A stretch of 64,000 bases of DNA from Shinella lacus. GTDB lineage: Bacteria > Pseudomonadota > Alphaproteobacteria > Rhizobiales > Rhizobiaceae. The notes beneath the pieces were generated by a model, which searched no databases, had not been told where the DNA came from, and saw only the letters and a list, made by a program, of their open reading frames with translations. A program made the translations under genes and the position numbers. This document shows, in pieces, positions 1 through 64,000 of this stretch; the stretch's first letter is position 1, and the number at the start of each line of letters is the position of its first letter. The stretch is from NCBI RefSeq assembly GCF_010994755.1, contig NZ_WHSB02000001.1, positions 372,001 through 436,000 of the forward strand, in the 5' to 3' direction.

Positions 1-237
1 GCGCAGGCCGAGGTCGAGCGTTGCCGGCGACAGGGCCGGCTCGACGACGAGTTCGCCATAAAGCGCCCGTTCCGGCAGGGCCAGAGGGCTCACGCCGAGT
101 GCCAGGAGGTTCTGCGCGCTCGGCCAGTCGAGCGCTACGATTCGCTCCGGCAAGGCCGCCCGCGCGCGCGCGCCGAGCCCGACGAAGGCAAGCGCGCCGA
201 GCAGCGCCCGGCGCGACAACGCCGACCCCGGTGCCAC
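1..237 (-). CDS. FhuD-like siderophore ABC transporter substrate-binding protein, N-terminal part (cut by window edge)
   Basis: The first 79 codons are present and the gene continues beyond base 1. The product begins with a Tat-type leader (SRRALLGALAF) and runs into RIVALDWPSAQNLLALG and YGELVVEPAL, which resembles the start of periplasmic ferric-hydroxamate binding proteins (FhuD family). The GTG start lies 3 bases past the stop codon of the TonB receptor, so the two are very probably co-transcribed. Its role would be to carry an iron-siderophore from the outer-membrane receptor to an inner-membrane permease. The start is inferred from spacing and the leader; no ATG is available. Confidence 0.72.
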   Translation of the reverse strand, partial: MAPGSALSRRALLGALAFVGLGARARAALPERIVALDWPSAQNLLALGVSPLALPERALYGELVVEPALSPATLDLGLR

Positions 238-239
238 GA

Positions 240-2648
240 TCAGAACTGCTTCTGGATCGAAAACGCCACCGTGCGCGGCGCGCCGAGATAGTTGCTGGTC
301 TGCCAGTAGCCCTTGTTCGCCACATTGGTCACGGCAAGGCGCACCGTCAGCGGATCGCCGAACTGCGTGGTCGTGTAGCGCAGGCCGAGATCGAAGGTCG
401 TGAACGACGGCAGGCGATCGGTGTTGGCGTCATCGGCCCATTGTTTGCCGGTATGCTGCACGCCGGCCGTCAGGAAGAACCCTTCGACCGAGGGCAGCTC
501 GTATTCCGCATAGACCTTGGCGAGCACCGCCGCGACATTTGTCGGGTCGTTGCCTGCGAACTCGCCGCCCTTCACCTCGGTGTCCAGCAGCGTGAGGCCG
601 CCGAGCACCGTCAGGTTGTCCGTGACATTGCCGGTCGCGGTGAATTCGATGCCGCGATGGTTCTGGCGGCCGTCCTGCGTGTAGACATTGTTGCCGTTGG
701 TGAATTCGTAGGCCTTCTCGATGTCGAACAGCGCCGCCGTCAGCAGCACGTCGCCGACCTCGGCCTTGATGCCGAATTCCTTCTGGGTGCTCACCATCGG
801 CGCCATGATCGCGCCGGAATTCGTCGTGCCGTCCGGCGCCACACCGCCCTGTTCCAGGCCCTCGATATAGCTGCCATAGATCGAGATGGAGGGCGTGGCC
901 TTGAAGATCAGCGACACGGAGGGCGACAGGCGCCCCTCGTCATAGACGGGCGACGAAAGCCCGCCTTCGCTGTCATAGCCGGAGGCGTAGATCTTGCTGT
1001 AGCTCGCGCCCACCAGCGCGCTCCAGCGCTCGTTGAAGTCGATCTGGTCGCCGAGCACGAAGCTCTCGTTCTTCACGCGGCCGGCATAATAGTAGTCGCT
1101 ATCGTCCCTGGGGAAGAGCGGCCGCGGCAGGTGGGTCGGCGTCGTCAGCGGAAAGGGACCAATCCAGCCCGTATTGGGATTGTACGACGTGCTCCAGGAC
1201 CTGTCGGAAAACATCTGGTAGCCCACCGTCACCTTGTGGCCGATCGATCCGGTATCGAACACGAAGTCGCCGAAGAGCTGCGCGGCATCGAACTCGTTTT
1301 TCGTGCGGCCGGAATGGATGCCGATCTGGGTATATTCGCCCGGCACCTCCACTGAGTTCATGATGTGGTCCTGCACGGGACGATCGACGAATTCCTTCGA
1401 ATAGGCGCCGCGGATGGTGATCGCGTCGTTGAGCTCATAGGTCGCCTTGAGCTGGACCTTCTTCTTCTCGAATTCGTCGCGGATCCATTTCTGCCCCCAG
1501 TTCTTCTCCGGATCGGGAACCACGTCGTGGGGGATGGCGAAATACCAGTAGGTCGACGGGTTTTCGGTCTTGTACCTGCCGTAGGAGGCGTTCAGCTCCA
1601 GCTTGAGCTGGTCCGTCACCTGCCAGTCGAAAGCGCCGCTGATCAGGCCGCGATTGATGTTCTGGTCGTCGATGGCGGTATCGCCCGCCTGCTTGACGAC
1701 GTTGATGCGGTAGCCGAACAGCCCTTCCGCGTCGATCGGGCCGCCGAAATCGCCGTGCACGTAACCCTGCTCGCCGCCATAGCTGCCGAGCGTGATGCTG
1801 TTGTAGCGCTCGTCCGTCGGCCGCTTGCTGACATAGTTGATCATGCCGCCGGGCGCGGAGGCACCGTAGAGAAAGCCGGAAAGGCCATTGAGGATCTCGA
1901 TGCGCTCGACGTCCTCAAGCGAGGTCGCGTGGCTGTAGGAGCGCCGCAGCCCGTCCTGAGCGGAATCATAGGTCGTGAAGCCGCGGATATTGACCATGGG
2001 CGACCAGCCGCTGATCTGCGGCGTGGAGGAGCGCGTCGAGGGGTTGAGCCGGAAGACATCGTCCGGCGACTGCGCCTGGATGTTCTGCAAAAGCTCGCGC
2101 GGCATGACGCTCACGGCGAAGGGCGTGTCCTTCAGGGAAAGCCCGTCGAGCAGGCCGAGACCGGAGATCATCTCGGCCTTGTATCCGGCGGAAGCCAGGC
2201 CGTCGTTCTGCAGGATCGCGGTAGCGTCGCCATCGACGACGACGCGCTCCAGCGTCGTTGCCGTGTTCGTCACGGCGCCGACCTCGGTCGTGTCCATCTG
2301 CGGATCGGAGATCGCGATCGTCGAGCCGTAGGGATAGGCATAGACCAGTCCCGAGCCCTGGAGAATCTTGTCCAGGGCGACCTTGCGGGTCATTGCGCCG
2401 GAGGCGCCCTGCGTGCGCTTGCGGGCGGCGACCGAGGGAATATAGGTCACCTGCACGCCCGCCTGCCGGCTGAACGCCGCAAGGGCGCTGCTGAGCGGGC
2501 CTGCCTCCACCGAGTAGGATTTCACGGGATCGTCCTCGGCGCGAAGCCCCGGGGCGAAGGCGGCCGAGAGGCAAACACCCGCCAGAAGCGTTGCCAGAAG
2601 GCCCTTCCCCGTTGAATTTCCAGTGCTCTTGCGAACGTCCCGTCTCAT
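240..2648 (-). CDS. TonB-dependent siderophore receptor with N-terminal signalling (STN) domain
   Basis: Outer-membrane ferric-siderophore receptor of the transducer type. A signal peptide ending near GLRA is followed by a secretin/TonB N-terminal (STN) domain (about residues 40-110: YSVEAGPLSSALAAFSRQAG, LDKILQGSGL), then a plug domain (NPSTRSST, INVRGF-like, FLYGASAPGG) and a beta-barrel ending in the terminal Phe (FSIQKQF) expected of outer-membrane proteins. The STN domain is the part that contacts FecR, which fits the upstream FecR and FecI genes. ATG at 2648 is preferred over an in-frame TTG at 2687 because it has a G-rich stretch in front and gives a cleaner signal peptide. The substrate cannot be read from sequence. 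Confidence 0.93.
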   Translation of the reverse strand: MRRDVRKSTGNSTGKGLLATLLAGVCLSAAFAPGLRAEDDPVKSYSVEAGPLSSALAAFSRQAGVQVTYIPSVAARKRTQGASGAMTRKVALDKILQGSGLVYAYPYGSTIAISDPQMDTTEVGAVTNTATTLERVVVDGDATAILQNDGLASAGYKAEMISGLGLLDGLSLKDTPFAVSVMPRELLQNIQAQSPDDVFRLNPSTRSSTPQISGWSPMVNIRGFTTYDSAQDGLRRSYSHATSLEDVERIEILNGLSGFLYGASAPGGMINYVSKRPTDERYNSITLGSYGGEQGYVHGDFGGPIDAEGLFGYRINVVKQAGDTAIDDQNINRGLISGAFDWQVTDQLKLELNASYGRYKTENPSTYWYFAIPHDVVPDPEKNWGQKWIRDEFEKKKVQLKATYELNDAITIRGAYSKEFVDRPVQDHIMNSVEVPGEYTQIGIHSGRTKNEFDAAQLFGDFVFDTGSIGHKVTVGYQMFSDRSWSTSYNPNTGWIGPFPLTTPTHLPRPLFPRDDSDYYYAGRVKNESFVLGDQIDFNERWSALVGASYSKIYASGYDSEGGLSSPVYDEGRLSPSVSLIFKATPSISIYGSYIEGLEQGGVAPDGTTNSGAIMAPMVSTQKEFGIKAEVGDVLLTAALFDIEKAYEFTNGNNVYTQDGRQNHRGIEFTATGNVTDNLTVLGGLTLLDTEVKGGEFAGNDPTNVAAVLAKVYAEYELPSVEGFFLTAGVQHTGKQWADDANTDRLPSFTTFDLGLRYTTTQFGDPLTVRLAVTNVANKGYWQTSNYLGAPRTVAFSIQKQF

Positions 2649-2750
2649 GCGTCTACCCCAGGCATATGTCCAACCACGCCGCGTCAAAACCCGGCCTCAT
2701 CGTTGAAACGAAGTTGCTGCGCGGGTTTTCGGTGATTTTTCGAAAATTCT

Positions 2751-3701
2751 TCAGACCGAGGAAATGATCGTCAGATAGGGGGAAATCTGGCGGACCTTGC
2801 CGCCATAGGGATGCACGACGGCGCGCAGTGCGGCGATCGGATTGCTGAGGTCGAAGGCCCCGCTGATGCTTGCCCGGCCGAGCGCCGGATTGGCGAGGAT
2901 GGTGCGCCCCGGCTGCCAGCGAGCGATCTTGGCGACGACGGCGCCGATCGGTTCATTGTCGGCAAACATCAGGCCCTGGCGCCAGGCGGCGATCTGCGCC
3001 TTGTCGCGCGCGCCCCGGACGATCGCGCGGCCCTCGCCGCCGAGCCGTGCCCATTCGCCATCGAGAAGCGCGACGACCTCGCCATTCTCGACGCCCGCGA
3101 AGCGCACGTCCATACGGCCCTGGTCCACGCCGACATTGACGAAATCGTCGTCGATGCTGATGTCGAAGGACGGCCCTGCGCCTATAGAAAGCACAGGCCC
3201 CGATCCGACCTCGAAGGCTCGCGCCGCATCCTCGGCGATCTCGAAATAGCCCATGCCGCGCAAAAGGTCCGCACGGCGCACCCTTTCGGAGACATGGAAG
3301 GCGATGGCGCTTTCCGGGCCGAGCGTCACGGCGCTGCCATCCGAAAGCACGACGCGGCGGATTTCCGCCGTGCTCGTCAGGTAGTCGGCCCTCGCCTGCA
3401 CGATGAGCTCGGGTCCGGCGGTCGCGGCCGCCGTTGCGACGACCAGCCCGCCGACGATGAGTTTCCGGCGCGACAGCCGTGCCGGCCCCTGCTCCGCCTT
3501 GCGCTGGCGATCGAGCACCTTGCCGGTCATGCCGAAGATCTCGCCGGCCTCCTGCCAGGCCAGTTCATGCTCGGGGCTGCGCAGCCGCCAACCCTGCGCC
3601 AGCTCGATGGCCACGGGGTTGTTCGGTTCGTTCTGCAGCCGGATCATGTGATCAACGGCTTCGTCGAACAACCTGTCCCTGTCTGTCGCTGGTCCGGTCA
3701 T
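2751..3701 (-). CDS. FecR-family anti-sigma / signal transducer
   Basis: 316 residues. The N-terminal cytoplasmic part (about 1-75, with the WRLRSPEHELAWQEA stretch typical of the FecR N-terminal domain) is followed by SRRKLIVGGLVVATAAA as a single membrane segment (about 78-97), then a periplasmic FecR domain (VVLSDGSAVTLGPESAIAF, LRGMGYFEIAEDA, GRMDVRF) and a C-terminal STN-like module. Known role of the family: it relays the occupied-receptor signal from the STN domain of the TonB receptor to the ECF sigma factor. It lies between the sigma gene (83 bp upstream) and the receptor gene. Confidence 0.92.
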   Translation of the reverse strand: MTGPATDRDRLFDEAVDHMIRLQNEPNNPVAIELAQGWRLRSPEHELAWQEAGEIFGMTGKVLDRQRKAEQGPARLSRRKLIVGGLVVATAAATAGPELIVQARADYLTSTAEIRRVVLSDGSAVTLGPESAIAFHVSERVRRADLLRGMGYFEIAEDAARAFEVGSGPVLSIGAGPSFDISIDDDFVNVGVDQGRMDVRFAGVENGEVVALLDGEWARLGGEGRAIVRGARDKAQIAAWRQGLMFADNEPIGAVVAKIARWQPGRTILANPALGRASISGAFDLSNPIAALRAVVHPYGGKVRQISPYLTIISSV

Positions 3702-3784
3702 GGTGGTCCCATGGATATGGCGTCGCGGTAGCGCTACCCTGAATGGTGTAACGCAGCAACCGCTGTCAATTTCGCTGAAAGTGC

Positions 3785-4282
3785 TCAGATTTCCTTGAGC
3801 CGGTCGCGCACATGCCGGTAGGCATCGCGGATCAAAGACCAGGTCTGCGTGGTGGAAAGGCCGACCAGCGGGCCGATCTCGGCAATCGACAGCCCATCGA
3901 GCCTGTGCAGTTCGAAGGCCTTGCGGGTGCGCTCGGGAAGTTCGGCGAGCGCCCTTGCCGAGGCCAGCAATCGCTGCTTGTCATAGAGCGCCCTTTCGGC
4001 AGAGGGTCGCGGATCGGCCACCGCCTCGACAATATCCTCCCCGATCGAAAGGAATGGGGCGGAGCGCGCGCGCCGCTCGAAATCCGTCGCGAGATTGCGC
4101 GACACCTGGAACAGGTAGGCCCGCGGATTGTCGTCGACGCCGCGCGGAGACGCCGTCATCGCCCGCAGGAACGTATCCTGCGTCAGGTCGGCCGCGTTGT
4201 CCTCCGACAGCCCCCGACGGCGCAGCGACCGTTTCAATTCCTGCGCATGGCGCTTGAAAAGATTATGAATATCCCATGCCAT
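3785..4282 (-). CDS. ECF sigma factor, FecI family
   Basis: 165 residues, a normal length for FecI-type sigma factors. Region 2 is visible around DLTQDTFLRAM and PRAYLFQVSRNLATDFERR, and region 4 around LPERTRKAFELHRLDGLSIAEIGPLVGLS, which is the helix-turn-helix. It should direct RNA polymerase to the promoter of the receptor gene when FecR signals. Gene order fecI-fecR-receptor on the same strand is the standard arrangement. I could not identify a convincing Fur, Irr or RirA box in the 117 bp upstream. Confidence 0.92.
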   Translation of the reverse strand: MAWDIHNLFKRHAQELKRSLRRRGLSEDNAADLTQDTFLRAMTASPRGVDDNPRAYLFQVSRNLATDFERRARSAPFLSIGEDIVEAVADPRPSAERALYDKQRLLASARALAELPERTRKAFELHRLDGLSIAEIGPLVGLSTTQTWSLIRDAYRHVRDRLKEI

Positions 4283-4399
4283 TCAAGGCTGGCCCCCAGC
4301 GGCAAGCGCCTTAACTTGCGTTCGATACTCATGTTTAAGACGATCAACATCATCTTTCAACCTCCATATCGCGCGCAAAACCGCTGGAACGTCAGCCTT

Positions 4400-4903
4400 T
4401 CACTTCCACTCGTAGGATTTTTCCGCGCGCCACGGCCGCTCGATCACGAAAGCCGGGGGATCGCCGGCCTGCGAGACATATTGCAACGCATCCGCCTCGT
4501 CGTTGAACGCGGCGAACACCATCAGCGTCGAGCGCGTGACCGGTTGGCCCTTCTTGCGATAGGAAAAATTGACGGCGCAGTGGGGATAGTGTGTATCCAC
4601 CTCAACGCGGGCGCCCGCTTCGCCGGTCAGGGCGACGAACTCGCCGAGGGCGAAAAACCGGTCGATCGCGGCAAAGGCCGTGGCCTGGGAAATCTGCTGG
4701 TTGGCGCCGGTTGCGCCGGAGCGGCCGTAGTACAGGCTGTCCGTCTGGCCTTTCCGCCTTCGCGTTTCGTAGACGACGAGATTGCCTGCCGCGGCCAGCT
4801 CGAAACGGGCGGTATAGGTCTGAAATCGTTCAGGATATCGATCCAGCTCCGCGAAGAGGCTTTTCAACTCGGCAATGTAGTCTGCGTATAATGCGACGGT
4901 CAT
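4400..4903 (-). CDS. Hypothetical protein, 167 aa
   Basis: I do not recognise this family. It is a soluble, mixed alpha/beta protein with no signal peptide or membrane segment. The N-terminus looks helical (ADYIAELKSLFAELDRYPERFQTY), and the remainder has alternating beta-like stretches (LVVYETRRRK, ARVEVDTHYPHCAVNFSYRKKG, STLMVFAAFNDEADAL). It sits alone between the FecI gene and the cold-shock gene, with its own upstream region of about 320 bp shared divergently with the latter. Codon use matches its neighbours and the opposite strand is less gene-like. Confidence 0.7.
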   Translation of the reverse strand: MTVALYADYIAELKSLFAELDRYPERFQTYTARFELAAAGNLVVYETRRRKGQTDSLYYGRSGATGANQQISQATAFAAIDRFFALGEFVALTGEAGARVEVDTHYPHCAVNFSYRKKGQPVTRSTLMVFAAFNDEADALQYVSQAGDPPAFVIERPWRAEKSYEWK

Positions 4904-5225
4904 GGCGCCTCACCCGTGCTGTCTCGTTCAAAAGTGCGGCTTGCCCTAGCATGCGCTGACCGGGGGCGACACTGGTTTCCGTGCCGAAGCCGCTGCCGAT
5001 CAATGCCGGGCAATCACAACCTTTCGACGAAGTGAAACATTCGAGGAACGAATGGTTGACGCGGCGGCGCAGGCAGGATACAAGGGCGCATCGAATTTGC
5101 TTGCTGAGCTTTGGTTATCGCGCGCCTAACGCCGCGCCCTGAACGAACTTCCTTTCAAAATCGCTATCATCATCCGCGGCGCCCTGGCGCAGCGGTCTCT
5201 CAATGTTGCTATGAAAGGGTTCATC
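4904..5225. other. 322-bp intergenic region between a divergent hypothetical gene and the cold-shock gene
   Basis: No convincing ORF. It must hold the promoters of the leftward hypothetical gene and of the rightward cold-shock gene. A likely long 5' untranslated leader (about 100-170 nt) for the cold-shock gene fits the usual layout of csp genes. I see no perfect hairpin with a U tract and no repeat. Confidence 0.4.
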
Positions 5226-5435
5226 ATGACCACTGGCACAGTTAAATGGTTCAATTCCACCAAGGGCTTCGGCTTCATTCAGCCTGACAACGGCGATGCG
5301 GACGCATTCGTTCACATCTCCGCCGTCGAGCGTGCAGGCATGCGCGAACTCGTCGAAGGCCAGAAGGTTGCCTTCGACCTGGAGCGCGACAAGAAGTCTG
5401 GCAAGATGTCGGCCTGCAATCTCCAGGCTGCCTAA
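5226..5435 (+). CDS. Cold-shock protein (CspA family)
   Basis: 69 residues, the standard size of a single cold-shock domain. RNP1 (KGFGFIQ) and RNP2 (AFVHISA) are both present, so it should bind single-stranded RNA or DNA as an RNA chaperone. The ATG at 5226 is preferred over the one at 5211 because AAAGGG lies just upstream and the protein then begins [10 protein letters not shown], as in other Csp proteins. It is followed by a strong intrinsic terminator. Confidence 0.95.
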
Positions 5436-5498
5436 GCGGTTTGTGCTTCCCTTTGACCACGGATGTACTGGCACTGCCGGAAGCACGGTAACCATGCG

Positions 5499-5525
5499 AG
5501 GCCAGGCGATTTGCCTGGCCTTTTT
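5499..5525 (+). terminator. Intrinsic terminator of the cold-shock gene
   Basis: A perfect 9-bp stem (AGGCCAGGC / GCCTGGCCT) with a 5-nt loop runs straight into TTTTT. It ends about 90 bp after the csp stop codon. Confidence 0.9.
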
Positions 5526-5563
5526 AATTTCCGCTCGTTCACGAGCCCAGGATCGGACATCTC

Positions 5564-5788
5564 ATGACCGAAAAATTCAGCCCATCGCGCCAGAAGGCGG
5601 AGGCTGCGTTCAGCAATCTCCAGACGCCGTTCTTCGCCAAAGCCGAGGCAGCCGAAGAGCTTGCCTCCATCACCCAGTCGCGCGAGGCCAAGACCTTGCG
5701 GCTTCGCGAAGCCCGCCTTGCCAAGGAATTGAAGGACCGCGTCTCGGCGACGTCCGCCCTTCTCGCCAAGCGCGCGGCCGCGAAATGA
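5564..5788 (+). CDS. Small charged helical protein, 74 aa, hypothetical
   Basis: Product begins MTEKFSPSRQKAEAAF and is rich in Ala, Lys, Glu and Arg; it should be almost wholly alpha-helical and soluble. It has no recognisable catalytic motif. It lies between the csp terminator and the DUF6481-like gene on the same strand, an arrangement that suggests a stress-associated cluster of small proteins. The ribosome-binding site is weak. I do not know its function. Confidence 0.65.
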   Translation: MTEKFSPSRQKAEAAFSNLQTPFFAKAEAAEELASITQSREAKTLRLREARLAKELKDRVSATSALLAKRAAAK

Positions 5789-5822
5789 CCCTTTCGGCAA
5801 CCCTCACAGTCAGGACACGAAT

Positions 5823-6203
5823 TTGAAAAACGCCAGAGACAACCAGCTTACCGATCGCCGCAGTGCGGCCGCAGAGGCGAAGGCCGCTCAACTGGAGGCC
5901 TTCCGGGCCGCCCGCGCCGCATCCGAACCCGCCCAGGCCGCACGCCAGGCGGAACGCGCCGCCATCTCCGCAGCCCGCGAAGAGCGCCGCCTTGAGCGCG
6001 ACCGCATCAAGCAGGAAGAACAGGCCCGTATCGCGAGCGAAGCCGCCGAGCGCGAAGCCGCTGCCCAGGCCGAGGCGAGAGCCGAGACGGAAGCGCGTGA
6101 AATAGCCGAAAAAGCCCGGGTCGCCCGCGTCATCGAAGACGAAGCTGCGCGCAAGGCCGAACGCGACCTGCGTTATGCCGCCCGCAAAGCCAGACGCGGA
6201 TAA
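5823..6203 (+). CDS. DUF6481-like Ala/Glu/Arg-rich coiled-coil protein
   Basis: 126 residues, nearly half of them Ala, Glu or Arg, forming one long predicted helix or coiled coil and ending in ARKARRG. The composition and the RRSAAAEAKAAQLEAF start resemble the alphaproteobacterial DUF6481 family, whose function is unknown. The start is TTG with CAGGA about 8 bases upstream; no ATG is available in frame nearby. It lies 34 bp after the preceding small gene and may share its transcript. Confidence 0.72.
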   Translation: MKNARDNQLTDRRSAAAEAKAAQLEAFRAARAASEPAQAARQAERAAISAAREERRLERDRIKQEEQARIASEAAEREAAAQAEARAETEAREIAEKARVARVIEDEAARKAERDLRYAARKARRG

Positions 6204-6207
6204 ATCC

Positions 6208-6229
6208 TGGTGCGCCTTCATGCGCACCA
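6208..6229. terminator. Hairpin after the DUF6481-like gene
   Basis: Perfect 8-bp stem TGGTGCGC / GCGCACCA with a 6-nt loop, starting just after the stop codon. It has no U tract, so it is either a weak terminator or an RNA-stabilising 3' end. A second 7-bp inverted repeat (TCGCCTT / AAGGCGA) follows at 6251-6277. Confidence 0.4.
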
Positions 6230-6341
6230 AGGACGAATGGACGTGCTAAATCGCCTTGCCGAGCAAGTGTAAGGCGAGCACCGCTCGACATCCTCCCGGT
6301 AAGGATGGCACAACCCAATCGGCCCAGAAAAGGAATCAATC

Positions 6342-6581
6342 ATGGCAACCACGCCACGCAGACACGTGAATCCGAAAGACGCCGCAGAGGCACTGTTCAA
6401 GCCGATCAAGAAGGTCGCAGCGCCTGCGGTCGAACGGCCTGCCATTCCCAACACCAAGGAACTCGTTTCGCTGAAGATCGACGCCGATGTGCTGGCGCAT
6501 TTTCAGGCCGACGGACCCGGCTGGCAGGATCGCATGAACGACACCCTGCGCGCCGCCATGAAGCAGGCGGCCGGCAGCTAA
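6342..6581 (+). CDS. BrnA-like antitoxin, without a partner toxin gene
   Basis: 79 residues. The C-terminal half, LVSLKIDADVLAHFQADGPGWQDRMNDTLRAAM, matches the ribbon-helix-helix signature of BrnA-type antitoxins (VSLRID.DVL..F...GPGWQ..IN..LR). The Lys/Pro-rich N-terminal 40 residues are less conserved. BrnA normally follows brnT, a toxin gene of about 90 codons, but no such gene lies upstream. It may act as a stand-alone DNA-binding protein or be the remnant of a pair. Confidence 0.75.
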   Translation: MATTPRRHVNPKDAAEALFKPIKKVAAPAVERPAIPNTKELVSLKIDADVLAHFQADGPGWQDRMNDTLRAAMKQAAGS

Positions 6582-6607
6582 ATCCGAGGCCAGTCACCGT
6601 CCGTCAT

Positions 6608-6901
6608 TCAATACCCGGCCTCTTTCTGATGCCGGAAGGCCAGCACGTAGACCGCATCGTCGGCAGGTTCGTGGCGATACAGCACGACATAGCCGGAATC
6701 GCCGAAGGCGATCACCAGTTCGCGCAGTTCCGGCAGATCGGGGAACGGGCGGCCGATATCCGGCTTTGCTTCCAACAGCAGGAATTGCCGCTCGATGGCC
6801 TGGCCGGCGCGCCTCGCCGCTTCCGGCGCCTTGGCCGCCAGGAACTGGCGGCAGCGCTCAAGACCCTGCGCGGCCCCTTCCGTAACGATCAGTCGTGGCA
6901 C
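6608..6901 (-). CDS. RelE/ParE-superfamily toxin
   Basis: 97 residues. The order RLIVTEGAAQGLERCRQFL, RRAGQAIERQFLLLEAKPDIGRPFPDLPELRELVI, YVVLYRHEPADDAVYVLAFRHQKEAGY is that of ParE/RelE-fold toxins, with the conserved GRP and final FRHQKE segments. ParE members poison gyrase and RelE members cut ribosome-bound mRNA; I cannot tell which applies here. It overlaps the end of the antitoxin gene by 13 bp, the usual arrangement of such pairs. Confidence 0.85.
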   Translation of the reverse strand: MPRLIVTEGAAQGLERCRQFLAAKAPEAARRAGQAIERQFLLLEAKPDIGRPFPDLPELRELVIAFGDSGYVVLYRHEPADDAVYVLAFRHQKEAGY

Positions 6902-7161
6902 TCGGGCACGGCCTTTTCGTCCTCAGTGCCCCAGGTGTTCAGCCAGGCGCGGGCCTCCGCACCGCTCAGGTGCCGGCCGGTTTCCTGATAGGCCGCCCAG
7001 GACGACAAAGCCTCCTGCTTGAAGCTCTCGCGCGCTTCCTCGCGCTCGACATATTGCTGGATCGCCTCCAGCATGATCCAGTGCGGCGAACGGCGGCGCT
7101 GGCTGGCAAGCTGCTGCACGCGGCTTTTCAGTCCATCGTCGATCTTCAGGGATGTCGCCAT
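6889..7161 (-). CDS. Ribbon-helix-helix (CopG/ParD-like) antitoxin
   Basis: 90 residues from an ATG at 7161 with AGAGGTG upstream. The N-terminus (MATSLKIDDGLKSRVQQLASQRRRSPHWIMLEAIQQYVEREE) is a typical ribbon-helix-helix DNA-binding domain. The acidic and Trp-containing C-terminal half is the likely toxin-neutralising part. It precedes and overlaps the toxin gene. The dyad at 7174-7198, directly upstream of its ribosome-binding site, is the obvious autoregulatory operator. Confidence 0.87.
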   Translation of the reverse strand: MATSLKIDDGLKSRVQQLASQRRRSPHWIMLEAIQQYVEREEARESFKQEALSSWAAYQETGRHLSGAEARAWLNTWGTEDEKAVPECHD

Positions 7162-7173
7162 GGCTGCACCTCT

Positions 7174-7198
7174 TATCACAGAGTAATACCTCGTGATA
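7174..7198. promoter_or_regulatory. Dyad operator of the toxin-antitoxin operon
   Basis: Symmetric 25-bp element with pattern TATCAC-N3-GTA-N-TAC-N3-GTGATA centred at 7186. All 9 arm positions on each side are complementary. It starts 13 bp upstream of the antitoxin start codon, where autorepression by the antitoxin or the complex would be expected. Confidence 0.7.
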
Positions 7199-7250
7199 CT
7201 ATAGCCCCTCGCTCCTCTCCTGTCGACTCGCGCTCCAGACCCAGAGGCGT

Positions 7251-7811
7251 TTACGAGAAGGTGCGGCCGCCGTTGACGGTCAGGCGCTGGCCAGTGATGA
7301 AACGTGCGCGATCCGACGCCAGGAACGCCACCGCGTGGGCAATGTCTTCCGGCGAACCAAAACGCTTCATCGGGACCTGGTCGAGATAACGCTGCTTTCG
7401 TTCCGTTGTCATCCCGGCGTGTCGCTCGACAGGAATCCAGCCGGGAGACACCATGTTGACGGTAATGTTCTGGTCCGCCAGTTCCCGCGACGCCTCGATC
7501 TCCGCCACGCCACCCGCGTTGCAGGCGAGCGTCGTGTAGCCGCGCAGGCGCGCCGCGTCGTCGCAGGCTCTGACCAGCTCGGTGAAATAGGGGTTGAGGA
7601 TATCGGGAACGATGATGCCGATGACATGGGACTTGCGCATGACCAGCGAACGGGCAAGCGAGTTCGGCGTGTAGTTGAGCTCGCGGGCGAGCGCCCAAAC
7701 GCGCTGGCGGGTTTCTTCGCCGATGAACGAATCTTTCCGGTTGAGGACCTTGGAGACGGTCGCCGTGGAGACGCCGGCACGCCTGGCAATGTCCTTGATC
7801 GTGACTGTCAC
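7251..7811 (-). pseudogene. Chimeric ORF: LacI-family DNA-binding N-terminus fused to SDR C-terminus
   Basis: One uninterrupted frame joins two unrelated families. Residues 1 to about 108 are a LacI/GalR regulator: [20 protein letters not shown] helix-turn-helix, hinge ([11 protein letters not shown]) and the first part of the ligand-binding domain ([17 protein letters not shown]). At about 7465-7490 the reading switches inside RELADQNI to the last 70 or so residues of a short-chain dehydrogenase ([46 protein letters not shown]). The SDR cofactor site and catalytic Tyr-Lys are absent, as is most of the LacI sensor domain. An internal deletion joining two neighbouring genes is the simplest origin. 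The GTG at 7811, with GCGAGG ahead, is preferred over a GTG at 7844. Confidence 0.8.
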
Positions 7812-7981
7812 AAGCCCTCGCCGCTGCTCACCCTTGGCATCCACGTCGTTCTACCAGCGTCGTCCCGAAGCGTCCACCGGCGTCTCCGCCATGCAGCAGG
7901 AGCATGCCTACACTGCAAGCATATGCATTTTATCCGGGCATAGGATTGCTTATGTAATGGGCAACACAAAAGGAGTTGATC

Positions 7982-8131
7982 ATGAACGTTTTCGCAAAGC
8001 TCAAGAAGTACAACGCTGAACGCCGCGCCGTGCGCGAACTGGGTGCCCTCGACGACCGCGCCCTCCAGGACCTCGGCATCTCGCGTTCGAACATCCGTTC
8101 CGCCGTTGCCGGCCTCCTGGTCCTCGGCTGA
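7982..8131 (+). CDS. DUF1127 small protein
   Basis: 49 residues: starts MNVFAKLKKYNAERRAVREL and contains LDDRALQDLGISRSNI, the DUF1127 (YjiS-like) core. These short basic proteins are abundant in Rhizobiaceae; in Agrobacterium members have been linked to RNA turnover and to phosphate and carbon metabolism, but the role of this copy is unknown. AAAGGAG lies 7 bases before the ATG. It has its own terminator at 8185-8218, so it is probably a single-gene transcript. Confidence 0.9.
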   Translation: MNVFAKLKKYNAERRAVRELGALDDRALQDLGISRSNIRSAVAGLLVLG

Positions 8132-8184
8132 TACGACGCCCGGGAAGCCGGGCGCGGGCCGATGGCCTCTGAAAAAATTCAAGT

Positions 8185-8218
8185 AAAAGGGCGACTGTTT
8201 CCGACAGCCGCCCTTTTT
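8185..8218 (+). terminator. Intrinsic terminator of the DUF1127 gene
   Basis: Stem AGGGCG-a-CTGT / ACAG-c-CGCCCT with a 5-nt loop, preceded by AAAA and followed by TTTTTG. Confidence 0.88.
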
Positions 8219-8222
8219 GTTT

Positions 8223-8346
8223 TCAGGAACCGGCCGTGGCCGCAAGCAGACCGGCCAGCGGCGACGGTTCCGGCGAGAAGGCGTCATAGGCGCAGGGTGC
8301 TGCGAAGATGACGGCCGCCAGCATCAAGACGAGGATGCGTTTCATC
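8223..8346 (-). pseudogene. Possible frameshifted small exported peptide gene
   Basis: An ATG at 8346 with AGAGG upstream opens a frame of only 20 codons. If one A is dropped from the run of four after the ATG, the frame would instead read MKRILVLMLAAVIFAAP..., a 40-residue peptide with a clean signal-peptide-like start, ending at 8223. This looks like a small gene with a +1 frameshift, or a base-call error in the A run, but could be chance in high-GC DNA. Confidence 0.25.
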
Positions 8347-8369
8347 GAAACCTCTACCGTCCCGGCCCG

Positions 8370-8786
8370 TCAGACGAGCGCCAGCACGACGTCGATATTG
8401 CCGCGCGTCGCCTTCGAATAGGGGCAGGTCTGGTGGGCTTCGTCGATCAGGGCGCGCGCGACATCCGGCTCGATGCCCGGCAGGCTGACGTTCAGGCGGG
8501 CCTGAAGGAAATAGGCGTCGCCCGCCGTGCCGAGGTCGACTTCGGCATCGATGGCGGTTTCGGCCGGCAGGCGGATCTTGCGTTTGCCGGCGGCAAGACC
8601 GAGCGCGCCGATGAAGCAAGCGGACCAGCCAGCGGCAAAAAGCTGCTCGGGATTGGTGCCCGGCTTGCCGCTGCCCGGAGGCGAGAGGCGCACGTCGAGC
8701 TGCGTATCATCGCTGCGGGCCGCGCCATCGCGTCCGCCGTTGGTGTGGGTCCTGCCGGTGTAGAGAACCTTTTCGATCTTGGTCAT
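8370..8786 (-). CDS. ohr: Organic hydroperoxide resistance protein Ohr
   Basis: 138 residues, the exact family size. Ohr reduces organic and fatty-acid hydroperoxides with a Cys pair. The pair is present: Cys57 in FAAGWSACFIGAL and Cys121 in HQTCPYSKATRGN. The N-terminal EKVLYTGRTHTNGGRDG also matches Ohr rather than OsmC. AGGAG lies upstream of the ATG. No OhrR-type MarR regulator is nearby in the window. Confidence 0.95.
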   Translation of the reverse strand: MTKIEKVLYTGRTHTNGGRDGAARSDDTQLDVRLSPPGSGKPGTNPEQLFAAGWSACFIGALGLAAGKRKIRLPAETAIDAEVDLGTAGDAYFLQARLNVSLPGIEPDVARALIDEAHQTCPYSKATRGNIDVVLALV

Positions 8787-8927
8787 GAGGAAACTCCTTC
8801 GTTCTGTCGCACGCTGCGACGTTGTTGACGAGCGTGGTTTTGACGGATCGACGTATCCGGCATGTTTCCGGAAAAGAGCGAAATGTATCAGAGCGTAGCA
8901 CCCGCCTGCCGGGCTACCTTTTCATAC

Positions 8928-8954
8928 AAATGCCCGGACAGGCCGGGGCATTTT
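8928..8954 (-). terminator. Hairpin following the histidine kinase gene
   Basis: AAATGCCC pairs with GGGCATTT around a GC-rich centre directly after the kinase stop codon. The U run is better on the plus strand, so it may act in both directions between the kinase gene and whatever is read from the left. Confidence 0.5.
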
Positions 8955-10259
8955 TCAGGGCAGCGACACTTCCGCGGCAAGGCCGCCGCCGGGGCGATTG
9001 TAGAGCCGCACCGCGCCGCCGAGCGACACGGCAAGCTGCTGGGCGATGGCAAGGCCGAGGCCCGAACCGCCCGTCTCGCGGTTGCGCGATTGCTCCAGCC
9101 GGAAGAACGGCTGCATGGCCGCCTCCAGCTTATTCTCCGGTATGCCCGGCCCCTTGTCGAAAACGGTGATGACCGTGCCGCCGTCCCCGCCCCGCTCGAC
9201 GCCGATCTCGGCACTGCCGCCAAACTTCAGCGCGTTGTCGACGAAATTGGTGAGGATGCGGCGCAACGCATGCGGCTTGGTGGCGACCGTGCCGGAGACC
9301 GTGCCCAGCACCGCGACAGCCTTGCCCATGTCCTGGTAGTCATAGGCGATGCTGTCGATGAAGGAAGACAGGTCGATGCGCGAGGGTTTTTCGCCATTGC
9401 CGTGGGCGCTGCGGGCATAGGCGATGCCGTCCTGCACCAGGCGCTCGATCTCGCCGAGATCGCGCACCAGCTTGTCCCGCTCGGGCGTGTCGTCGGCCAT
9501 GTCGGCGCGCAGCCGCATGCGGGTGATCGGCGTCTGGAGGTCGTGGGAGATCGCGGCGAGGATCTGCACGCGCTCCTCCAGATAATGCGCGATGCGGCCG
9601 CGCATGGCGTTGAAGGCGCTCGCCGCATGGGCGACCTCGCTCGGGCCGGTCTCGCCAAGCGGCAGGCCGGGCCGGTTGGGGTCAAGCGCATCGGCGGCCG
9701 CGGCCAGCGTTTCCAGCGGCCGCACTGCCTGGCGAACGGCATACCACGCGCAGAGCACGAGCAGCGCCATCTGCACAACGAAGACATAGGGCAGCCAGTC
9801 CGCCAAAGGCATGATGCCGCGCGGCGTGATGTCGATCGTCAGCGGGTTGCCATCGCTCAGCGTCAGATGGGCCTGCAAGCGCATCACATCGCCGGGAATG
9901 GCCTCGACGCGCAGTGGAAAACGATGGCCGACCGCCTCCTCGATGCGGGCCGCGATCTCGGCGCTGCGGAGCGAGGTATCCGGCACGCCGGGCAGGCCTT
10001 CGCCCAAAACGAAGCGGTAATTGCCGCGGCTAAGGCGATCGACGAGGCCGGCGCGGTCGCCCGCCGGAAGGCGGTCCAGCACGGCGATCGAGGTCGCCAC
10101 GTCGTTTTCCAGCGTGCCGAGCATCACCGCCTTCGCCGACATGTAGCGCTCCAGGTAGAGCACGGTGAAGGAGAGGCCGTAGGCGAGGACCAGCCCGATG
10201 AAGAGGATGAGGAAGATCCGGGCGCGCAGCGTGCTCGGCCAGGGCAGCGCGGCCATCAT
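8955..10259 (-). CDS. Sensor histidine kinase, HAMP type
   Basis: 434 residues. Two membrane segments (about 13-35 and 157-176) enclose a periplasmic sensor of about 120 residues. A HAMP domain follows (about 177-230), then HisKA with the phospho-acceptor His239 (AAISHDLQTPITRMRL) and HATPase_c with the N box (LTNFVDNALKFGG), G1 (DKGPGIP) and G2 (GGSGLGLAIAQQL). The layout is that of EnvZ-like kinases. It is the last gene of a hydrolase-regulator-kinase operon and overlaps the regulator stop codon by 4 bp (ATGA), so the two are translationally coupled. The signal is unknown. Confidence 0.93.
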   Translation of the reverse strand: MMAALPWPSTLRARIFLILFIGLVLAYGLSFTVLYLERYMSAKAVMLGTLENDVATSIAVLDRLPAGDRAGLVDRLSRGNYRFVLGEGLPGVPDTSLRSAEIAARIEEAVGHRFPLRVEAIPGDVMRLQAHLTLSDGNPLTIDITPRGIMPLADWLPYVFVVQMALLVLCAWYAVRQAVRPLETLAAAADALDPNRPGLPLGETGPSEVAHAASAFNAMRGRIAHYLEERVQILAAISHDLQTPITRMRLRADMADDTPERDKLVRDLGEIERLVQDGIAYARSAHGNGEKPSRIDLSSFIDSIAYDYQDMGKAVAVLGTVSGTVATKPHALRRILTNFVDNALKFGGSAEIGVERGGDGGTVITVFDKGPGIPENKLEAAMQPFFRLEQSRNRETGGSGLGLAIAQQLAVSLGGAVRLYNRPGGGLAAEVSLP

Positions 10260-10996
10260 AAGCGGGGTTCCGATATCTCGACGGGCACCGAAAACACATA
10301 GCCTTCGCTGCGTACGGTCTTGATATAGGTGGGCTCGCGCGCCTCGTCGCCAAGCCGCTGGCGCAGCCGGCTGACCAGAAGATCGATGGAGCGGTCGAAG
10401 AGATCCGCGTCGCGGCCCTGCGTCAGGTTCAGGAGCTGGTCGCGGTTGAGCACGCGCTGCGGATGGTCGATGAAGACGCGCAGCAGGCGGTATTCAGCGC
10501 CGCTCAGCGCAATCGCCGTGCCTTCCTTGTCGAGAAGATGGCGGGCGACGGTATCGAGCCGCCAGTCGCCGAAGGTCAGCAACTGGCCGGCCTCGCTGAT
10601 CTGGAGATTGGGCGGCAGCATGCGCGTGCGCCGCAGCACCGCCTTGATGCGGGCAAGCAGTTCGCGCGCCGCAAAGGGTTTCGCCAGATAATCGTCGGCG
10701 CCCATTTCGAGGCCGATGATGCGGTCCATCTCGTCGGTGCGCGCCGTCAGCATCAGGATCGGCGTCGCCTTGTGTTTTCCCGCGCGCAGCTCCCGGCACA
10801 GCACGAGCCCGTCATCGCCGGGCATCATCACATCGAGCACGATGAGATCGACGATGTTCGCCTCCAGAAAGGCGCGCATCTGCCGGCCATCGGCGGCGAT
10901 GCTGGCCCTCAGTCCGTTTTTCGTCAGGTACGAGGACAGCAGCTCGCGAATTTCGCGGTCGTCGTCGACGATCAGGATATGGTCGATATGCTCCAT
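10256..10996 (-). CDS. OmpR-family response regulator
   Basis: Receiver domain with the acidic pocket DDD at residues 11-13, phospho-acceptor Asp55 (LIVLDVMMPG) and the conserved Lys in YLAKPF, followed by a winged-helix output domain (LSGAEYRLLRVFIDHPQRVLNRDQLL, DRSIDLLVSRLRQRLGD, IKTVRSEGYVF). It is partnered with the downstream kinase. The start is uncertain: ATG at 10996 fits the domain, but an in-frame GTG at 11089 overlaps the hydrolase stop codon (GTGA) and would add 31 residues through translational coupling. Imperfect direct repeats in the divergent promoter at 12237-12293 are candidate targets. Confidence 0.92.
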   Translation of the reverse strand: MEHIDHILIVDDDREIRELLSSYLTKNGLRASIAADGRQMRAFLEANIVDLIVLDVMMPGDDGLVLCRELRAGKHKATPILMLTARTDEMDRIIGLEMGADDYLAKPFAARELLARIKAVLRRTRMLPPNLQISEAGQLLTFGDWRLDTVARHLLDKEGTAIALSGAEYRLLRVFIDHPQRVLNRDQLLNLTQGRDADLFDRSIDLLVSRLRQRLGDEAREPTYIKTVRSEGYVFSVPVEISEPRL

Positions 10997-11085
10997 GGTC
11001 GGACTTTCGAAAGCGCTCGGGGCGGCCCATCTGCCGCCGCCCTGTTCTAGACCCTGCACCCGCTCCCGCGAAGGGGAGAAATCGC

Positions 11086-12123
11086 TCACAACCGGACGAC
11101 GTCGAGCACGGCCTGTGCAAACGCCTCCGGCGCCTCCTGCGGCAGGTTGTGGCCAATGCCGCCGGTGATCGTGCGGTGCGCGTACTTTCCGGTGAATTTT
11201 TTGCCATACGCGGCCGGATCGGGATGCGGCGCGCCGTTGGCGTCCGCTTCCAGCGTGATCGTCGGAATGGCGATGGAGGGGGCTTCCGCAAGCCGGCTCT
11301 CATAGGCGTCGAACTGCGCCTCGCCTTCCGCAAGACCCAGCCGCCAGCGATAGTTATGGATGGTGATGGCGACGTGGTCCGGATTGTCGAAGGCGGCTGC
11401 CGAGCGCTCGAAGGTCGCGTCGTCGAAGGCCCAGGTCGGCGAGGCGCTGTGCCAGATCAGCTTTGCAAATTCACGCGTATTGGCGGCGTAGCCGAGGCGG
11501 CCGCGCTCCGTCGCGAAGTAGAACTGATACCACCAGGAGAGTTCCGCGGCCGGCGTCAGCGGCTTGGCATTCGCCATCTGGCTGCCGATCAGGTAGCCGC
11601 TGACCGACACCATCGCCGTGCAACGCTCGGGCCAGAGCGCGGCCATGATGTTGACGGTGCGCGCGCCCCAGTCGAAGCCGGCGACGATCGCCTTTTCGAT
11701 GCCGAGTGCATCCATCAGCGCGATCATATCGGCGGCCAGTGCCGATTGCTGGCCATTGCGCGGCGTCTCTTCGGACAGGAAGCGCGTGGTGCCGTAGCCG
11801 CGGAGATAGGGCATGATCACTCGGTAGCCGGCGGCCGCGAGGATCGGTGCGACATCGACGAAGCTGTAGATGTCGTAGGGCCAGCCATGCACGAGCAGGA
11901 CCACCGGGCCATCCGCCGGACCATCCTCGGCATAACCGACATCCAGCACGCCGGCCCTCACCTGCTTCAGCGCCGGAAAAGATGTATGCGCCTTGGTGGT
12001 GGACGCCTTCATCATGGACGACTGGGCGTTGGCGATGGCGGCAGTGCCGAACTGGGTGGCGGCGAGCGTGATGGCCGCGAGGCCGAAGAAGCGGCGGCGC
12101 TGGTGGTTGATCGTGTCGGACAT
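11086..12123 (-). CDS. Exported alpha/beta hydrolase, epoxide-hydrolase type
   Basis: A twin-arginine-like leader (QRRRFFGLAAITL, then hydrophobic to about residue 34) precedes an alpha/beta-hydrolase fold. The oxyanion segment HGWP is at 79-82. The nucleophile elbow GFDWGA puts Asp151 where esterases have Ser, the pattern of epoxide hydrolases and haloalkane dehalogenases. The catalytic His is in GIGHNLPQEAP near the C-terminus. AGGAG lies upstream of the ATG at 12123. It is first in an operon with a two-component system, so its expression is tied to that system. The substrate is unknown. Confidence 0.87.
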   Translation of the reverse strand: MSDTINHQRRRFFGLAAITLAATQFGTAAIANAQSSMMKASTTKAHTSFPALKQVRAGVLDVGYAEDGPADGPVVLLVHGWPYDIYSFVDVAPILAAAGYRVIMPYLRGYGTTRFLSEETPRNGQQSALAADMIALMDALGIEKAIVAGFDWGARTVNIMAALWPERCTAMVSVSGYLIGSQMANAKPLTPAAELSWWYQFYFATERGRLGYAANTREFAKLIWHSASPTWAFDDATFERSAAAFDNPDHVAITIHNYRWRLGLAEGEAQFDAYESRLAEAPSIAIPTITLEADANGAPHPDPAAYGKKFTGKYAHRTITGGIGHNLPQEAPEAFAQAVLDVVRL

Positions 12124-12236
12124 GGGCTTTCTCCTGAAGGGATCGAACATGGCGCCAAGAAAGCCGGCCCGATGTATCGCCGGTGTGTTCGCGACCGGGC
12201 ACTATCGCATGCCCATGTAGCCTCCGCCCCTCCGGA

Positions 12237-12293
12237 TACGTTCTGATACAAATCCCAACCGGCATCCCCCTTTCTACACTTCGGTACAAATCC
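12237..12293. repeat. Imperfect 19-bp direct repeat in the divergent promoter region
   Basis: Two copies, 12237-12255 and 12275-12293, start to start 38 bp, 14 of 19 bases identical and both ending TACAAATCC. They lie between the hydrolase/two-component operon and the divergent DipZ gene. OmpR-type regulators bind direct repeats, so this is a candidate operator for the linked response regulator. Confidence 0.45.
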
Positions 12294-12392
12294 GCCCGGT
12301 CCCGGACACATCCGGGATACGTCGCGCCGGCCATATCGCTGCCATTGCTGGCCGCGTCGTCCAGCGCCCGAAACCCCGGTTCAAAGGAAACG

Positions 12393-14153
12393 ATGATGAC
12401 GCTCTTTGTCATTGCCTATCTCGGCGGTGCGCTGACCATTCTCAGTCCGTGCATCCTGCCCATCCTGCCCTTCGTCTTCGCCAGAGCGGGCCAGCCGTTC
12501 CTCAACAGCACGCTGCCCATGCTGTTCGGCATGGCCGCCACCTTCGCGCTCGTCGCGACGCTGGCGGCGGTCGGCGGAAGCTGGGCGGTCCACGCCAATG
12601 AATATGGCCGCCTCGCCGCAATCGCGCTGCTCGCCGTCTTCGGCGTCAGCCTGCTCTCGCCCCGCATCGCCAGCATCGTCAGCCGCCCGGTGGTCGATCT
12701 CGGCAACAGGCTGCTGAACGCCTCCGGCCCCGCGGCTCCCGGAAGCACCACGACACGCTCGCTCCTGCTCGGCGTCGCCACAGGCCTGCTCTGGGCACCC
12801 TGCGCCGGCCCGATCCTCGGCCTCGTTTTGACGGGTGCCGCCCTCCAAGGCGCCAATCTCGAAACCACATTCCTGCTTCTCGCCTATGCCGCGGGCGCCG
12901 CCACCTCGTTGGCCGTCGCCCTCCTCGTCGGTGGCCGGGTCTTTGCCGGCATGAAGCGCTCGCTCGGCGTCAGCGAAAGGGTCCGCCAGGCGCTGGGCGT
13001 TGCCGTTCTGGTCGGCGTCGCCGCCATCGCGCTCGGCCTCGATACCGGGCTTCTCTCCCGCCTCTCCTATGCCAGCACCGCGACCTTCGAACAGGCCGTG
13101 CTCGACCGCCTGCATGCCAAGCCGAAGAAGGAGATGGCCGGTGCGATCGTCACCGCCGCCGATAGCACCCAGCCCTTCCGCAGCGACCTGCCGGTCGAAG
13201 GTGCCGCCCCCTCATTCGACGGCGCCGTGGAATGGCTGAATTCGCCGCCGCTCGACAATGCGGCGCTCAAGGGCAAGGTCGTGCTCGTCGATTTCTGGAC
13301 CTATTCCTGCATCAACTGCATTCGCACCGTGCCTTACGTCCGCGCCTGGGCGGAAAAGTACAAGGGGCAGGGCCTCGTCGTCATTGGCGTGCACGCCCCG
13401 GAATTCGCCTTCGAAAAGAAAATCGACAATGTCAAAAAGGCGGTCAGCGATTTCGGCATCGGCTATCCGGTCGCCGTCGACAACGACTACCGCATCTGGC
13501 GCGCCTTCGAGAACAGCTACTGGCCGGCCCACTACCTGATCGATGCCGAAGGGCAGATCCGCTACCACCATTTCGGCGAGGGCAATTATGCCGAGACCGA
13601 AAAGGCGATCCAGGACCTGCTGCGCGAAGCCGGCAGCAACATGCAGGCAAGTGCGGCCGTAACGCCCGACACCAAGGGCGCCGAGGCCGGACCGGACCTC
13701 AAGAACATCCGCTCGGGCGAAACCTATCTCGGCTACCAGCGCGCAACGAGTTTTGCCTCTCCGGAAGGCATCGCCGCCGATGCGTCGCAGACCTACTCCG
13801 TCGCGGAACCGAGCCTGAATGCCTGGGGCCTCGCCGGAAGCTGGACCGTGCATGCCGAGCAGGCAACGCTCGACCGCCCGGACGGCCGCATCGCCTATCG
13901 CTTTAGCGCCCGCGACCTGCATCTCGTGCTCGGGCCGGGCGCCGATGGCAAGCCGGTGCGCTTCGAGGTAACGATCGACGGCAAGCCCCCCGGCGCGGAT
14001 CACGGCGCCGATACCGACACCGCCGGCCGCGGCACGGTCTCCTCCACGCGGCTCTACCAGCTCGTCCGCCAGGCCGGCGCGGTGGAGGCACGCACCTTCG
14101 AAATCCGTTTCCTCGATCCCGGCGTCGAAGCCTACGCCTTCACTTTCGGCTGA
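12393..14153 (+). CDS. DipZ-type fusion: CcdA-like membrane electron carrier plus thioredoxin domain
   Basis: 586 residues. The N-terminal ~230 residues hold about six membrane segments of the CcdA/DsbD family with the redox cysteines Cys20 (ILSPCILPILPF) and Cys137 (LLWAPCAGPILGL). A periplasmic TlpA/thioredoxin domain follows with Cys306-Ile-Asn-Cys309 (FWTYSCINCIRTVP), then a C-terminal beta-rich domain of about 140 residues as in DipZ proteins. It should move electrons from cytoplasmic thioredoxin to the periplasm. ATG 12393 (or 12396) has AAAGGA ahead. It is divergent from the hydrolase/two-component operon and followed at 32 bp by another exported hydrolase. Confidence 0.9.
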   Translation: MMTLFVIAYLGGALTILSPCILPILPFVFARAGQPFLNSTLPMLFGMAATFALVATLAAVGGSWAVHANEYGRLAAIALLAVFGVSLLSPRIASIVSRPVVDLGNRLLNASGPAAPGSTTTRSLLLGVATGLLWAPCAGPILGLVLTGAALQGANLETTFLLLAYAAGAATSLAVALLVGGRVFAGMKRSLGVSERVRQALGVAVLVGVAAIALGLDTGLLSRLSYASTATFEQAVLDRLHAKPKKEMAGAIVTAADSTQPFRSDLPVEGAAPSFDGAVEWLNSPPLDNAALKGKVVLVDFWTYSCINCIRTVPYVRAWAEKYKGQGLVVIGVHAPEFAFEKKIDNVKKAVSDFGIGYPVAVDNDYRIWRAFENSYWPAHYLIDAEGQIRYHHFGEGNYAETEKAIQDLLREAGSNMQASAAVTPDTKGAEAGPDLKNIRSGETYLGYQRATSFASPEGIAADASQTYSVAEPSLNAWGLAGSWTVHAEQATLDRPDGRIAYRFSARDLHLVLGPGADGKPVRFEVTIDGKPPGADHGADTDTAGRGTVSSTRLYQLVRQAGAVEARTFEIRFLDPGVEAYAFTFG

Positions 14154-14185
14154 TCCCAAAGACCCTTAAACCACAGGAGAAAACC

Positions 14186-14944
14186 ATGACCCGCAAGATC
14201 CTCTCGACCCTCGCCCTCGCCTTCGCCACCAGCGTCATCGCCTTTGCGGCGCAGGCCGCCGAGGTGAAGAACATCGTCATCGTCCACGGTGCGCTCGCCG
14301 ACGGCTCCGGCTGGCGCAAGGCGACGGACATCCTCACGGACCGCGGCTTCAACGTCACGATCGTGCAGCAGCCGATCACCTCACTGGCGGACGACGTCGC
14401 GGCCACCCAGCGCGTGCTCGATCTCCAGGACGGCCCGACCCTGCTCGTCGGCCACAGCTACGGCGGCATCGTCATCACCGAGGCGGGCCATGACGACAAG
14501 GTCGCCGGCCTCGTCTATGTCGCAGCCTTCCAGCCGGACAAGGGCGAGAGCCTGCTCAGCCTCGCAAGCTCGAAGCCGGCAAGCGGCATGAGCATCCGCG
14601 AAACGAAGGACGGCAAGTTCCTCTACATCGACCCCGTGGCCTTCCCCAACGATTTTGCCGCCGACCTGCCGAAGGACGAAACGGCCTTCCTCGCAAGGTC
14701 CCAGGTCTTCGCCGCGAAGGAAGCCTTCTCCGCAAAGGCCGGCGAACCCGCCTGGAAAAACAAGCGCAGTTGGGCAATCGTCGCGACCGAAGACCGCTCG
14801 ATCAACCCCGAGCTCGAACGCGATATGGCCAAACGCGCCGGCAGCGCCGTCACCGAGATCAAAGCCAGCCACGCCGTCTTCGCCTCGCAGCCGGAAAAGG
14901 TCGCGGATGTGATCGACGCGGCAGCTAAGGCGCTTTCGGAATAA
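14186..14944 (+). CDS. Exported alpha/beta hydrolase, Ser type
   Basis: 252 residues. A Sec signal peptide (MTRKILSTLALAFATSVIAFAAQA) is followed by an alpha/beta-hydrolase core: VHGALADGSGW oxyanion loop, GHSYGG elbow with Ser91, and a late His in KASHAVFASQPEKV. It resembles the small EstC/salicylate-esterase-like hydrolases. It lies 32 bp after the DipZ gene and ends at a strong terminator, so both are probably one transcript. Substrate unknown. Confidence 0.88.
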   Translation: MTRKILSTLALAFATSVIAFAAQAAEVKNIVIVHGALADGSGWRKATDILTDRGFNVTIVQQPITSLADDVAATQRVLDLQDGPTLLVGHSYGGIVITEAGHDDKVAGLVYVAAFQPDKGESLLSLASSKPASGMSIRETKDGKFLYIDPVAFPNDFAADLPKDETAFLARSQVFAAKEAFSAKAGEPAWKNKRSWAIVATEDRSINPELERDMAKRAGSAVTEIKASHAVFASQPEKVADVIDAAAKALSE

Positions 14945-14967
14945 CACTGGGCCGAAAAACCTGAAAG

Positions 14968-15003
14968 GCCGGCTGCCTCTCTCCCCGAGGCAGCCGGCTT
15001 CTC
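14968..15003 (+). terminator. Intrinsic terminator of the DipZ-hydrolase unit
   Basis: Perfect 12-bp stem GCCGGCTGCCTC / GAGGCAGCCGGC with a 7-nt loop, followed by TTCTCTTC. Confidence 0.85.
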
Positions 15004-15010
15004 TTCATTA

Positions 15011-15034
15011 TTCTTGACAGATCATTCCAGAATT
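15011..15034. promoter_or_regulatory. TetR operator, copy 1, over the TetR promoter
   Basis: 24-bp element matching, in inverted orientation, the element at 15635-15658 with two mismatches. Its core is a dyad TTCT-N-GA-N2-GATC-N2-TC-N-AGAA (read on the minus strand). It contains TTGACA (15014-15019), a good -35 box, with TATCTC 17 bp downstream, so a bound repressor would block the TetR promoter. Confidence 0.72.
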
Positions 15035-15048
15035 CCTATCTCCCTTTC

Positions 15049-15615
15049 ATGGCAAGGATGAAGGAATTCGACAGGGACACTGCCGTGGACGCCGCGATCG
15101 GCGTTTTCCGCGAGCATGGTTTCGAAGGAACATCGACGGGCATGCTGGTCGAGGCCATGAAGATCGGCCGCCAGAGCCTCTACGATACGTTCGGGGACAA
15201 GTGGCAGCTCTATTGCGCCGCCGTCGAGCACTACACGGCGGGCGAGACGGCCGAGCATATCGCAGCGTTGCGTGGCGAGGCAAAGGCGCTGGACGGGATC
15301 CGCGCCATGCTGGCGCGCGTCGTCGATACCGCCGGGCAGAGTTGCCTTGGCATCGGTTCCATCTGCGAGTTCGGCCGCAGCCGTCCCGAACTCTCCGCGC
15401 TGCACCAGGCCGCCGATCTTCGTTTGAAGACCACCGCCCGGGAGCGGATCGTCGAAGCGCAGGCCGCCGGCGATATCGATCGGTCACTCTCTGCCGCGGC
15501 GGCGGCGGATTTCCTTTTCGCAAGTGTCGCCGGCATACGCATCGCCGGCCGCGGCGGCGCCGACCATGCCCATCTGCAATCGCTCAGCACCTTGGCGTTG
15601 CGCGCCGTGATCTAA
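15049..15615 (+). CDS. TetR-family repressor
   Basis: 188 residues. The helix-turn-helix is in GFEGTSTGMLVEAMKIGRQSLYDTFGDK. Cys56, Cys99 and Cys106 are in the sensor domain, and the two near QSCLGIGSICEFG could sense electrophiles or redox state, which would suit a quinone reductase target; this is inference. The gene is flanked by two copies of one operator, the second just upstream of the oxidoreductase gene, so it probably represses both itself and the downstream pair. The ATG lies only 6 bp from the putative -10 box, so the mRNA may be leaderless. Confidence 0.9.
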   Translation: MARMKEFDRDTAVDAAIGVFREHGFEGTSTGMLVEAMKIGRQSLYDTFGDKWQLYCAAVEHYTAGETAEHIAALRGEAKALDGIRAMLARVVDTAGQSCLGIGSICEFGRSRPELSALHQAADLRLKTTARERIVEAQAAGDIDRSLSAAAAADFLFASVAGIRIAGRGGADHAHLQSLSTLALRAVI

Positions 15616-15634
15616 ACGGCAAAATTTTTTGCTT

Positions 15635-15658
15635 AATTCTGGAATGAACAGTCAAGAA
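15635..15658. promoter_or_regulatory. TetR operator, copy 2, upstream of the oxidoreductase gene
   Basis: Inverted copy of 15011-15034 (22 of 24 bases identical). The dyad is TTCT-N-GA-N2-GAAC-N2-TC-N-AGAA, slightly less symmetric at the centre. It ends 11 bp before the start codon, with AAAGGA between. Confidence 0.7.
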
Positions 15659-15669
15659 AGGAAAATATA

Positions 15670-16638
15670 ATGAAAGCAGTGGTTATGAACGGCATCGGCG
15701 GCACCGAGGAAATGGCGGTGGTCGATCGCGAGCCGCCCACGGCGGCACTAGGACGGGTGGTCGTCGAGGTCGCCGCTGCCGGCGTCAATTTCATGGATAT
15801 TGGCGTGCGCCAGGGGATGGCCTGGACCGATGTGCCGAACCCGAAAGTCCTCGGCGTCGAAGGGGCCGGCCGGGTGATCACCGTAGGCGATGGCGTCGAT
15901 CAGTTTTCGATCGGCGATCGTGTCGCCTGGGTCTATGAGCCGGGCAGCTATGCCGAGCAGGTGTCGGTGCGGGCGGATGCTCTGGTAAAGATCCCCGATG
16001 GACTGGATTTCCGGACGGCGGCCTCCGTGATGATGCAGGGCCTCACCGCCAGCCATTTTGCGACGGATTTCTATCCCGTCCAGCCCGGCGACGTCGCGCT
16101 CGTGCACGCGGCGGCCGGCGGCGTCGGCCTGCTCCTCACGCAGATCATAAAACTCCGGGGCGGACAGGTCATCGGCCGCGTCTCCTCCGAGGAAAAGCGC
16201 GCCATCGTCCGCGAGGCCGGCGCGGATCATGTCATCGTCGATCGCGACGGGAATTTTGCCGACGAAGTGCTCCGCCTCACCGATGGAGAGGGCGTCAACG
16301 TCGTCTATGACGGCTCCGGGCCGAAAACCTTCGCCGGTTCGCTGGCCTCGCTGCGCCGATCCGGTACCTTCTGCTGGTACGGTCCGGTGCTCGGCGGTCC
16401 GGGGCCGCTCGATATCATGAGCCTGCCGAGAAGCATCAAGATCGGCTACGCCACCTTCTACGACCATATCCACACGCCCGACCTGCTGCGCACCCGCAGC
16501 CGGCAACTGTTCGACTGGATCGAAAGCGGCGCCCTGCGGGTGACGGTCGGCGGCACCTATCCGCTCGCCGAGGCCGCGCAAGCCCATGCGGACATGGAAA
16601 GCCGCCGCACGACCGGCAAACTCCTGCTCATTCCCTGA
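15670..16638 (+). CDS. Zinc-less quinone oxidoreductase (MDR family, Qor-like)
   Basis: 322 residues. An N-terminal GroES-like fold (GVNFMDIGVRQG, LGVEGAGRV) is followed by the NADPH-binding Rossmann domain with HAAAGGVGLLLTQIIK. The zinc-ligand cysteines of alcohol dehydrogenases are missing, as in NADPH:quinone reductases. The family reduces quinones or activated alkenes. It lies 55 bp after the TetR gene behind operator copy 2, with AAAGGA near its ATG, and is directly followed by an SDR gene. Confidence 0.9.
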   Translation: MKAVVMNGIGGTEEMAVVDREPPTAALGRVVVEVAAAGVNFMDIGVRQGMAWTDVPNPKVLGVEGAGRVITVGDGVDQFSIGDRVAWVYEPGSYAEQVSVRADALVKIPDGLDFRTAASVMMQGLTASHFATDFYPVQPGDVALVHAAAGGVGLLLTQIIKLRGGQVIGRVSSEEKRAIVREAGADHVIVDRDGNFADEVLRLTDGEGVNVVYDGSGPKTFAGSLASLRRSGTFCWYGPVLGGPGPLDIMSLPRSIKIGYATFYDHIHTPDLLRTRSRQLFDWIESGALRVTVGGTYPLAEAAQAHADMESRRTTGKLLLIP

Positions 16639-16649
16639 TGGAGAGACCG

Positions 16650-17384
16650 ATGGACAAGACACAACAAACCCGGACAGCCCTGGTTTTCGGCGGCTCGCGC
16701 GGCATTGGCGGGGCGATCGCAAAGCGCCTCGCCGCGGATGGATTTCAGGTGGCGCTGACCTACGTCTCTCGCCCGGAAAAGGCAGCCGTGGTGGTCTCCA
16801 CAATCGAGGCGATGGGTGGCAAGGCGCTGGCGATCAGGGCCGATAGCGCAGATCCCGCCGAAATCCGCGCAGGCGTCAATCGCACCGTGGCCGAATACGG
16901 CCCGCTCGACGTTGCTGTCGTCAATGCCGGCGTTCTCAAGCTGGGGCTGCTGGACGATTTCCCGATTAAGGACCTCGACCTATCGCTCAATGTCAATATC
17001 CGCGGCGTCTATCTGGCAATCCAGGCGGCCGCCCGGCAGATGCGGGATGGCGGCCGGATCATCACGATCGGAAGCAATATCGGATCCAGAACAGCCTCTT
17101 CGGCCGGCACCGTCTATGCCATGACCAAGGCAGCGGTTGCGGCGATGAGCCAGGGCATTGCGCTTGACCTGGCGCCGCGGCGCATCACCGTCAACAATAT
17201 CCAGCCCGGCCCGACGGAGACCGACCTGACGGCCGACATGATCTCCGTCCTGAAGGACCAGATTCCCTTGAAGCGGGTCGGACAGCCGGAAGAAATCGCC
17301 GCCCTCGCCTCGTATCTCGTGAGTGCGGAGGCCGGTTACATGACCGGCGCAAGCCTGACCATCGACGGCGGGTACATTCTTTGA
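16650..17384 (+). CDS. SDR-family oxidoreductase
   Basis: 244 residues from ATG 16650, chosen over ATG 16638 because GGAGAG lies 4 bp ahead. Classical short-chain dehydrogenase: cofactor loop GGSRGIGGAIAK, VVNAGV, and the catalytic Tyr-Met-Thr-Lys (YAMTKAA); ends in the usual MTGASLTIDGG. The Arg after the glycine motif region (SRPEK) favours NADP(H). It follows the quinone oxidoreductase by 11 bp and should be under the same TetR repressor. Confidence 0.9.
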   Translation: MDKTQQTRTALVFGGSRGIGGAIAKRLAADGFQVALTYVSRPEKAAVVVSTIEAMGGKALAIRADSADPAEIRAGVNRTVAEYGPLDVAVVNAGVLKLGLLDDFPIKDLDLSLNVNIRGVYLAIQAAARQMRDGGRIITIGSNIGSRTASSAGTVYAMTKAAVAAMSQGIALDLAPRRITVNNIQPGPTETDLTADMISVLKDQIPLKRVGQPEEIAALASYLVSAEAGYMTGASLTIDGGYIL

Positions 17385-17433
17385 GATTGCGCGCCGCCGC
17401 TTGCCGACCAAAACGAAACGGCGGCGCCTGAGG

Positions 17434-18951
17434 TCACTCCGGCAGACCGGCCTTGCGATAGCCGTCAATGAAATGTGCAAGCGTCGCGGCGTCGCGGAAC
17501 GGCTCGGTCGCGGCCCAGTGGCAGGTTGTGAAATCCGGGTTGCCGACGAGGAACAGTTCGGCCTCGGCGCGTGCCTCGTCGAGCCGGCCGAGTTGGGCAA
17601 GGCTCGCCGCCAGGAAGCGGCGGGAGCTTGTGCGGTAGGTCTCGTCCCGGCGCAGCGTCTCGACGGCGGCTTCGTAGTCGCCGGCGGCATATAGTACCTG
17701 GCCGAGCGTCAGATAGTACCAGCTTGCCGGAAACGGGTTCAATCTGAATGCCTTGCGGATATGCTCAAGGCCCTCCTCGACGCGGCCCGCCAGGACCGCG
17801 ATATCGGACAATGCCGCAAACGTGTCGGCCTCGTTCGGGTCGAGCGCGATCGCCTTGGCGAATTCCGCATCCGCCTCGGCAAAGCTGCGTTCATAGGCGA
17901 GCAGGTAGGCCAGGACCCAGCGGCAGCCGGCATCGTTGGGATCCATCTGGACGGCCTTGCGTGCCAGTTCCAGGGCGATGTTGCGGTTCGGCTCCGTCGG
18001 CCCTCCGCTATGCACCCATCCCATCCAATGGTTCATGGCCAGCCAACGATAGGGCTCGGCATAGTCCGGATCGAGCGAGACCGCGCGTGTGAGCATCAGA
18101 TGCGCTTCGCGCGCCGATTGCGGCGTGTCGTCCATCAGCTTGCGCGCCCGCACGCAGAGATCGTAGGCCTCGATATTCTTGGGCCGATTGCGCGGCGGCG
18201 ATGCCTGCAGCCGGCCGAGCAGCGCCTCCACGATCTTGCCCGTCACCTCGTCCTGAACGGCAAAGATATCGTCCAGGCCACGATCGAACCGTTCCGCCCA
18301 GAGATGATCGCCGCTCACCGCATCGACGAGCTGGGCGTTGATGCGCACCCGCCCCGCGGCGCGCCTTGCGCTGCCCTCCAGCAGGTAGCGCACGCCAAGA
18401 TCCTCGGCGATATCACGCACGTCCATCGCCTTGCCCTTGTAGGCGAAGGCCGAGTTGCGGGCGATGACGAAGAGGCCGGCGGTCCTGGACAGGTCGGTGA
18501 TCAGGTCTTCGGTCAAGCCGTCCGCAAAGGATTCCTGCTCGGGATCGTTGCCGAGATTGACGAAGGGCAGCACGGCGATCGAGGGCTTGTCGGGTAGCGG
18601 CAGAGGTTTTCGCTTCGTACCGCCGTGCTGTTCGACGGCGCCCGTGAAGCGATAGCCGATGCGGGGGACGGTGGCGATCCATTCACCCCCGTCGGCGGTC
18701 GGACCAAGCAGCTTGCGCAGCTGCGAAATCTGGACGGTGAGATTGCCCTCCTCGACGGCCATGCCCGGCCATCCCGCGTCCATCAACGCGGCCTTGTCGA
18801 GGATTTCGCCGGGCCGGGCGACGAGAGCCGCCAGCAGCATGACCCCGCGATGGCCTACGGCAACGGGCTCGTCGTCCCGAAGGAGCGTTCCCGCCGCCGG
18901 ATCAAGCACGAACGGACCAAAGGCAAAACGCGATCCCTGCATGCGGCGCAT
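17434..18951 (-). CDS. Winged-helix regulator with TolB/FlgO-like and TPR domains
   Basis: 505 residues. Residues 1-105 form an OmpR/CadC-type winged helix (FVLDPAAGTLLRDDEPV, EEGNLTVQISQLRKLLG, IATVPRIGYRF). About 120-230 is a TolB-like region (KPSIAVLPFVNLGNDPEQESFADGL), and the rest is TPR repeats (for example ALDPNEADTFAALSDIAVLAGR). No membrane segment is seen, so unlike CadC it should be cytoplasmic. This domain set is common in Rhizobiaceae with no settled role. It is divergent from the DUF1127/MFS pair and may regulate it. Confidence 0.88.
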   Translation of the reverse strand: MRRMQGSRFAFGPFVLDPAAGTLLRDDEPVAVGHRGVMLLAALVARPGEILDKAALMDAGWPGMAVEEGNLTVQISQLRKLLGPTADGGEWIATVPRIGYRFTGAVEQHGGTKRKPLPLPDKPSIAVLPFVNLGNDPEQESFADGLTEDLITDLSRTAGLFVIARNSAFAYKGKAMDVRDIAEDLGVRYLLEGSARRAAGRVRINAQLVDAVSGDHLWAERFDRGLDDIFAVQDEVTGKIVEALLGRLQASPPRNRPKNIEAYDLCVRARKLMDDTPQSAREAHLMLTRAVSLDPDYAEPYRWLAMNHWMGWVHSGGPTEPNRNIALELARKAVQMDPNDAGCRWVLAYLLAYERSFAEADAEFAKAIALDPNEADTFAALSDIAVLAGRVEEGLEHIRKAFRLNPFPASWYYLTLGQVLYAAGDYEAAVETLRRDETYRTSSRRFLAASLAQLGRLDEARAEAELFLVGNPDFTTCHWAATEPFRDAATLAHFIDGYRKAGLPE

Positions 18952-19055
18952 CTATAATCGGTTTGGATGTTTTTGAGAACTTTTTGGGAGGGCTTAATTA
19001 CGGCGCTGTCCGTATCCGGCAGAATTCATCCTCTTTCAGGCCAAAGGAGGCTGCC

Positions 19056-19271
19056 ATGAGCCATACTCTTTCTGCACGGTCGGCCGACGTATCGAACTGG
19101 CACCCAAGCTTCGCGACACTGCGTAAGGTGATCGCGATTTGGGACGCGCGGAAACGCTTTCGCCGGGACCTTGCGCAGAAATCCAAGGCCAATCCCCATT
19201 TGATCGACGATATCGGCCTGACGAAGCGGCAGGTGGAGGCGGAGATCGCCAAGCCATTCTGGCAGGTGTGA
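19056..19271 (+). CDS. DUF1127 protein, longer form
   Basis: 71 residues. The C-terminal IWDARKRFRRDLAQKSKANPHLIDDIGLTKRQVEAEIAKPFW carries the DUF1127 core with the DDIGLT motif. ATG 19056 is supported by AAAGGAGG upstream. Only 13 bp separate its stop codon from the MFS gene, suggesting an operon. Confidence 0.88.
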   Translation: MSHTLSARSADVSNWHPSFATLRKVIAIWDARKRFRRDLAQKSKANPHLIDDIGLTKRQVEAEIAKPFWQV

Positions 19272-19284
19272 GGCGAATGCTGCA

Positions 19285-20460
19285 ATGACATCGGATCAGC
19301 AAGCCTGCACGACGGCATCGCAGGATGACCGGATTCCCTGGGCCGCGATGGCGGGCATCATCGCGACTGTCACGGTGTTCGCCGTGGCGCAGGGGCTGAC
19401 CTATCCGCTGCTCAGCTTCATCCTGGAGCGGCAAGGCACGACATCGGGCCTGATCGGCCTGTCGGCGGCAATGACGCCGCTGGGCTTCATCGTCTCTGCG
19501 CCCTTCATTCCGATGCTGGTGCTGCGCGTGGGCGGGGCCGGACTTGCGATCCTGTGTTCGGTGCTGGCCGCGCTCATTCTGGTCGCGATTGCGCTCACGC
19601 AGGACGTCTGGGCCTGGATGCCGCTGCGCTTCCTGCTCGGCTTCTTCGCCAATCCGCTTTCCGTGATCAGCGAGACCTGGCTGCTCTCGATCACGCCGGC
19701 CTCCCGGCGCGGTCGCATCATGGGCCTCTATTCGTCGATCGTCTCTGGCGGTTTCGCCATCGGCCCGCTCTCGCTGGGCCTGGTCGGGGCCGAGGGCTGG
19801 CCACCCTTCCTGATCGGCATCGTGGCCTTCCTTGTCTGCGGCGCCATCATGCTCGCCGTCGTGCCGCGCCTGCCGAAGATGCCGCGGGAGGGCGAAGCGA
19901 CATCGGTCGGCGGTTTCTTCGCGCTCGCGCCGCTGCTGCTGTTCGCCGTTTTCACGGCTGCCGCCTTCGAGCAAGTCCTTTTGTCCTTGTTCGCGGTCTA
20001 TGGCGCGGCACTCGCCAGCGCCGAAGAACGCACCGCGTCGCTCATCACCTGTTTCGTCGCGGGCAATGCGGTGCTGCAGATTGTTCTCGGGCGCATCGCC
20101 GAACGGTTCGGCTCGAAGCGGACCATGCTCTTCTGCGTCCTGGCTTCGCTCACCGGCTGCACGCTGCTGCCGCTGCTTTTCAACGCGCCGCTCATCTGGC
20201 CGCTCGTCTTCGTCTGGGGCGGCGTCTCGTTCGGGATCTACACCATGGCGCTGATCCAGCTCGGCGAACGTTTCACCGGCCAGGCCCTGATCGCCGGCAA
20301 TGCGGCCTTCGCCTTCGCCTGGGGCATGGGCGGCATCGTCGGCTCACCGGCGACGGGACTGGCGATGCAACTGGTCGGCCATCAGGGACTGCCACTGTCG
20401 CTTGGCCTGCTGTGCTGTGTTCTGGCGACGTTTTTGATGGGCGCTAGATGGCGGACCTGA
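19285..20460 (+). CDS. MFS transporter (YcaD-like)
   Basis: 391 residues, about 12 hydrophobic segments. The cytoplasmic loop ISETWLLSITPASRRGRIMGLYSSIVSGGFAIGP is close in kind to the YcaD/DHA1-like group. The substrate is unknown; efflux of a small organic molecule is the usual role. It follows the DUF1127 gene at 13 bp and ends in an AT-rich gap before the chemotaxis receptor gene. Confidence 0.9.
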   Translation: MTSDQQACTTASQDDRIPWAAMAGIIATVTVFAVAQGLTYPLLSFILERQGTTSGLIGLSAAMTPLGFIVSAPFIPMLVLRVGGAGLAILCSVLAALILVAIALTQDVWAWMPLRFLLGFFANPLSVISETWLLSITPASRRGRIMGLYSSIVSGGFAIGPLSLGLVGAEGWPPFLIGIVAFLVCGAIMLAVVPRLPKMPREGEATSVGGFFALAPLLLFAVFTAAAFEQVLLSLFAVYGAALASAEERTASLITCFVAGNAVLQIVLGRIAERFGSKRTMLFCVLASLTGCTLLPLLFNAPLIWPLVFVWGGVSFGIYTMALIQLGERFTGQALIAGNAAFAFAWGMGGIVGSPATGLAMQLVGHQGLPLSLGLLCCVLATFLMGARWRT

Positions 20461-20586
20461 TCGCGGCGTCAAACCGTCCACAAATTATTGTCATTCAGTA
20501 ATTGCATGCAATATTTAAAAAATTTAAGCGAAATCTAACGATCTCCTCGTATCCCGGTGCAGTTCCTCCACGATAGGCGAGCGCCC

Positions 20587-22551
20587 ATGCGAAATATTCC
20601 GATCATCAGCAAGTTCCTTGTCATCCTCTGCGCCTTCGGCCTCTTCGTGGCCGGCGTCATCGCCTACAGCAGCTCCAGACTGTCCCTGATCAACACCTCC
20701 TACACGGCGCTGCTGGAACAGGAATCCACCGCTGCCCTGACGCTTGCTCGCACCAGCCGCAGCCTTGTATCCATCCGCTCCGGCATCGCGGATCTGCTGC
20801 TGGCCCACACGGAGGAGGCCAGAAAGGCAGCACTTGCCGATATCGAGTTGAGCAAAGGCTTCTTCGTCCAGCAGATAGATTTGGCGAGCGCGGCCATGCC
20901 GTCCAGAACGAGCTTCAAGGTCCTAAAGGACGAAGGGCTGAACGCCCTAAACACGATATGTGCCCCCCTGATCGCCGCCGCAACCGGCGACGCGGATACC
21001 GCACGCGCGCAGGCCGAGTTCCGGACGACCTGCCAACCCGTCTTCACCGCAACTATCGCGAAGCTGACGGACGAAATCACAGTCATCACCGATATCGCAA
21101 ACGCCCGCAGGGCCGAGCTGGGCGAGATGTCGCGCTCGACCATCGTGACGACCATCATCGGCGTCATCGCCGGCCTCATCGGCATCATGATCGCCGGCTT
21201 CTTCGCCGTGCGCGCCTGGATCGCCCGCCCGCTTAACGCCCTGTCTGCCACCATGGCGACGCTCGCCGGTGGGGACCTCTCCGTAATGATCGCCGAAACG
21301 GAACGCCGCGATGAAATCGGCGGCATGGCCCGCGCCGTGCAGGTCTTCAAGGACAACGGCCTGCGCACCCGCGCGCTGGAAACAAGCTCCGCGGCCGAGC
21401 GCACCGCCGCCGAGGCCGAGCGCGAACGCAACACGGAAGTGGACCGCGTGCGCGCCGCCGCGATGACGCAGGCGACCGGCGGACTTGCCGAGGGCCTGAA
21501 GCGCATGGCCGGCGGCGACCTCGGCTTCGAGCTGACGCAAGCCTTCTCGGAAGAATTCGAAAGCCTGCGCCAGGATTTCAACGCCGCCGTCAGCCAGCTT
21601 CGCACGACGCTGCAGGCGGTTTCGGAAACCACCGTTTCGATCGATAGCGGCTCGCGTGAGCTGAGCCAGGCCGCCAACGACCTGTCGCGCCGCACGGAGC
21701 AGCAGGCCGCCGCCCTGGAGGAGACCGCCGCGGCGCTGGACGAGATCACAGCCAATGTTTCCCAGTCTTCCAAGCGCGCCGAAGAGGCCCGCAGCAAGGC
21801 CTCGGAGGCCAATGCCGCCGCACATCACTCGGCCAAGGTCGTCTCCGAGGCGGTGACCGCGATGCAGCGCATCGAGGGGTCGTCCGGCCAGATTTCCAAC
21901 ATCATCGGCGTCATCGACGAGATCGCCTTCCAGACCAACCTGCTCGCGCTGAATGCCGGAGTCGAAGCGGCGCGCGCCGGCGAGGCCGGCAAGGGCTTCG
22001 CGGTGGTCGCGCAGGAAGTGCGCGAACTCGCCCAGCGCTCCGCCCAGGCGGCCAAGGAAATCAAGGAGCTGATCCGGAATTCTGCCGGCGAAGTTGAAGG
22101 CGGCGTGCGTCTCGTGACGGAAACCGGCGAGGCGCTGAAGGTGATCGGCCAGCACGTCAACGACATCAACGCCCAGCTCGACGCCATCGCGACCTCGGCG
22201 CGCGAGCAGTCGGTCGGCCTGGTCGAGGTCAACTCCGCCGTCAACCAGATGGACCAGACGACGCAGCAGAACGCCGCCATGGTCGAGCAGTCGACCGCCG
22301 CCAGCGCCTCGCTGGCGAAAGAAGCCGACAGATTGCGTGAGCTGGTCGGCCAGTTCCAGGTGGGCTCGGCGGCCGCATCCGACGCCGGCCGAGGCTTTGC
22401 ACCGGCCCCCACCCGCCCGCACCTGAAGGTGGCGAATACCGCATCGCTCCACGTCGCCTCCCCGGCCAAGCGCATGGTCGGCAAGCTGGCCAGCGCCTTC
22501 GGCGGCGGCAGCGCCGCTGCGGCCGCGGAGCCCGGCTGGGACGAGTTCTGA
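20587..22551 (+). CDS. Methyl-accepting chemotaxis protein
   Basis: 654 residues from ATG 20587 (a GTG at 20557 is in frame but less likely). A membrane segment (about 8-30), a four-helix-bundle-like periplasmic sensor, a second membrane segment ([21 protein letters not shown]), HAMP with a second HAMP-like stretch, and the signalling hairpin with the tip [28 protein letters not shown]. The last five residues are GWDEF, close to the NWETF-type pentapeptide that tethers CheR/CheB, so it is probably a high-abundance-type receptor. The ligand is unknown. Confidence 0.95.
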
Positions 22552-22562
22552 GAAGGAACAAA

Positions 22563-22594
22563 AAGACCGGCGCGATCAATGTCGCACCGGTCTT
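22563..22594. terminator. Bidirectional terminator between the chemotaxis receptor and CorA genes
   Basis: Stem AAGACCGG-c-GCGA / TCGC-a-CCGGTCTT with a 6-nt loop, flanked by AAAA and TCTTATT. It serves two convergent genes. Confidence 0.85.
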
Positions 22595-22606
22595 CTTATT
22601 GGCGGT

Positions 22607-23614
22607 TCACAGCCAGCCGTTCTTGCGGAACCGCCAGTAGAGGAAGGTACAGGTGGCAATGATGGCGCTGAGCACCATCGGATAACCGTATTCCATCCGC
22701 AGCTCCGGCATGTCATTGAAATTCATGCCGTATATGCCCGCGAGCGCGGTCGGCACGGCGAGGATCGCCGCCCAGGAGGCGAGCTTCTTGGAAATCGCCG
22801 TTTCCTGGCTCTGGCCGACCAGCAGGCTCGCCTCGAAGGCGAAGGCCAGCACCTCGCGCAGGCTGTCGATCTTTTCCTGCACCGTGCGGATGTGATCGGT
22901 CACGTCACGAAACAGCGGGTGCATGGCCGCCTGGATCTGCGGCAGGTCGGCGCTCGTCAGCCGCCGGCAGACCTCGACCAGCGGAAGGGCGGCATTGCGC
23001 AGCCGCAGGAGGTCGCGGCGCATCATGTAGAGCCGCTCGATATCCGTGGCCGTCATTGGCCTCACCAGGACCTTGTCCTCGATCTCCTCGACCTCGTATT
23101 CGAGCTGTTCCAGCACCGGCATGTAGTTGTCGACGATGAAATCGAGAATGGCGTAAAGGACAAAATCCTCGCCCTTGGCCAGCGAATGCGGGCAGCTTTC
23201 CCAATGCTGGCGCACCGTGGCGTAGGAGGTCGACGGGCCGTGCCGCACGCTGACGATATAGCCCTTGCCGACGAAAAGATGCGTTTCACCGAAGATGACG
23301 CGCCGCTCGATCAGTTGTGCAGTGCGTGCGACGATGAACAGCGCATCGCCATATTGCTCCAGCTTGGGCCGCTGGTGTGGATGCTCGGCATCCTCGATCG
23401 CGAGGTCATGCAGGTTGAACTGCGCCTGGACGCGCAGGAGAAGCTCCCGGCTCGGCTCCAGAAGCCCGATCCACACGACATGGCCATCCTTGGCCGCCCA
23501 CTCCCCGGCCTCCTCGATGGCGATATCGGCAACGCGCCGGCCGGCCGTATAGGCGCTCGAGGCGACGATCCCCTCTTCCCCAGAGACCGGCGCGAACTTA
23601 TGGGCATAATCCAT
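22607..23614 (-). CDS. corA: CorA-family magnesium/cobalt channel
   Basis: 335 residues from ATG 23614, which has GGGAGGT 5 bp ahead (a GTG at 23620 is less likely). The large soluble N-terminal funnel is followed by two C-terminal membrane helices with the YGMNFNDMPEL selectivity loop (GMN motif), and the basic tail is FRKNGWL. The protein forms a pentameric divalent-cation channel in the inner membrane in known members. It stands alone. Confidence 0.94.
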   Translation of the reverse strand: MDYAHKFAPVSGEEGIVASSAYTAGRRVADIAIEEAGEWAAKDGHVVWIGLLEPSRELLLRVQAQFNLHDLAIEDAEHPHQRPKLEQYGDALFIVARTAQLIERRVIFGETHLFVGKGYIVSVRHGPSTSYATVRQHWESCPHSLAKGEDFVLYAILDFIVDNYMPVLEQLEYEVEEIEDKVLVRPMTATDIERLYMMRRDLLRLRNAALPLVEVCRRLTSADLPQIQAAMHPLFRDVTDHIRTVQEKIDSLREVLAFAFEASLLVGQSQETAISKKLASWAAILAVPTALAGIYGMNFNDMPELRMEYGYPMVLSAIIATCTFLYWRFRKNGWL

Positions 23615-23746
23615 CACCACCTCCCGACCGCGATGCCTCCCCTGCGCAACGAATGCGCAGGACCGCTAATCTAGCGCAGTTTTGGCTCGGGTTCGAGGAG
23701 GGGATCGATCTAGAGATTGTCTAGACGGCAAACCCAGAGACGCGGG

Positions 23747-24235
23747 TCATTTTCCGCCACCGTCCGGCTGCTCGCCCGACGCTGTGCGCTCTGCAAACAG
23801 ATCCGACAACACCTGCGAGGCGGCGATGGCGCGTGGGAAACCGGCCGGGACCGTGATCATGTAGACGACCTCCTTGAGTTCATCCTCGGAGACGCCGATG
23901 TTGAGGGCGTATTCGGCGTGGATCTTCATGAAAGCGGTCTCGCCCATGGCGGCGAACGTGGCGACGGCGGCGATCTGCCGCGTTCGGTTGTCGAGGCCGG
24001 GCCGCGACCAGACATCGCCGAGCGCGTAGGCCTGCGTCGCCTCCGCCAAAAACGGAAATTCCTGCCGCATGCGCTCCAGCGTGGGCTGCGGGGCCCCGAG
24101 GTTCAGGTCCCGGATCACGGTCTCGCCGCGCTGCAAGCGGCGTTCGGTCGTTTCGGCGACGGCGACCGCCGCCGGCCCGCCAAGGGACAGCGCGATCGTG
24201 GCGCCGGCGAGGGAAATGCTGGAAAGAAATGTCAT
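23747..24235 (-). CDS. Exported carboxymuconolactone-decarboxylase-family protein
   Basis: 162 residues from ATG 24235 (GGAGAA ahead), giving a signal peptide (MTFLSSISLAGATIALSLGG...AVA). The CMD fold is recognisable in LDNRTRQIAAVATFAAMGETAFMKIHAEYALNIGVSEDELKEVVYMITVPAGFPRAI. There is no CxxC, so it is not an AhpD-type peroxidase; the gamma-carboxymuconolactone decarboxylase branch is closer. Export of such a protein is a little unusual. It is divergent from a LysR gene that probably controls it. Confidence 0.87.
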   Translation of the reverse strand: MTFLSSISLAGATIALSLGGPAAVAVAETTERRLQRGETVIRDLNLGAPQPTLERMRQEFPFLAEATQAYALGDVWSRPGLDNRTRQIAAVATFAAMGETAFMKIHAEYALNIGVSEDELKEVVYMITVPAGFPRAIAASQVLSDLFAERTASGEQPDGGGK

Positions 24236-24312
24236 CGTCTTGTTTCTCCGATCGTTGGTTGGCATGACCACGAGGATAGACGCGCGCCATTGTTGTGATA
24301 AGTTTGCCATTC

Positions 24313-24329
24313 CTTTCTTCCCTGGAAAG
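24313..24329. promoter_or_regulatory. Dyad in the LysR/CMD intergenic region
   Basis: CTTTC-N7-GAAAG, 13 bp before the LysR start codon, in the 106-bp gap between the divergent genes. Position suits LysR binding, but the arms are short. Confidence 0.35.
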
Positions 24330-24341
24330 AACTGCTAACCA

Positions 24342-25232
24342 ATGGATGCCGATTTCAACGCGCTCGCGATCTTCGCCCTGGTCGCCGAAGAGAAGAATTT
24401 TCGTGCGGCGGCAGACCGCCTAGGCGTCTCCCGCTCGGCGGTCAGCCAGACGATCGCGCGCCTGGAGGGCGCGCTCGGCATAGCGCTCGTCCAGCGCACC
24501 ACGCGCAGCGTCAACCTAACGGAAGCGGGGGAACGGCTTTACAATGAAGTGGCGCCGGCCATCGCCGACATGCGCGCGGCGGTCGAGGTGACCGTGAACC
24601 TGCGCGGCCCGCCGCGCGGGCAATTGCGGCTGGCCGTTTCGTCTATCGCCGACCGCTTTCTCTGCGGCGACATGCTGGCGGCCTTTGCAGAGGAAAACCC
24701 GGAAATCCAGCTCGACATCACCGTGACGGACGAGGAATTCGATATTGTCGCGGCCGGATACGATGCCGGCGTGCGGCTCGGCGAGGTGATCGAGCAGGAC
24801 ATGATCGCCGTGCCCATTGCCGGCGAAGAGCGGCAGATCGCCGTCTGCGCGCCGGCTTTTCGCGACCGGTTCGGCATCCCCGCCCACCCGCGCGAGCTTC
24901 CCGGTTTCCGCTGCATCGGCTGGCGGCCGGCGCCGAAGGCGGCACCCTATCGCTGGGAGTTCACGGAGGACGGCAAGGATTTCAGCGTCGCCGTCTCACC
25001 CGAGATCACCACCAACGACATGGCCCTGATGATAAAACTCGCCATCGCCGGAGCCGGGATCAGTTTCGGCATGCAGGAAAGTTATCGCGCCGCCATCGAG
25101 CGCGGCGAACTCATCCCCATCCTGGGGGATTTCTGTGCCGGCTTCCCCGGTTTCTACCTCTATTATCCAAGCCGCCGCAACGTCGCCCCGAAGCTGCGCG
25201 CCCTGGTCAGGCACGTACAAAACCTCCGCTGA
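24342..25232 (+). CDS. LysR-family regulator
   Basis: 296 residues. N-terminal winged helix (FALVAEEKNFRAAADRLGVSRSAVSQTIARLEGALGIALVQRTTRSVNLTEAGE, shown here as the LysR signature in outline) and a substrate-binding effector domain (LAVSSIADRFLCGDML onwards). It is divergent from the exported CMD-family gene, the classic arrangement for control of the neighbour. Effector unknown. Confidence 0.92.
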   Translation: MDADFNALAIFALVAEEKNFRAAADRLGVSRSAVSQTIARLEGALGIALVQRTTRSVNLTEAGERLYNEVAPAIADMRAAVEVTVNLRGPPRGQLRLAVSSIADRFLCGDMLAAFAEENPEIQLDITVTDEEFDIVAAGYDAGVRLGEVIEQDMIAVPIAGEERQIAVCAPAFRDRFGIPAHPRELPGFRCIGWRPAPKAAPYRWEFTEDGKDFSVAVSPEITTNDMALMIKLAIAGAGISFGMQESYRAAIERGELIPILGDFCAGFPGFYLYYPSRRNVAPKLRALVRHVQNLR

Positions 25233-25336
25233 CCGGGCTGATTGTCCAAGAAATCTAACCACACTGCTCACATTCGGCCACCTACTGAAGCAGGGGTCGC
25301 GTTCGTACATCCTGTGCACTTAACAGGAGTAGCGAC

Positions 25337-25468
25337 ATGGATAAGAACAAGCACGCCCACCTTCCCTATCGAAAGGCGACGTTCGAAGCCCGTCCCCTCG
25401 TAAACCTGGCCGTCGGCCTGCTGCTCAGCGCTGCCATGCTGCTCTTCATGGCGGCTTTTCTTTCGTAA
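25337..25468 (+). CDS. Small single-span membrane protein, 43 aa
   Basis: MDKNKHAHLPYRKATF... followed by a hydrophobic helix (LVNLAVGLLLSAAMLLFMAAF). An excellent ribosome-binding site (ACAGGAGT) lies 6-7 bp before the ATG. I do not recognise a family. The short soluble head and the single C-terminal helix resemble many small stress-related membrane proteins. Confidence 0.75.
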   Translation: MDKNKHAHLPYRKATFEARPLVNLAVGLLLSAAMLLFMAAFLS

Positions 25469-25580
25469 TTGACAATGGCTTTCTCAGACACAAAAGCATT
25501 CAAGCAAAAAGAATTGGTTAGAAAATCTTCCCAACGTGGAAATCACTGGATGACTTATCGCGACAATGGATGATCGCTAA

Positions 25581-25629
25581 ATTTCCTTCCCACGCTCGAA
25601 CGCCTTTCGAGCGTCACCGGAAAGGAAAT
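25581..25629 (+). promoter_or_regulatory. Leader hairpin covering the ribosome-binding site of the SDR gene
   Basis: ATTTCCTT (25581-25588) is exactly complementary to AAGGAAAT (25622-25629), which holds the Shine-Dalgarno sequence 4 bp before the start codon. Inside, CGCTCGAA pairs with TTCGAGCG around a 5-nt loop. Two stacked 8-bp helices would hide the ribosome-binding site, so an RNA switch or thermometer is possible. Confidence 0.55.
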
Positions 25630-25633
25630 CAAA

Positions 25634-26356
25634 ATGTCCAAAGTCGTTCTCATCACCGGCGCGTCCAGCGGCATCGGCGCCGGCATAGCGCGTGAACTGG
25701 GCGTGGCCGGCATGAAGCTCATGCTCGGCGCGCGCCGAACCGATCGCCTGTCGGGCCTTGCCGACGAGATCAGGGCCAAGGGCGGGATCGTCGAAACCCG
25801 CCGGCTCGATGTGACGGACCGCGCGGATTTCGTCGCCTTCGTCGAGGCAGCACGCGCCGTTTACGGCCGGATCGACGTTATCGTCAACAATGCCGGCGTC
25901 ATGCCGCTGTCGCTGATGGCCTCCCTGAAGGTCGACGAGTGGGACCAGATGGTCGACGTCAACATCAAGGGCGTGCTTTACGGCATCGCGGCCGTGCTGC
26001 CTGAAATGACCGCGCGCCGTGCGGGCCATGTGATCAATATAGCCTCGATCGGCGCCTTGGCAGTGTCGCCCACCGCAGCGGTCTACTGCGCCACCAAATA
26101 TGCCGTGCGCGCCATCTCGGACGGCTTGCGCCAGGAGCGGGATGATATCCGTGTCACCTGCATCCATCCCGGCGTGGTGGAAAGCGAGCTTGCCGGCACC
26201 ATCACCGATCCGGTGGCGGTTGAGGCCATGAAGACCTATCGCGCCATCGCGCTCCAGCCGGACGCCATCGGCCGCGCCGTGCGCTTCGCCATCGAGCAGC
26301 CGGATGATGTCGACGTCAACGAGATCGTCGTGCGGCCGACGAAGGCGGCGCCCTGA
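25634..26356 (+). CDS. SDR-family oxidoreductase
   Basis: 240 residues. Cofactor loop TGASSGIGAGIAREL, VNNAGV, and catalytic Tyr-Cys-Ala-Thr-Lys (YCATKYA). ARRTDRL after beta-2 suggests NADP(H). It belongs to the YdfG/serine-dehydrogenase-like branch common in rhizobia. It overlaps the next gene by one base (TGATG), so the two are translationally coupled. Confidence 0.92.
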   Translation: MSKVVLITGASSGIGAGIARELGVAGMKLMLGARRTDRLSGLADEIRAKGGIVETRRLDVTDRADFVAFVEAARAVYGRIDVIVNNAGVMPLSLMASLKVDEWDQMVDVNIKGVLYGIAAVLPEMTARRAGHVINIASIGALAVSPTAAVYCATKYAVRAISDGLRQERDDIRVTCIHPGVVESELAGTITDPVAVEAMKTYRAIALQPDAIGRAVRFAIEQPDDVDVNEIVVRPTKAAP

Positions 26357-26682
26357 TGCGCCGCCGCTCCCTTCTCCATCTCGCTGGAGCGACGCTCGCT
26401 TCCGCACTTTTCCACCACACCTCCGCAGAGGCGAACATGAACACGCAAACGCATCCCTATGTCGGCATGTGGGTCACCGAAGACGGCCACGTCCGCCACG
26501 AACTGCTGCCCAACGGGCGCTATGACGAAGCGCGCGGCGCGCGCAAGAGCGCCTATCAGGGGCGTTATGCCGTGACCGGCAACCATATCGACTATTGGGA
26601 CGATACGGGCTTCACCGCAGACGGCGACTTTATCGACGGCGTGCTGCACCATGGGGGCATGATCCTCTATCGCGAGCCATGA
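26356..26682 (+). CDS. Atu4866-domain protein with leader peptide
   Basis: 108 residues. The core MWVTEDGHVRHELLPNGRYDEARG and YQGRYAVTGNHIDYWDDTGFTADGDF matches the small Atu4866 domain first seen in Agrobacterium. The N-terminus MRRRSLLHLAGATLASALF is a possible twin-arginine leader, which would export it; a start at the internal ATG (MNTQTHP) would give a cytoplasmic form. It is coupled to the SDR gene, so the two probably work on the same compound. Function unknown. Confidence 0.85.
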   Translation: MRRRSLLHLAGATLASALFHHTSAEANMNTQTHPYVGMWVTEDGHVRHELLPNGRYDEARGARKSAYQGRYAVTGNHIDYWDDTGFTADGDFIDGVLHHGGMILYREP

Positions 26683-26745
26683 CCGCCTTTGCCGGTCAGC
26701 CGAGGCTGCCGGCGCTCAATCTCGTGACGTTCGGCTGAACGGGTA

Positions 26746-26782
26746 CGCGGGTCAACAGTGTACAAATCACCGTTGACCCGCG
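26746..26782. repeat. Perfect 11-bp inverted repeat upstream of the SulP gene
   Basis: CGCGGGTCAAC (26746-26756) and GTTGACCCGCG (26772-26782) separated by 15 bp, with no U tract. TTGACC lies in the right arm and TATAAC 15 bp further, so it could overlap a promoter. Confidence 0.6.
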
Positions 26783-26817
26783 CGCAGCCTCTTATATAAC
26801 GAGCCCACTCACCACGG

Positions 26818-26909
26818 ACCCGGTGAAACTCCGGGTGGCTCTTCTGGCCGCCGATCCGCCAGACAACGCAAAAGCATCAAACCAGTTCACATGCCGGATG
26901 TCCTCCGGC
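26818..26909 (+). ncRNA. Candidate structured leader RNA of the SulP transporter gene
   Basis: Three short perfect hairpins in a row: ACCCGG / CCGGGT (26818-26836, 7-nt loop), TCTGGC / GCCAGA (26843-26863, 9-nt loop) and GCCGGA / TCCGGC (26893-26909, 5-nt loop, with an anti-Shine-Dalgarno-like TCCTCC). The last ends 26 bp before the start codon. A 5' regulatory RNA is likely. A conserved alphaproteobacterial motif called sul1 is reported beside sulfate transporter genes, from memory, but I cannot confirm a match. Confidence 0.5.
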
Positions 26910-26935
26910 CTGGATGCTACTCTTGCGGAATTTCC

Positions 26936-28420
26936 ATGTTCAATCTGACGACCTACAAGCGCGAGTGGTTCTCGAACATCCGCGCCGATATTCTCTCCGG
27001 CATCGTTGTGGCGCTTGCGCTCATTCCCGAAGCCATCGGCTTTTCAGTTATCGCCGGCGTCGATCCGAAGGTCGGGCTCTTTGCCTCCTTTGCCATCGCC
27101 TGCGTTTCCGCCTTCCTCGGCGGCCGGCCGGGCATGATTTCGGCGGCGACAGCGGCGACCGCGGTGCTCATGGTCACGCTCGTCAAGGAGCACGGCCTCC
27201 AATATCTCTTTGCCGCCACGCTTCTGATGGGGCTCATCCAGATCGCGGCCGGCTTCCTGAAACTCGGGCGCGTGATGCGCTTCGTCTCTCGCTCGGTCAT
27301 CACGGGCTTCGTCAATGCGCTGGCGATCCTTATCTTCATGGCGCAATTGCCGGAGCTCATCGGCGTGCCGGGACTGACCTATGCGATGATCGCCGCCGGC
27401 CTCGCGATCATCTATCTCTTTCCCTACCTCACCAAGGCCATCCCCTCGCCGCTCGTGGCGATCCTGGTGCTTACCGGCCTCGCCTATTGGGGCGGCATGG
27501 ACATCCGCACCGTTGGCGATCTCGGCGCGCTACCCTCGGCGCTGCCGGTCTTCGCGCTGCCGCAGGTGCCGCTGACCTTCGAGACCTTGCAGATCATCTT
27601 CCCCTATTCGGTGGCGCTCGCGGCGGTCGGCCTGCTCGAATCGCTGCTGACCGCGCAGATCGTCGATAACATGACGGATACGCCCAGTTCCAAGAGCCAG
27701 GAATGCATCGGGCAAGGCGCAAGCAACATCGCCTCCGGCCTGATCGGCGGCATGGGCGGTTGCGCGATGATCGGCCAGTCGGTGATCAATGCCAGCTCGG
27801 GCGGACGCGGACGCCTGTCCACCCTCGTGGCCGGCGCCTTCCTGCTGTTCCTCATCCTCGTGCTCGACGACCTCGTTCGCATCATCCCGATGGCGGCGCT
27901 CGTTGCCGTGATGATCATGGTCTCGATCGGCACCTTCTCCTGGCGGTCGATCCTGGATCTCCGCCGCAATCCGCTGCCCTCCTCCATCGTCATGCTGGCG
28001 ACGGTGGCAACCGTGGTCGGTACGCATGATCTGGCCAAGGGCGTGCTCGTCGGCGTGCTGCTGTCCGGCGTGTTCTTTGCCGGCAAGGTGGCAAAACTCT
28101 TCCGCGGCCGTTCAGTGCTGAATGTGGACGAAACCGAACGCACCTACCACGTGGCAGGCCAGGTCTTCTTCGCCTCCGCGGAAAGTTTCACGGCGGCCTT
28201 CGACTTCGCCGAGCCGCTGCGAAAGGTGACGATCGACGTCACGGAGGCCCATCTGTGGGACATCACTGCGGTCGGCGCACTCGACAAGGTCGTGCTCAAA
28301 TATCGCCGGCTGGGCGTCGATGTCTCGGTGATCGGCGCCAACGAGGCGAGTACACATATGCTCGACCGTTTCGCCCTGCATGACAAGGACCATGCCGCTT
28401 TTTCAGCGGAGCGGCACTGA
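26936..28420 (+). CDS. SulP-family anion transporter with STAS domain
   Basis: 494 residues from ATG 26936. The SulP signature is near the N-terminus ([34 protein letters not shown]). Ten or more membrane segments are followed by a C-terminal STAS domain (about 400-494: [38 protein letters not shown]). The family carries sulfate, bicarbonate or dicarboxylates. The leader RNA upstream suggests control after transcription starts. It converges with the MBL hydrolase gene, leaving 16 bp between. Confidence 0.92.
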
Positions 28421-28436
28421 TGAGGGAAGGTTTGCA

Positions 28437-29180
28437 TCATTCTGCGGCGGACGTTGCGGCAAGATAGCCCCGCGCAATTTCCTGCATGCGGCTCCTGCCG
28501 AATTCCGCGCCATGGCCGCCATGCACCACATGGACATCGAGATCTGACAGCCGTGCCATCGTCTCGCGATAAACGCCCCTGTCACACCCCGGCAGGTCAT
28601 CCACGAGGCCGCCCTGGTAGATCGCATCGCCGCTAAAAAAGGTGCCGGTCTTCTGGTCAAGCAGGCCGATGGAGCCTGGAGAATGCCCGGGAAGATGCAG
28701 GACAGTGTAGCAGGCGTCGCCGATGTCGATGACGTCGTTCTCCGCCAGGATCGTGGTTAGCGGTGCGGGTGGGATTTTATGGGCTTCCGGCGTCACGCCC
28801 GTGGGGGGCACCGCGGTCAGGGCGTCCGGCTGCGTGCGAAAATAGCCGGCCAGCGTGTCCGCATCCGGCATGCGCGCGAAGGCCTCGGCTTCGGCCTTGT
28901 GACCCAGCCGGGTCTCGAATTCGTGGAACGACCCGATATGATCGACGTGAACGTGCGTCGCGACCGCGAAAACCGGTTTGCCCGGAGGGATGTGCAACTC
29001 GCTTCTGAGGTTGGCGAGACCCATGCCGAAATCGATGACGAGGTCGGCGTCCCGGCCGGTGACGTGGAACATGTTGGCCCGGAAGAATTTATGGACATGC
29101 GGCTCGCAGATCCGGGTGAGCCGATCCGAGATCGCTTCCTTTAAAAACCAGTCCGTGTTGTTCACGATGGCCTCGCTCAA
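28437..29180 (-). CDS. Metallo-beta-lactamase-fold hydrolase
   Basis: 247 residues. The zinc motif THVHVDHIG is the HxHxDH signature; further ligands are in [21 protein letters not shown] and VHGGHG. No membrane or signal segment, so cytoplasmic. It is the last gene of the cysteine hydrolase/GYD/ABC operon and overlaps the ATPase gene by 4 bp (ATGA). A second hydrolytic step on the imported compound is likely, substrate unknown. Confidence 0.9.
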
Positions 29181-29917
29181 TGCAGCAGCTTGCCGAGGAA
29201 GCGCTTCGTGCGCTCATGCGTCGGCGCGGAAAACAGGATGTCGGGCTTGTTGCGCTCGATGATCTGGCCGCCATCCATGAAGACCACTTCGCTGGCGACC
29301 TCGCGCGCGAAATTCATCTCGTGCGTAACACAGACCATCGTCATGCCATCGGCGGCAAGCGAGATCATCGTGTCCAGCACCTCCTTGACCATTTCGGGGT
29401 CAAGCGCCGAGGTCGGCTCGTCGAACAGCATGATGCAGGGGTTCATGCAAAGGGCACGCGCGATGGCGACGCGCTGCTGCTGGCCACCGGAAAGCTGGCC
29501 CGGATATTTATCGGCCTTTTCCGGAATGTGCACGCGCTCCAGATATTTCATGGCGATCTCTGTCGCCTGCTTTTTCGGCAGCTTGCGCACCCAGCGTTGG
29601 GCGACCGTGCAGTTTTCCAGAACCGTCAGGTGCGGGAACAGGTTGAAGTGCTGGAAGACCATGCCGACATCGCTTCGCACGCGGTCGATGCGCTTGAGCT
29701 GGCTGGTGAGCTCAATGCCGTTGACGATAATCGAGCCTTCCTGGTGCACCTCCAGACGGTTCATGCAGCGGATCAGCGTCGATTTGCCGGAGCCGGAGGG
29801 GCCGCAGATGACGATGCGTTCGCCCTTGCGCACGGTGAGATCGATGCCCTTGAGGACCTGGAAGGCGCCATACCATTTGTTGACGCCGGCAACCTGAATT
29901 GCGGTTTGCGTGTTCAT
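29177..29917 (-). CDS. Amino-acid-type ABC transporter ATP-binding protein
   Basis: 246 residues, a single nucleotide-binding domain of the GlnQ/HisP type. Walker [11 protein letters not shown] loop in [11 protein letters not shown], signature [15 protein letters not shown], Walker [14 protein letters not shown], and the conserved His in VTHEM. It couples ATP hydrolysis to import with the adjacent permease and binding protein. Confidence 0.94.
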
Positions 29918-29941
29918 ATCCGACCCGTGGGTTTGCGGCGA

Positions 29942-30619
29942 TCAGCGATAGCCGCGCGAAAGCACATGTTCGATGCGGTTCTGGGCGAGTGTCAGCACCG
30001 AGACGATGACGAGGTAGTAGACGAGCGCTGCGCCATACCATTCGAGAAACCGGAAGCTCGTTGCGATCGCGAACTGCGAGACGGTCATCAGTTCCTTGAG
30101 CGAGATCACGGTCGCAAGCGACGTGGTCTTCAACAGCGAGATGAACTCGTTCATCAACGAAGGAACCGCAATCCGGAGCGCTTGCGGCATGGTGATGACC
30201 AGAAAAATCTGCCAGCGATGCATGCCAAGCGCAGCCGCACCCTCCTGCTGCCCACGCCCCACGGCGGCAAAGGCGCTGCGCAGGATTTCCGCCAGATAGG
30301 CGATCTGGATCAGCGACAGCGCCAGAAAGGCCGCGACGAAGGGCGTGAACCAGCCGGCGCGAAAGATTTCGGAGATCTGCGGCAGGCCGTTCCACACGAA
30401 CAAGAGCACGAGCAGTGCGGGTGCGCCGCGGAAAAGCCAGACATAGAGCGTGACCAGCCATCGGACGGAGCGCCGCGGCGAGCCCGCCATGGAGCCGAGC
30501 CCCATGCCGAGCACGAGGGAGACGGCCATGACGCACAGCGAGAGGCCGATTGTCAGGAGTGCCCCCTGGAAAAGGGGAGCACTGAAGATCGCCTGCAGGA
30601 AGAGGTCGAGCTGGAACAA
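29942..30619 (-). CDS. Amino-acid-type ABC transporter permease
   Basis: 225 residues from a TTG at 30619, chosen because AGGACGGA lies upstream and it begins just after the binding-protein stop codon; a longer frame starts inside the previous gene. The HisM/GlnP-type EAA motif is visible (EGAAALGMHRWQIFLVITMPQALRIAVPSL). Only one permease is encoded in the operon, so it should act as a homodimer. The TTG start is an inference. Confidence 0.88.
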   Translation of the reverse strand: MFQLDLFLQAIFSAPLFQGALLTIGLSLCVMAVSLVLGMGLGSMAGSPRRSVRWLVTLYVWLFRGAPALLVLLFVWNGLPQISEIFRAGWFTPFVAAFLALSLIQIAYLAEILRSAFAAVGRGQQEGAAALGMHRWQIFLVITMPQALRIAVPSLMNEFISLLKTTSLATVISLKELMTVSQFAIATSFRFLEWYGAALVYYLVIVSVLTLAQNRIEHVLSRGYR

Positions 30620-30636
30620 CGCGATCCGTCCTGTCG

Positions 30637-31476
30637 TCAGTTGACGTCGTGGGAAACGTCGGTCGCCGTTTCCGGCAACTTCCATTTCTCAAGCAGCGTC
30701 TTCATCTCGCCGCTCGCCTGCAAAGCCTCGATCGCCTCTTTCAGCATCTGCCGGTCGCCATCGCTCTTGCGCAGGTAGATGCCGTAGTTTTCGCTTTGCT
30801 CATAGGTATAGGGAATGGCCAGCCGGCCTGGCACCTGAAGCATGCGATAGGCGGCCGTCGTATCCTGCGTGATCGTCGCGGTGGCGCGGCCGACGAGAAT
30901 CTGCTCGATGACACCGGAGGCGGAGGGATAGGTCTGCGCCTGGATCGCCGCCTTGCCAGCGGCTTCGAGTTCGGCGTTAAGATCGGCGACCATCTTTTCG
31001 TAGGACGTGCCGGCTTCGATCGCCATCACCTTGCCGCTGACATCGGCGGGGACTTTCGTCTCCGTGTCGCTTGCCGCCGTAACCATCACGATGTGTGAGC
31101 TGAAATACGGAATGCCATCGTATTTTTCGAGGCGAGCCGGCGTGATCAGGATGCCGCTTGCGACCAGGTCGCAACGCTTGGAATCGAGCGACGGCAGCAG
31201 GCCCTTGAAGTCGCCGACGACATATTCCGCATTTGCGCCCCAACCCTTGGCGATCGCGTCGATGACGTCGATTTCGAAACCGACGAGATCCTTGTCGCCC
31301 GGATTCTCATAATATTCCATCGGCGGGAATTCGCCGCTGGTGCAGACTTTCAGGACGCCGCCCGATACGAAATCGGGCTTATTGTCGGCGGAAAGAGCCG
31401 TGCCCGCGCCGAGTATGCTGGCAAGCATCGCGCCTGCCAGAAGAGAGGTTTTTATTCCCAGTTTTGCTTTCATCAT
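30637..31476 (-). CDS. Amino-acid-type ABC transporter substrate-binding protein
   Basis: 279 residues. Signal peptide to about residue 30 (MMKAKLGIKTSLLAGAML...ALSA), then a type-II periplasmic binding fold: GGVLKVCTSGEFPPMEYYE, LVGFEIDVIDAIAKGWG, CDLVASGILITPARLEKYDGIPYF, and IEAGTSYEKMV. This is the SBP_bac_3 family, which binds amino acids and similar small polar molecules. The linked cysteine hydrolase suggests an amide or ureide ligand. A separate promoter in the 120-bp gap upstream is likely. Confidence 0.92.
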   Translation of the reverse strand: MMKAKLGIKTSLLAGAMLASILGAGTALSADNKPDFVSGGVLKVCTSGEFPPMEYYENPGDKDLVGFEIDVIDAIAKGWGANAEYVVGDFKGLLPSLDSKRCDLVASGILITPARLEKYDGIPYFSSHIVMVTAASDTETKVPADVSGKVMAIEAGTSYEKMVADLNAELEAAGKAAIQAQTYPSASGVIEQILVGRATATITQDTTAAYRMLQVPGRLAIPYTYEQSENYGIYLRKSDGDRQMLKEAIEALQASGEMKTLLEKWKLPETATDVSHDVN

Positions 31477-31596
31477 GGTCGTGTTCCCTTGTTTTTGGCT
31501 TCTTGCATTGACGTTTTGTGAAGTCGTATACGAAGGCCTTTTGCAGACAAGCTAAATGTTTTCGCTGCAAATGCGCAGAAAAACTAAACGATTGGA

Positions 31597-31899
31597 CTAA
31601 CCCACCGCGTTGAGGATCTGGCCGTAAATCTCGGTGTCGAACGCGGGCAGGATGAGCGGCTCGACATGGCCATCGCGGCGCGCCGTGAGCACGTATTGCA
31701 TCATCGCTTCATTGCTCGGCATCTCGAAAACCTGCATGAAATCATAGGTCCCGAGCAGGGCGTAAAAGGCGATCGACCGCCCGCCGAGCGCCGCCACGCG
31801 GTCCTCACTGATCTTCCGGCGCTTGGCGCTGTCGGTCAGCTCGGCGAGGCCCTTTTGCGTGAGGCGCATCAGGGAAACGTATTTCTGGGTCTCGCTCAT
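31597..31899 (-). CDS. GYD-domain protein
   Basis: 100 residues. ALGGRSIAFYALLGTYDFMQVFEMPSNEAMMQYVL is the GYD-family core. The fold is ferredoxin-like and probably dimeric; no enzymatic role is established. It overlaps the cysteine hydrolase gene by 4 bp (ATGA), so the two products are made together and may act on one pathway. Confidence 0.88.
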   Translation of the reverse strand: MSETQKYVSLMRLTQKGLAELTDSAKRRKISEDRVAALGGRSIAFYALLGTYDFMQVFEMPSNEAMMQYVLTARRDGHVEPLILPAFDTEIYGQILNAVG

Positions 31900-32570
31900 G
31901 TCGTGGAATTTCCCAGCTTTTTCAGGCCTTCAAGCACGGCCGCCGTGTCGGTGAGTGCGCCAAAAATTCCGTTCTCGACGGTGACCATGTGGAGGGCCGC
32001 CTCATGGGCATATTGATCGCCGCTGGCGCAGGCGTCCGAGATGGTCAGGCACTGGAAATTCCGATCGCAGGCTTCGCGCAGCGTGGTGTGAACGCAGACA
32101 TCCGTCGTGCAGCCGGTGAACAGCAGATGGGTGATGCCCTGCGCGCGCAGAACATGCTCGAAATCGGTGTAGGTGAAGGCGCCGTTGCAGGTCTTGTCGA
32201 CGATGATGTCCTGCGGGCGCACGTCGAGTTCGGGAACGATCTGGAAGCCGGGGCTGGAGCGCAGCAGCGCGGTGGTGCCCTCCAGGCCCGACCGCTGCCG
32301 GCGCCATTTTTCGTAAGGTGTCATGTCCGCGAGGTCCCCGCGATAACCCTGCCGCGTATGGATGATCTGGATGCCAGCCTCGCGGCAGGCGGTGATGAGC
32401 TGGTTTACCGCGGGAAGGATCGCGCGCAGCGGTGCGGGATCATAACCCTGCAGGGCGAAATACCCCGTGGTGGAGAGAAAATCCTCTTGCAGGTCGATGA
32501 CGATCAGCGCCGTTTTGCGCGCATCGAGATTGCCGTCATAGGGGTAGTCGAATGGTTTTGCCGAGATCAT
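31896..32570 (-). CDS. Isochorismatase-family cysteine hydrolase, biuret-hydrolase-like
   Basis: 224 residues from ATG 32570 with GAGGAG ahead. The catalytic triad of the family is complete: Asp26 (LIVIDLQEDF), Lys126 (IIVDKTCNGAF) and Cys159 (FTGCTTDVCVHTTLREA). The overall pattern, including YPYDGNLDARKTALIVID, HTRQGYRGDLADM and RRQRSG, resembles rhizobial biuret and ureide amidohydrolases more than nicotinamidases. It should hydrolyse an imported amide or ureide. It heads the operon and is divergent from a GcvA-like LysR gene. Confidence 0.87.
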   Translation of the reverse strand: MISAKPFDYPYDGNLDARKTALIVIDLQEDFLSTTGYFALQGYDPAPLRAILPAVNQLITACREAGIQIIHTRQGYRGDLADMTPYEKWRRQRSGLEGTTALLRSSPGFQIVPELDVRPQDIIVDKTCNGAFTYTDFEHVLRAQGITHLLFTGCTTDVCVHTTLREACDRNFQCLTISDACASGDQYAHEAALHMVTVENGIFGALTDTAAVLEGLKKLGNSTT

Positions 32571-32640
32571 GAACAAGCTCCTCTTTGTCGATGGGATAGC
32601 ACTCTTAACAGTTTGAAAAAATCAATTTAAAATCACCTAT

Positions 32641-32663
32641 ATCGTTCTATAAAGCTAAACGAT
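32641..32663. promoter_or_regulatory. ATCGTT-N11-AACGAT dyad between the cysteine hydrolase operon and LysR
   Basis: A 23-bp dyad with an 11-bp spacer, the T-N11-A geometry of LysR sites, 15 bp before the LysR start codon. Its right arm CTAAACGAT recurs exactly at 31584-31592 upstream of the binding-protein gene. Confidence 0.6.
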
Positions 32664-32678
32664 AAATTGGATATCCAG

Positions 32679-33587
32679 ATGAGCCGCCTCCCGCCCTACC
32701 TGCAATATCTGCCCGCTTTCGAAGCGACCGCGCGCCTTGGCGGGGTGCGGCATGCGGCGGAGGAACTGAACCTCAGCCCGAGCGCGATTTCGTTGCAGTT
32801 GAAGAAACTGAGCGATGCGACGGGCATCATCCTGTTCCAGAAGTCGGGCCGGAATGTCGCCCTCACGCAGGCGGGCAGGGATTTTTCGCAGGCCGTCGCC
32901 ATATCGCTCGGACAGCTCGGCACGGCGACGCGGGCATCGCGGAAAATAACCGCCGGCGACCAGCCCACCTCCCTCTCGGTCTCCGTGCCGACCGCGCTCG
33001 GGATTGCCTGGCTGACGGCGACGATCGTCGATTTTGCGCAATCGCACGGCATCGCCAATCTCACCATCAACGAGGCAATCACCGCCGCGGACGTGGACTG
33101 GGAGGAAAACGACCTGGCTGTCGTCTACGACAACCCGCCCTTCACCGGAAAATACTGGCGCTCGCTCAGCGAAGTCCGGCTCTGCGCCGTGTGCTCGCCG
33201 ACATTGTTTCCGCGGCTCGACCTGCGCAATCGCGACAGGAAGCTGAGTTCCGTCGCGCTGCTGCATGAAGACGACGGCGGGGAATGGGCAAAATGGTCCG
33301 TTGCCGCGCGCATCGGCCTTGAGGGTAATACCCGCGTGCGGGTGACTTCGGTGGCGCAGGCGATTGCGTCTGCCGTCCAGGGCCGCGGCGTGGCGCTGGT
33401 CTCGGATGTGCTGACGCGAAACTATCTGAGCGAAGGGCGGCTCATCCAGCCGTTCTCCACCACGATCAATGCGGCGCGGGAATATTACATCGTCTGCCCC
33501 GTTGACCGCGCGAACGACCCGGTCCTGCGCGCTCTGGCCGACCGGGTGGTCGAGCAGTTGCGCCCGGGCCGCGAGCAGAATGCCTGA
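32679..33587 (+). CDS. LysR-family regulator, GcvA-like
   Basis: 302 residues from ATG 32679. The N-terminus PPYLQYLPAFEATARLGGVRHAAEELNLSPSAISLQLKKL is the GcvA-type LysR head. The effector domain (SLSVSVPTALGIAWL) follows. It faces the cysteine hydrolase operon across a dyad-containing gap, and is followed by a paralogue 31 bp downstream. It is the first candidate to control the operon. Confidence 0.92.
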   Translation: MSRLPPYLQYLPAFEATARLGGVRHAAEELNLSPSAISLQLKKLSDATGIILFQKSGRNVALTQAGRDFSQAVAISLGQLGTATRASRKITAGDQPTSLSVSVPTALGIAWLTATIVDFAQSHGIANLTINEAITAADVDWEENDLAVVYDNPPFTGKYWRSLSEVRLCAVCSPTLFPRLDLRNRDRKLSSVALLHEDDGGEWAKWSVAARIGLEGNTRVRVTSVAQAIASAVQGRGVALVSDVLTRNYLSEGRLIQPFSTTINAAREYYIVCPVDRANDPVLRALADRVVEQLRPGREQNA

Positions 33588-33618
33588 TCCGTTGAACAGC
33601 AATTGAAGGAAGAAACCG

Positions 33619-34509
33619 ATGGCGCTACCACCCCTTCATGCCTTCCGCGTCTTCGAAAGCGTCGCGCGGCTCGGCAATGTCAGTGCGGCGGCGGCGGAGC
33701 TGCATGTGACGCCGGGCGCCGTCAGCCAGCAGATCCGCGCGCTCCAGGTGGCACTCGGCGTCGACCTTTTTCAAAAACGCGGCCGGCAACTGGCTTTGAC
33801 GCCGAGCGGAAGCCAACTCCAGCGCTCGGTGGCAAGCGCCATGGACGCGATCCACACCGGCGTGCGCCAACTCTCGGCGCATAAATATGGCGGGGCGGCG
33901 CGGCAGTCCCTCACCATCTCCATCCCACAGGTGCACGGCGTCGCCTGGCTTGCCACACGGCTGTTCACCTTCATGGCGGAAAGCCCGAATTTCCAGTTGA
34001 AGGTCGTCACCTCCAGCCATTTCCACGGTGTCGACTGGCGCAAGACGGATGTCGCGATCGTCTATGGGGTGCCGCCGTGGCCGGGCTTCTGGTGGCGCCT
34101 GCTGCATGGCATCCACATGACGCCGGTTTGCAGCCCGCAGCTCCTGCGCGGGCCGAACGCCATCCGCCAGCCCTCCGACCTCGCCTATCACCGGCTGCTG
34201 CACGAGGATGACGGCTCGCAATGGCGGCGCTGGCAGGCCGAAGCCGGCATCGCCTATATGGGCGAGTCGGACGTCTATTTCGACGATTTCGGCATTGTCC
34301 TTCAAGCTGCGCGAGACGGTTTTGGCGTCGCACTCAGCGACGAAGTCGTGTCCGCCCGCGATCTCGATGAAGGCCGCCTCGTGCAGCCGTTGCAGCTCAG
34401 CGTGCCGGCCGTGCACAACTACTATTGCATCTGCGCCGAGGCGAAACGCGAAACCGCAGAGGTCGGTTACTTCATCAACTGGCTGATCGAGGAAGCGGCA
34501 ACGCCGTGA
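33619..34509 (+). CDS. LysR-family regulator, GcvA-like (tandem paralogue)
   Basis: 296 residues with AAGGAAG ahead of the ATG. It starts LPPLHAFRVFESVARLGNVSAAAAELHVTPGAVSQQIRAL and shares architecture and motifs (LLHEDDGSQW versus LLHEDDGGEW) with the preceding gene, so they are paralogues. Two regulators in tandem may respond to different ligands of one operon. The last 43 bp overlap the convergent AraC gene. Confidence 0.92.
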   Translation: MALPPLHAFRVFESVARLGNVSAAAAELHVTPGAVSQQIRALQVALGVDLFQKRGRQLALTPSGSQLQRSVASAMDAIHTGVRQLSAHKYGGAARQSLTISIPQVHGVAWLATRLFTFMAESPNFQLKVVTSSHFHGVDWRKTDVAIVYGVPPWPGFWWRLLHGIHMTPVCSPQLLRGPNAIRQPSDLAYHRLLHEDDGSQWRRWQAEAGIAYMGESDVYFDDFGIVLQAARDGFGVALSDEVVSARDLDEGRLVQPLQLSVPAVHNYYCICAEAKRETAEVGYFINWLIEEAATP

Positions 34510-35426
34510 CGCGCCTCGCTGGGCGTGAGGCCGAAGCGGGCACGATAGTGGCGGCTGAACTGGGCCTGGTCGGAAAACCCCCACCGATAGGCGATCGTGG
34601 TGATCGTATCGGCACCGCGGCGCAGGTCCTCATCCGAGCGCACCAGCCGGCATTCGCGGATATAGCCGCTGGCGGTGAAGCCCGTGCCTTCGAAAAGCTG
34701 TTGCAGGTAGCGCAGCGAAATACCGCACGCCTCCGCCACCATGCCCGCCGAAAGACCGGGATTCTTGAGATTCTTGCGGATGAAGGTTTCCGCGCGGTGG
34801 AGATGCGCACGGCGGACGGCGGATTCCGAACTGTCGAGCGCCCGCTCGCCGGCAAGCAGCGCCAGACAGAGAACCTCGATCAGGTGTTCGCCCGCAAGCG
34901 CCCGGGCGGTCTCATCCATCGCATCCGCATGGGTGACGGCCGAGGACAGGCTCGACAGGAAATAGGAGGCGATGCCCGAGCGGGCATCCATGCTCAGGCC
35001 GAGGAATTTTTCGAAGGAGCCGATGCGTGCCCGCACGCTGTCGCGCGGGATTTTCGCCACCCACTGCACATCGGGCGTCTCATGCCAATATTCGTAAGGC
35101 GCGTCGCTGCGCTCGATGACGAAACCGCCGGGCCGACACTGCGCCTGGCGCGCGCTCTGGTGGAAGGTCACCTCGGCAGATCCGGGGATGGAGATCAGGA
35201 AAGCGCTTTCCCGCTCCTCGCGCAGGTGATGGGCTGTCCGGCGATAGAGCACTGCGTCGCAATCGATGCGCGTGGCGCTGACGAGGCCAAGCTGCCACAT
35301 ATCCAGCCGCCCGCGAAAATTCTTCCCCCGGCGTCCCTCGGTGACGAGCGGAAAATAGGCCGCAGAAACCCTCTGCTGCCAATCGGCGAGACCGTCATCG
35401 ACCGATCGACCCGCGCCCGCTGCCAT
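34467..35426 (-). CDS. AraC-family regulator with AraC-binding-like N-terminal domain
   Basis: 319 residues. The N-terminal ligand or dimerisation domain (about 20-200) has the FRGRLDMWQLGLVSATRI and AQCRPGGFVIERSDAPYEY pattern of the AraC-binding-like domain. The C-terminal double helix-turn-helix (RAETFIRKNLKNPGLSAGMVAEACGISLRYLQQLF, TITTIAYRWGFSDQAQFSRHYRARFGLTPSE) is typical AraC. It is divergent from the three-subunit molybdenum hydroxylase operon. The direct repeats at 35513-35549 are its likely target. Confidence 0.92.
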   Translation of the reverse strand: MAAGAGRSVDDGLADWQQRVSAAYFPLVTEGRRGKNFRGRLDMWQLGLVSATRIDCDAVLYRRTAHHLREERESAFLISIPGSAEVTFHQSARQAQCRPGGFVIERSDAPYEYWHETPDVQWVAKIPRDSVRARIGSFEKFLGLSMDARSGIASYFLSSLSSAVTHADAMDETARALAGEHLIEVLCLALLAGERALDSSESAVRRAHLHRAETFIRKNLKNPGLSAGMVAEACGISLRYLQQLFEGTGFTASGYIRECRLVRSDEDLRRGADTITTIAYRWGFSDQAQFSRHYRARFGLTPSEARHGVAASSISQLMK

Positions 35427-35512
35427 CTATCCGCCATCCTCCGTTGGGGAGCCAGGATCGAAGGGTAACAAAGGATGCCGGGGCACGCAAACATCCACGC
35501 GGCAATGGCATC

Positions 35513-35549
35513 GCGCTTTCCTCCATGAAATCGTGCGCTTTCCTGCATG
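35513..35549 (+). repeat. 15-bp direct repeat with 22-bp period, likely AraC operator
   Basis: GCGCTTTCCTCCATG (35513-35527) and GCGCTTTCCTGCATG (35535-35549) differ at one base and are about two helical turns apart, the layout used by AraC-type activators. They lie 54 bp before the first hydroxylase gene and 87 bp from the AraC start codon. Confidence 0.65.
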
Positions 35550-35602
35550 CGGCCGTCCATCACCCGGCTACCTTTTTGCGAAACGAAACGGGTGAACTGG
35601 CC

Positions 35603-36481
35603 ATGCTGACGGAACCATCACGACCAAGGATGACCTTCCCGCGATCGGTCGACGAAGCGCTGAACGATCTCGCCGCCGCCGGGCCTGACGCCATCCCCGT
35701 CGCCGGGGCCACCTGGGTGATGCGAAGCCCGCTGCGGCATGAGGTAATGGCGCCGGTCTACGTCGCCCTCTCGGGCATCGAGGGTTTTCAGCGCATCGAC
35801 GTCACCGACGAAGCGGTATCGATCGGCCCGCTCGCCACCCATGACGCGCTCGCGCAGAAACTTCCGCCGAATCCAGATCTCAAGGCGCTCAAGCGGGCGA
35901 GCGCCCGCTCCGCCAATCCCGGTGTCCGGCGCATCGCGACGATCGGCGGCAATATCTGCACTGCCGCCTTCGCCGCCTCCGACTTCGCGCCGGCCCTCCT
36001 GAGCCTCGACGCCCAGATCGAGGTGCGCGACAAGGCAGGGCTGGAGTGGCTGCCGGTGCTGGCCTTTCTCGAAAGCCGGAAAAGCCGCGAACTGCCCTGG
36101 CTCGTGACGCGCATCATCGTTCCGCGAACGGTACGGTTGAGTGCCCACGAGCGTCTGCCGATGCGCAAGGCGGGCGATTATCCCTGTGCCATCGCCAGCG
36201 TCTCCATAGCGGTCGACGATAGGGGCAGGATTCATGATGCGCGCATCGGCGTCGGCGCCGTCGAGGCCGCCCCTCGCCGCTGGCAAAACCTGGAGCAGGC
36301 GCTGGAAGGCCAGCCCGTGGACCCCGCGCTCACGGAGACCGCGGCACGAGACCTCATTGCCGATTTCACCGGACGCGATGCCGTCGATGCGCCCGGCTGG
36401 TATCGCACCAGCGTCCTGCCCGTCCTCCTGCGCCGCGCCTTCGAAACCATCCGGACCGACTACGAAACGAGGGCATCATGA
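35603..36481 (+). CDS. Molybdenum hydroxylase FAD-binding subunit (CoxM/XdhB type)
   Basis: 292 residues from ATG 35603. FAD-binding motifs are visible: AGATWVMRSPLRHEV and the pair ATIGGNICTAAFAASDFAPALLSLDA (the TIGGN...SD signature of medium subunits). It passes electrons from the iron-sulfur subunit to the acceptor. It is the first gene of a coupled three-gene operon, overlapping the next by 4 bp. Confidence 0.92.
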   Translation: MLTEPSRPRMTFPRSVDEALNDLAAAGPDAIPVAGATWVMRSPLRHEVMAPVYVALSGIEGFQRIDVTDEAVSIGPLATHDALAQKLPPNPDLKALKRASARSANPGVRRIATIGGNICTAAFAASDFAPALLSLDAQIEVRDKAGLEWLPVLAFLESRKSRELPWLVTRIIVPRTVRLSAHERLPMRKAGDYPCAIASVSIAVDDRGRIHDARIGVGAVEAAPRRWQNLEQALEGQPVDPALTETAARDLIADFTGRDAVDAPGWYRTSVLPVLLRRAFETIRTDYETRAS

Positions 36482-36951
36482 CCATCGAACTGACCATCAA
36501 CGGAGAGGTCCGCACCGTCACGGCCGATCCTCGGACGGCGCTGCTGGATGTGCTGCGCGATAGCTGTCGCCTGACGGGCGCCAAGGCGGTCTGCCGCGAA
36601 GGTTTTTGCGGTGCCTGCACCGTCCTGGTCGATGGCGAGGCCGTTCCGTCCTGCCTCAGACCTATCGGCATGCTCGACGGCCGCAGCATCGTCACCATCG
36701 AGGGCCTTGCCCATTTCGAGACGCCCAATCCGGTGCAGCAGGCCTTCATCGACCATGACGTGGTGCAATGCGGCATGTGTTTTCCCGGGATGGTGATGAC
36801 GCTGACGGCGTTTCTGGAAACCAACCCCGCGCCCAGCCGGGGTGAGGTGAAGGCGGCGCTTTCGGGAAATATCTGTCGATGCACCGGCTACGAGCGCATC
36901 GTCGATGCCGTCCTGTCGATCCAGGACATGCGAAAGGTGTCCGGCCGATGA
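36478..36951 (+). CDS. Molybdenum hydroxylase 2Fe-2S subunit
   Basis: 157 residues. A plant-ferredoxin-type cluster site (CREGFCGACTVLVDG, then a fourth Cys at AVPSC) is followed by the all-helical second cluster domain (QCGMCFPGMVM...GNICRCTGYERIV). Both [2Fe-2S] cluster motifs are complete. ATGA overlaps at both ends tie it to the FAD and molybdenum subunits. Confidence 0.94.
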   Translation: MTIELTINGEVRTVTADPRTALLDVLRDSCRLTGAKAVCREGFCGACTVLVDGEAVPSCLRPIGMLDGRSIVTIEGLAHFETPNPVQQAFIDHDVVQCGMCFPGMVMTLTAFLETNPAPSRGEVKAALSGNICRCTGYERIVDAVLSIQDMRKVSGR

Positions 36952-39305
36952 ACGCTGTGACCGATCTCGCCTCCGTGGTGATGGACCTGCCCCGGCGCGA
37001 CGCGCAGGACAAGCTCACCGGCCGCACCCGCTACACGATCGACAATATCGGCGCGGACATGCTGCACGCCGTGCAGGTGCGCTCCGATGTGGCATCCGCC
37101 CGCATTCTGGAGATCGACTGCTCGAAGGCGCTGGCAATGAAGGGCGTGCGGGCGATCGTCACCCATGCGGATGCGCCGGGCCTGCACGGCATCGGCGTGG
37201 CCGACCATCCGCTGTTTGCAAGCGACCTCATACGCTATCACGGCGAGCCGATCGCAGCGATCGCGGCCGACACGCTGGAAATCGCACACGCGGCCGCGAG
37301 AGCCGTGCTGGTGAGGACCGAGCTCCTGCCCGCAGTCTTGACCATGGCCGAAGCCTTGGACGAACACGCCCCCCTCATCCACCCGGACTGGCAGCGCTAC
37401 GAACTCCTGAAGGAGGGCGCGCCGCGCGCCGGCAACGTCGCCTGGGAAGCCCATGTCACGCGCGGGGATACGGACGCGGCCTTCGCCCGCCCGGACGTCA
37501 CCGTCGTCGACGACTGTTTCCGCGTCGGCCGCCAGAGCCATGTACCCTTCGAACCGCGCTGCGCCATCGCCAGCTACGAAGACGGCCGGTTCCACATCCA
37601 GTGCTCGACCCAGGTGCCCTGGACGGTGCGCAACGTGACCGCCAAGGTGCTGGGCGCTGCCGCCTCGCGCGTCCGCGTCACGGTGCCCGCCGTCGGCGGC
37701 GGGTTCGGCTTGAAATTCGACTGCACCATCGAGCCGGTCGCGGCCCTCCTCGCGCGAAAAACCGGGAAAACCGTCTCGCTCTGCAATTCGCGGGAGGAAG
37801 AATTCCTCTCCTGCCTCTGCCGGGAGAATGCCGAGGTCCGCATCCGCTCCGCCGTAACACCCGATGGAGAAATCGTCGGCCGGGAGGCGACCGTGCTGAT
37901 GGATTGCGGCGCCTATGGCGGCGAGCAGATCTTCCTCTCCACCATGACCGCCCATACGCTCGGCGGCAATTACCGGCTGGGCGCGGTAAAGCTCAACAGC
38001 CGCGCGGTCTATACCAACACGCCACCAAACGGCGCCTTCCGCGCCTGCAACGGCGTCTACAACACCTTCTTTCTTGAACGCCACACCGACAATATCTGCG
38101 CGGCGATCGGCATGGACCCCATGGAGTTCCGCAAGCAAAACGTGCTCGGCGATGGCGATATCGGCGCCACGGGGCAGGTGTTTCAGGGCGACGTGCTGCG
38201 CCCCATGCTGGAGCGAATGGAGGCGATCAGTGCCGGCGCGGAGAGGCGGGACCCGGCCGATGGCCGGCTCTATGGACGTGCCACCACGGTCGGCACCTGG
38301 TTCGTCTTCGTCGGCCCGTCGGCGGCAACCATCAACCTCAATGCGGATGGCTCCGCGACGCTCGTCACCTCCGGCGTCGAGATCGGGTCCGGCACGATGG
38401 TCCAGTCGCTGCCGCAGATCGTGGCGGGGATTCTCGGCATTCATCCCGCAGACGTGATCGTCAAGACCGCCGATACCGACGCTTCCGGCCGCGATCTCGG
38501 TGTCGGCGGCGGGCGCACCACGGTCTCCATCGGCTCCGCCAGCAAGATGGCCGCGGAGAAGATCCGCGAGCAGATCCTGGAGATCGCCTCCGAAATGCTG
38601 CAAACGCCCCCATCGGGCCTGGCGCTCCGGGGTGGACGCGTCGAGATCGCCGGCCGTCCCGGTAGCGGCATGACGATCGCCGCAGTCGTCCAGCGCGCGG
38701 AAGAACTCTTCGGCCCCATGTCCGGCACCGGCAATTTCACGGCGCCCGGCGTGCCATCCCTGCCCGGCTGCGCCGCAGGCCACTTCATCGATGCCATCGA
38801 TATCCCGATCTTCACCGTGCACGACTGCGAGGTCGCCGTCGATCCGGATACGGGCCATGTCGACGTCTTGAGCTACAGGGTGGTTCAGGATGTCGGCGTC
38901 GCCATCAATCCGCGCGCGATCAGGAGCCAGATCCAGGGTGGCGTCACCCAGGGTCTCGGCTATGCGCTGCACGAAAATATCACCATTGACGAGCACGGCT
39001 CCATGGAGCAGTCCGGCTTCGAGCACTATCTCCTGCCGCTCGCGCAAGACGTGCTGCCGGTCGAGATCGTGCTGCACGAGGGTGCCCCATCTATCGGCCC
39101 ACTGGGTGCCAAGGGTGCGGGCGAAATACCGATCCTGAATGTCGGCGCCACCATTGCCTGCGCCGTTGCGCGCGCGACAGGAAGGCCGGTGGCGGAGCTG
39201 CCGCTGACGCCGCCGCGGGTGCTGGAGATGATTCAAGGCCATGCGAAGGCGCTGGATTTCGCCCACATCAGCCCGGTTTGGCACGCCAATCTGGCGCGGC
39301 GGTGA
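36948..39305 (+). CDS. Molybdenum hydroxylase catalytic (molybdopterin) subunit
   Basis: 785 residues of the xanthine dehydrogenase/4-hydroxybenzoyl-CoA reductase/CO dehydrogenase superfamily. The N-terminal hammerhead domain (DKLTGRTRYTIDNIG) is followed by cofactor-binding segments VGGGFGLKFDC, GAFRACNGVYN, ITIGSG-like stretches (SGVEIGSGTMVQ), and the catalytic Glu in GPLGAKGAGEIP. No CO-dehydrogenase Cys motif was noted, so hydroxylation of an aromatic or N-heterocycle is likelier than CO oxidation. The substrate cannot be assigned. No maturation gene (xdhC/coxI, mobA-like) follows. Confidence 0.93.
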   Translation: MNAVTDLASVVMDLPRRDAQDKLTGRTRYTIDNIGADMLHAVQVRSDVASARILEIDCSKALAMKGVRAIVTHADAPGLHGIGVADHPLFASDLIRYHGEPIAAIAADTLEIAHAAARAVLVRTELLPAVLTMAEALDEHAPLIHPDWQRYELLKEGAPRAGNVAWEAHVTRGDTDAAFARPDVTVVDDCFRVGRQSHVPFEPRCAIASYEDGRFHIQCSTQVPWTVRNVTAKVLGAAASRVRVTVPAVGGGFGLKFDCTIEPVAALLARKTGKTVSLCNSREEEFLSCLCRENAEVRIRSAVTPDGEIVGREATVLMDCGAYGGEQIFLSTMTAHTLGGNYRLGAVKLNSRAVYTNTPPNGAFRACNGVYNTFFLERHTDNICAAIGMDPMEFRKQNVLGDGDIGATGQVFQGDVLRPMLERMEAISAGAERRDPADGRLYGRATTVGTWFVFVGPSAATINLNADGSATLVTSGVEIGSGTMVQSLPQIVAGILGIHPADVIVKTADTDASGRDLGVGGGRTTVSIGSASKMAAEKIREQILEIASEMLQTPPSGLALRGGRVEIAGRPGSGMTIAAVVQRAEELFGPMSGTGNFTAPGVPSLPGCAAGHFIDAIDIPIFTVHDCEVAVDPDTGHVDVLSYRVVQDVGVAINPRAIRSQIQGGVTQGLGYALHENITIDEHGSMEQSGFEHYLLPLAQDVLPVEIVLHEGAPSIGPLGAKGAGEIPILNVGATIACAVARATGRPVAELPLTPPRVLEMIQGHAKALDFAHISPVWHANLARR

Positions 39306-39338
39306 GGGAGCCGGCATCGCGTTCGCCGGCTCAGGGCC

Positions 39339-39638
39339 TCATGCTTGCTTGCGCTCTTTGATTTGGGCCTTGTCGGCCGAAGGCTCTTCCGTATCTTCCA
39401 GGTCGCCCTTGGACACGGGGTCGAGCCGGTGCTTTATCGCCAGCGCATAGACGACCTGAAGGATGTTGGCGTCTTTCAGGTCCGGATCCGAAAGGGCGAG
39501 AAGCGAGGCCTTCACGATCTTCTTGCTGCTCGCATTGGGACAGTGGCTCGCCACATGCTTGAACAGCTCGTCACCCGACAAACCCGTCTCCGCTCCCTCG
39601 ATCAGGGCTTCGTAAATCCTGTTTATTTTGCCACTCAC
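39339..39638 (-). CDS. Hypothetical helical protein, 99 aa
   Basis: MSGKINRIYEALIEGAETGLSGDELFKHVASHCPNASSKKIVKASLLALSDPD is in outline a small helical domain that looks like a winged-helix or DUF-type bundle; the C-terminal third is charged (KGDLEDTEEPSADKAQIKERKQA). I do not recognise a family. It sits alone, on the opposite strand, between the two hydroxylase operons, with an AT-rich upstream region. Confidence 0.65.
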   Translation of the reverse strand: MSGKINRIYEALIEGAETGLSGDELFKHVASHCPNASSKKIVKASLLALSDPDLKDANILQVVYALAIKHRLDPVSKGDLEDTEEPSADKAQIKERKQA

Positions 39639-39809
39639 TAATTCATACTCCGTTAAATATTACAATTGTTACAACTGAATCCAGCAATTCCCTGTCATAA
39701 TCAAGGAAGCAGCGGCCCGGTCTTCAGGAACAAATATCGATCCTGCGCGTTCGACCGCGTCGGGGTCGCGGCCTCACCCCTGCCCCTCGCGTCACACGCA
39801 TTTGATTTG

Positions 39810-39830
39810 ATCGGCCGATACTATGCCGAT
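39810..39830. promoter_or_regulatory. Dyad upstream of the IorAB genes
   Basis: ATCGGC-N9-GCCGAT about 105 bp before the iorA-like start, in a 297-bp gap with no gene. A possible regulator site; nothing else clear is seen in the gap. Confidence 0.3.
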
Positions 39831-39935
39831 TGACTGGTTTGATTGCCTCTTCCGTCAGTCCCTTTCCATCGTCGACTGACGCCATACCTCTTTGAAATAT
39901 GAGCCCCGCCCCGCGGCTCCTTGCTGGAAGGATGC

Positions 39936-40400
39936 ATGGACATGGTGACCTTCACCCTCAATGGAAAACAACGCTCGTTCACCGGAGACCCCGACACGCC
40001 ACTGCTCTGGGTGATCCGCGATTTCGAGAAACTGACCGGCACGAAATATGGCTGCGGCGTCGCGCAGTGCGGCGCCTGCACGGTGCATCTGGACGGCATG
40101 ACGCGCCGCTCCTGCATCACCCCGATCGCGACGATCGAAGGCTCTGACGTCGTGACGATCGAAGGCATCTCCGGCAAGGAGGCCGAGGCCATCCAGACCG
40201 CCTGGGCCGGGCTCGACGTGCCGCAATGCGGCTACTGTCAATCCGGGCAGATCATGTCGGCGGTCGCCCTCCTCCAGATGGTGCCGAAACCCAGCGACGA
40301 CGAGATCGACGGCGCCATGACCGGAAATATCTGTCGATGTGCCACCTATCATCGCATTCGAGCGGCGATCCACAACGCTGCCGACGCGATGGAGGGTTGA
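39936..40400 (+). CDS. Isoquinoline 1-oxidoreductase-type 2Fe-2S (alpha) subunit
   Basis: 154 residues from ATG 39936 with GGAAGGA 5 bp ahead. Two cluster sites: YGCGVAQCGACTVHLDG...SC and QCGYCQSGQIMS...GNICRCATYHRIR. This matches IorA-like small subunits of two-subunit hydroxylases, which lack an FAD subunit and pass electrons to a c-type cytochrome. The gene 3 bp downstream codes for the large subunit. Confidence 0.93.
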   Translation: MDMVTFTLNGKQRSFTGDPDTPLLWVIRDFEKLTGTKYGCGVAQCGACTVHLDGMTRRSCITPIATIEGSDVVTIEGISGKEAEAIQTAWAGLDVPQCGYCQSGQIMSAVALLQMVPKPSDDEIDGAMTGNICRCATYHRIRAAIHNAADAMEG

Positions 40401-40403
40401 GCC

Positions 40404-42557
40404 ATGACCATCCACGAAATCCCATCCACCCGCCGCGGTTTCCTCGCCGGCGTCGGCCTCGTCATCGGCGTGGCAATTGCGCCGAAGATGCTGCGGGCAT
40501 CGCCGACCGGCACGCCCGCTGGCGGAAGCTCGGAGCTCCTGCCGCTCAACGCCTTCGTGAAGATCGGCACGGACGATACCGTGACCATCCTGTCGAAGCA
40601 CATCGAGTTCGGACAGGGGCCGTTCACGGGGCTCGCCACGCTGGTGGCCGAGGAACTCGACGCCGACTGGAGCCAGATGCGGGCGGTCCATTCGCCGACC
40701 GACAACAAGATCTATGCAAACCTCGCCTTCGGGCTGCAAGGCACCGGCGGGTCGAGCTCAATCGCCAATGCCTATGAGCAGATGCGCAAGGCCGGCGCCA
40801 CGGCGCGGGCAATGCTGGTGGCCGCAGCCGCCCAGGAATGGAACGTGCCGGCAGCCGAGATCACGGTCGAAAAGGGTCGCATGCGGCACGCCGCGTCGGG
40901 CAAGGAAAGTGGCTTTGGCGCCTTTGCGGAGAAGGCGAAGGGACAGGTTGTGCCCCAGGATCCGAAACTCAAGGACCCCAAGGACTTCGTGCTGATCGGC
41001 ACCGATCTGCCGAAGCTCGACACCCGCGAGAAGATCAATGGCACGGCGATCTTCACGCTGGACATCACGCCGGACAACCTGCTGATCGCCGTGGTCGCCC
41101 ACCCCAAGCATTTCGGCGCCACGGTGAAATCCTTCGACGACAGCGAGGCACACAAGGTCAAGGGTGTGGTCGACGTCAAGCAGATCCCGCAGGGGATTGC
41201 CGTCTACGCCGACAACACCTTCACCGCCCTGAAGGGCCGTGACGCGCTCAAAATCGAATGGGATCTCAGCAAGGCGGAAACCCGCTCCTCCAGCGAACTC
41301 GCCGCCGAATATGCCCGCCAGTTTGCCAAGCCCGGCATCGAGGCGACGAATACCGGCAATGTCGCGACGGCCTTCCAGCAGGAAGGGCTCCAGACCATCG
41401 AGGCGGACATCGTCTTTCCCTTCCTCGCGCATGCTCCGATGGAGCCGCTCGATGCGGTGTTCATCAAGGCGGCGGACGGCTCGGTCGACATCTATAACGG
41501 CGCGCAGTTTCCCGGCTTCGACCAGCAGGTAGCGGCCGAGATCCTCAAGCTCGACGAGACGAAGGTCCGCGTGAACACCCAGCTCGCCGGTGGCAGTTTC
41601 GGCCGCAAGGCGCAGTTCGGCTCGCCCTATATGCAGGAGGCGGCGATGGTCTATGCCGCAATCGGCGGCGACCGGCCGCTCAAGCATATGTGGACCCGGG
41701 AAGACGATATCCAGGGCGGCTTCTACCGCCCGATGTATGCCCACAGGATGCGCGGCGCGATCGACGCGGAGGGGCGGATCACCGCCTGGGAGCAGATCAT
41801 CGTCGGCCAGTCGATCATGGCCAAGGCCGATCTCGACTCGACATCAGTGGAGGGTGCGTCCAACCTCCCCTACCAGATCCCCAACCTCAAGGTCACCTCG
41901 CATAACATCACGCTGCCGATCCCACCGCTCTGGTGGCGCTCGGTCGGCCATACCCATACCGGCTTTGCGGTGGAAACCTTCGTCGACGAGTTGCTGACCC
42001 GCGTGAGCCGCGATCCGGTGGAAGGGCGGCTGGCGCTGCTCGATAAAGACTCGCGCCATGCCGGCGTGCTGCGCAAGGCGGCGGAGATGGCGGACTGGGG
42101 GGCGACGCCACCGGAGGGGCGGGCGCGCGGTGTTGCGGTCGTCGAAAGCTTCGGTTCGTTCGTCGCCCAAGTGGCGGAAGTCTCGGTCGGCTCCGATGGC
42201 GCGCCGCGCGTGCACAAGGTCTGGTGCGCGGTCGATTGCGGCGTCGCGGTCAATCCCAACATCATCAAGGCACAGATGGAGGGCGGCATCGGCTACGGGT
42301 TGGGCGCCGTGCTCTTCGATGCGGTCATGCTCGGCAAGGGCGGAAAGATCATGCAGTCGAATTTCCACGACTATCGGTCGATCCGTATCAACGAGATGCC
42401 CGACGTCGCGGTGGAGATCATCAAGTCGGCGGAAAGCCCGACCGGTGTCGGCGAACCCGGCGTGCCGCCCATAGGACCGGCGGTCGCCAATGCGTGGCGA
42501 AAGCTGACGAACGCCCCCGTTCGCCAGCTTCCCATCGTCAGCCTTATTTCCTCGTGA
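40404..42557 (+). CDS. Isoquinoline 1-oxidoreductase-type molybdopterin (beta) subunit
   Basis: 717 residues. A twin-arginine leader ([19 protein letters not shown]) sends the folded enzyme to the periplasm. Motifs: [33 protein letters not shown] in outline, [21 protein letters not shown]-like [16 protein letters not shown], and catalytic Glu in [17 protein letters not shown]. It belongs to the IorB/aldehyde dehydrogenase group acting on N-heterocycles or aldehydes. The substrate is unknown. Confidence 0.93.
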
Positions 42558-42570
42558 GGGATACCGTCAG

Positions 42571-43212
42571 ATGAAAATCAAGCTCCTGTTTTCGGGCGTT
42601 CTTGCGCACTGTCTCATCGTGGGCGCGGGCCTCGCGCTCGCCCCCGCCTCCGTTGCCCAGAACCCCAACGCCTTGCAGCCGGCGGAAACGTTCCAGTCAA
42701 TTTCCGACGAACGCGCCCGCTCGATCGCCCTCTTCGAAGAGGCCGGCAAGGTCATCCAGCATCCGCGATGCGTCAACTGTCATCCGGCGACGGACCGTCC
42801 CTTGCAGGATATGACGATGCATCCGCACCAACCGCCGGTCTTCCGCGGCGATGGCGGCATGGGTCTGGTGGGCATGCAGTGCAACACCTGCCACAGCGCG
42901 GAGAACACGCCGGTCGTCGGCCAGGCGGATACGCTGAAGAGCATCCCCGGCAACCCCGCCTGGCATCTCGCACCGATCGAGATGGCCTGGGAGGGCAAGA
43001 CGCTCCGCCAGATCTGCGAACAGTTGAAGGACCCCAAACGCAACGGTGACAAGACCATGGCCGAGATGGTCGAACACATGGCCCATGACGACCTCGTCGG
43101 CTGGGGATGGGATCCGGGCGAAGGCCGCGAACCCGTGCCGGGCACACAAGAAGAGTTCGGCAAGATCATCCAGGCCTGGGTGGACACCGGCGCAGTCTGT
43201 CCGGCGTCCTGA
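42571..43212 (+). CDS. Exported dihaem c-type cytochrome, partner of the IorAB enzyme
   Basis: 213 residues. A signal peptide ([20 protein letters not shown]) and two haem sites CVNCH and CNTCH. It begins 13 bp after the large subunit gene and is probably the electron acceptor that stands in for the missing FAD subunit, passing electrons to the respiratory chain. Genes of this type are often annotated simply as an isoquinoline 1-oxidoreductase subunit. Confidence 0.9.
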
Positions 43213-43229
43213 CGGAACATCAACAATGC

Positions 43230-43261
43230 GCATCGCATGGATCCGAGGTTCCGTGCGATGC
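43230..43261. terminator. Hairpin after the IorAB-cytochrome unit
   Basis: GCATCGCA / TGCGATGC, extended by a wobble pair and GG/CC, with a 10-nt loop, 18 bp after the stop codon. No U tract follows, so termination is uncertain. Confidence 0.45.
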
Positions 43262-43434
43262 TCACCTGAGAGTAGAGCAATTCACGACCGCTCACGTTAA
43301 TGTCACCGGAACGACGGAGCCACGAGAGCGCCGGCGAGAATAGAGACACTGTACCGGACGTCTTGATCTTGCTGCCTCGCCCTGCTTAGTCTGTGCATCG
43401 CAGGTCGAACAATCCACCTTTGCTTGGGGTCGTT

Positions 43435-44373
43435 ATGTCCGTTGTTCAGTTCTCCACGCGCGATACGGCCGAAAACCTGCGCCGGGAGCTTGTCGAGGCG
43501 GTTTATAACGGGCATGTGCGCACCGGCCTCGATTTTCATGGCGAGGGGCCGGTTGAGATCGACGTGGCGCTGCGTGGCGTCGGCGATGTGCATATCGCCT
43601 TTGCCAACACGACGCCCGTGACACTCGTCACCCCGTCCGACGAGGAAGACCTGCTCTATCTGAGCGTCGCCGGCGGCAATGGCGTGCATGATGCGCGGGG
43701 CGAGGACCTCTACATCCGGCCGGGCGACGTCAATGTGATGCGGCGCGACCGCACGACGGTGACCACCGTCGCCGAGCGCAGTTCCTGCCTCAGCATCGCC
43801 ATTCCGCGCCGCCTTGTCGTCGATCGCATTTCCTCCAGCGACAACCTCCTCAAGACGCGCTCGCTCCGCGATCCCGCCGCCCATCTTCTCAACAGCTACG
43901 CCGTTTCGCTGCTGCACAACCATGTCGATATTCCGGAGGCGGACCAGGCGGTCTTCGCCGCGCACCTTGTTGACCTTGCGGTGCTGATGCTGGGCGCAAA
44001 GCGCGACAGCGGGCAGCAGGCCCGCAGGAACGGCGTGCGCGCCGCACGCCTGCAGGCGATCAAGGCCGATATCGCCGTCCATCTGTGCGATCCGCGCCTC
44101 TCCCTCGAATGGCTCGCCCGGCGTCACGGCATCAGTGTGCCCTATGTGCGGGCGCTATTCTATGAGGAAGGTACCAGCTTCACCGACCATGTGACGGCCG
44201 AGCGGCTCGACCATGTGCATGGGCTGCTGGGCGATCCCGGCTTCCGGCACCACACCATCGCCGCCATCGCGCTGATGGTCGGTTTCGGCGATATTTCCTG
44301 GTTCAACCAGGTTTTTCGCCGACGTTTTCAGGCGACGCCGTCGGACATCCGCCAAAGCATCGTCTCGAACTGA
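43435..44373 (+). CDS. AraC-family regulator
   Basis: 312 residues from ATG 43435 (a GTG at 43393 is in frame). The N-terminal ligand domain has the LLYLSVAGGNGVHDARGEDLYIRPGDVNVMRRD pattern in outline; the C-terminal double helix-turn-helix is clear (LSLEWLARRHGISVPYVRALFYEEG, HTIAAIALMVGFGDISWFNQVFRRRF). Its position after the IorAB unit makes it the candidate regulator. It is different in sequence from the AraC protein at 34467-35426. Confidence 0.9.
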   Translation: MSVVQFSTRDTAENLRRELVEAVYNGHVRTGLDFHGEGPVEIDVALRGVGDVHIAFANTTPVTLVTPSDEEDLLYLSVAGGNGVHDARGEDLYIRPGDVNVMRRDRTTVTTVAERSSCLSIAIPRRLVVDRISSSDNLLKTRSLRDPAAHLLNSYAVSLLHNHVDIPEADQAVFAAHLVDLAVLMLGAKRDSGQQARRNGVRAARLQAIKADIAVHLCDPRLSLEWLARRHGISVPYVRALFYEEGTSFTDHVTAERLDHVHGLLGDPGFRHHTIAAIALMVGFGDISWFNQVFRRRFQATPSDIRQSIVSN

Positions 44374-44479
44374 GACCGCCGCGAGTATCCCAAAACCCTG
44401 AGACCCTCCCCAAGCCAGCGTGACGTAAGGGCATGTAAGTTCGTGCCCATCGCTCCTGGCGAGAAAAACGAGGGACATC

Positions 44480-45985
44480 ATGGCACGCGATCCAAACGGC
44501 AACATCAACGGTACTGGCGGCAACGACATCCTGTGGGGCACCGCGCTGGTGCTCAGCGACGGCACATATGACAATTACAGCGACAGCGCGCTGCGCGGTC
44601 TTGGCGGCGACGACCTGATCTTCGGCGACATCTACAACAACGGCGACGATCACACAGAAGGCGACACCGCCTATGGCGGCGACGGCAACGACATCATCTA
44701 CGGCGATTGCGGCGAGGACGAACCGAACTGGCAGACCAGCGAGAACGGCGCCGCCGACGTGCTCTATGGTGACGCCGGTGGCGACCGCATCTACGGCCAG
44801 GCCGGCGGCGACCGGCTGGAAGGCGGCACGGGCAACGACCTGCTGGTCGGCGGCAGCGGTACGGACGCCCTGCGCGGCGGGAACGGCAACGACGTGCTCT
44901 GGGCGGGCCTCCAGAACGACATGACCTTCGAAACCGTCCGCAACACGCTGTTCGGCGATGCCGGCAACGACCGGCTCTATGGCAGCGCCGGCAGTGACGA
45001 GATGGACGGCGGCGACGACAACGACCAGCTCAACGGTGCCGGTGGCAACGACGATCTCGCCGGCGGCAACGGCGCGGACGTCATCTATGGCGGTGACGGC
45101 GACGACTATATCGAGGGCGGCGGCTACTATGCCACGGCGAGCGGAGACGGAGCGGACCTGCTCTATGGCGGCAATGGCAACGACCAGCTGTTCGGCTTCT
45201 CCGGCAACGACCGGCTATACGGCGGCGCCGGCAACGACGTTCTCAACGGAGGCACGGGCAACGACGTCTACGACGGCGGCGCGGGCGCCGATATCTATCG
45301 CTGCGCCAGCGGCGGCAACGACACCTATGTCTTCGGCGCGGGTGACACGTTCGAATGGGACTATTACGACGACGGCATCGACCTCGTCATGTCCTCCATC
45401 TCCCACACGCTCGGGCGCTACCACGAGAAGCTGACGCTGCTCGGCACGGCCGCCACCGGCGTCGGCAATGCCTCGGCCAATACGATCCTCGGGAACGCCG
45501 CCGCCAACACGCTGCGCGGCCTTGGCGGCAATGATCTCCTCAATGGTCTCGGCGGCAACGACCTTCTCTATGGCGGCGCGGGCGCGGACAGGCTGTCGGC
45601 CGGCGCCGGCAACGACAAGCTCTATGGCGGCGCCGGCAAGGACATCCTGACCGGCGGCGGCGGAAACGACACCTTCATTTTCATGAACAGGCCGACGGCG
45701 GCCAACCGCGACACGATCACCGACTTCAACCGCGCGGCCGACACGATCGGCCTGGAAAAGGACGTTTTCGCCGGCCTTGGCCCGCTCGGCAAGCTGAGCT
45801 CGGCGCTGTTCAAGACGATCGGCGTCGGCAATGCCAAGGTCGATGCCAGTGACCGGGTAATCTACGACAACAAGACCGGCGCCCTCTATTACGACGCCGA
45901 CGGCTCCGGAGATGCCGCCCGCCAGCTCATCGCCACCCTGGACGATGGCCTGCGCCTGACCTCGGCGGATATCCTCGTGCTTTAG
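44480..45985 (+). CDS. RTX beta-roll protein (haemolysin-type calcium-binding repeats)
   Basis: 501 residues, almost wholly made of GGxGxDxLxG nonapeptide repeats (for example YGGDGNDIIYGD, GGTGNDLLVGG, GGNGNDQLFG) that form calcium-binding beta-rolls. The C-terminal ~90 residues (DTITDFNRAADTIGLEKDVFAGLG...LTSADILVL) form a non-repeat segment of the kind used as a type I secretion signal. No enzymatic domain is visible. It should be secreted and fold on meeting calcium. No type I secretion genes lie in the window, so export must rely on genes elsewhere. GAGGGA precedes the ATG. Confidence 0.92.
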   Translation: MARDPNGNINGTGGNDILWGTALVLSDGTYDNYSDSALRGLGGDDLIFGDIYNNGDDHTEGDTAYGGDGNDIIYGDCGEDEPNWQTSENGAADVLYGDAGGDRIYGQAGGDRLEGGTGNDLLVGGSGTDALRGGNGNDVLWAGLQNDMTFETVRNTLFGDAGNDRLYGSAGSDEMDGGDDNDQLNGAGGNDDLAGGNGADVIYGGDGDDYIEGGGYYATASGDGADLLYGGNGNDQLFGFSGNDRLYGGAGNDVLNGGTGNDVYDGGAGADIYRCASGGNDTYVFGAGDTFEWDYYDDGIDLVMSSISHTLGRYHEKLTLLGTAATGVGNASANTILGNAAANTLRGLGGNDLLNGLGGNDLLYGGAGADRLSAGAGNDKLYGGAGKDILTGGGGNDTFIFMNRPTAANRDTITDFNRAADTIGLEKDVFAGLGPLGKLSSALFKTIGVGNAKVDASDRVIYDNKTGALYYDADGSGDAARQLIATLDDGLRLTSADILVL

Positions 45986-45996
45986 CATGTCGGATG

Positions 45997-46023
45997 GCAT
46001 GGCGGCCGATCGGGCCGCCATGC
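45997..46023. terminator. Hairpin between the convergent RTX and DUF2235 genes
   Basis: Perfect 11-bp stem GCATGGCGGCC / GGCCGCCATGC with a 5-nt loop, 12 bp after the RTX stop codon. No U tract; likely bidirectional 3' structure. Confidence 0.55.
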
Positions 46024-46041
46024 TGCCGGCAAAGCCGGACG

Positions 46042-47589
46042 CTACCGCTTGACCGTCAGCCGCACGCTGCCGCGGTTGTTGTCGTAAGTCTGCCAGGCGT
46101 CGTTGGCGAAGGCGTAGAGGTAGCCGTTCTTCTTCGGCGTGAAATCCTTGCCGGTGCCGATTTCGAACTCCTCGTGCGGCGCGAAGCTGAGCCGGTCCTC
46201 CGGCTTCTTTTCCGGCAGCACGCCATTGGCGACCATGCCGATCAGCGAGAACCAGGGGGCGTCCTCCGCGCGCTTGGTGTACCAGAAATCCACCTGGTGA
46301 TTGCCGGTCAGCTTCGTGAAGAGCTGCTCGCCCTTGCCGAAGATCGACGAGGCGATCTGGACGGCCTCGCCGAGGTGGAATTTGCCGTCATTGGTGCCGG
46401 AGGGCGGGCAGGTGATCTCGCCGTCCATCCATTCGCCCTTGGCGGAAAACCGGTAGGTGACGCCGGCCTCCAGAAAGAGCCCGGTAAAATTCCACCGTTC
46501 GCGCGCGAAAACGTCGACCGTCACCTCCTGCCCCTTGTCGAGGCGCTTGGTCTTCCAGTAGTCGCCCTGCGTGAGCGGCGGGTTGTCGTGGCGATCGCGC
46601 GCGGAGCGGTGCAGCTCCGTGCTGCTTGCAGAGAAAAGCGGCACGCTGCGCGGCCGGGTCCGCAAGGTCTTGAACACGCCGGTCACCGAATCGTGCAGCA
46701 GGCCGAGCGGATCGGCGACGAGCTGCTGCTGGATGTTTTCGCGGAAATTCAGGCCCAGCGCCCGCACCTCCTCGATCATCCAGTCGAGCGCGCCGTCGGA
46801 GAGTCCGCTGCGGCCATAACCGCCGCCGACATCGGCATGCACGCCCGGAAACCAGATCTGCTGCACCGTCGGGCGATCCTCGACATTCGTCCAGAGCGTC
46901 GGCGTAAAGCTCTGGCGGCGCTCATCGATGGCGATGGCGTGGCGGGCATTCTTGACGACCGGGCTCAGCTCCGTGTCGTGAAAGCTGTGTTTGGCCGGGT
47001 CGTCCAGTAGGTTGAGCAGCGCCAGGTCATCCGGCACACCGAGCGCGCCGACCGTATCCCACACGCCGATGCAGTGGATCGGCATCGAATGTTTGCATTT
47101 CTGGCCGCTCGCGACGCCATGGAACGGCAGGCGCTTCGTCGCAGTCACGGGCTTTGCGGTCTTTTCCGGCGTGCGGTAATTCTCGAAAAGCGTCTCGATG
47201 GCGGCCCAGATCGCCTTTTCCTCCAGCCCCGCGGCCTTCAACAGGCCGCAGCGGGAGATCATCCCGCCGAGGCTGCGCACGGTATAGGCGCCGCGGCTGA
47301 AGCCGAAGAGCCAGATCTGTGCGCCGTCCTCGTAGGTGCGCGCCAGCCAGTTGTAGGCGCTCATGATATTGCGATCGAGCCCCTCGCCCATGCCGCCGCC
47401 GGCAAGGCGATCCCACACACCGCCGTCGGTGCCGACGCCGGGATGGTAATAGGCCCGCTGTTCCCGGCCGGCCCCGTCCAGAGGTGCGAGCGCGTGGTGC
47501 AGTTTCACGACATTGGTCGGCGCCGGCAGCCCGTCTTCCAGTTGATCGGGCGTGTTCCAGGTTCCGTCGCAGAATACGATGAGATGCAT
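46042..47589 (-). CDS. DUF2235-domain alpha/beta hydrolase with extra C-terminal domain
   Basis: 515 residues. The N-terminal ~330 residues are DUF2235: LIVFCDGTWNTPDQ at the start, the nucleophile elbow LFGFSRGAYTVRSLGG (GxSxG), and HADVGGGYGRSGLSD with the catalytic acid. DUF2235 includes the Tle1-type phospholipase effectors of type VI secretion. The C-terminal ~170 residues (YWKTKRLDKGQEVTVDVFA...FTPKKNGYLYAFANDAW) look like a beta-sandwich of unknown role. No type VI genes, VgrG or immunity gene are nearby, so an effector role is unsupported here. Confidence 0.85.
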   Translation of the reverse strand: MHLIVFCDGTWNTPDQLEDGLPAPTNVVKLHHALAPLDGAGREQRAYYHPGVGTDGGVWDRLAGGGMGEGLDRNIMSAYNWLARTYEDGAQIWLFGFSRGAYTVRSLGGMISRCGLLKAAGLEEKAIWAAIETLFENYRTPEKTAKPVTATKRLPFHGVASGQKCKHSMPIHCIGVWDTVGALGVPDDLALLNLLDDPAKHSFHDTELSPVVKNARHAIAIDERRQSFTPTLWTNVEDRPTVQQIWFPGVHADVGGGYGRSGLSDGALDWMIEEVRALGLNFRENIQQQLVADPLGLLHDSVTGVFKTLRTRPRSVPLFSASSTELHRSARDRHDNPPLTQGDYWKTKRLDKGQEVTVDVFARERWNFTGLFLEAGVTYRFSAKGEWMDGEITCPPSGTNDGKFHLGEAVQIASSIFGKGEQLFTKLTGNHQVDFWYTKRAEDAPWFSLIGMVANGVLPEKKPEDRLSFAPHEEFEIGTGKDFTPKKNGYLYAFANDAWQTYDNNRGSVRLTVKR

Positions 47590-47678
47590 CTTCCCCTCCT
47601 CCGAGACGTTTCTGCCGGAAAGTATGCCGCCAAATCGGCGGAAGGAAAGAAGGTTTTACAATTTAAAGGCGATCCCTT

Positions 47679-48128
47679 TTAGATCTTGATGTCGTAGGTC
47701 ACCCAGGCCGTCTTGCTCGCCACCCGATCGTAGACCCCGCGGCCGCGATAATTGTTCTCGGCGGTGATCCAGCGCACGACGGACCATCCTTCGCCTGCGG
47801 CAATCGAGCGGACGTTTTCGATCAGCGCGTCGGCGGCACCGGTGCCGCGGGCATCGGGCGAGACGAAAAGGTCATCGAGGAAGCAGCCGGTGGTGGCGGA
47901 GAGCGGCCGCGGGAACGGCCGGAAATGCGCGAGACCGATCAGGGTGCCATCCGCACGCGCGGCGACGAGGCCGCGTGGGTCCTTGTTCGCATCGTGCAGC
48001 CACGACCAGACCGTGTCGCGCATCTGCGCGGTCTGGGTGACGTTGTAGAAGGTCGCATAGCCCTGATAGAGCGCGTCCCATTGCGCGCGATCATCCAGAT
48101 GAAGCGCGCGAACCGTGATGTCGGGCAT
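47679..48128 (-). CDS. GNAT-family N-acetyltransferase
   Basis: 149 residues from ATG 48128 (GAAAGG ahead), after discarding a longer frame that runs into the divergent gene. The acetyl-CoA site is in LFVSPDARGTGAADALIENV, and the fold is that of small GNAT enzymes (VRWITAENNYRGRGVYDRV near the end). It is divergent from the EnuR-like regulator gene; whether it belongs to the ectoine module is unclear, although acetylated intermediates occur in that pathway. Substrate unknown. Confidence 0.88.
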   Translation of the reverse strand: MPDITVRALHLDDRAQWDALYQGYATFYNVTQTAQMRDTVWSWLHDANKDPRGLVAARADGTLIGLAHFRPFPRPLSATTGCFLDDLFVSPDARGTGAADALIENVRSIAAGEGWSVVRWITAENNYRGRGVYDRVASKTAWVTYDIKI

Positions 48129-48249
48129 TGAAAAACCTTTCTGGGGAGTTTGGCCGTTGAGAAATGTTAGCAGCGAAAGCCTCGCGCGTGCCACCGGGAA
48201 AGATTCCCATGAGGATTGAAATTGTCCTGCATTTGGCCGACAAGAATGC

Positions 48250-49632
48250 ATGACAAAGTGGCGACCCGATGCCGGCCAATTGCGGCGGCCCGTTTACATT
48301 TCTCTTGCGGACCAGTTCACCGCGGCCATCAAGAGCGGCCGGCTTTTGCACGAGGAAAAGCTGCCGGGACACCGGGACCTCGCCTATGACCTGAAGGTCT
48401 CGATCCAGACGGTCAGCAAGGCCTATGACGTCCTGGCGCGGCGCGGGCTGGTTTCGGGCGAGGTCGGCCGCGGCACCTATGTGACGTCGACCGGCCCTTC
48501 CCTGCAATCTCCCTACATCGCCGAGCGCCTGGCCAATGTCATCGATCTTTCCATCGTCACGCCCGTCTGCACCTCCTTTCATCTGAACCGGATGAAGGAT
48601 GCGCTGCACCGGCTGGCGGACACCTTGCCGCCGGCTGCCGTGCTGTCGTTTCGGCCGAACACGATTTTCCCGCGTCACAACGAGGCGGCGGTCACCTGGC
48701 TTTCCACCTTGGGCGTGAGCACGTCGCCACAGAACCTGCTTGTCACGAATGGCGCCTCCTCCGCCTTCACCATCGCGCTGATGTCCGCCGCCGGCCCCGG
48801 AACGGTGCTGGCGGCGGAGGAAATCTGCTACCACGTGATCCGCCCGCTATCGGATTATCTGGGCATGCGCGTGCGCGCGATTGCCGCCGATGGGGACGGC
48901 ATGCTGCCCGAGGCGCTCGAAGAGGCCTGCCTGCGGGACAAGGTGCGCGTCCTGGTTCTCCAGCCGAACCTCGCCAATCCGACGACCACGCTGATGCCGG
49001 AAGCCCGGCGCCTGGCGCTTGCCGAAATGGCGCGGAAATATGACCTGACCATCATCGAAAACGATGTGTTCGGCCCGCTGATCACCAACCGGCCAAGGCC
49101 GATAGCGGCACTCGCCCCCGAACGCACGATCTACTTTACCGGCTTCACGAAGGTCGCCATACCGGGACTGAGGATCGGCTATATCGCGGCGCCGGATCAC
49201 TTTGCGGCGACCATCGCCAACCGGCAATTGATGGCAAACTGGATGGCGACACCGATGATCGCCGAACTCGCCACGCTCTGGCTGGGCGACGGCACGATCG
49301 GCAAACTCGTCGATTGGCAGCGCGAGACCCTGCGGGCACGCCACCGGATCGTCGCGGACGCCTTGCACGGCGCGCATTATCGCGCGCATCCGGAAGCGCT
49401 GCATGTCTGGCTGACGCTGCCGCCGGATCACGACGAACTGGCCTTCGTGTCGCAGGCCCGGGTTCGCGGCGTTGCGGTCGCCCCCAGCATGCCCTTCTCT
49501 CTTTCGGGGTTGCCGGTGGGGGCCGTCCGGGTGTCGGTCGGCGCGACGGAGGCGGACGAGCTTCGCGCCGGGCTCGACATCCTCGCCTCGCTGCTGCGCG
49601 CAGCGCCCGACCGGAGCGTGCTGACGATCTAG
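48250..49632 (+). CDS. MocR/GntR-type PLP-binding regulator, EnuR-like
   Basis: 460 residues. An N-terminal GntR winged helix (YISLADQFTAAIKSGRLLHEEKLPGHRDLAYDLKVSIQTVSKAYDVL in outline) is fused to an aminotransferase-fold domain with the likely PLP lysine in FTGFTKVAIPGLRIGY. In ectoine users, EnuR of this class represses catabolic genes until the intermediate ADABA binds PLP. The downstream eutA and doeA support that assignment. It is separated from eutA by 80 bp. Confidence 0.8.
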   Translation: MTKWRPDAGQLRRPVYISLADQFTAAIKSGRLLHEEKLPGHRDLAYDLKVSIQTVSKAYDVLARRGLVSGEVGRGTYVTSTGPSLQSPYIAERLANVIDLSIVTPVCTSFHLNRMKDALHRLADTLPPAAVLSFRPNTIFPRHNEAAVTWLSTLGVSTSPQNLLVTNGASSAFTIALMSAAGPGTVLAAEEICYHVIRPLSDYLGMRVRAIAADGDGMLPEALEEACLRDKVRVLVLQPNLANPTTTLMPEARRLALAEMARKYDLTIIENDVFGPLITNRPRPIAALAPERTIYFTGFTKVAIPGLRIGYIAAPDHFAATIANRQLMANWMATPMIAELATLWLGDGTIGKLVDWQRETLRARHRIVADALHGAHYRAHPEALHVWLTLPPDHDELAFVSQARVRGVAVAPSMPFSLSGLPVGAVRVSVGATEADELRAGLDILASLLRAAPDRSVLTI

Positions 49633-49712
49633 AAATTGACACGTGTCTTTTTCACCAATTGACGCGCATCTCTTTCCATTGCTCAATGCTCGCGGAACCC
49701 ACCGGAGCTGGC

Positions 49713-50486
49713 ATGATCGAAGAGAGGCAGCATAAGTCGACTTTGGATGACCGCCCGGCAGGAAAGCGGATCGGTCTCATCGCGCTTGCCACGGATCACA
49801 CGGTGGAGGCGGATTTCCGGCGGCTCGTCGCGCGCGACGACATTGCGGTCCATGTGACGCGCGTCAGCTACGCCAACCCGACGACGCCGGAAAACCTGCT
49901 GGCAATGCAGCCGCACCTCACCGCCGCGGCCTCCCTCATCCTGCCGGATGAGGCGCTGGATGCGATCGTCTATGGCTGCACCTCGGCCTCGGTCATCATC
50001 GGCGAACCGGAAATCGCCAAAGCCATCGAAGCAGGCAAACCGGGCGTACCCGTCGTCACGCCGGCTGGCGCCGCCGTTGCCGCGCTACGTGTGTTGCAGG
50101 CCAACCGCATTGCTATCCTCACACCCTATGTCCGCAGAACGGCCGAGCCCATGCATGCCTTCTTCACGGCACAAGGCTTTCAGGTCGATCGCCTCGCCTG
50201 CCTCGGCATGGAAGACGATCGCGACATGGCGCGCCTGCCGCACGCCGAAATCGTCCGGCTCGCCATCGAGACGGTGACGCCGGAGACGCAGGCGCTTTTC
50301 ATCGCCTGCACGGCCCTGCGCGCCGCCGAATGCGTGGCGGAGATCGAGAGGCGAACCGGATTGCCGGTCGTCACCAGCAATCTCGCCGCCGCCTGGGCAA
50401 GCCTCCGGCTGTGTGGCGTCGGTGCCGATCCGCATTCCAACGCACGCCTGCTCGCGCTTGCCGGCACACCCGACCTACCCGCCTAA
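49713..50486 (+). CDS. eutA: EutA-like Asp/Glu racemase-family protein (ectoine utilisation)
   Basis: 257 residues from ATG 49713, with GGAG 6 bp ahead. IGLIALATDHTVEADFRRLV, VSYANPTTPENL, YGCTSASVIIGE and FIACTALRAAE are the pattern of the EutA/maleate cis-trans isomerase-like family, with the two catalytic cysteines in the CTSAS and CTALR motifs. In ectoine clusters EutA works with EutB and EutC on hydroxyectoine-derived intermediates. Neither eutB nor eutC is present in the window. Confidence 0.83.
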   Translation: MIEERQHKSTLDDRPAGKRIGLIALATDHTVEADFRRLVARDDIAVHVTRVSYANPTTPENLLAMQPHLTAAASLILPDEALDAIVYGCTSASVIIGEPEIAKAIEAGKPGVPVVTPAGAAVAALRVLQANRIAILTPYVRRTAEPMHAFFTAQGFQVDRLACLGMEDDRDMARLPHAEIVRLAIETVTPETQALFIACTALRAAECVAEIERRTGLPVVTSNLAAAWASLRLCGVGADPHSNARLLALAGTPDLPA

Positions 50487-50503
50487 GAACAGGATGAATT
50501 CCA

Positions 50504-51682
50504 ATGATCCAACTGCCCTTCGCGCTGAGCGAATACAGGACCAGGCTCCAGGCCATCCGCGCAGAGATGGCGCGCCGCAATCTCGATCTGCTGATCGTGA
50601 ACGACGTCGCCAACCAGCATTACATCACCGGCTATGACGGCTGGTCGTTCTATACGCCGCAGGTGGTGCTGGTGCCCCTTGCCGACGAGGAGCCGGTCTG
50701 GATCGGCCGCGCCATGGACGCGGCGGGCGGCCTGCTCACCGCCTGGATGAAGCCCGAAAACGTCGTCGGCTTCCCCGAAGACCACGTCCAGCGCGCCGAC
50801 CGGCACCCGATGGACTGGATTGCCGAATGGATCAGCCGGAAAGGCTGGGGCCGCGGCACGATCGGCATCGAGCTCGAAGCCTATTATTATTCGCCCAAGG
50901 CCCATGCGCGCCTCACCGCGGGCCTGCCGAACGCCACCTTCCAGGATGCGGACCTGTTGGTGAACTGGATTCGCAGCGTCAAGTCGGAAGCCGAGATCGA
51001 CTATCTCCGCAAGGCCTCGCGGCTCGCCGAAGCGGCCGTTACCGCGGCCTATGAGGTCATTGCGCCCGGTGTGCGCGAATGCGATGCGATCGCCAGGATC
51101 CAGGCGGCGCAGGTGGCGGGCTCTCCAGATTTCGCCGGTGACATCACCGCCCTGCCGCCAACCATCCTTGGCGGCGAGAATGCCTCGGCGCCGCATGTCA
51201 TGTGGAGCGATCGCCGGTTCGGCGCAAACGAAACCGTGGCACTCGAACTTGCGGGCGTCGTGCGCCGTTATACGGCCGGCCTCGCGCGCACCATGCAGCT
51301 CGGCACCATGCCGACCAAGGTCGGCGATACCAGCAAGGCCGTGCTCGAAGGCATGGAGGCGGTGCTCGCGACCATCAAGCCGGGCGTCACCGCAGAGGCG
51401 GTCGAGGCAAGCTGGCGCCAGGTCATCCAGCGCTACGGCCTGAAGAAGGAATCGCGCATCGGCTATTCGATCGGCGTCGCCTATCCGCCCGACTGGGGCG
51501 AACACACGATCAGCCTGCGCCCCGGCGACAAGACCGTTTTGCAACCCGGCAACGTCCTGCATTCCATCCTCGGCATGTGGATGGACGGCTGGGGCATCGA
51601 GGTCAGCGAAACGATCCTCGTGACGGAGAACGGCAACGAGACGCTGACCCGCTTCCCGCGAGACATCCATGTTAAATGCTGA
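50504..51682 (+). CDS. doeA: Ectoine hydrolase DoeA/EutD (M24 peptidase fold)
   Basis: 392 residues. The creatinase/aminopeptidase P fold is recognisable, with the substrate region HYITGYDGWSFYTPQVVLV close to known ectoine hydrolases. As in DoeA, the standard five metal ligands of M24 peptidases are not all present (for example APHVMWSDRRFGANETVALELAGV where the Asp ligands would be). Known reaction: it opens the ectoine ring to N-alpha-acetyl-diaminobutyrate (and ADABA isomers). It follows eutA by 17 bp and overlaps the next gene by 14 bp. Confidence 0.85.
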   Translation: MIQLPFALSEYRTRLQAIRAEMARRNLDLLIVNDVANQHYITGYDGWSFYTPQVVLVPLADEEPVWIGRAMDAAGGLLTAWMKPENVVGFPEDHVQRADRHPMDWIAEWISRKGWGRGTIGIELEAYYYSPKAHARLTAGLPNATFQDADLLVNWIRSVKSEAEIDYLRKASRLAEAAVTAAYEVIAPGVRECDAIARIQAAQVAGSPDFAGDITALPPTILGGENASAPHVMWSDRRFGANETVALELAGVVRRYTAGLARTMQLGTMPTKVGDTSKAVLEGMEAVLATIKPGVTAEAVEASWRQVIQRYGLKKESRIGYSIGVAYPPDWGEHTISLRPGDKTVLQPGNVLHSILGMWMDGWGIEVSETILVTENGNETLTRFPRDIHVKC

Positions 51683-52865
51683 CAGCGGCACGGGCGCGAT
51701 GGAGGGTGCACTGGAGCGCCGGATGATCGACATCCGACGCCACCTGCATCGCAATCCGGAACTCTCGAACGAAGAGCGCGAGACGCAGGCCTACCTGAAG
51801 CAGGTCCTTGAAGAGGCCGGCCTGGGCGATGTCCGGCCCGTCGCCGGCTTCGGCCTCGCCGTCGATATCGTCGGCACGGCCGGCCCGTCCAACCGCAAGG
51901 TCGTCATCCGCGCCGATATCGATGCACTGCCGATCACCGAGACATCCGGCGTGCCGTTCAGCTCCGAGCGCCCCGGCGTCATGCATGCCTGCGGGCACGA
52001 CGCCCATGCCGCAATGGGTTATGCCGCCGCGGTGCTGCTCGACCAGCAGAAACAATCGTTCAGCGGCACCGTGCGCATCATCTTCCAGCCGGCCGAAGAG
52101 GCCGAGCCGCTCGGCGGCAGGCGGGTGATCGCGGAAGGATTGCTCGACGACGTCGATGCGGCAATCGGCATCCATGTCGATCCCTATACGGCAACGGGCA
52201 GGATTGCGGTCGGCGCCGGACCCTACACGCTTGCCTGCGATATTTTCGACGTCGTCGTCACGGGCAATTCCGCCCATGCCGCAAAACCCTCCGAGGGGGT
52301 CGACGCCATCGCGGTCGCCTGCTCGATGGTCACGGAATTGCAGAAGATCGTGGCGCGGGAGATCGATCCCTACGATCCGCTCGTCATCTCCGTCACGGGC
52401 ATCGAAGGCGGCGGGGCCTATAATGTCATTGCGGCCGAGGCCCGGCTGAAGGGCACAATCCGCAGCGGACATGAGGAAACGCGCCAAAAGGCCTGGACGC
52501 GACTGCGCCAAATCCTGGAAGGCGTGGCGGCAACCCATGGCGCCAAGGTCGACATCCACCTGCAACGTGGCGAGCCGCCGGTCGTCAATGCGCCGGAAAT
52601 GGTCGAGGTCGTCCGGCGTGCCGGGAGCGAGATCGTCGGGCAGGAAAATGTGCTTGCCCTGCCCGGCTGGACCGCGGCCGACGACTTCGCCTTCTACAGC
52701 GAAAAATGCCCATCGGTCTATTTCCGCCTCGGCATTCGCAACGACGCGATCGACGCCGTTCACCCGCTGCATCACCCGAAATTCCGGGTGGATGAAGCCG
52801 CCCTGCCGCAAGGCGCCCTGGTACTCAGCGCCGCCGCCCGGACTTTCCTCCAGCCGCCGGAGTAG
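51669..52865 (+). CDS. M20-family amidohydrolase, probable N-acetyl-diaminobutyrate deacetylase (DoeB2-like)
   Basis: 398 residues. M20 motifs: RADIDALPITE, MHACGHDAHAAMGYAA (metal ligands), FQPAEEAEPLGG and the late His in HPLHHPKFRVDE. It is of the HipO/aminoacylase type. Its start overlaps the ectoine hydrolase gene, which suggests that it removes the acetyl group from the product of that enzyme, the DoeB step, here done by an M20 enzyme rather than the AstE-like DoeB. The function is from context. Confidence 0.82.
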   Translation: MLNADSGTGAMEGALERRMIDIRRHLHRNPELSNEERETQAYLKQVLEEAGLGDVRPVAGFGLAVDIVGTAGPSNRKVVIRADIDALPITETSGVPFSSERPGVMHACGHDAHAAMGYAAAVLLDQQKQSFSGTVRIIFQPAEEAEPLGGRRVIAEGLLDDVDAAIGIHVDPYTATGRIAVGAGPYTLACDIFDVVVTGNSAHAAKPSEGVDAIAVACSMVTELQKIVAREIDPYDPLVISVTGIEGGGAYNVIAAEARLKGTIRSGHEETRQKAWTRLRQILEGVAATHGAKVDIHLQRGEPPVVNAPEMVEVVRRAGSEIVGQENVLALPGWTAADDFAFYSEKCPSVYFRLGIRNDAIDAVHPLHHPKFRVDEAALPQGALVLSAAARTFLQPPE

Positions 52866-52890
52866 GGCTTTTCACCAAACCTTCCCGAGG

Positions 52891-53217
52891 TCAAAGAAAA
52901 TCGTCGCGCCGGGGGGTGAACGTGTCGATCAGCAGGCCGGGCTCCAGCGCGACCACGCCGTGCACGAGGTTCGGGGCGACGATGAAGCTGCTTCCTCGTG
53001 CAAGGCGGGTGGTCACGCCATCCACCGTGACGTCGAAGGCACCTTCGGCGACGTAGCTCACCTGCGTGTGCGGGTGCGAATGCAGCGCGCCGATGGCGCC
53101 CTCCTCGAAGCGGAAGGCGACGAGCATCATTTCCGGGCGATGGCTCAGTACCGCGCGGCTGTTGCCGGGCGCGACTTCAGTCCAGGCGGTGTCTTCGGGC
53201 TGGGTATAATGTTGCAT
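52891..53217 (-). CDS. kdgF: KdgF-like cupin (unsaturated uronate linearisation)
   Basis: 108 residues. Single cupin with HSHPHTQVSYVAEGAF (metal ligands) and VAPNLVHGVVALEPGLLIDTFTPRRDDFL, nearly the textbook KdgF end. KdgF speeds the conversion of unsaturated galacturonate from pectin or alginate to the open-chain keto form that KduI uses. It is the last gene of the uronate operon, 8 bp after KduD. Confidence 0.9.
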   Translation of the reverse strand: MQHYTQPEDTAWTEVAPGNSRAVLSHRPEMMLVAFRFEEGAIGALHSHPHTQVSYVAEGAFDVTVDGVTTRLARGSSFIVAPNLVHGVVALEPGLLIDTFTPRRDDFL

Positions 53218-53225
53218 GTGTCCTC

Positions 53226-53981
53226 TCAGCGGGCGAGCCATCCGCCGTCCACCGGCAGGATGGTGCCATGTACATAGTCGGAAGCCGGTGCCGCCAGGAA
53301 AACCGCAGCACCGATCATGTCGCCGGGCTTCGCCCAGCGGCCGGCCGGAATGCGCTTCAAGATGTCGGCACTGCGCTCCGCGTCGGCACGCAGCGCAACC
53401 GTGTTGTTGGTCTCGACATAGCCTGGCGCGATGGCGTTGACGTTGATGCCGCGCGCCGCCCATTCGTTTGCCATGAGCTTCGTCAGGCCGGCAAGGCCGC
53501 TCTTCGCCGCCGTATAGGATGGCACGCGAATGCCGCCCTGGAAGGAAAGAAGAGAGGCGATGTTGATGATCTTTGCCGGCCGCTCCGCCGCGACCGCCGC
53601 CTTTGCAAAGGCCTGGCACAGGAAGAAGACGGACTTCAGGTTGGTGTCGAGCACCGCGTCCCAGTCTTCCTCGGTGAAATCCAGCGCATCGGCGCGGCGG
53701 ATGATACCGGCATTGTTGACCAGAACATCCGGCGTGGCGCCGGCCGTCAACGCCTGCGCGATGACGCCGGCTCCCGCGCCCGCCTGCGAAAGATCGGCCG
53801 TGATGGACAGGAAGGTCCGCCCGGCGGACGTCACGTCCGCCGCCGTATCCGTCATCGCCGATCGCCCCACGCCGACGATGTCGGCGCCGGCCTGCGCCAG
53901 CCCGACCGCGATGGCACGGCCGATGCCGGTATTGGCGCCGGTGACGATCGCCCAGCGGCCGGTGAGATCGAATATGGTCAT
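53226..53981 (-). CDS. kduD: 2-dehydro-3-deoxy-D-gluconate 5-dehydrogenase KduD
   Basis: 251 residues, classical SDR: GANTGIGRAIAVGLAQAGA, NNAGIIRR, and the catalytic YTAAKSG; ends VHGTILPVDGGWLAR as in KduD. It reduces 3-deoxy-D-glycero-2,5-hexodiulosonate to 2-keto-3-deoxygluconate. It overlaps KduI by 4 bp (ATGA), so KduI and KduD are made together. Confidence 0.92.
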   Translation of the reverse strand: MTIFDLTGRWAIVTGANTGIGRAIAVGLAQAGADIVGVGRSAMTDTAADVTSAGRTFLSITADLSQAGAGAGVIAQALTAGATPDVLVNNAGIIRRADALDFTEEDWDAVLDTNLKSVFFLCQAFAKAAVAAERPAKIINIASLLSFQGGIRVPSYTAAKSGLAGLTKLMANEWAARGINVNAIAPGYVETNNTVALRADAERSADILKRIPAGRWAKPGDMIGAAVFLAAPASDYVHGTILPVDGGWLAR

Positions 53982-54820
53982 AGAAGCGCGTCCATCGGCA
54001 CCTTGTCCATGTCGGTGAAGCTCATATTGTCGCCGGCCATGGCCCAGATGAAGGCGTAACGCCCAGTGCCAGCACCCGAATGGATCGACCAGCCCGGCGA
54101 CAATACCGCCTGGTGGTTCTTAAGCACGACATGCCGCGTCTCGCCCGGTTCGCCCATGAAATGGAAGATGCGCGTCGCCTCCTGCATGCCGAAATAAAGA
54201 TAGACCTCCATGCGCCGGTCATGGACATGGGCCGGCATGGTGTTCCAGACCGAACCCGGCTCGAACATGGTCAGCCCGACGAGCAGCTGGCAGCTCTCGC
54301 AGACATCCGGGTGCACATATTGGTTGATGGTGCGCGCATTGGATTCCTCCGCCGAGCCGAGCACGACCTTCTTCGCCATCTCGCGGGTGATGTGCACGGT
54401 CGGGCAAACGCGGTGCGCGGGCGCGCTCAGGAAATAGAACAGAGCCGGAGCGGCCGGGTCACCGCTCGCAAAGCCAAGGGCGCCGCCGCCCATGCCGACA
54501 TAGAGCGCTTCCTGGAAGCCGAGCGCATAGTCCTTGCCGCCGACGCTGACCGTGCCCGCGGCGCCGATATTGACGATCGCCACCTCGCGGCGGTCGAGAA
54601 AGCGTTCGGTGCCCGTCTCCGGCACGCTGTCGACCACCAGCGTGTTCGTCGTCGGCACCACGCCGCCGACGATCATGCGGTCGAGATGGCTGTAGGTGAG
54701 CTTCACCTCGCCGGGGCGAAACAGGTCCTCGATGACGAAGCCATCGCGCAGGCCCTTCGTGTCGCGCCTTGCGGCGTCCTGCGGCCCCACGGCCTGTCGT
54801 ACAGATACGGAAAGTGTCAC
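53978..54820 (-). CDS. kduI: 5-dehydro-4-deoxy-D-glucuronate isomerase KduI
   Basis: 280 residues from a GTG at 54820 (AAGAGG ahead), the usual KduI length; an upstream frame from 54868 is less likely. Metal-binding segments PAHVHDRRMEVYLYFGM and NHQAVLSPGWSIHSGAGT, and the ending YAFIWAMAGDNMSFTDMD, are KduI signatures. It isomerises the open-chain keto sugar from unsaturated uronates for KduD. Confidence 0.93.
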   Translation of the reverse strand: MTLSVSVRQAVGPQDAARRDTKGLRDGFVIEDLFRPGEVKLTYSHLDRMIVGGVVPTTNTLVVDSVPETGTERFLDRREVAIVNIGAAGTVSVGGKDYALGFQEALYVGMGGGALGFASGDPAAPALFYFLSAPAHRVCPTVHITREMAKKVVLGSAEESNARTINQYVHPDVCESCQLLVGLTMFEPGSVWNTMPAHVHDRRMEVYLYFGMQEATRIFHFMGEPGETRHVVLKNHQAVLSPGWSIHSGAGTGRYAFIWAMAGDNMSFTDMDKVPMDALL

Positions 54821-54851
54821 GGCGTTTGCCTCTTGTCTTTCAAAATGGGGG

Positions 54852-55586
54852 TCAGGTGAGCACGACATATTCGGTCAGCTGGTTGATCGTCGTGTCGGCC
54901 TTGTCGACGTCGAACACCTTGGTGCCGTGGCTCATGATCACGAACCGGTCGCAGACCTGATAGGCGTGGTAGATGTTGTGGGTCACCAGCACGCTGGAGA
55001 CGTTTTCCGCCTTGAGCTTCAGCACCTGGTTCAGCAGTGCCTCCGTCTCGCGTACCGAGAGTGACGATGTGGGCTCGTCCAGCAGCAGCACGCGCTTCTT
55101 GAAGTAGACGGCGCGGGCGATCGCCACGGCCTGCTTCTGGCCGCCGGAAAGGTTGCCGACGAGCGTATCCGGGGAATCGATGCCCGAAATGTGCACGGCG
55201 TTCTGCAGCACGTCCATGGCGATCTCGCGCATCTCCGCCTGCCGAAGGAAACCGAAGCGGTCCGTCAGCTCGCGGCCCATGAAGATGTTGCGGGTGATCG
55301 AGAGGGAATCCACCAGCGCGGTATGCTGGTAGATCGTCTCGATGCCGGCATCCGCCGAATCCGAACGGCAGGTGAAGGCCGTCTTCTTGCCGTCGACGCT
55401 GAGGTAGCCCTCGGTCGGCTTGTGGATGCCGGAGATCAGGTTGACGGTCGTCGACTTGCCGGCGCCGTTGTCACCGAGCAGGCCCACCACTTCGCCCTCG
55501 CCGATATGGAAGCTGAGGTTCCGGAGCGCGGTGAGGGCACCGAAACTTTTCGAGATATTGTGCAGTTCGAGAAGGTTCGACATCAC
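54852..55586 (-). CDS. Sugar ABC transporter ATP-binding protein (single-domain RbsA/FrcA type)
   Basis: 244 residues. Walker A GDNGAGKST, signature NLSGGQKQAVAIARAV, Walker B VLLLDEPTS, plus the conserved His in VTHNIYHAY. Ribose-type ATPases usually have two such domains in one chain; this one has a single domain like FrcA, so two copies must pair. It is coupled to the permease gene by a 4-bp overlap. Confidence 0.92.
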   Translation of the reverse strand: MMSNLLELHNISKSFGALTALRNLSFHIGEGEVVGLLGDNGAGKSTTVNLISGIHKPTEGYLSVDGKKTAFTCRSDSADAGIETIYQHTALVDSLSITRNIFMGRELTDRFGFLRQAEMREIAMDVLQNAVHISGIDSPDTLVGNLSGGQKQAVAIARAVYFKKRVLLLDEPTSSLSVRETEALLNQVLKLKAENVSSVLVTHNIYHAYQVCDRFVIMSHGTKVFDVDKADTTINQLTEYVVLT

Positions 55587-56602
55587 GCAAGACCCCGCCG
55601 CTCGATGAGATGGTTGAAGATGGCGGCCAGCACGATCAGCGTCGCGATGAACATGTCGAGATAGAAGCCGGGGGCGCGCAGCAAGAGCAGCACGTCCGTC
55701 ATGGTGTGGATGAGCAGCACGCCGAGGAAGATGCCGATGATCGAGCCCCGGCCGCCGCGCAGCGACAGGCCGCCGATGACGCAGGCGGCAATCGCCTGGA
55801 GTTCAAGCCCGGCGCCCTGCCCCGGCTGCACGCTGCCGACGCGGGCCGTGGCTAGAATACCCGCCACCGCCGCCATGCCGCCGGCAATCGCGAAGGCGAT
55901 GAGCTTGACGCGGTTCGTGTTGATGCCGATTGCGGTCGCGGCACCCGGATTGCCGCCCGTCGCAAAGACGTGATTGCCGAAGCGGTGGCGGTGCAGGAGC
56001 AGGTGGAAGCCGATGACGAAGAGCACGATCCAGATGAAGGCGGCGTTGACGCCCAGCAGCGTGCCGGAAAACAGGCTGGTGAAGATCGGCTCCGGATCAA
56101 AGCGCACCTGGACGGCGCCGTTATAGAGCAGCACGGCGCCGCGCCAGAACAGGAGGCCGCCGAGCGTGACGATGAAGGACGGCAGGCCGAAGCGCAGCGT
56201 GATATGGCCGTTGAGCAGGCCGATCATCACGCCGGCCAGGATGCCGAGCGGGGCGGCGATGAAGGCACTGACGCCGGCACCGACAAGCGTCGCCATCAAG
56301 ACGGCCGTGAAGGTGTAGACGGAGCCGATGGAGAGGTCGAATTCTCCGGCGATCATCAGCACGCCAGCGCCGAGCGCCAGGCAGCCGAGCACCGGGATCG
56401 CCTTCATCAGGATCGTCAGGTTCTGCGGCGAGAGATAGCGGAATTCGTTGGGATAGAGCAGCGCACCGGCGATGCAGACGATCTGCAACGTCATGAAGAC
56501 GAGGAAGATCGCGCCTGCGGGCATGCCCATGATCTGCTTGAGGATGGATTGTCTCTGGGTCCGCGACCGGGGCGCGGCACTGTCTGCTAGAATAGGGGTC
56601 AC
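55583..56602 (-). CDS. Sugar ABC transporter permease (RbsC type)
   Basis: 339 residues with eight to ten membrane helices. The BPD_transp_2 pattern is clear: GVLMIAGEFDLSIGSVYTFTAVLMATLV and the EAA-like AIAACVIGGLSLRGGRGSIIG. It forms the channel with the adjacent ATPase. No start ambiguity that matters. Confidence 0.92.
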   Translation of the reverse strand: MTPILADSAAPRSRTQRQSILKQIMGMPAGAIFLVFMTLQIVCIAGALLYPNEFRYLSPQNLTILMKAIPVLGCLALGAGVLMIAGEFDLSIGSVYTFTAVLMATLVGAGVSAFIAAPLGILAGVMIGLLNGHITLRFGLPSFIVTLGGLLFWRGAVLLYNGAVQVRFDPEPIFTSLFSGTLLGVNAAFIWIVLFVIGFHLLLHRHRFGNHVFATGGNPGAATAIGINTNRVKLIAFAIAGGMAAVAGILATARVGSVQPGQGAGLELQAIAACVIGGLSLRGGRGSIIGIFLGVLLIHTMTDVLLLLRAPGFYLDMFIATLIVLAAIFNHLIERRGLA

Positions 56603-56671
56603 GGTCTGGCACTCGATCGTTTGGGACCAGGGAACCCGCCGGGCATGCCGGCAGGCTCCCTTTCAAGGCGA

Positions 56672-57622
56672 TTAGCGGAAGCTGCCGATCAGCGGCTTGA
56701 CCGAACTGATGCGCGACTTATCGAGGAAGGCGCCCTGCCCGGTGTCGATGTCGGTCGGGGTCAGGCCGTACTTCTTCGAGAGCGCGATCTGGGCGATCGG
56801 GTAGTAGCCCTGGAGATAGGGCTGCTGGTCCATGGTCGCGAACATCGCGCCGGATTCCACCGCATTGACGATCTCGACCGCAAGGTCGAAGCCGCCGAAC
56901 GGAATGTTGATGCCGGCATCCTTGATGGCGCCAGCACCGACCGTGGAGGTGACCGAGCCGGTGCCGAACAGCGCCTTGACCGTCGGGTTGGCAATCAGGA
57001 ACTGGGCCATAATGTTCTGGGCTTCCGCGGGATCAAGGCCGGCGCGGACTGTTTCCACCTTGATGCCGGCCTCCGTCATCGCCTTCTCGATGCCGCCGCC
57101 ACGGGCGACCGCGAAGCTCGCCTCGGGGATTTCGCGCGGGTTGAAGACGACGTCGCCGGATTTCAGGCCGAATTCCTTGATCATCCGGTTCCCGAGCTCG
57201 TAGCCGGAGGCGAATTCGTTCATGCCGACATAGGCCTGGCGGCAATTGCCCTTGGCGCCGTCGAGGTCGTCATTGTTGAAACCGATGACGACGATGCCGG
57301 CCTTCACCGCCGCGCAGATGCTTTCGTCGAAGGCGTCCGACGAGGAGATGGCGACGGCGATGCCGTCGACGCCGCTCGCGGTCGCGCTCTCGATCAGGTC
57401 GTTCTGGCGCACCGGATCGTTGTTGGCATATTGCACGTCGAGATCGACGCCGAACTGGGCGGCCGCGTCTTGCGCGCCCTTCACCACGGGGTTAAAGAAC
57501 TGGACACTCGGATCGAGGTAGATGATCATCGTGGCCTTGACATCCGCGGCAAGCGCCGTAGATGCCAGCATGGTGGTCAGGCCCGCGGCCAATGCAGCGG
57601 TTCTCAACCTGGTCAATTTCAT
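56672..57622 (-). CDS. Sugar ABC transporter substrate-binding protein (RbsB type)
   Basis: 316 residues from ATG 57622 with AGGGAGGA ahead; a longer frame upstream is spurious. Signal peptide MKLTRLRTAALAAGLTTMLASTALA, then a type-I periplasmic binding fold (FFNPVVKGAQDAAAQFGVDLDVQY, SDAFDESICAAVKAGIVVIGFNNDD). Being in an operon with KduI, KduD and KdgF, it should bind an unsaturated uronate or related sugar acid. This is inferred from context. Confidence 0.9.
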   Translation of the reverse strand: MKLTRLRTAALAAGLTTMLASTALAADVKATMIIYLDPSVQFFNPVVKGAQDAAAQFGVDLDVQYANNDPVRQNDLIESATASGVDGIAVAISSSDAFDESICAAVKAGIVVIGFNNDDLDGAKGNCRQAYVGMNEFASGYELGNRMIKEFGLKSGDVVFNPREIPEASFAVARGGGIEKAMTEAGIKVETVRAGLDPAEAQNIMAQFLIANPTVKALFGTGSVTSTVGAGAIKDAGINIPFGGFDLAVEIVNAVESGAMFATMDQQPYLQGYYPIAQIALSKKYGLTPTDIDTGQGAFLDKSRISSVKPLIGSFR

Positions 57623-57742
57623 TTGCGTATCCTCCCTTTGGATGTGCAATGCGGGTCCAAAAGACCCAAGTCTCGGCTGGCGGGCTCCGACCAAAGATCA
57701 CGCCAGCCGAGATTTTCCTCCTCTCGCCACAGATGCAGCGGA

Positions 57743-59278
57743 TTATGCGAACCAGGGCGCGGGGCGCCCGAGCGTGACGTGCACGCCCTTGAACTGGGAA
57801 TATTCGTCAAAGCCGTAGCGGCCGAGTTCGCGACCGAGGCCACTCTTCTTGTAGCCGCCGATCGGCAGTTCCGGCGTGCCGTCGATCACGCTGTTGATCC
57901 AGCAGCGGCCGGCACGGATGCGGCGGATGCTCTGCAGCGCGGTTTCCAGATTGGTGGACCAGACGGAAGCCGACAGACCGAATTCGCTGGCATTCGCCAT
58001 CGCGACGGCCTCGTCCGCCGTCTTGAACGTCAGCGTCGAGAGCACCGGCCCGAAGATCTCCTCCCGGGCAATCGACATGTCGGGCGTCACGCCGCCGAAG
58101 ACCGTCGGCGCGTAATAAAGCCCGGCCTCCCTGCCGACCCTTTCGCCGCCGAGCAGCAGTTCCGCACCGGAGGCGATCCCGGCCTCCACATAGGAATGCA
58201 CCTTGTCCGCATGGGCTTCGGAGATCATCGCGCCGATCTTGGTGCGCTCGTTCAGCGGGTCGCCGAAGGTCACCTTGCGCGAAATGTCGAGCAGGCGCTC
58301 CATCAGCGCATCGCGGATGCCTTCCTGCACCAGCAGCCGGCTGCCGGAAATGCAGCACTGGCCGGCATTGTGGTAGACGCCGTAGGCGATGCCATCGGCC
58401 GCGGCGTCGAGATCCGCATCGGCGAAGACGATCTGCGGCCCCTTGCCGCCGAGTTCCAGCCCGACGCGCTTGACGCTGCGGGCCGCGATCTCGCCAAGCT
58501 TGGTGCCGACGCGCACGGAGCCCGTGAAGGCGACCATGTCGACGCCAGGGTCTTCGGCCAGCACTTGGCCGGCCGGATCGCCATAGCCGGTGACGACATT
58601 GAACACGCCGTCGGGAATGCCGGCCTCGCGCGCCAGTTCCGCCATGCGGATCGAGGTACCGGAGGTGAATTCGGAGGGCTTCAGCACCACCGTGCAGCCG
58701 GCGCCGATCGCCCACGGCACGCGCTCGGAGGCGATGATGAACGGGAAGTTCCAGGGCGTGATGATGCCGACGACGCCGACCGCTTCGCGCAGCACAAGGC
58801 CGAGGCGGTCGTCGCCGATATTGTTGTGGCTCTGGCCTTCCAGCGCCCGGGCCTGCCCTGCCGCATAGGACCAGAGGTCGGCGCAAAAGCCGATCTCGCC
58901 GAGAGCCTGGACGATCGGCTTGCCGACCTCCAGGCTCTCGGCGAGCGCCAGCTCTTCCTGATGCACAAGAATAAGGTCCGCCACCTTGAACATCAGGCGC
59001 GAGCGCTCGGCGCCCGACATGCGCGGCCACGGGCCGGTATCGAAGGCACGGCGCGCGGCGGCGACAGCCAGGCGCACATCATCCGCTGAAGCCTCCGGCC
59101 AGGTGCCGACCACGGCGCCGGCATGGCCGGGGCTCACCCGATCGATCGTCTTGCCCGAGGCCGCGTCCACAGACTTGCCATCGACAAGCATCCGGTAGCG
59201 GGATTTAATGCCGAGGCGGGGATCACTGGAATCGGGTGCAATAAAATTGGACAGCAATATCTCTCCAAGGCCGGACAC
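57743..59278 (-). CDS. Aldehyde dehydrogenase
   Basis: 511 residues. NAD(P)-binding and active-site motifs: TPWNFPFIIASERVPWAIGAG, FTGSVRVGTKLG, Glu in LELGGKGPQ and catalytic Cys in HNAGQCCISGSR. It is first in the uronate operon (120 bp before the binding-protein gene). It could oxidise alpha-ketoglutaric semialdehyde or a sugar-derived aldehyde; the oxidative branch would replace the missing kdgK and aldolase genes. The exact substrate is unknown. Confidence 0.9.
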   Translation of the reverse strand: MSGLGEILLSNFIAPDSSDPRLGIKSRYRMLVDGKSVDAASGKTIDRVSPGHAGAVVGTWPEASADDVRLAVAAARRAFDTGPWPRMSGAERSRLMFKVADLILVHQEELALAESLEVGKPIVQALGEIGFCADLWSYAAGQARALEGQSHNNIGDDRLGLVLREAVGVVGIITPWNFPFIIASERVPWAIGAGCTVVLKPSEFTSGTSIRMAELAREAGIPDGVFNVVTGYGDPAGQVLAEDPGVDMVAFTGSVRVGTKLGEIAARSVKRVGLELGGKGPQIVFADADLDAAADGIAYGVYHNAGQCCISGSRLLVQEGIRDALMERLLDISRKVTFGDPLNERTKIGAMISEAHADKVHSYVEAGIASGAELLLGGERVGREAGLYYAPTVFGGVTPDMSIAREEIFGPVLSTLTFKTADEAVAMANASEFGLSASVWSTNLETALQSIRRIRAGRCWINSVIDGTPELPIGGYKKSGLGRELGRYGFDEYSQFKGVHVTLGRPAPWFA

Positions 59279-59340
59279 ATGGCGCCGGCCCCTCCCTGTT
59301 CATCCGGTTTTAAGGCCACCGGATTTCTGTTGCGTTTGAT

Positions 59341-59359
59341 CTGTATGGTACTGTATGGT
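59341..59359. repeat. Tandem 9-bp repeat in the GntR/aldehyde dehydrogenase gap
   Basis: CTGTATGGT at 59341-59349 and again at 59351-59359, a 10-bp period, so both copies face the same side of the helix. They lie 22 bp before the GntR start codon and are the candidate operator for the uronate operon. Confidence 0.5.
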
Positions 59360-59381
59360 GGTTTAAATTGGATGTCAACGC

Positions 59382-60083
59382 ATGACGGCGGCGAAAGAGA
59401 TGAACCTTGAATCCCTGAAGATCGACACCGGCGAAACAGCGGCGGCGCAGGTCGAGCGCGACCTGCGGGAGTCGATCATCCGCCTCGAACTCGCCCCCGG
59501 AGTGCGGCTTTCCGAACAGGAAATCGCGACCCGCATGGGTGTATCCCGCCAGCCGGTGCGCGAGGCGCTGATCGCGCTCGGCAAGTCGAAGCTGGTCGAC
59601 ATCCGCCCCAACCGGGGCACGGTCGTCGTGAGGATTTCAGCACGGCAGATGATGGAAGCGCGCTTCGTGCGCGAGGCGATCGAGACCGCGGTTGCGCGGC
59701 GCGCCAGCGAAACCTTCGACGCGTGGACGCGACGCAAGATCGATACGATCCTCGCCCGCCAGACCGCGGCGATGGAGGCGCACGACCACAACGCCTTCCG
59801 CCGGGAAGACGAGCAGTTCCACATCGCGATTGCGGAAGGCGCCGGCTGCGGCCTCGCCTGGAACGCCATATCGGACATCAAGGCCCATATGGACCGGGTC
59901 TGCAACCTGCAGCTCCGCCATCCCGATTCCATGACGCGGCTGATTTCCGAACACGAGGCGATCATCGCCGCCATCGACACGCGCGATGCCGATGCCGCCG
60001 CGGCCGCCATGCGGCGTCACCTCAACGGCATCCTCGCCGACCTGCCCCAGATCGAGGCCGATCACCCCGGCCTTTTCGAATGA
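59382..60083 (+). CDS. GntR-family regulator, FCD domain
   Basis: 233 residues. N-terminal winged helix (ESIIRLELAPGVRLSEQEIATRMGVSRQPVREALIAL in outline) and a C-terminal FCD ligand domain with metal-binding histidines (HNAFRREDEQFHIAIAE, ISEHEAIIAAI). It is divergent from the uronate operon, the usual place for its regulator, and likely repressed or relieved by a sugar acid. An in-frame ATG at 59400 is an alternative start. Confidence 0.92.
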   Translation: MTAAKEMNLESLKIDTGETAAAQVERDLRESIIRLELAPGVRLSEQEIATRMGVSRQPVREALIALGKSKLVDIRPNRGTVVVRISARQMMEARFVREAIETAVARRASETFDAWTRRKIDTILARQTAAMEAHDHNAFRREDEQFHIAIAEGAGCGLAWNAISDIKAHMDRVCNLQLRHPDSMTRLISEHEAIIAAIDTRDADAAAAAMRRHLNGILADLPQIEADHPGLFE

Positions 60084-60090
60084 GGGATCG

Positions 60091-61116
60091 TCAATAGCGT
60101 ATGACGTAACGGCCCTTGGCCTGCCCGCTTGCGAGCGCCTCCAGCGCCTCGGTGGCGCGGGCGAGGTCGATTTCCTCGATCGGGTTGAGGAGCGGCTGAC
60201 GGGCATGCATCGCGACGACCTCGCGCATCTCCTGCCGCGTGCCGACGCTGGTGCCGGTGATCGTGACGCCCGTCGCCGTCAGCCATTCCTGAACCAAGGG
60301 AACGGGCTCTGAAACCAACGCCGCAGCAACGATGCGGCCGCGCGGCCGGATCGACGCCACGATCGCCGCCCAGGTCGCGGGCGTCGGGGCAAAGTTGATC
60401 GCCGCGTGATAGCGCGCACCGCCGGCGAGATGGCGGTCGAGATCCGGACCCGCCGTCATCACTTCAGCCGCGCCATAGGAACGTGCATGCTCCAGCTTGG
60501 CCGGGTCGCGGTCCACCGCCAGCACATGAACACCCATGCGCGCGGCGATCTGCACCGCATAAAGGCCGAGGCCGCCGCAGCCGAACACCGCAAGGTGCTC
60601 GCCGGGCACCACCCCTGCCCGACGGATCGCACCATAGGCGGTGACGCCCGCACACATCACCGGCGCGGTGGCCAGCGGATCAACGTCGGCCGGCAGCGCG
60701 ACGGCGAAGGCGGCATCCACCGCGACATAATCCGCAAAGCCGCCCGGCACGTTCAGACCATGTGCCCGCTGGTGCTGGCAGAAGGCCTCATGGCCATCCG
60801 AACATTCATCGCAGCGAAGGCAGGTATCGTGCAGCCAGGGCACGCCCACCGTGTCGCCCGCTGCCCAGCCCTCGACGCCTTCCCCGACCGCCTCAACCAC
60901 CCCCACACCCTCATGGCCCAGGATAAACGGCTCCGGCGCATGCGGCGGCAACACGTCGCCCTTCCAGATATGCACGTCGGAATGGCAGATGCCGCAGGCC
61001 TTCAGGCGAACGAGCAACTGGCCGCGTCCGGCAACGGGCTGGGGCACCTGACGGATCTGCAAGGGTTCGCCATAGCCCGCCAGCACGGCGGCCCGCATCA
61101 TGGGCATGGATGTCAC
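60091..61116 (-). CDS. Zinc-dependent alcohol dehydrogenase (AdhP-like)
   Basis: 341 residues. Catalytic zinc ligands in CGICHSDVHIWKGD and LGHEGVG, structural zinc cysteines in CLRCDECSDGHEAFC, and the Rossmann GCGGLGLYAVQIAA. The start is a GTG overlapping the ChoX-like stop (GTGA); ATG at 61107 is an alternative. Coupling to a choline-type binding protein is unexpected and suggests that it acts on a compound in that pathway or is in a hitch-hiking position. Confidence 0.9.
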   Translation of the reverse strand: MTSMPMMRAAVLAGYGEPLQIRQVPQPVAGRGQLLVRLKACGICHSDVHIWKGDVLPPHAPEPFILGHEGVGVVEAVGEGVEGWAAGDTVGVPWLHDTCLRCDECSDGHEAFCQHQRAHGLNVPGGFADYVAVDAAFAVALPADVDPLATAPVMCAGVTAYGAIRRAGVVPGEHLAVFGCGGLGLYAVQIAARMGVHVLAVDRDPAKLEHARSYGAAEVMTAGPDLDRHLAGGARYHAAINFAPTPATWAAIVASIRPRGRIVAAALVSEPVPLVQEWLTATGVTITGTSVGTRQEMREVVAMHARQPLLNPIEEIDLARATEALEALASGQAKGRYVIRY

Positions 61117-62060
61117 TGGATGCCGAGCTCCGCCTTGACGGCGGCCAGTCCCGGCTTGCCGTCAAGCGTCACGACGTCCTTGAGCCAGGCATCGAGCTTT
61201 TCCGGATGCGCCTGCATCATCTTGATGGCCGCGTCCTTGGCTTCCAGCCCGTCGGTCATGATCATGTTCATGCCGGTGTTTTCGTAGTCGATGTCGAAGA
61301 CGAGATTGCTGAAGAAGGCCGTGACGTTCGGGCACAGCTCCGGATAGCCCTTGCGCACCAGCGTGCGCACGGTCGCGCCCCCGAAATCGGGGCCGAATTC
61401 GGCATCGCCGTCGGCAAGATAGGCGATCTCCATGTTGACGTTCATCGGGTGCGGTTGCCAGCCGAGGAAGACGATCCATTCCTTGGCCTCGGCCGCCCGC
61501 TGCACCTGCGTGAGCATCGCGGCCTCGCTGGATTCCACAACCTCCCAGTCGCCCTCCAGGCCATGCGCCTTGGCTTCGACCATGTCGAGCAGCGGCTTGT
61601 TGGTGCCGGGCTCGATGCCGTAGATCTTATGGTCGAGCTTGTCGGCAAATTTCTGGAGGTCGTCGAAGGATTTCAAGCCGCCGTCGAAGACGTATTTCGG
61701 GACGGCCAGCGTGTATTTCGCGCCCGTCAGGTTGGTGGCGACGGGAATGACGGAACCGTCGTCGAAATAGGGCTTGTAATCGAGATCCTGCACGGGACGC
61801 CAATTGCCGAGGAACACGTCGATATCGCCATTGCGCATCGAATCGAAGGTGATGTTGAGGGCAAGCAGCGTCTGGCTGGGCTCGTAGCCGAGCGCGCCCA
61901 GAATGATCTCCGCCGTCGTGTTGGTCAGCGCGATATCCGTCCAGCCGAGATCGGAAAGCCGCACCGCCTTGCATTCCGGCGCATCGGCCGCGAATGCCGC
62001 ATGGGCCGGCAGACATGCGGCACCGGCCGCGACGATCATCGCAAAAACTGTCCTGTTCAT
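61113..62060 (-). CDS. choX: Choline ABC transporter substrate-binding protein, ChoX-like
   Basis: 315 residues, with a signal peptide to about residue 25 (MNRTVFAMIVAAGAACLPAHAAFA). The ligand box of ChoX is recognisable: LGWTDI, FLGNWRP, GAKYTLAVPKYV, EPGTNKP and VFLGWQPHPMN supply the aromatic residues that hold a quaternary amine. It should bind choline. No choW or choV gene is linked; the next gene on the strand is an alcohol dehydrogenase. It is divergent from betI, which supports the choline assignment. Confidence 0.88.
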   Translation of the reverse strand: MNRTVFAMIVAAGAACLPAHAAFAADAPECKAVRLSDLGWTDIALTNTTAEIILGALGYEPSQTLLALNITFDSMRNGDIDVFLGNWRPVQDLDYKPYFDDGSVIPVATNLTGAKYTLAVPKYVFDGGLKSFDDLQKFADKLDHKIYGIEPGTNKPLLDMVEAKAHGLEGDWEVVESSEAAMLTQVQRAAEAKEWIVFLGWQPHPMNVNMEIAYLADGDAEFGPDFGGATVRTLVRKGYPELCPNVTAFFSNLVFDIDYENTGMNMIMTDGLEAKDAAIKMMQAHPEKLDAWLKDVVTLDGKPGLAAVKAELGIQ

Positions 62061-62100
62061 TGGCGTTCCCCTTGTGGTTTTGACAAAGGATACGGACGGT

Positions 62101-62124
62101 AATTTTTAAGACAAGCAAAAAATT
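62101..62124. promoter_or_regulatory. AT-rich dyad between ChoX and BetI genes
   Basis: AATTTTT-N10-AAAAATT in the 102-bp gap, with a further AAAAATTT at 62137-62144. Placement between the divergent genes makes it the candidate BetI operator, though the arms are simple AT-rich sequence. Confidence 0.45.
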
Positions 62125-62162
62125 GTTAAAGCGTACAAAAATTTGATCTGCTAGGGAAAACC

Positions 62163-62801
62163 ATGCAGCAGAAGCCAAAGAAGCAGCGCACCCGCATCGA
62201 GGACGTCCGGCGCGTCGAACTGATCGACGCCGCCCATCGCATCTTCCTGAAGGAGGGTTTGCGCGGCCTGACGAGCGCAAAAATCTGCGCGGAGGCCGGC
62301 CTCTCGCAGGGCATCCTCACCTATTACTTCAAGGACAAGGAAGAGGTGCTCTTCGAGATGGTACGGATGAACAACCGCATCCTCGCCAACGAGATCGTCG
62401 GCAACCTGCGCCGCTCGCGCTGCGGCTGGGAGCGGCTCATCGCCCTTATCGACGGAAATTTTCCCGCACAGCGTTTCGACCAGCCCACGGCGAGCGCCTG
62501 GATATCGCTTTACTCAGAAGCCTCGCACAACGAGCGCTACGCGCGCCTGCTGCGCCCCTATTACCGCCGTCTCAAGTCCAATGTGTCGGATATCCTGAAG
62601 CCCCATCTCGGCCCGACCGAGATCGACCACTTCATCCGCGGTTTTGCGGCGCTCATCGACGGCCTCTGGCTGCGCCGCGGTCATGCGGATATCGACCTCC
62701 CGCTGGAAGCGGCCAAATCCATCCTGATCGACTATGCGCGAAACACGCTCGGCCCGGAACTGGTGCGCCAGTTGAACAGCGTGCGTGCGCCCGGGGTCTG
62801 A
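62163..62801 (+). CDS. betI: Choline-responsive TetR-family repressor BetI
   Basis: 212 residues. The helix-turn-helix is GLRGLTSAKICAEAGLSQGILTYYFKDKEEVLF, and the C-terminal part (LIDGNFPAQRFD...ASAWISLYSEASHNERYARLLRPYYRRLKSNV, RGFAALIDGLWLRRG) is the choline-sensing BetI core in outline. BetI represses choline-uptake and betaine genes until choline is present. No betA, betB or betC is in the window; its target here should be the divergent choX gene. Confidence 0.92.
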   Translation: MQQKPKKQRTRIEDVRRVELIDAAHRIFLKEGLRGLTSAKICAEAGLSQGILTYYFKDKEEVLFEMVRMNNRILANEIVGNLRRSRCGWERLIALIDGNFPAQRFDQPTASAWISLYSEASHNERYARLLRPYYRRLKSNVSDILKPHLGPTEIDHFIRGFAALIDGLWLRRGHADIDLPLEAAKSILIDYARNTLGPELVRQLNSVRAPGV

Positions 62802-62810
62802 CGGCGCGGA

Positions 62811-64000
62811 TCAACTCTTCCGGTGAATGGCGCTTGCGGCAATCGCCCTGTCGCGGCCTTCCGCCTTGGCTTGCAGCAGCGCGGCATCCGCACGCGTGAC
62901 AAGGGTTTCCACCGAGCCCTCCCCCGGCGACGCCGCCACCCCGACGGAGATGGAAACCGTGCCGAGGATCTGGCCGGCATGGGAGAGCGCGACGCTGCTG
63001 ATCTTGTCGCGCAGCGTGTCTGCAAGCTCGATCCCCTCCTGTTCGCCGAGGAACGGCAGAAGGGCCGTGAACTCCTCCCCGCCGAACCGGAAGGCGTTGC
63101 CGGTCGGCGCGCAGGTTTCGCGCAGCGTCTGCCCCACGAACTGCATGACGAGATCGCCCGCATCGTGCCCGAACTGGTCGTTGAAGCGCTTGAAGTGGTC
63201 GATGTCGATCATCAGGCAGACCAGCGGTTCGCCGGCATGGTCCCTGGTGTGACGCTGCAAGGTTTCCTCCAGGAAGCGACGGTTGAAGAGGCCGGTCAGC
63301 GGATCGCGCACGGCAAGCGTCGTCAGCTTCTCCCGCAATTGCAGGTTCGCGATCGCCAGGCCGACATTCTCGGCAATCAGTTCGAGATAGAGCCGCGCGC
63401 CCAAGGGTCCGAGCGCGTCCTCGTCGCGTTCTTCGAGGGAGAGAAGCCCGATCATGTCGCCCTGCGCCGTCAGGGGAACGCAGAGCGCCGTCACGCCGGG
63501 CGGATCGAGGTGCTGGCAGGGCACATCGGACCCGTTGGCGCTGCTCTGGTGCGAGCGGCCGCGCCGCATGCTCCAGCATGCGGTGGCGGGAAAGACCGCC
63601 GCCGAATGTTGCGGATCGAGCCATGCCCCCGTGCGCACCAGCGACGTATTGCCTTCGTTCAGAATATAGAGGCCGCCGGCAAGGCCCGGAAAGATCTGCG
63701 GCGCAAACCGGACGACGACGTCGGTCAATTCTGCCTGGTTCTGGCACGCCTGCACGCGGTGCATCATCTGGAGAATGAGGTCCTTGGTGTGTTGGTCGGC
63801 GCGGCGCTCGGAATCAAGCCGCTCGCGCTCGATCAGGTTTGTCCGGAAGACGTCGATCGCCTCGTTCATCTCGCCGATTTCGTCGCCCCGCCGGTCGATA
63901 GGGAGCTCGACGGTGTAATCCTGCTTGGCGAGCCGGCTGACGATCCCCGTCATGCGCATCAGCGGCATCGCTACCCGTCGCCTCAAAACGAAATAAAGCA
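62811..64000 (-). CDS. GGDEF diguanylate cyclase with HAMP and GAF domains (5' end beyond the window)
   Basis: The reading frame stays open to the right edge, where it codes for the end of a membrane helix (LYFVL) just before a HAMP domain (MPLMRMTGIVSRLAKQDYTVELP). A GAF-like domain follows (LTDVVVRFAPQIFPGLAGGLYILNEG...PPGVTALCVPLTAQGDMIGLLSL), then the GGDEF domain with DIDHFKRFNDQFGHDAGD and the active-site loop RFGGEEFTALLP. The intact GGEEF predicts active c-di-GMP synthesis. The missing N-terminal part should be a periplasmic sensor. Convergent with betI. Confidence 0.92.
   Translation of the reverse strand, partial: LYFVLRRRVAMPLMRMTGIVSRLAKQDYTVELPIDRRGDEIGEMNEAIDVFRTNLIERERLDSERRADQHTKDLILQMMHRVQACQNQAELTDVVVRFAPQIFPGLAGGLYILNEGNTSLVRTGAWLDPQHSAAVFPATACWSMRRGRSHQSSANGSDVPCQHLDPPGVTALCVPLTAQGDMIGLLSLEERDEDALGPLGARLYLELIAENVGLAIANLQLREKLTTLAVRDPLTGLFNRRFLEETLQRHTRDHAGEPLVCLMIDIDHFKRFNDQFGHDAGDLVMQFVGQTLRETCAPTGNAFRFGGEEFTALLPFLGEQEGIELADTLRDKISSVALSHAGQILGTVSISVGVAASPGEGSVETLVTRADAALLQAKAEGRDRAIAASAIHRKS

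Follow-up and report, generated by a model that had tools for sequence, protein, structure and literature searches.

A lacI-SDR chimeric open reading frame in Shinella lacus, most likely a gene relic

The window, by which we mean the whole stretch of 64,000 nucleotides analysed here (positions 372,001-436,000 of its contig), carries on its minus strand an open reading frame (ORF) derived from two unrelated parents, a LacI-family regulator and a short-chain dehydrogenase (SDR). The chimeric nature of the frame and the abruptness of its join are confirmed by the present analysis. The relevant features of the locus are the following:

6603..7234, minus strand: ParDE-type toxin-antitoxin cassette (ParE 6608-6901, RHH antitoxin 6889-7161)
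7251..7811, minus strand: chimeric ORF, 186 aa with GTG start, 187 codons counting the stop
7251..7486, minus strand: SDR-derived part, the last 77-78 residues and the SDR's own stop
7484..7487, minus strand: the join, within codon 109, located by single-base comparison with 5 lacI and 7 SDR relatives
7487..7811, minus strand: lacI-derived part, approximately residues 1-108 of a 330-residue regulator (helix-turn-helix, hinge and the start of the sensor domain)
7662..7802, minus strand: LacI helix-turn-helix domain (Pfam, residues 4-50)
7815..7819, minus strand: GAGGG, 3 bases ahead of the GTG at 7811, a possible ribosome-binding site at close spacing
7887..8162, plus strand: DUF1127 gene (7982-8131) and the stretch upstream of it; 19 of the 20 other genus genomes have a match
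8370..8786, minus strand: osmC-like gene, in a block collinear with genomes G004 (from 8248) and G003 (from 8382)

A sequence-only reading of the locus had described a single ORF with a LacI-family DNA-binding head and an SDR tail. This is borne out: the frame of 186 aa is open and both Pfam domains score far above their cut-offs. The full LacI profile (PF00356, positions 1-46) matches residues 4-50 at 3.5e-19, so the head is intact, as that reading had it. The tail (residues 108-183) corresponds to positions 158-235 of the 236 in adh_short_C2, at 1.1e-20. Besides these two, no Pfam domain exceeded its own cut-off among the best 25 of 26 matches. In NCBIfam, regulator models covered roughly the first 100 residues, SDR models roughly the last 78, none of them near its own cut-off among the best 25 of 168 matches. 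The two-lobed core that binds ligand and dimerises is absent from the chimera, Peripla_BP_1 appearing only below cut-off at residues 62-109, whereas a whole LacI orthologue has both Peripla_BP_3 and Peripla_BP_1 (Pfam). Similarly, the chimera begins downstream of both the cofactor-binding motif and Y-x-x-x-K in the SDR alignment, and both are therefore missing; in SDRs, the glycine-rich motif binds the cofactor and Tyr-x-x-x-Lys is catalytic. Relative to whole relatives, the truncation is large for both parents. Retained are 107-108 of 330 regulator residues and 77-78 of approximately 245 SDR residues, that is, about one third of each, in agreement with the proposed loss of most of both genes. 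A second in-frame GTG lies upstream at 7844 and would extend the frame to 7251-7844 (197 aa).

The join can be placed within a few bases. DNA matches to whole lacI genes, 78-83% identical over the lacI part, end at 7487 in four genus genomes (G001, G008, G017, G018), at 7491 in L139 and at 7493 in L138. On the other side, the longest SDR match (L118) begins at 7485, while those in L135 and L097 reach only 7467. In the base-by-base comparison with five lacI and seven SDR relatives, agreement with lacI stops at 7487 and agreement with SDR starts from 7486-7484, in codon 109. None of the lacI relatives has the chimera's base at 7493 or 7490, two of the seven positions before 7487. Codon 109 encodes the opening R of RELADQNI, the stretch inside which the switch had been predicted, and the prediction is thus exact to the residue.

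It had also been proposed that short sequence similarity guided a deletion. We found no run of bases shared at the join among the lacI and SDR relatives, only isolated common bases. This speaks against similarity guidance, although weakly, because the comparison used relatives in place of the true parents, at a distance from the chimera of 17-22% (lacI DNA) and 34-42% (SDR protein). Neither repeats nor terminators that would explain the join were found. The open frame itself requires no selection, since 32.6% of 20,000 simulated joins between one lacI and one SDR gene remain open to the SDR's own stop.

The whole 330-aa regulator is present in nine distinct genomes after merging of duplicate loci: G001, G008, G017, G018, Ensifer adhaerens Lc04, Mesorhizobium soli NHI-8, two other Mesorhizobium and one Hyphomicrobiales bin. 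In all nine, the C-terminal part directly follows the head and is 63-100% identical to the copy of S. zoogloeoides. The first 106 residues of the chimera, helix-turn-helix and hinge included, are 79-90% identical to the whole regulators. Within the genus set of 21 genomes (searched at 1e-30), four carry whole lacI, one carries the chimera and 16 have no match. In five genomes (L140, L141, L148, L139 and L016) a PnrA/BMP-like gene starts right after lacI; the arrangement downstream of lacI is different in L138, L018 and L019. The next large same-strand genes in L015 (S. curvata) and L016 (Ensifer) encode a BMP-like binding protein and ABC transporter components (Pfam for L015). The chimera shares its head with the LacI regulator that stands by a PnrA/BMP nucleoside-type ABC operon in Shinella, Ensifer and Mesorhizobium soli, and of which other Mesorhizobium have more distant orthologues, but lacks approximately residues 109-330, all of the sensor core except its start. 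Beside the orthologue of Mesorhizobium B2-7-1, a divergent gene (L019:3831-4841) resembles by eye a nucleoside hydrolase, which would be in line with a nucleoside regulon. Mesorhizobium sp. 65-26 has a second, partial copy of the regulator C-terminus (L018:6794-7162; 66% over 123 aa) approximately 0.8 kb past its whole lacI.

In relatives, the bmp gene is preceded by two tandem copies of GTACACGTTTAMCT, whose starts are 22 bp apart. All five relatives with whole lacI that were searched possess the pair, nine of the ten sites being exact and one having one mismatch. From this conservation we infer a candidate operator pair of the intact regulator:

L015:6194-6229 (also in L139, L141, L148 and L016): tandem GTACACGTTTAMCT pair, candidate operator, by conservation

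The search covered six genomes (S. lacus and the five with whole lacI) and allowed one mismatch. Five further one-mismatch sites occur elsewhere in four of the five relatives, approximately the level of the controls (2-4 each). A near-palindrome of the same core, TAGKTAAACGTTTACYTA, is located approximately 140 bp before lacI in L018 and L019. The S. lacus genome contains no exact GTACACGTTTAMCT and a single lone one-mismatch site, against seven matches of the reversed control. No site within two mismatches occurs in the 64-kb window, which means little because only 0.14 would be expected there by chance.

The SDR tail is 58-66% identical to the nearest SDRs; over 78 residues, the ten SDR loci examined give 58-65%. 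The closest are on a Rhizobium plasmid (66%) and on pNGR234b of S. fredii (64%); several Hyphomicrobiales genomes give 59-64%. All ten SDRs examined end in VNGGRTL and one further residue. TGASRGLG or TGGSRSLG is found in nine of them and YA[SA]AK in all ten, always upstream of the join position. With the classical SDRs of this GWIPVERHA clade (Rhizobium, Sinorhizobium fredii pNGR234b, other Hyphomicrobiales) the chimera has in common the C-terminal 77-78 residues and a stop at about the native place; it differs from them by the absence of the first two thirds, cofactor and catalytic motifs included. The closest SDR, on the plasmid of Rhizobium sp. RCAM05350 (L118:7557-8234), may itself be broken, because it has no usual start, no in-frame glycine-rich stretch and no annotated gene beneath. 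Genes for a Gfo/Idh oxidoreductase and a sugar ABC transporter surround the Rhizobium copy.

According to the sequence-only reading, the two genes might have been neighbors before the deletion. Comparison of related genomes recovers separate lacI and SDR genes. An SDR of the same clade was not found near whole lacI in the nine genomes (approximately 0.7-8 kb on each side), nor was a lacI of the chimera's type found near the SDR at the ten loci examined. With both parents together in no stretch compared, former adjacency is unsupported. Two candidate ancestral arrangements were rejected. In S. curvata (L015, L148) lacI is preceded on its own strand by an SDR gene, but at 44% identity and in the order SDR-lacI, opposite to that of the fusion. 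In L097 a close SDR has a lacI upstream on the same strand, but it is another lacI (38%). The latter locus indicates that the order lacI-then-SDR is possible, though with a different lacI.

The stop of the chimera is separated from the ParDE cassette by 16 bases. Among the best 15 matches listed, the cassette is 81-84% identical to plasmid cassettes from Pseudomonas (P. aeruginosa), Achromobacter, Xanthomonas, Enterobacter and others. In one of these plasmids, the end of a Tn3-family transposase gene is approximately 0.65 kb away from the cassette. When 6300-8900 was used as a query against the genus set, the ParDE part was matched at length only in G008. In G003 and G004 the DUF1127 gene and the osmC block lie on separate contigs, and no relative in this search has ParDE, chimera, DUF1127 and osmC side by side. 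The chimera sits in a mosaic stretch, which is compatible with debris. Two further observations concern the same surroundings. Firstly, a BrnA-type antitoxin gene is located at 6342-6581. Secondly, another LacI-like regulator adjoins osmC in G004 (L142:5968-6996; a 342-aa ORF, 33% over the head); judged by eye, it has an apparent sugar ABC transporter operon, at the position that DUF1127 and the chimera occupy in the window.

Searches of the S. lacus genome for the remainder of the regulator gave only 25-42% matches (17 places), those for the remainder of the SDR only 28-42% matches (27 places; the best by E-value 36%) and those for a matching BMP gene only matches of 61% and 27%. Neither parent could be detected as a whole gene in the assembly.

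Measured over codons 2-106, dN between the chimera and five close relatives is 0.07-0.08 and dS 0.68-1.15; among themselves, these relatives give dN of 0.004-0.024 and dS of 0.45-1.20. The chimera's dN against three Mesorhizobium-type relatives is 0.115-0.126, which falls inside the range of 0.094-0.150 spanned by those five whole genes across this split. Among nine sequences, the chimera has six private residues, three of which (96, 99 and 100) are beside the join. Parsimony assigns nonsynonymous and synonymous changes (N/S) of 8.9/20.4 to its head branch and 50.3/186.4 to the other branches (Fisher p = 0.24); N/S is clearly higher on at least three of the latter (M, L138 and L019). Because the head branch includes the time before the join, N/S is mute on selection after it and decay is neither proven nor excluded. 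Codon bias is kept in both halves, with third-position GC of 0.85 and 0.74.

The AlphaFold model of the chimera, made from a shallow alignment of 16 rows each covering one half only, has mean pLDDT of 39.6, pTM of 0.26 and no strand of 3 or more residues. The whole LacI of L015, modeled from a likewise shallow alignment (7 rows), reaches pLDDT of 65.2 and pTM of 0.46, and its strands and helices alternate. This difference is compatible with a chimera unfolded beyond its head.

We suggest that the ORF is most likely a chimeric gene relic and not a working new regulator. A non-homologous join, by deletion or rearrangement, would have fused the first third of a lacI gene, with the frame preserved, to the final third of an SDR gene; searches of the genome recovered the remainder of neither. 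The product, if made, would do nothing useful, because it combines a regulator deprived of its ligand-sensing and subunit-pairing core with an SDR tail deprived of the cofactor site and catalytic residues. That the frame is still open could be accounted for by the approximately one-in-three chance of an in-frame join and by the little time that has presumably elapsed. In favor of the relic are the sharp bounds of both halves, the failure to detect their remaining parts, the usual neighbor or clear operator-like sites, the mosaic surroundings, the lack of a second fusion in the searches made, the rate at which simulated joins stay open and the AlphaFold contrast. Against it stand the intact frame, the codon bias in both halves, the head branch that is not significantly relaxed, the dN to Mesorhizobium-type relatives that does not exceed that of whole genes and the GAGGG before the GTG. 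The deletion scenario of the sequence-only reading is upheld in part: support exists for the abrupt join of two unrelated parents, for the intact helix-turn-helix and for the loss of most of both genes, but not for adjacency, similarity guidance or a dominant regulator.

The ORF might instead encode a working short DNA-binding protein, the head of which still blocks promoters at the old or a new operator, independently of any signal. We regard this as unlikely. The helix-turn-helix stretch is identical in four of the seven whole relatives aligned and one residue off in the other three, the frame is open and AlphaFold does place the helix-turn-helix and hinge helices, although at block-mean pLDDT of approximately 41-54. 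However, LacI heads detached from the core bind weakly, and here the dimerising and sensing core is gone. T58M, at the hinge helix or directly behind it, alters a residue common to all eight relatives. Further, searches of the S. lacus genome recovered neither a BMP orthologue as target gene nor clear counterparts of the relatives' operator-like sites. The same missing core, target gene and sites weigh against the truncated dominant regulator that had been envisaged for this locus. In a variant of the idea which we hold to be very unlikely, the chimera would be a newborn gene for a signal-blind DNA-binding protein, with the SDR tail taking over pairing or stabilisation from the lost core and the protein acting at new sites.

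Gluing of two sequences by an assembly or binning error is highly improbable as well. The assembly is indeed a draft (53 contigs, completeness 100, contamination estimate 4.23%) and no second genome has the join. On the other hand, the join is deep inside a long contig (matches extend on the same contig past 860,000), third positions are GC-rich in both halves, as in neighboring genes, and no whole parent that could supply a false join was detected elsewhere in the assembly.

A fixed fused family, in which LacI head and SDR tail share a role of their own, has the least chance, as no second genome with both halves in one place was found with the whole query in the genus (21), family (394) and class (385) sets, which overlap. 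The fusion occurs in one of the 21 genus genomes, in place of the same fused ORF throughout the relatives that the sequence-only reading had considered as the contrary outcome. Up to eight candidates were scored per genome in the family and class sets, and up to 8 or 14 per genome across the larger sets; the order and relatives sets (397 genomes each) were searched with the tail alone. The two halves were not close together at any of 80 of 533 genome_contigs loci, and in a pair check of 173 loci a head of at least 70% and a tail of at least 55% coincided only in four copies of the chimera's own locus. A scan of viral_contigs returned six stretches, none of them related. In 284 plasmid records, a single place covers at least 80% of the query, with low identity in the 30 of these 284 that were inspected. 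Phage records gave 182 matches, all below 60% identity; in 15 of them, coverage of the query is 80% or more (eight of the 15 inspected, low identity). Two apparent second fusions, H2 of Roseovarius and H4 of Rhodococcus, were rejected, as two annotated genes lie beneath their two separate pieces. The match in Rhodococcus koreensis (H3) is likewise in two pieces, and has no annotation. A LacI-SDR fusion is also absent from the openings of the abstracts among the matches listed in our literature search.

The putative relic resembles the prokaryotic gene remnants, or failed horizontally acquired genes, treated in PMC522871, in that fragments of whole genes lie in a mosaic stretch and no second copy is found; it differs from them in that two fragments happen to share one open frame. 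If our interpretation is correct, the locus represents a cleanly resolved case of gene debris that resembles a new two-domain protein. Automatic annotation could label the chimera a regulator or an SDR, and neither is whole. The most usable outcome may be a by-product: the putative operator and regulon of the intact relatives, presumably serving PnrA/BMP nucleoside-type uptake, which are directly testable.
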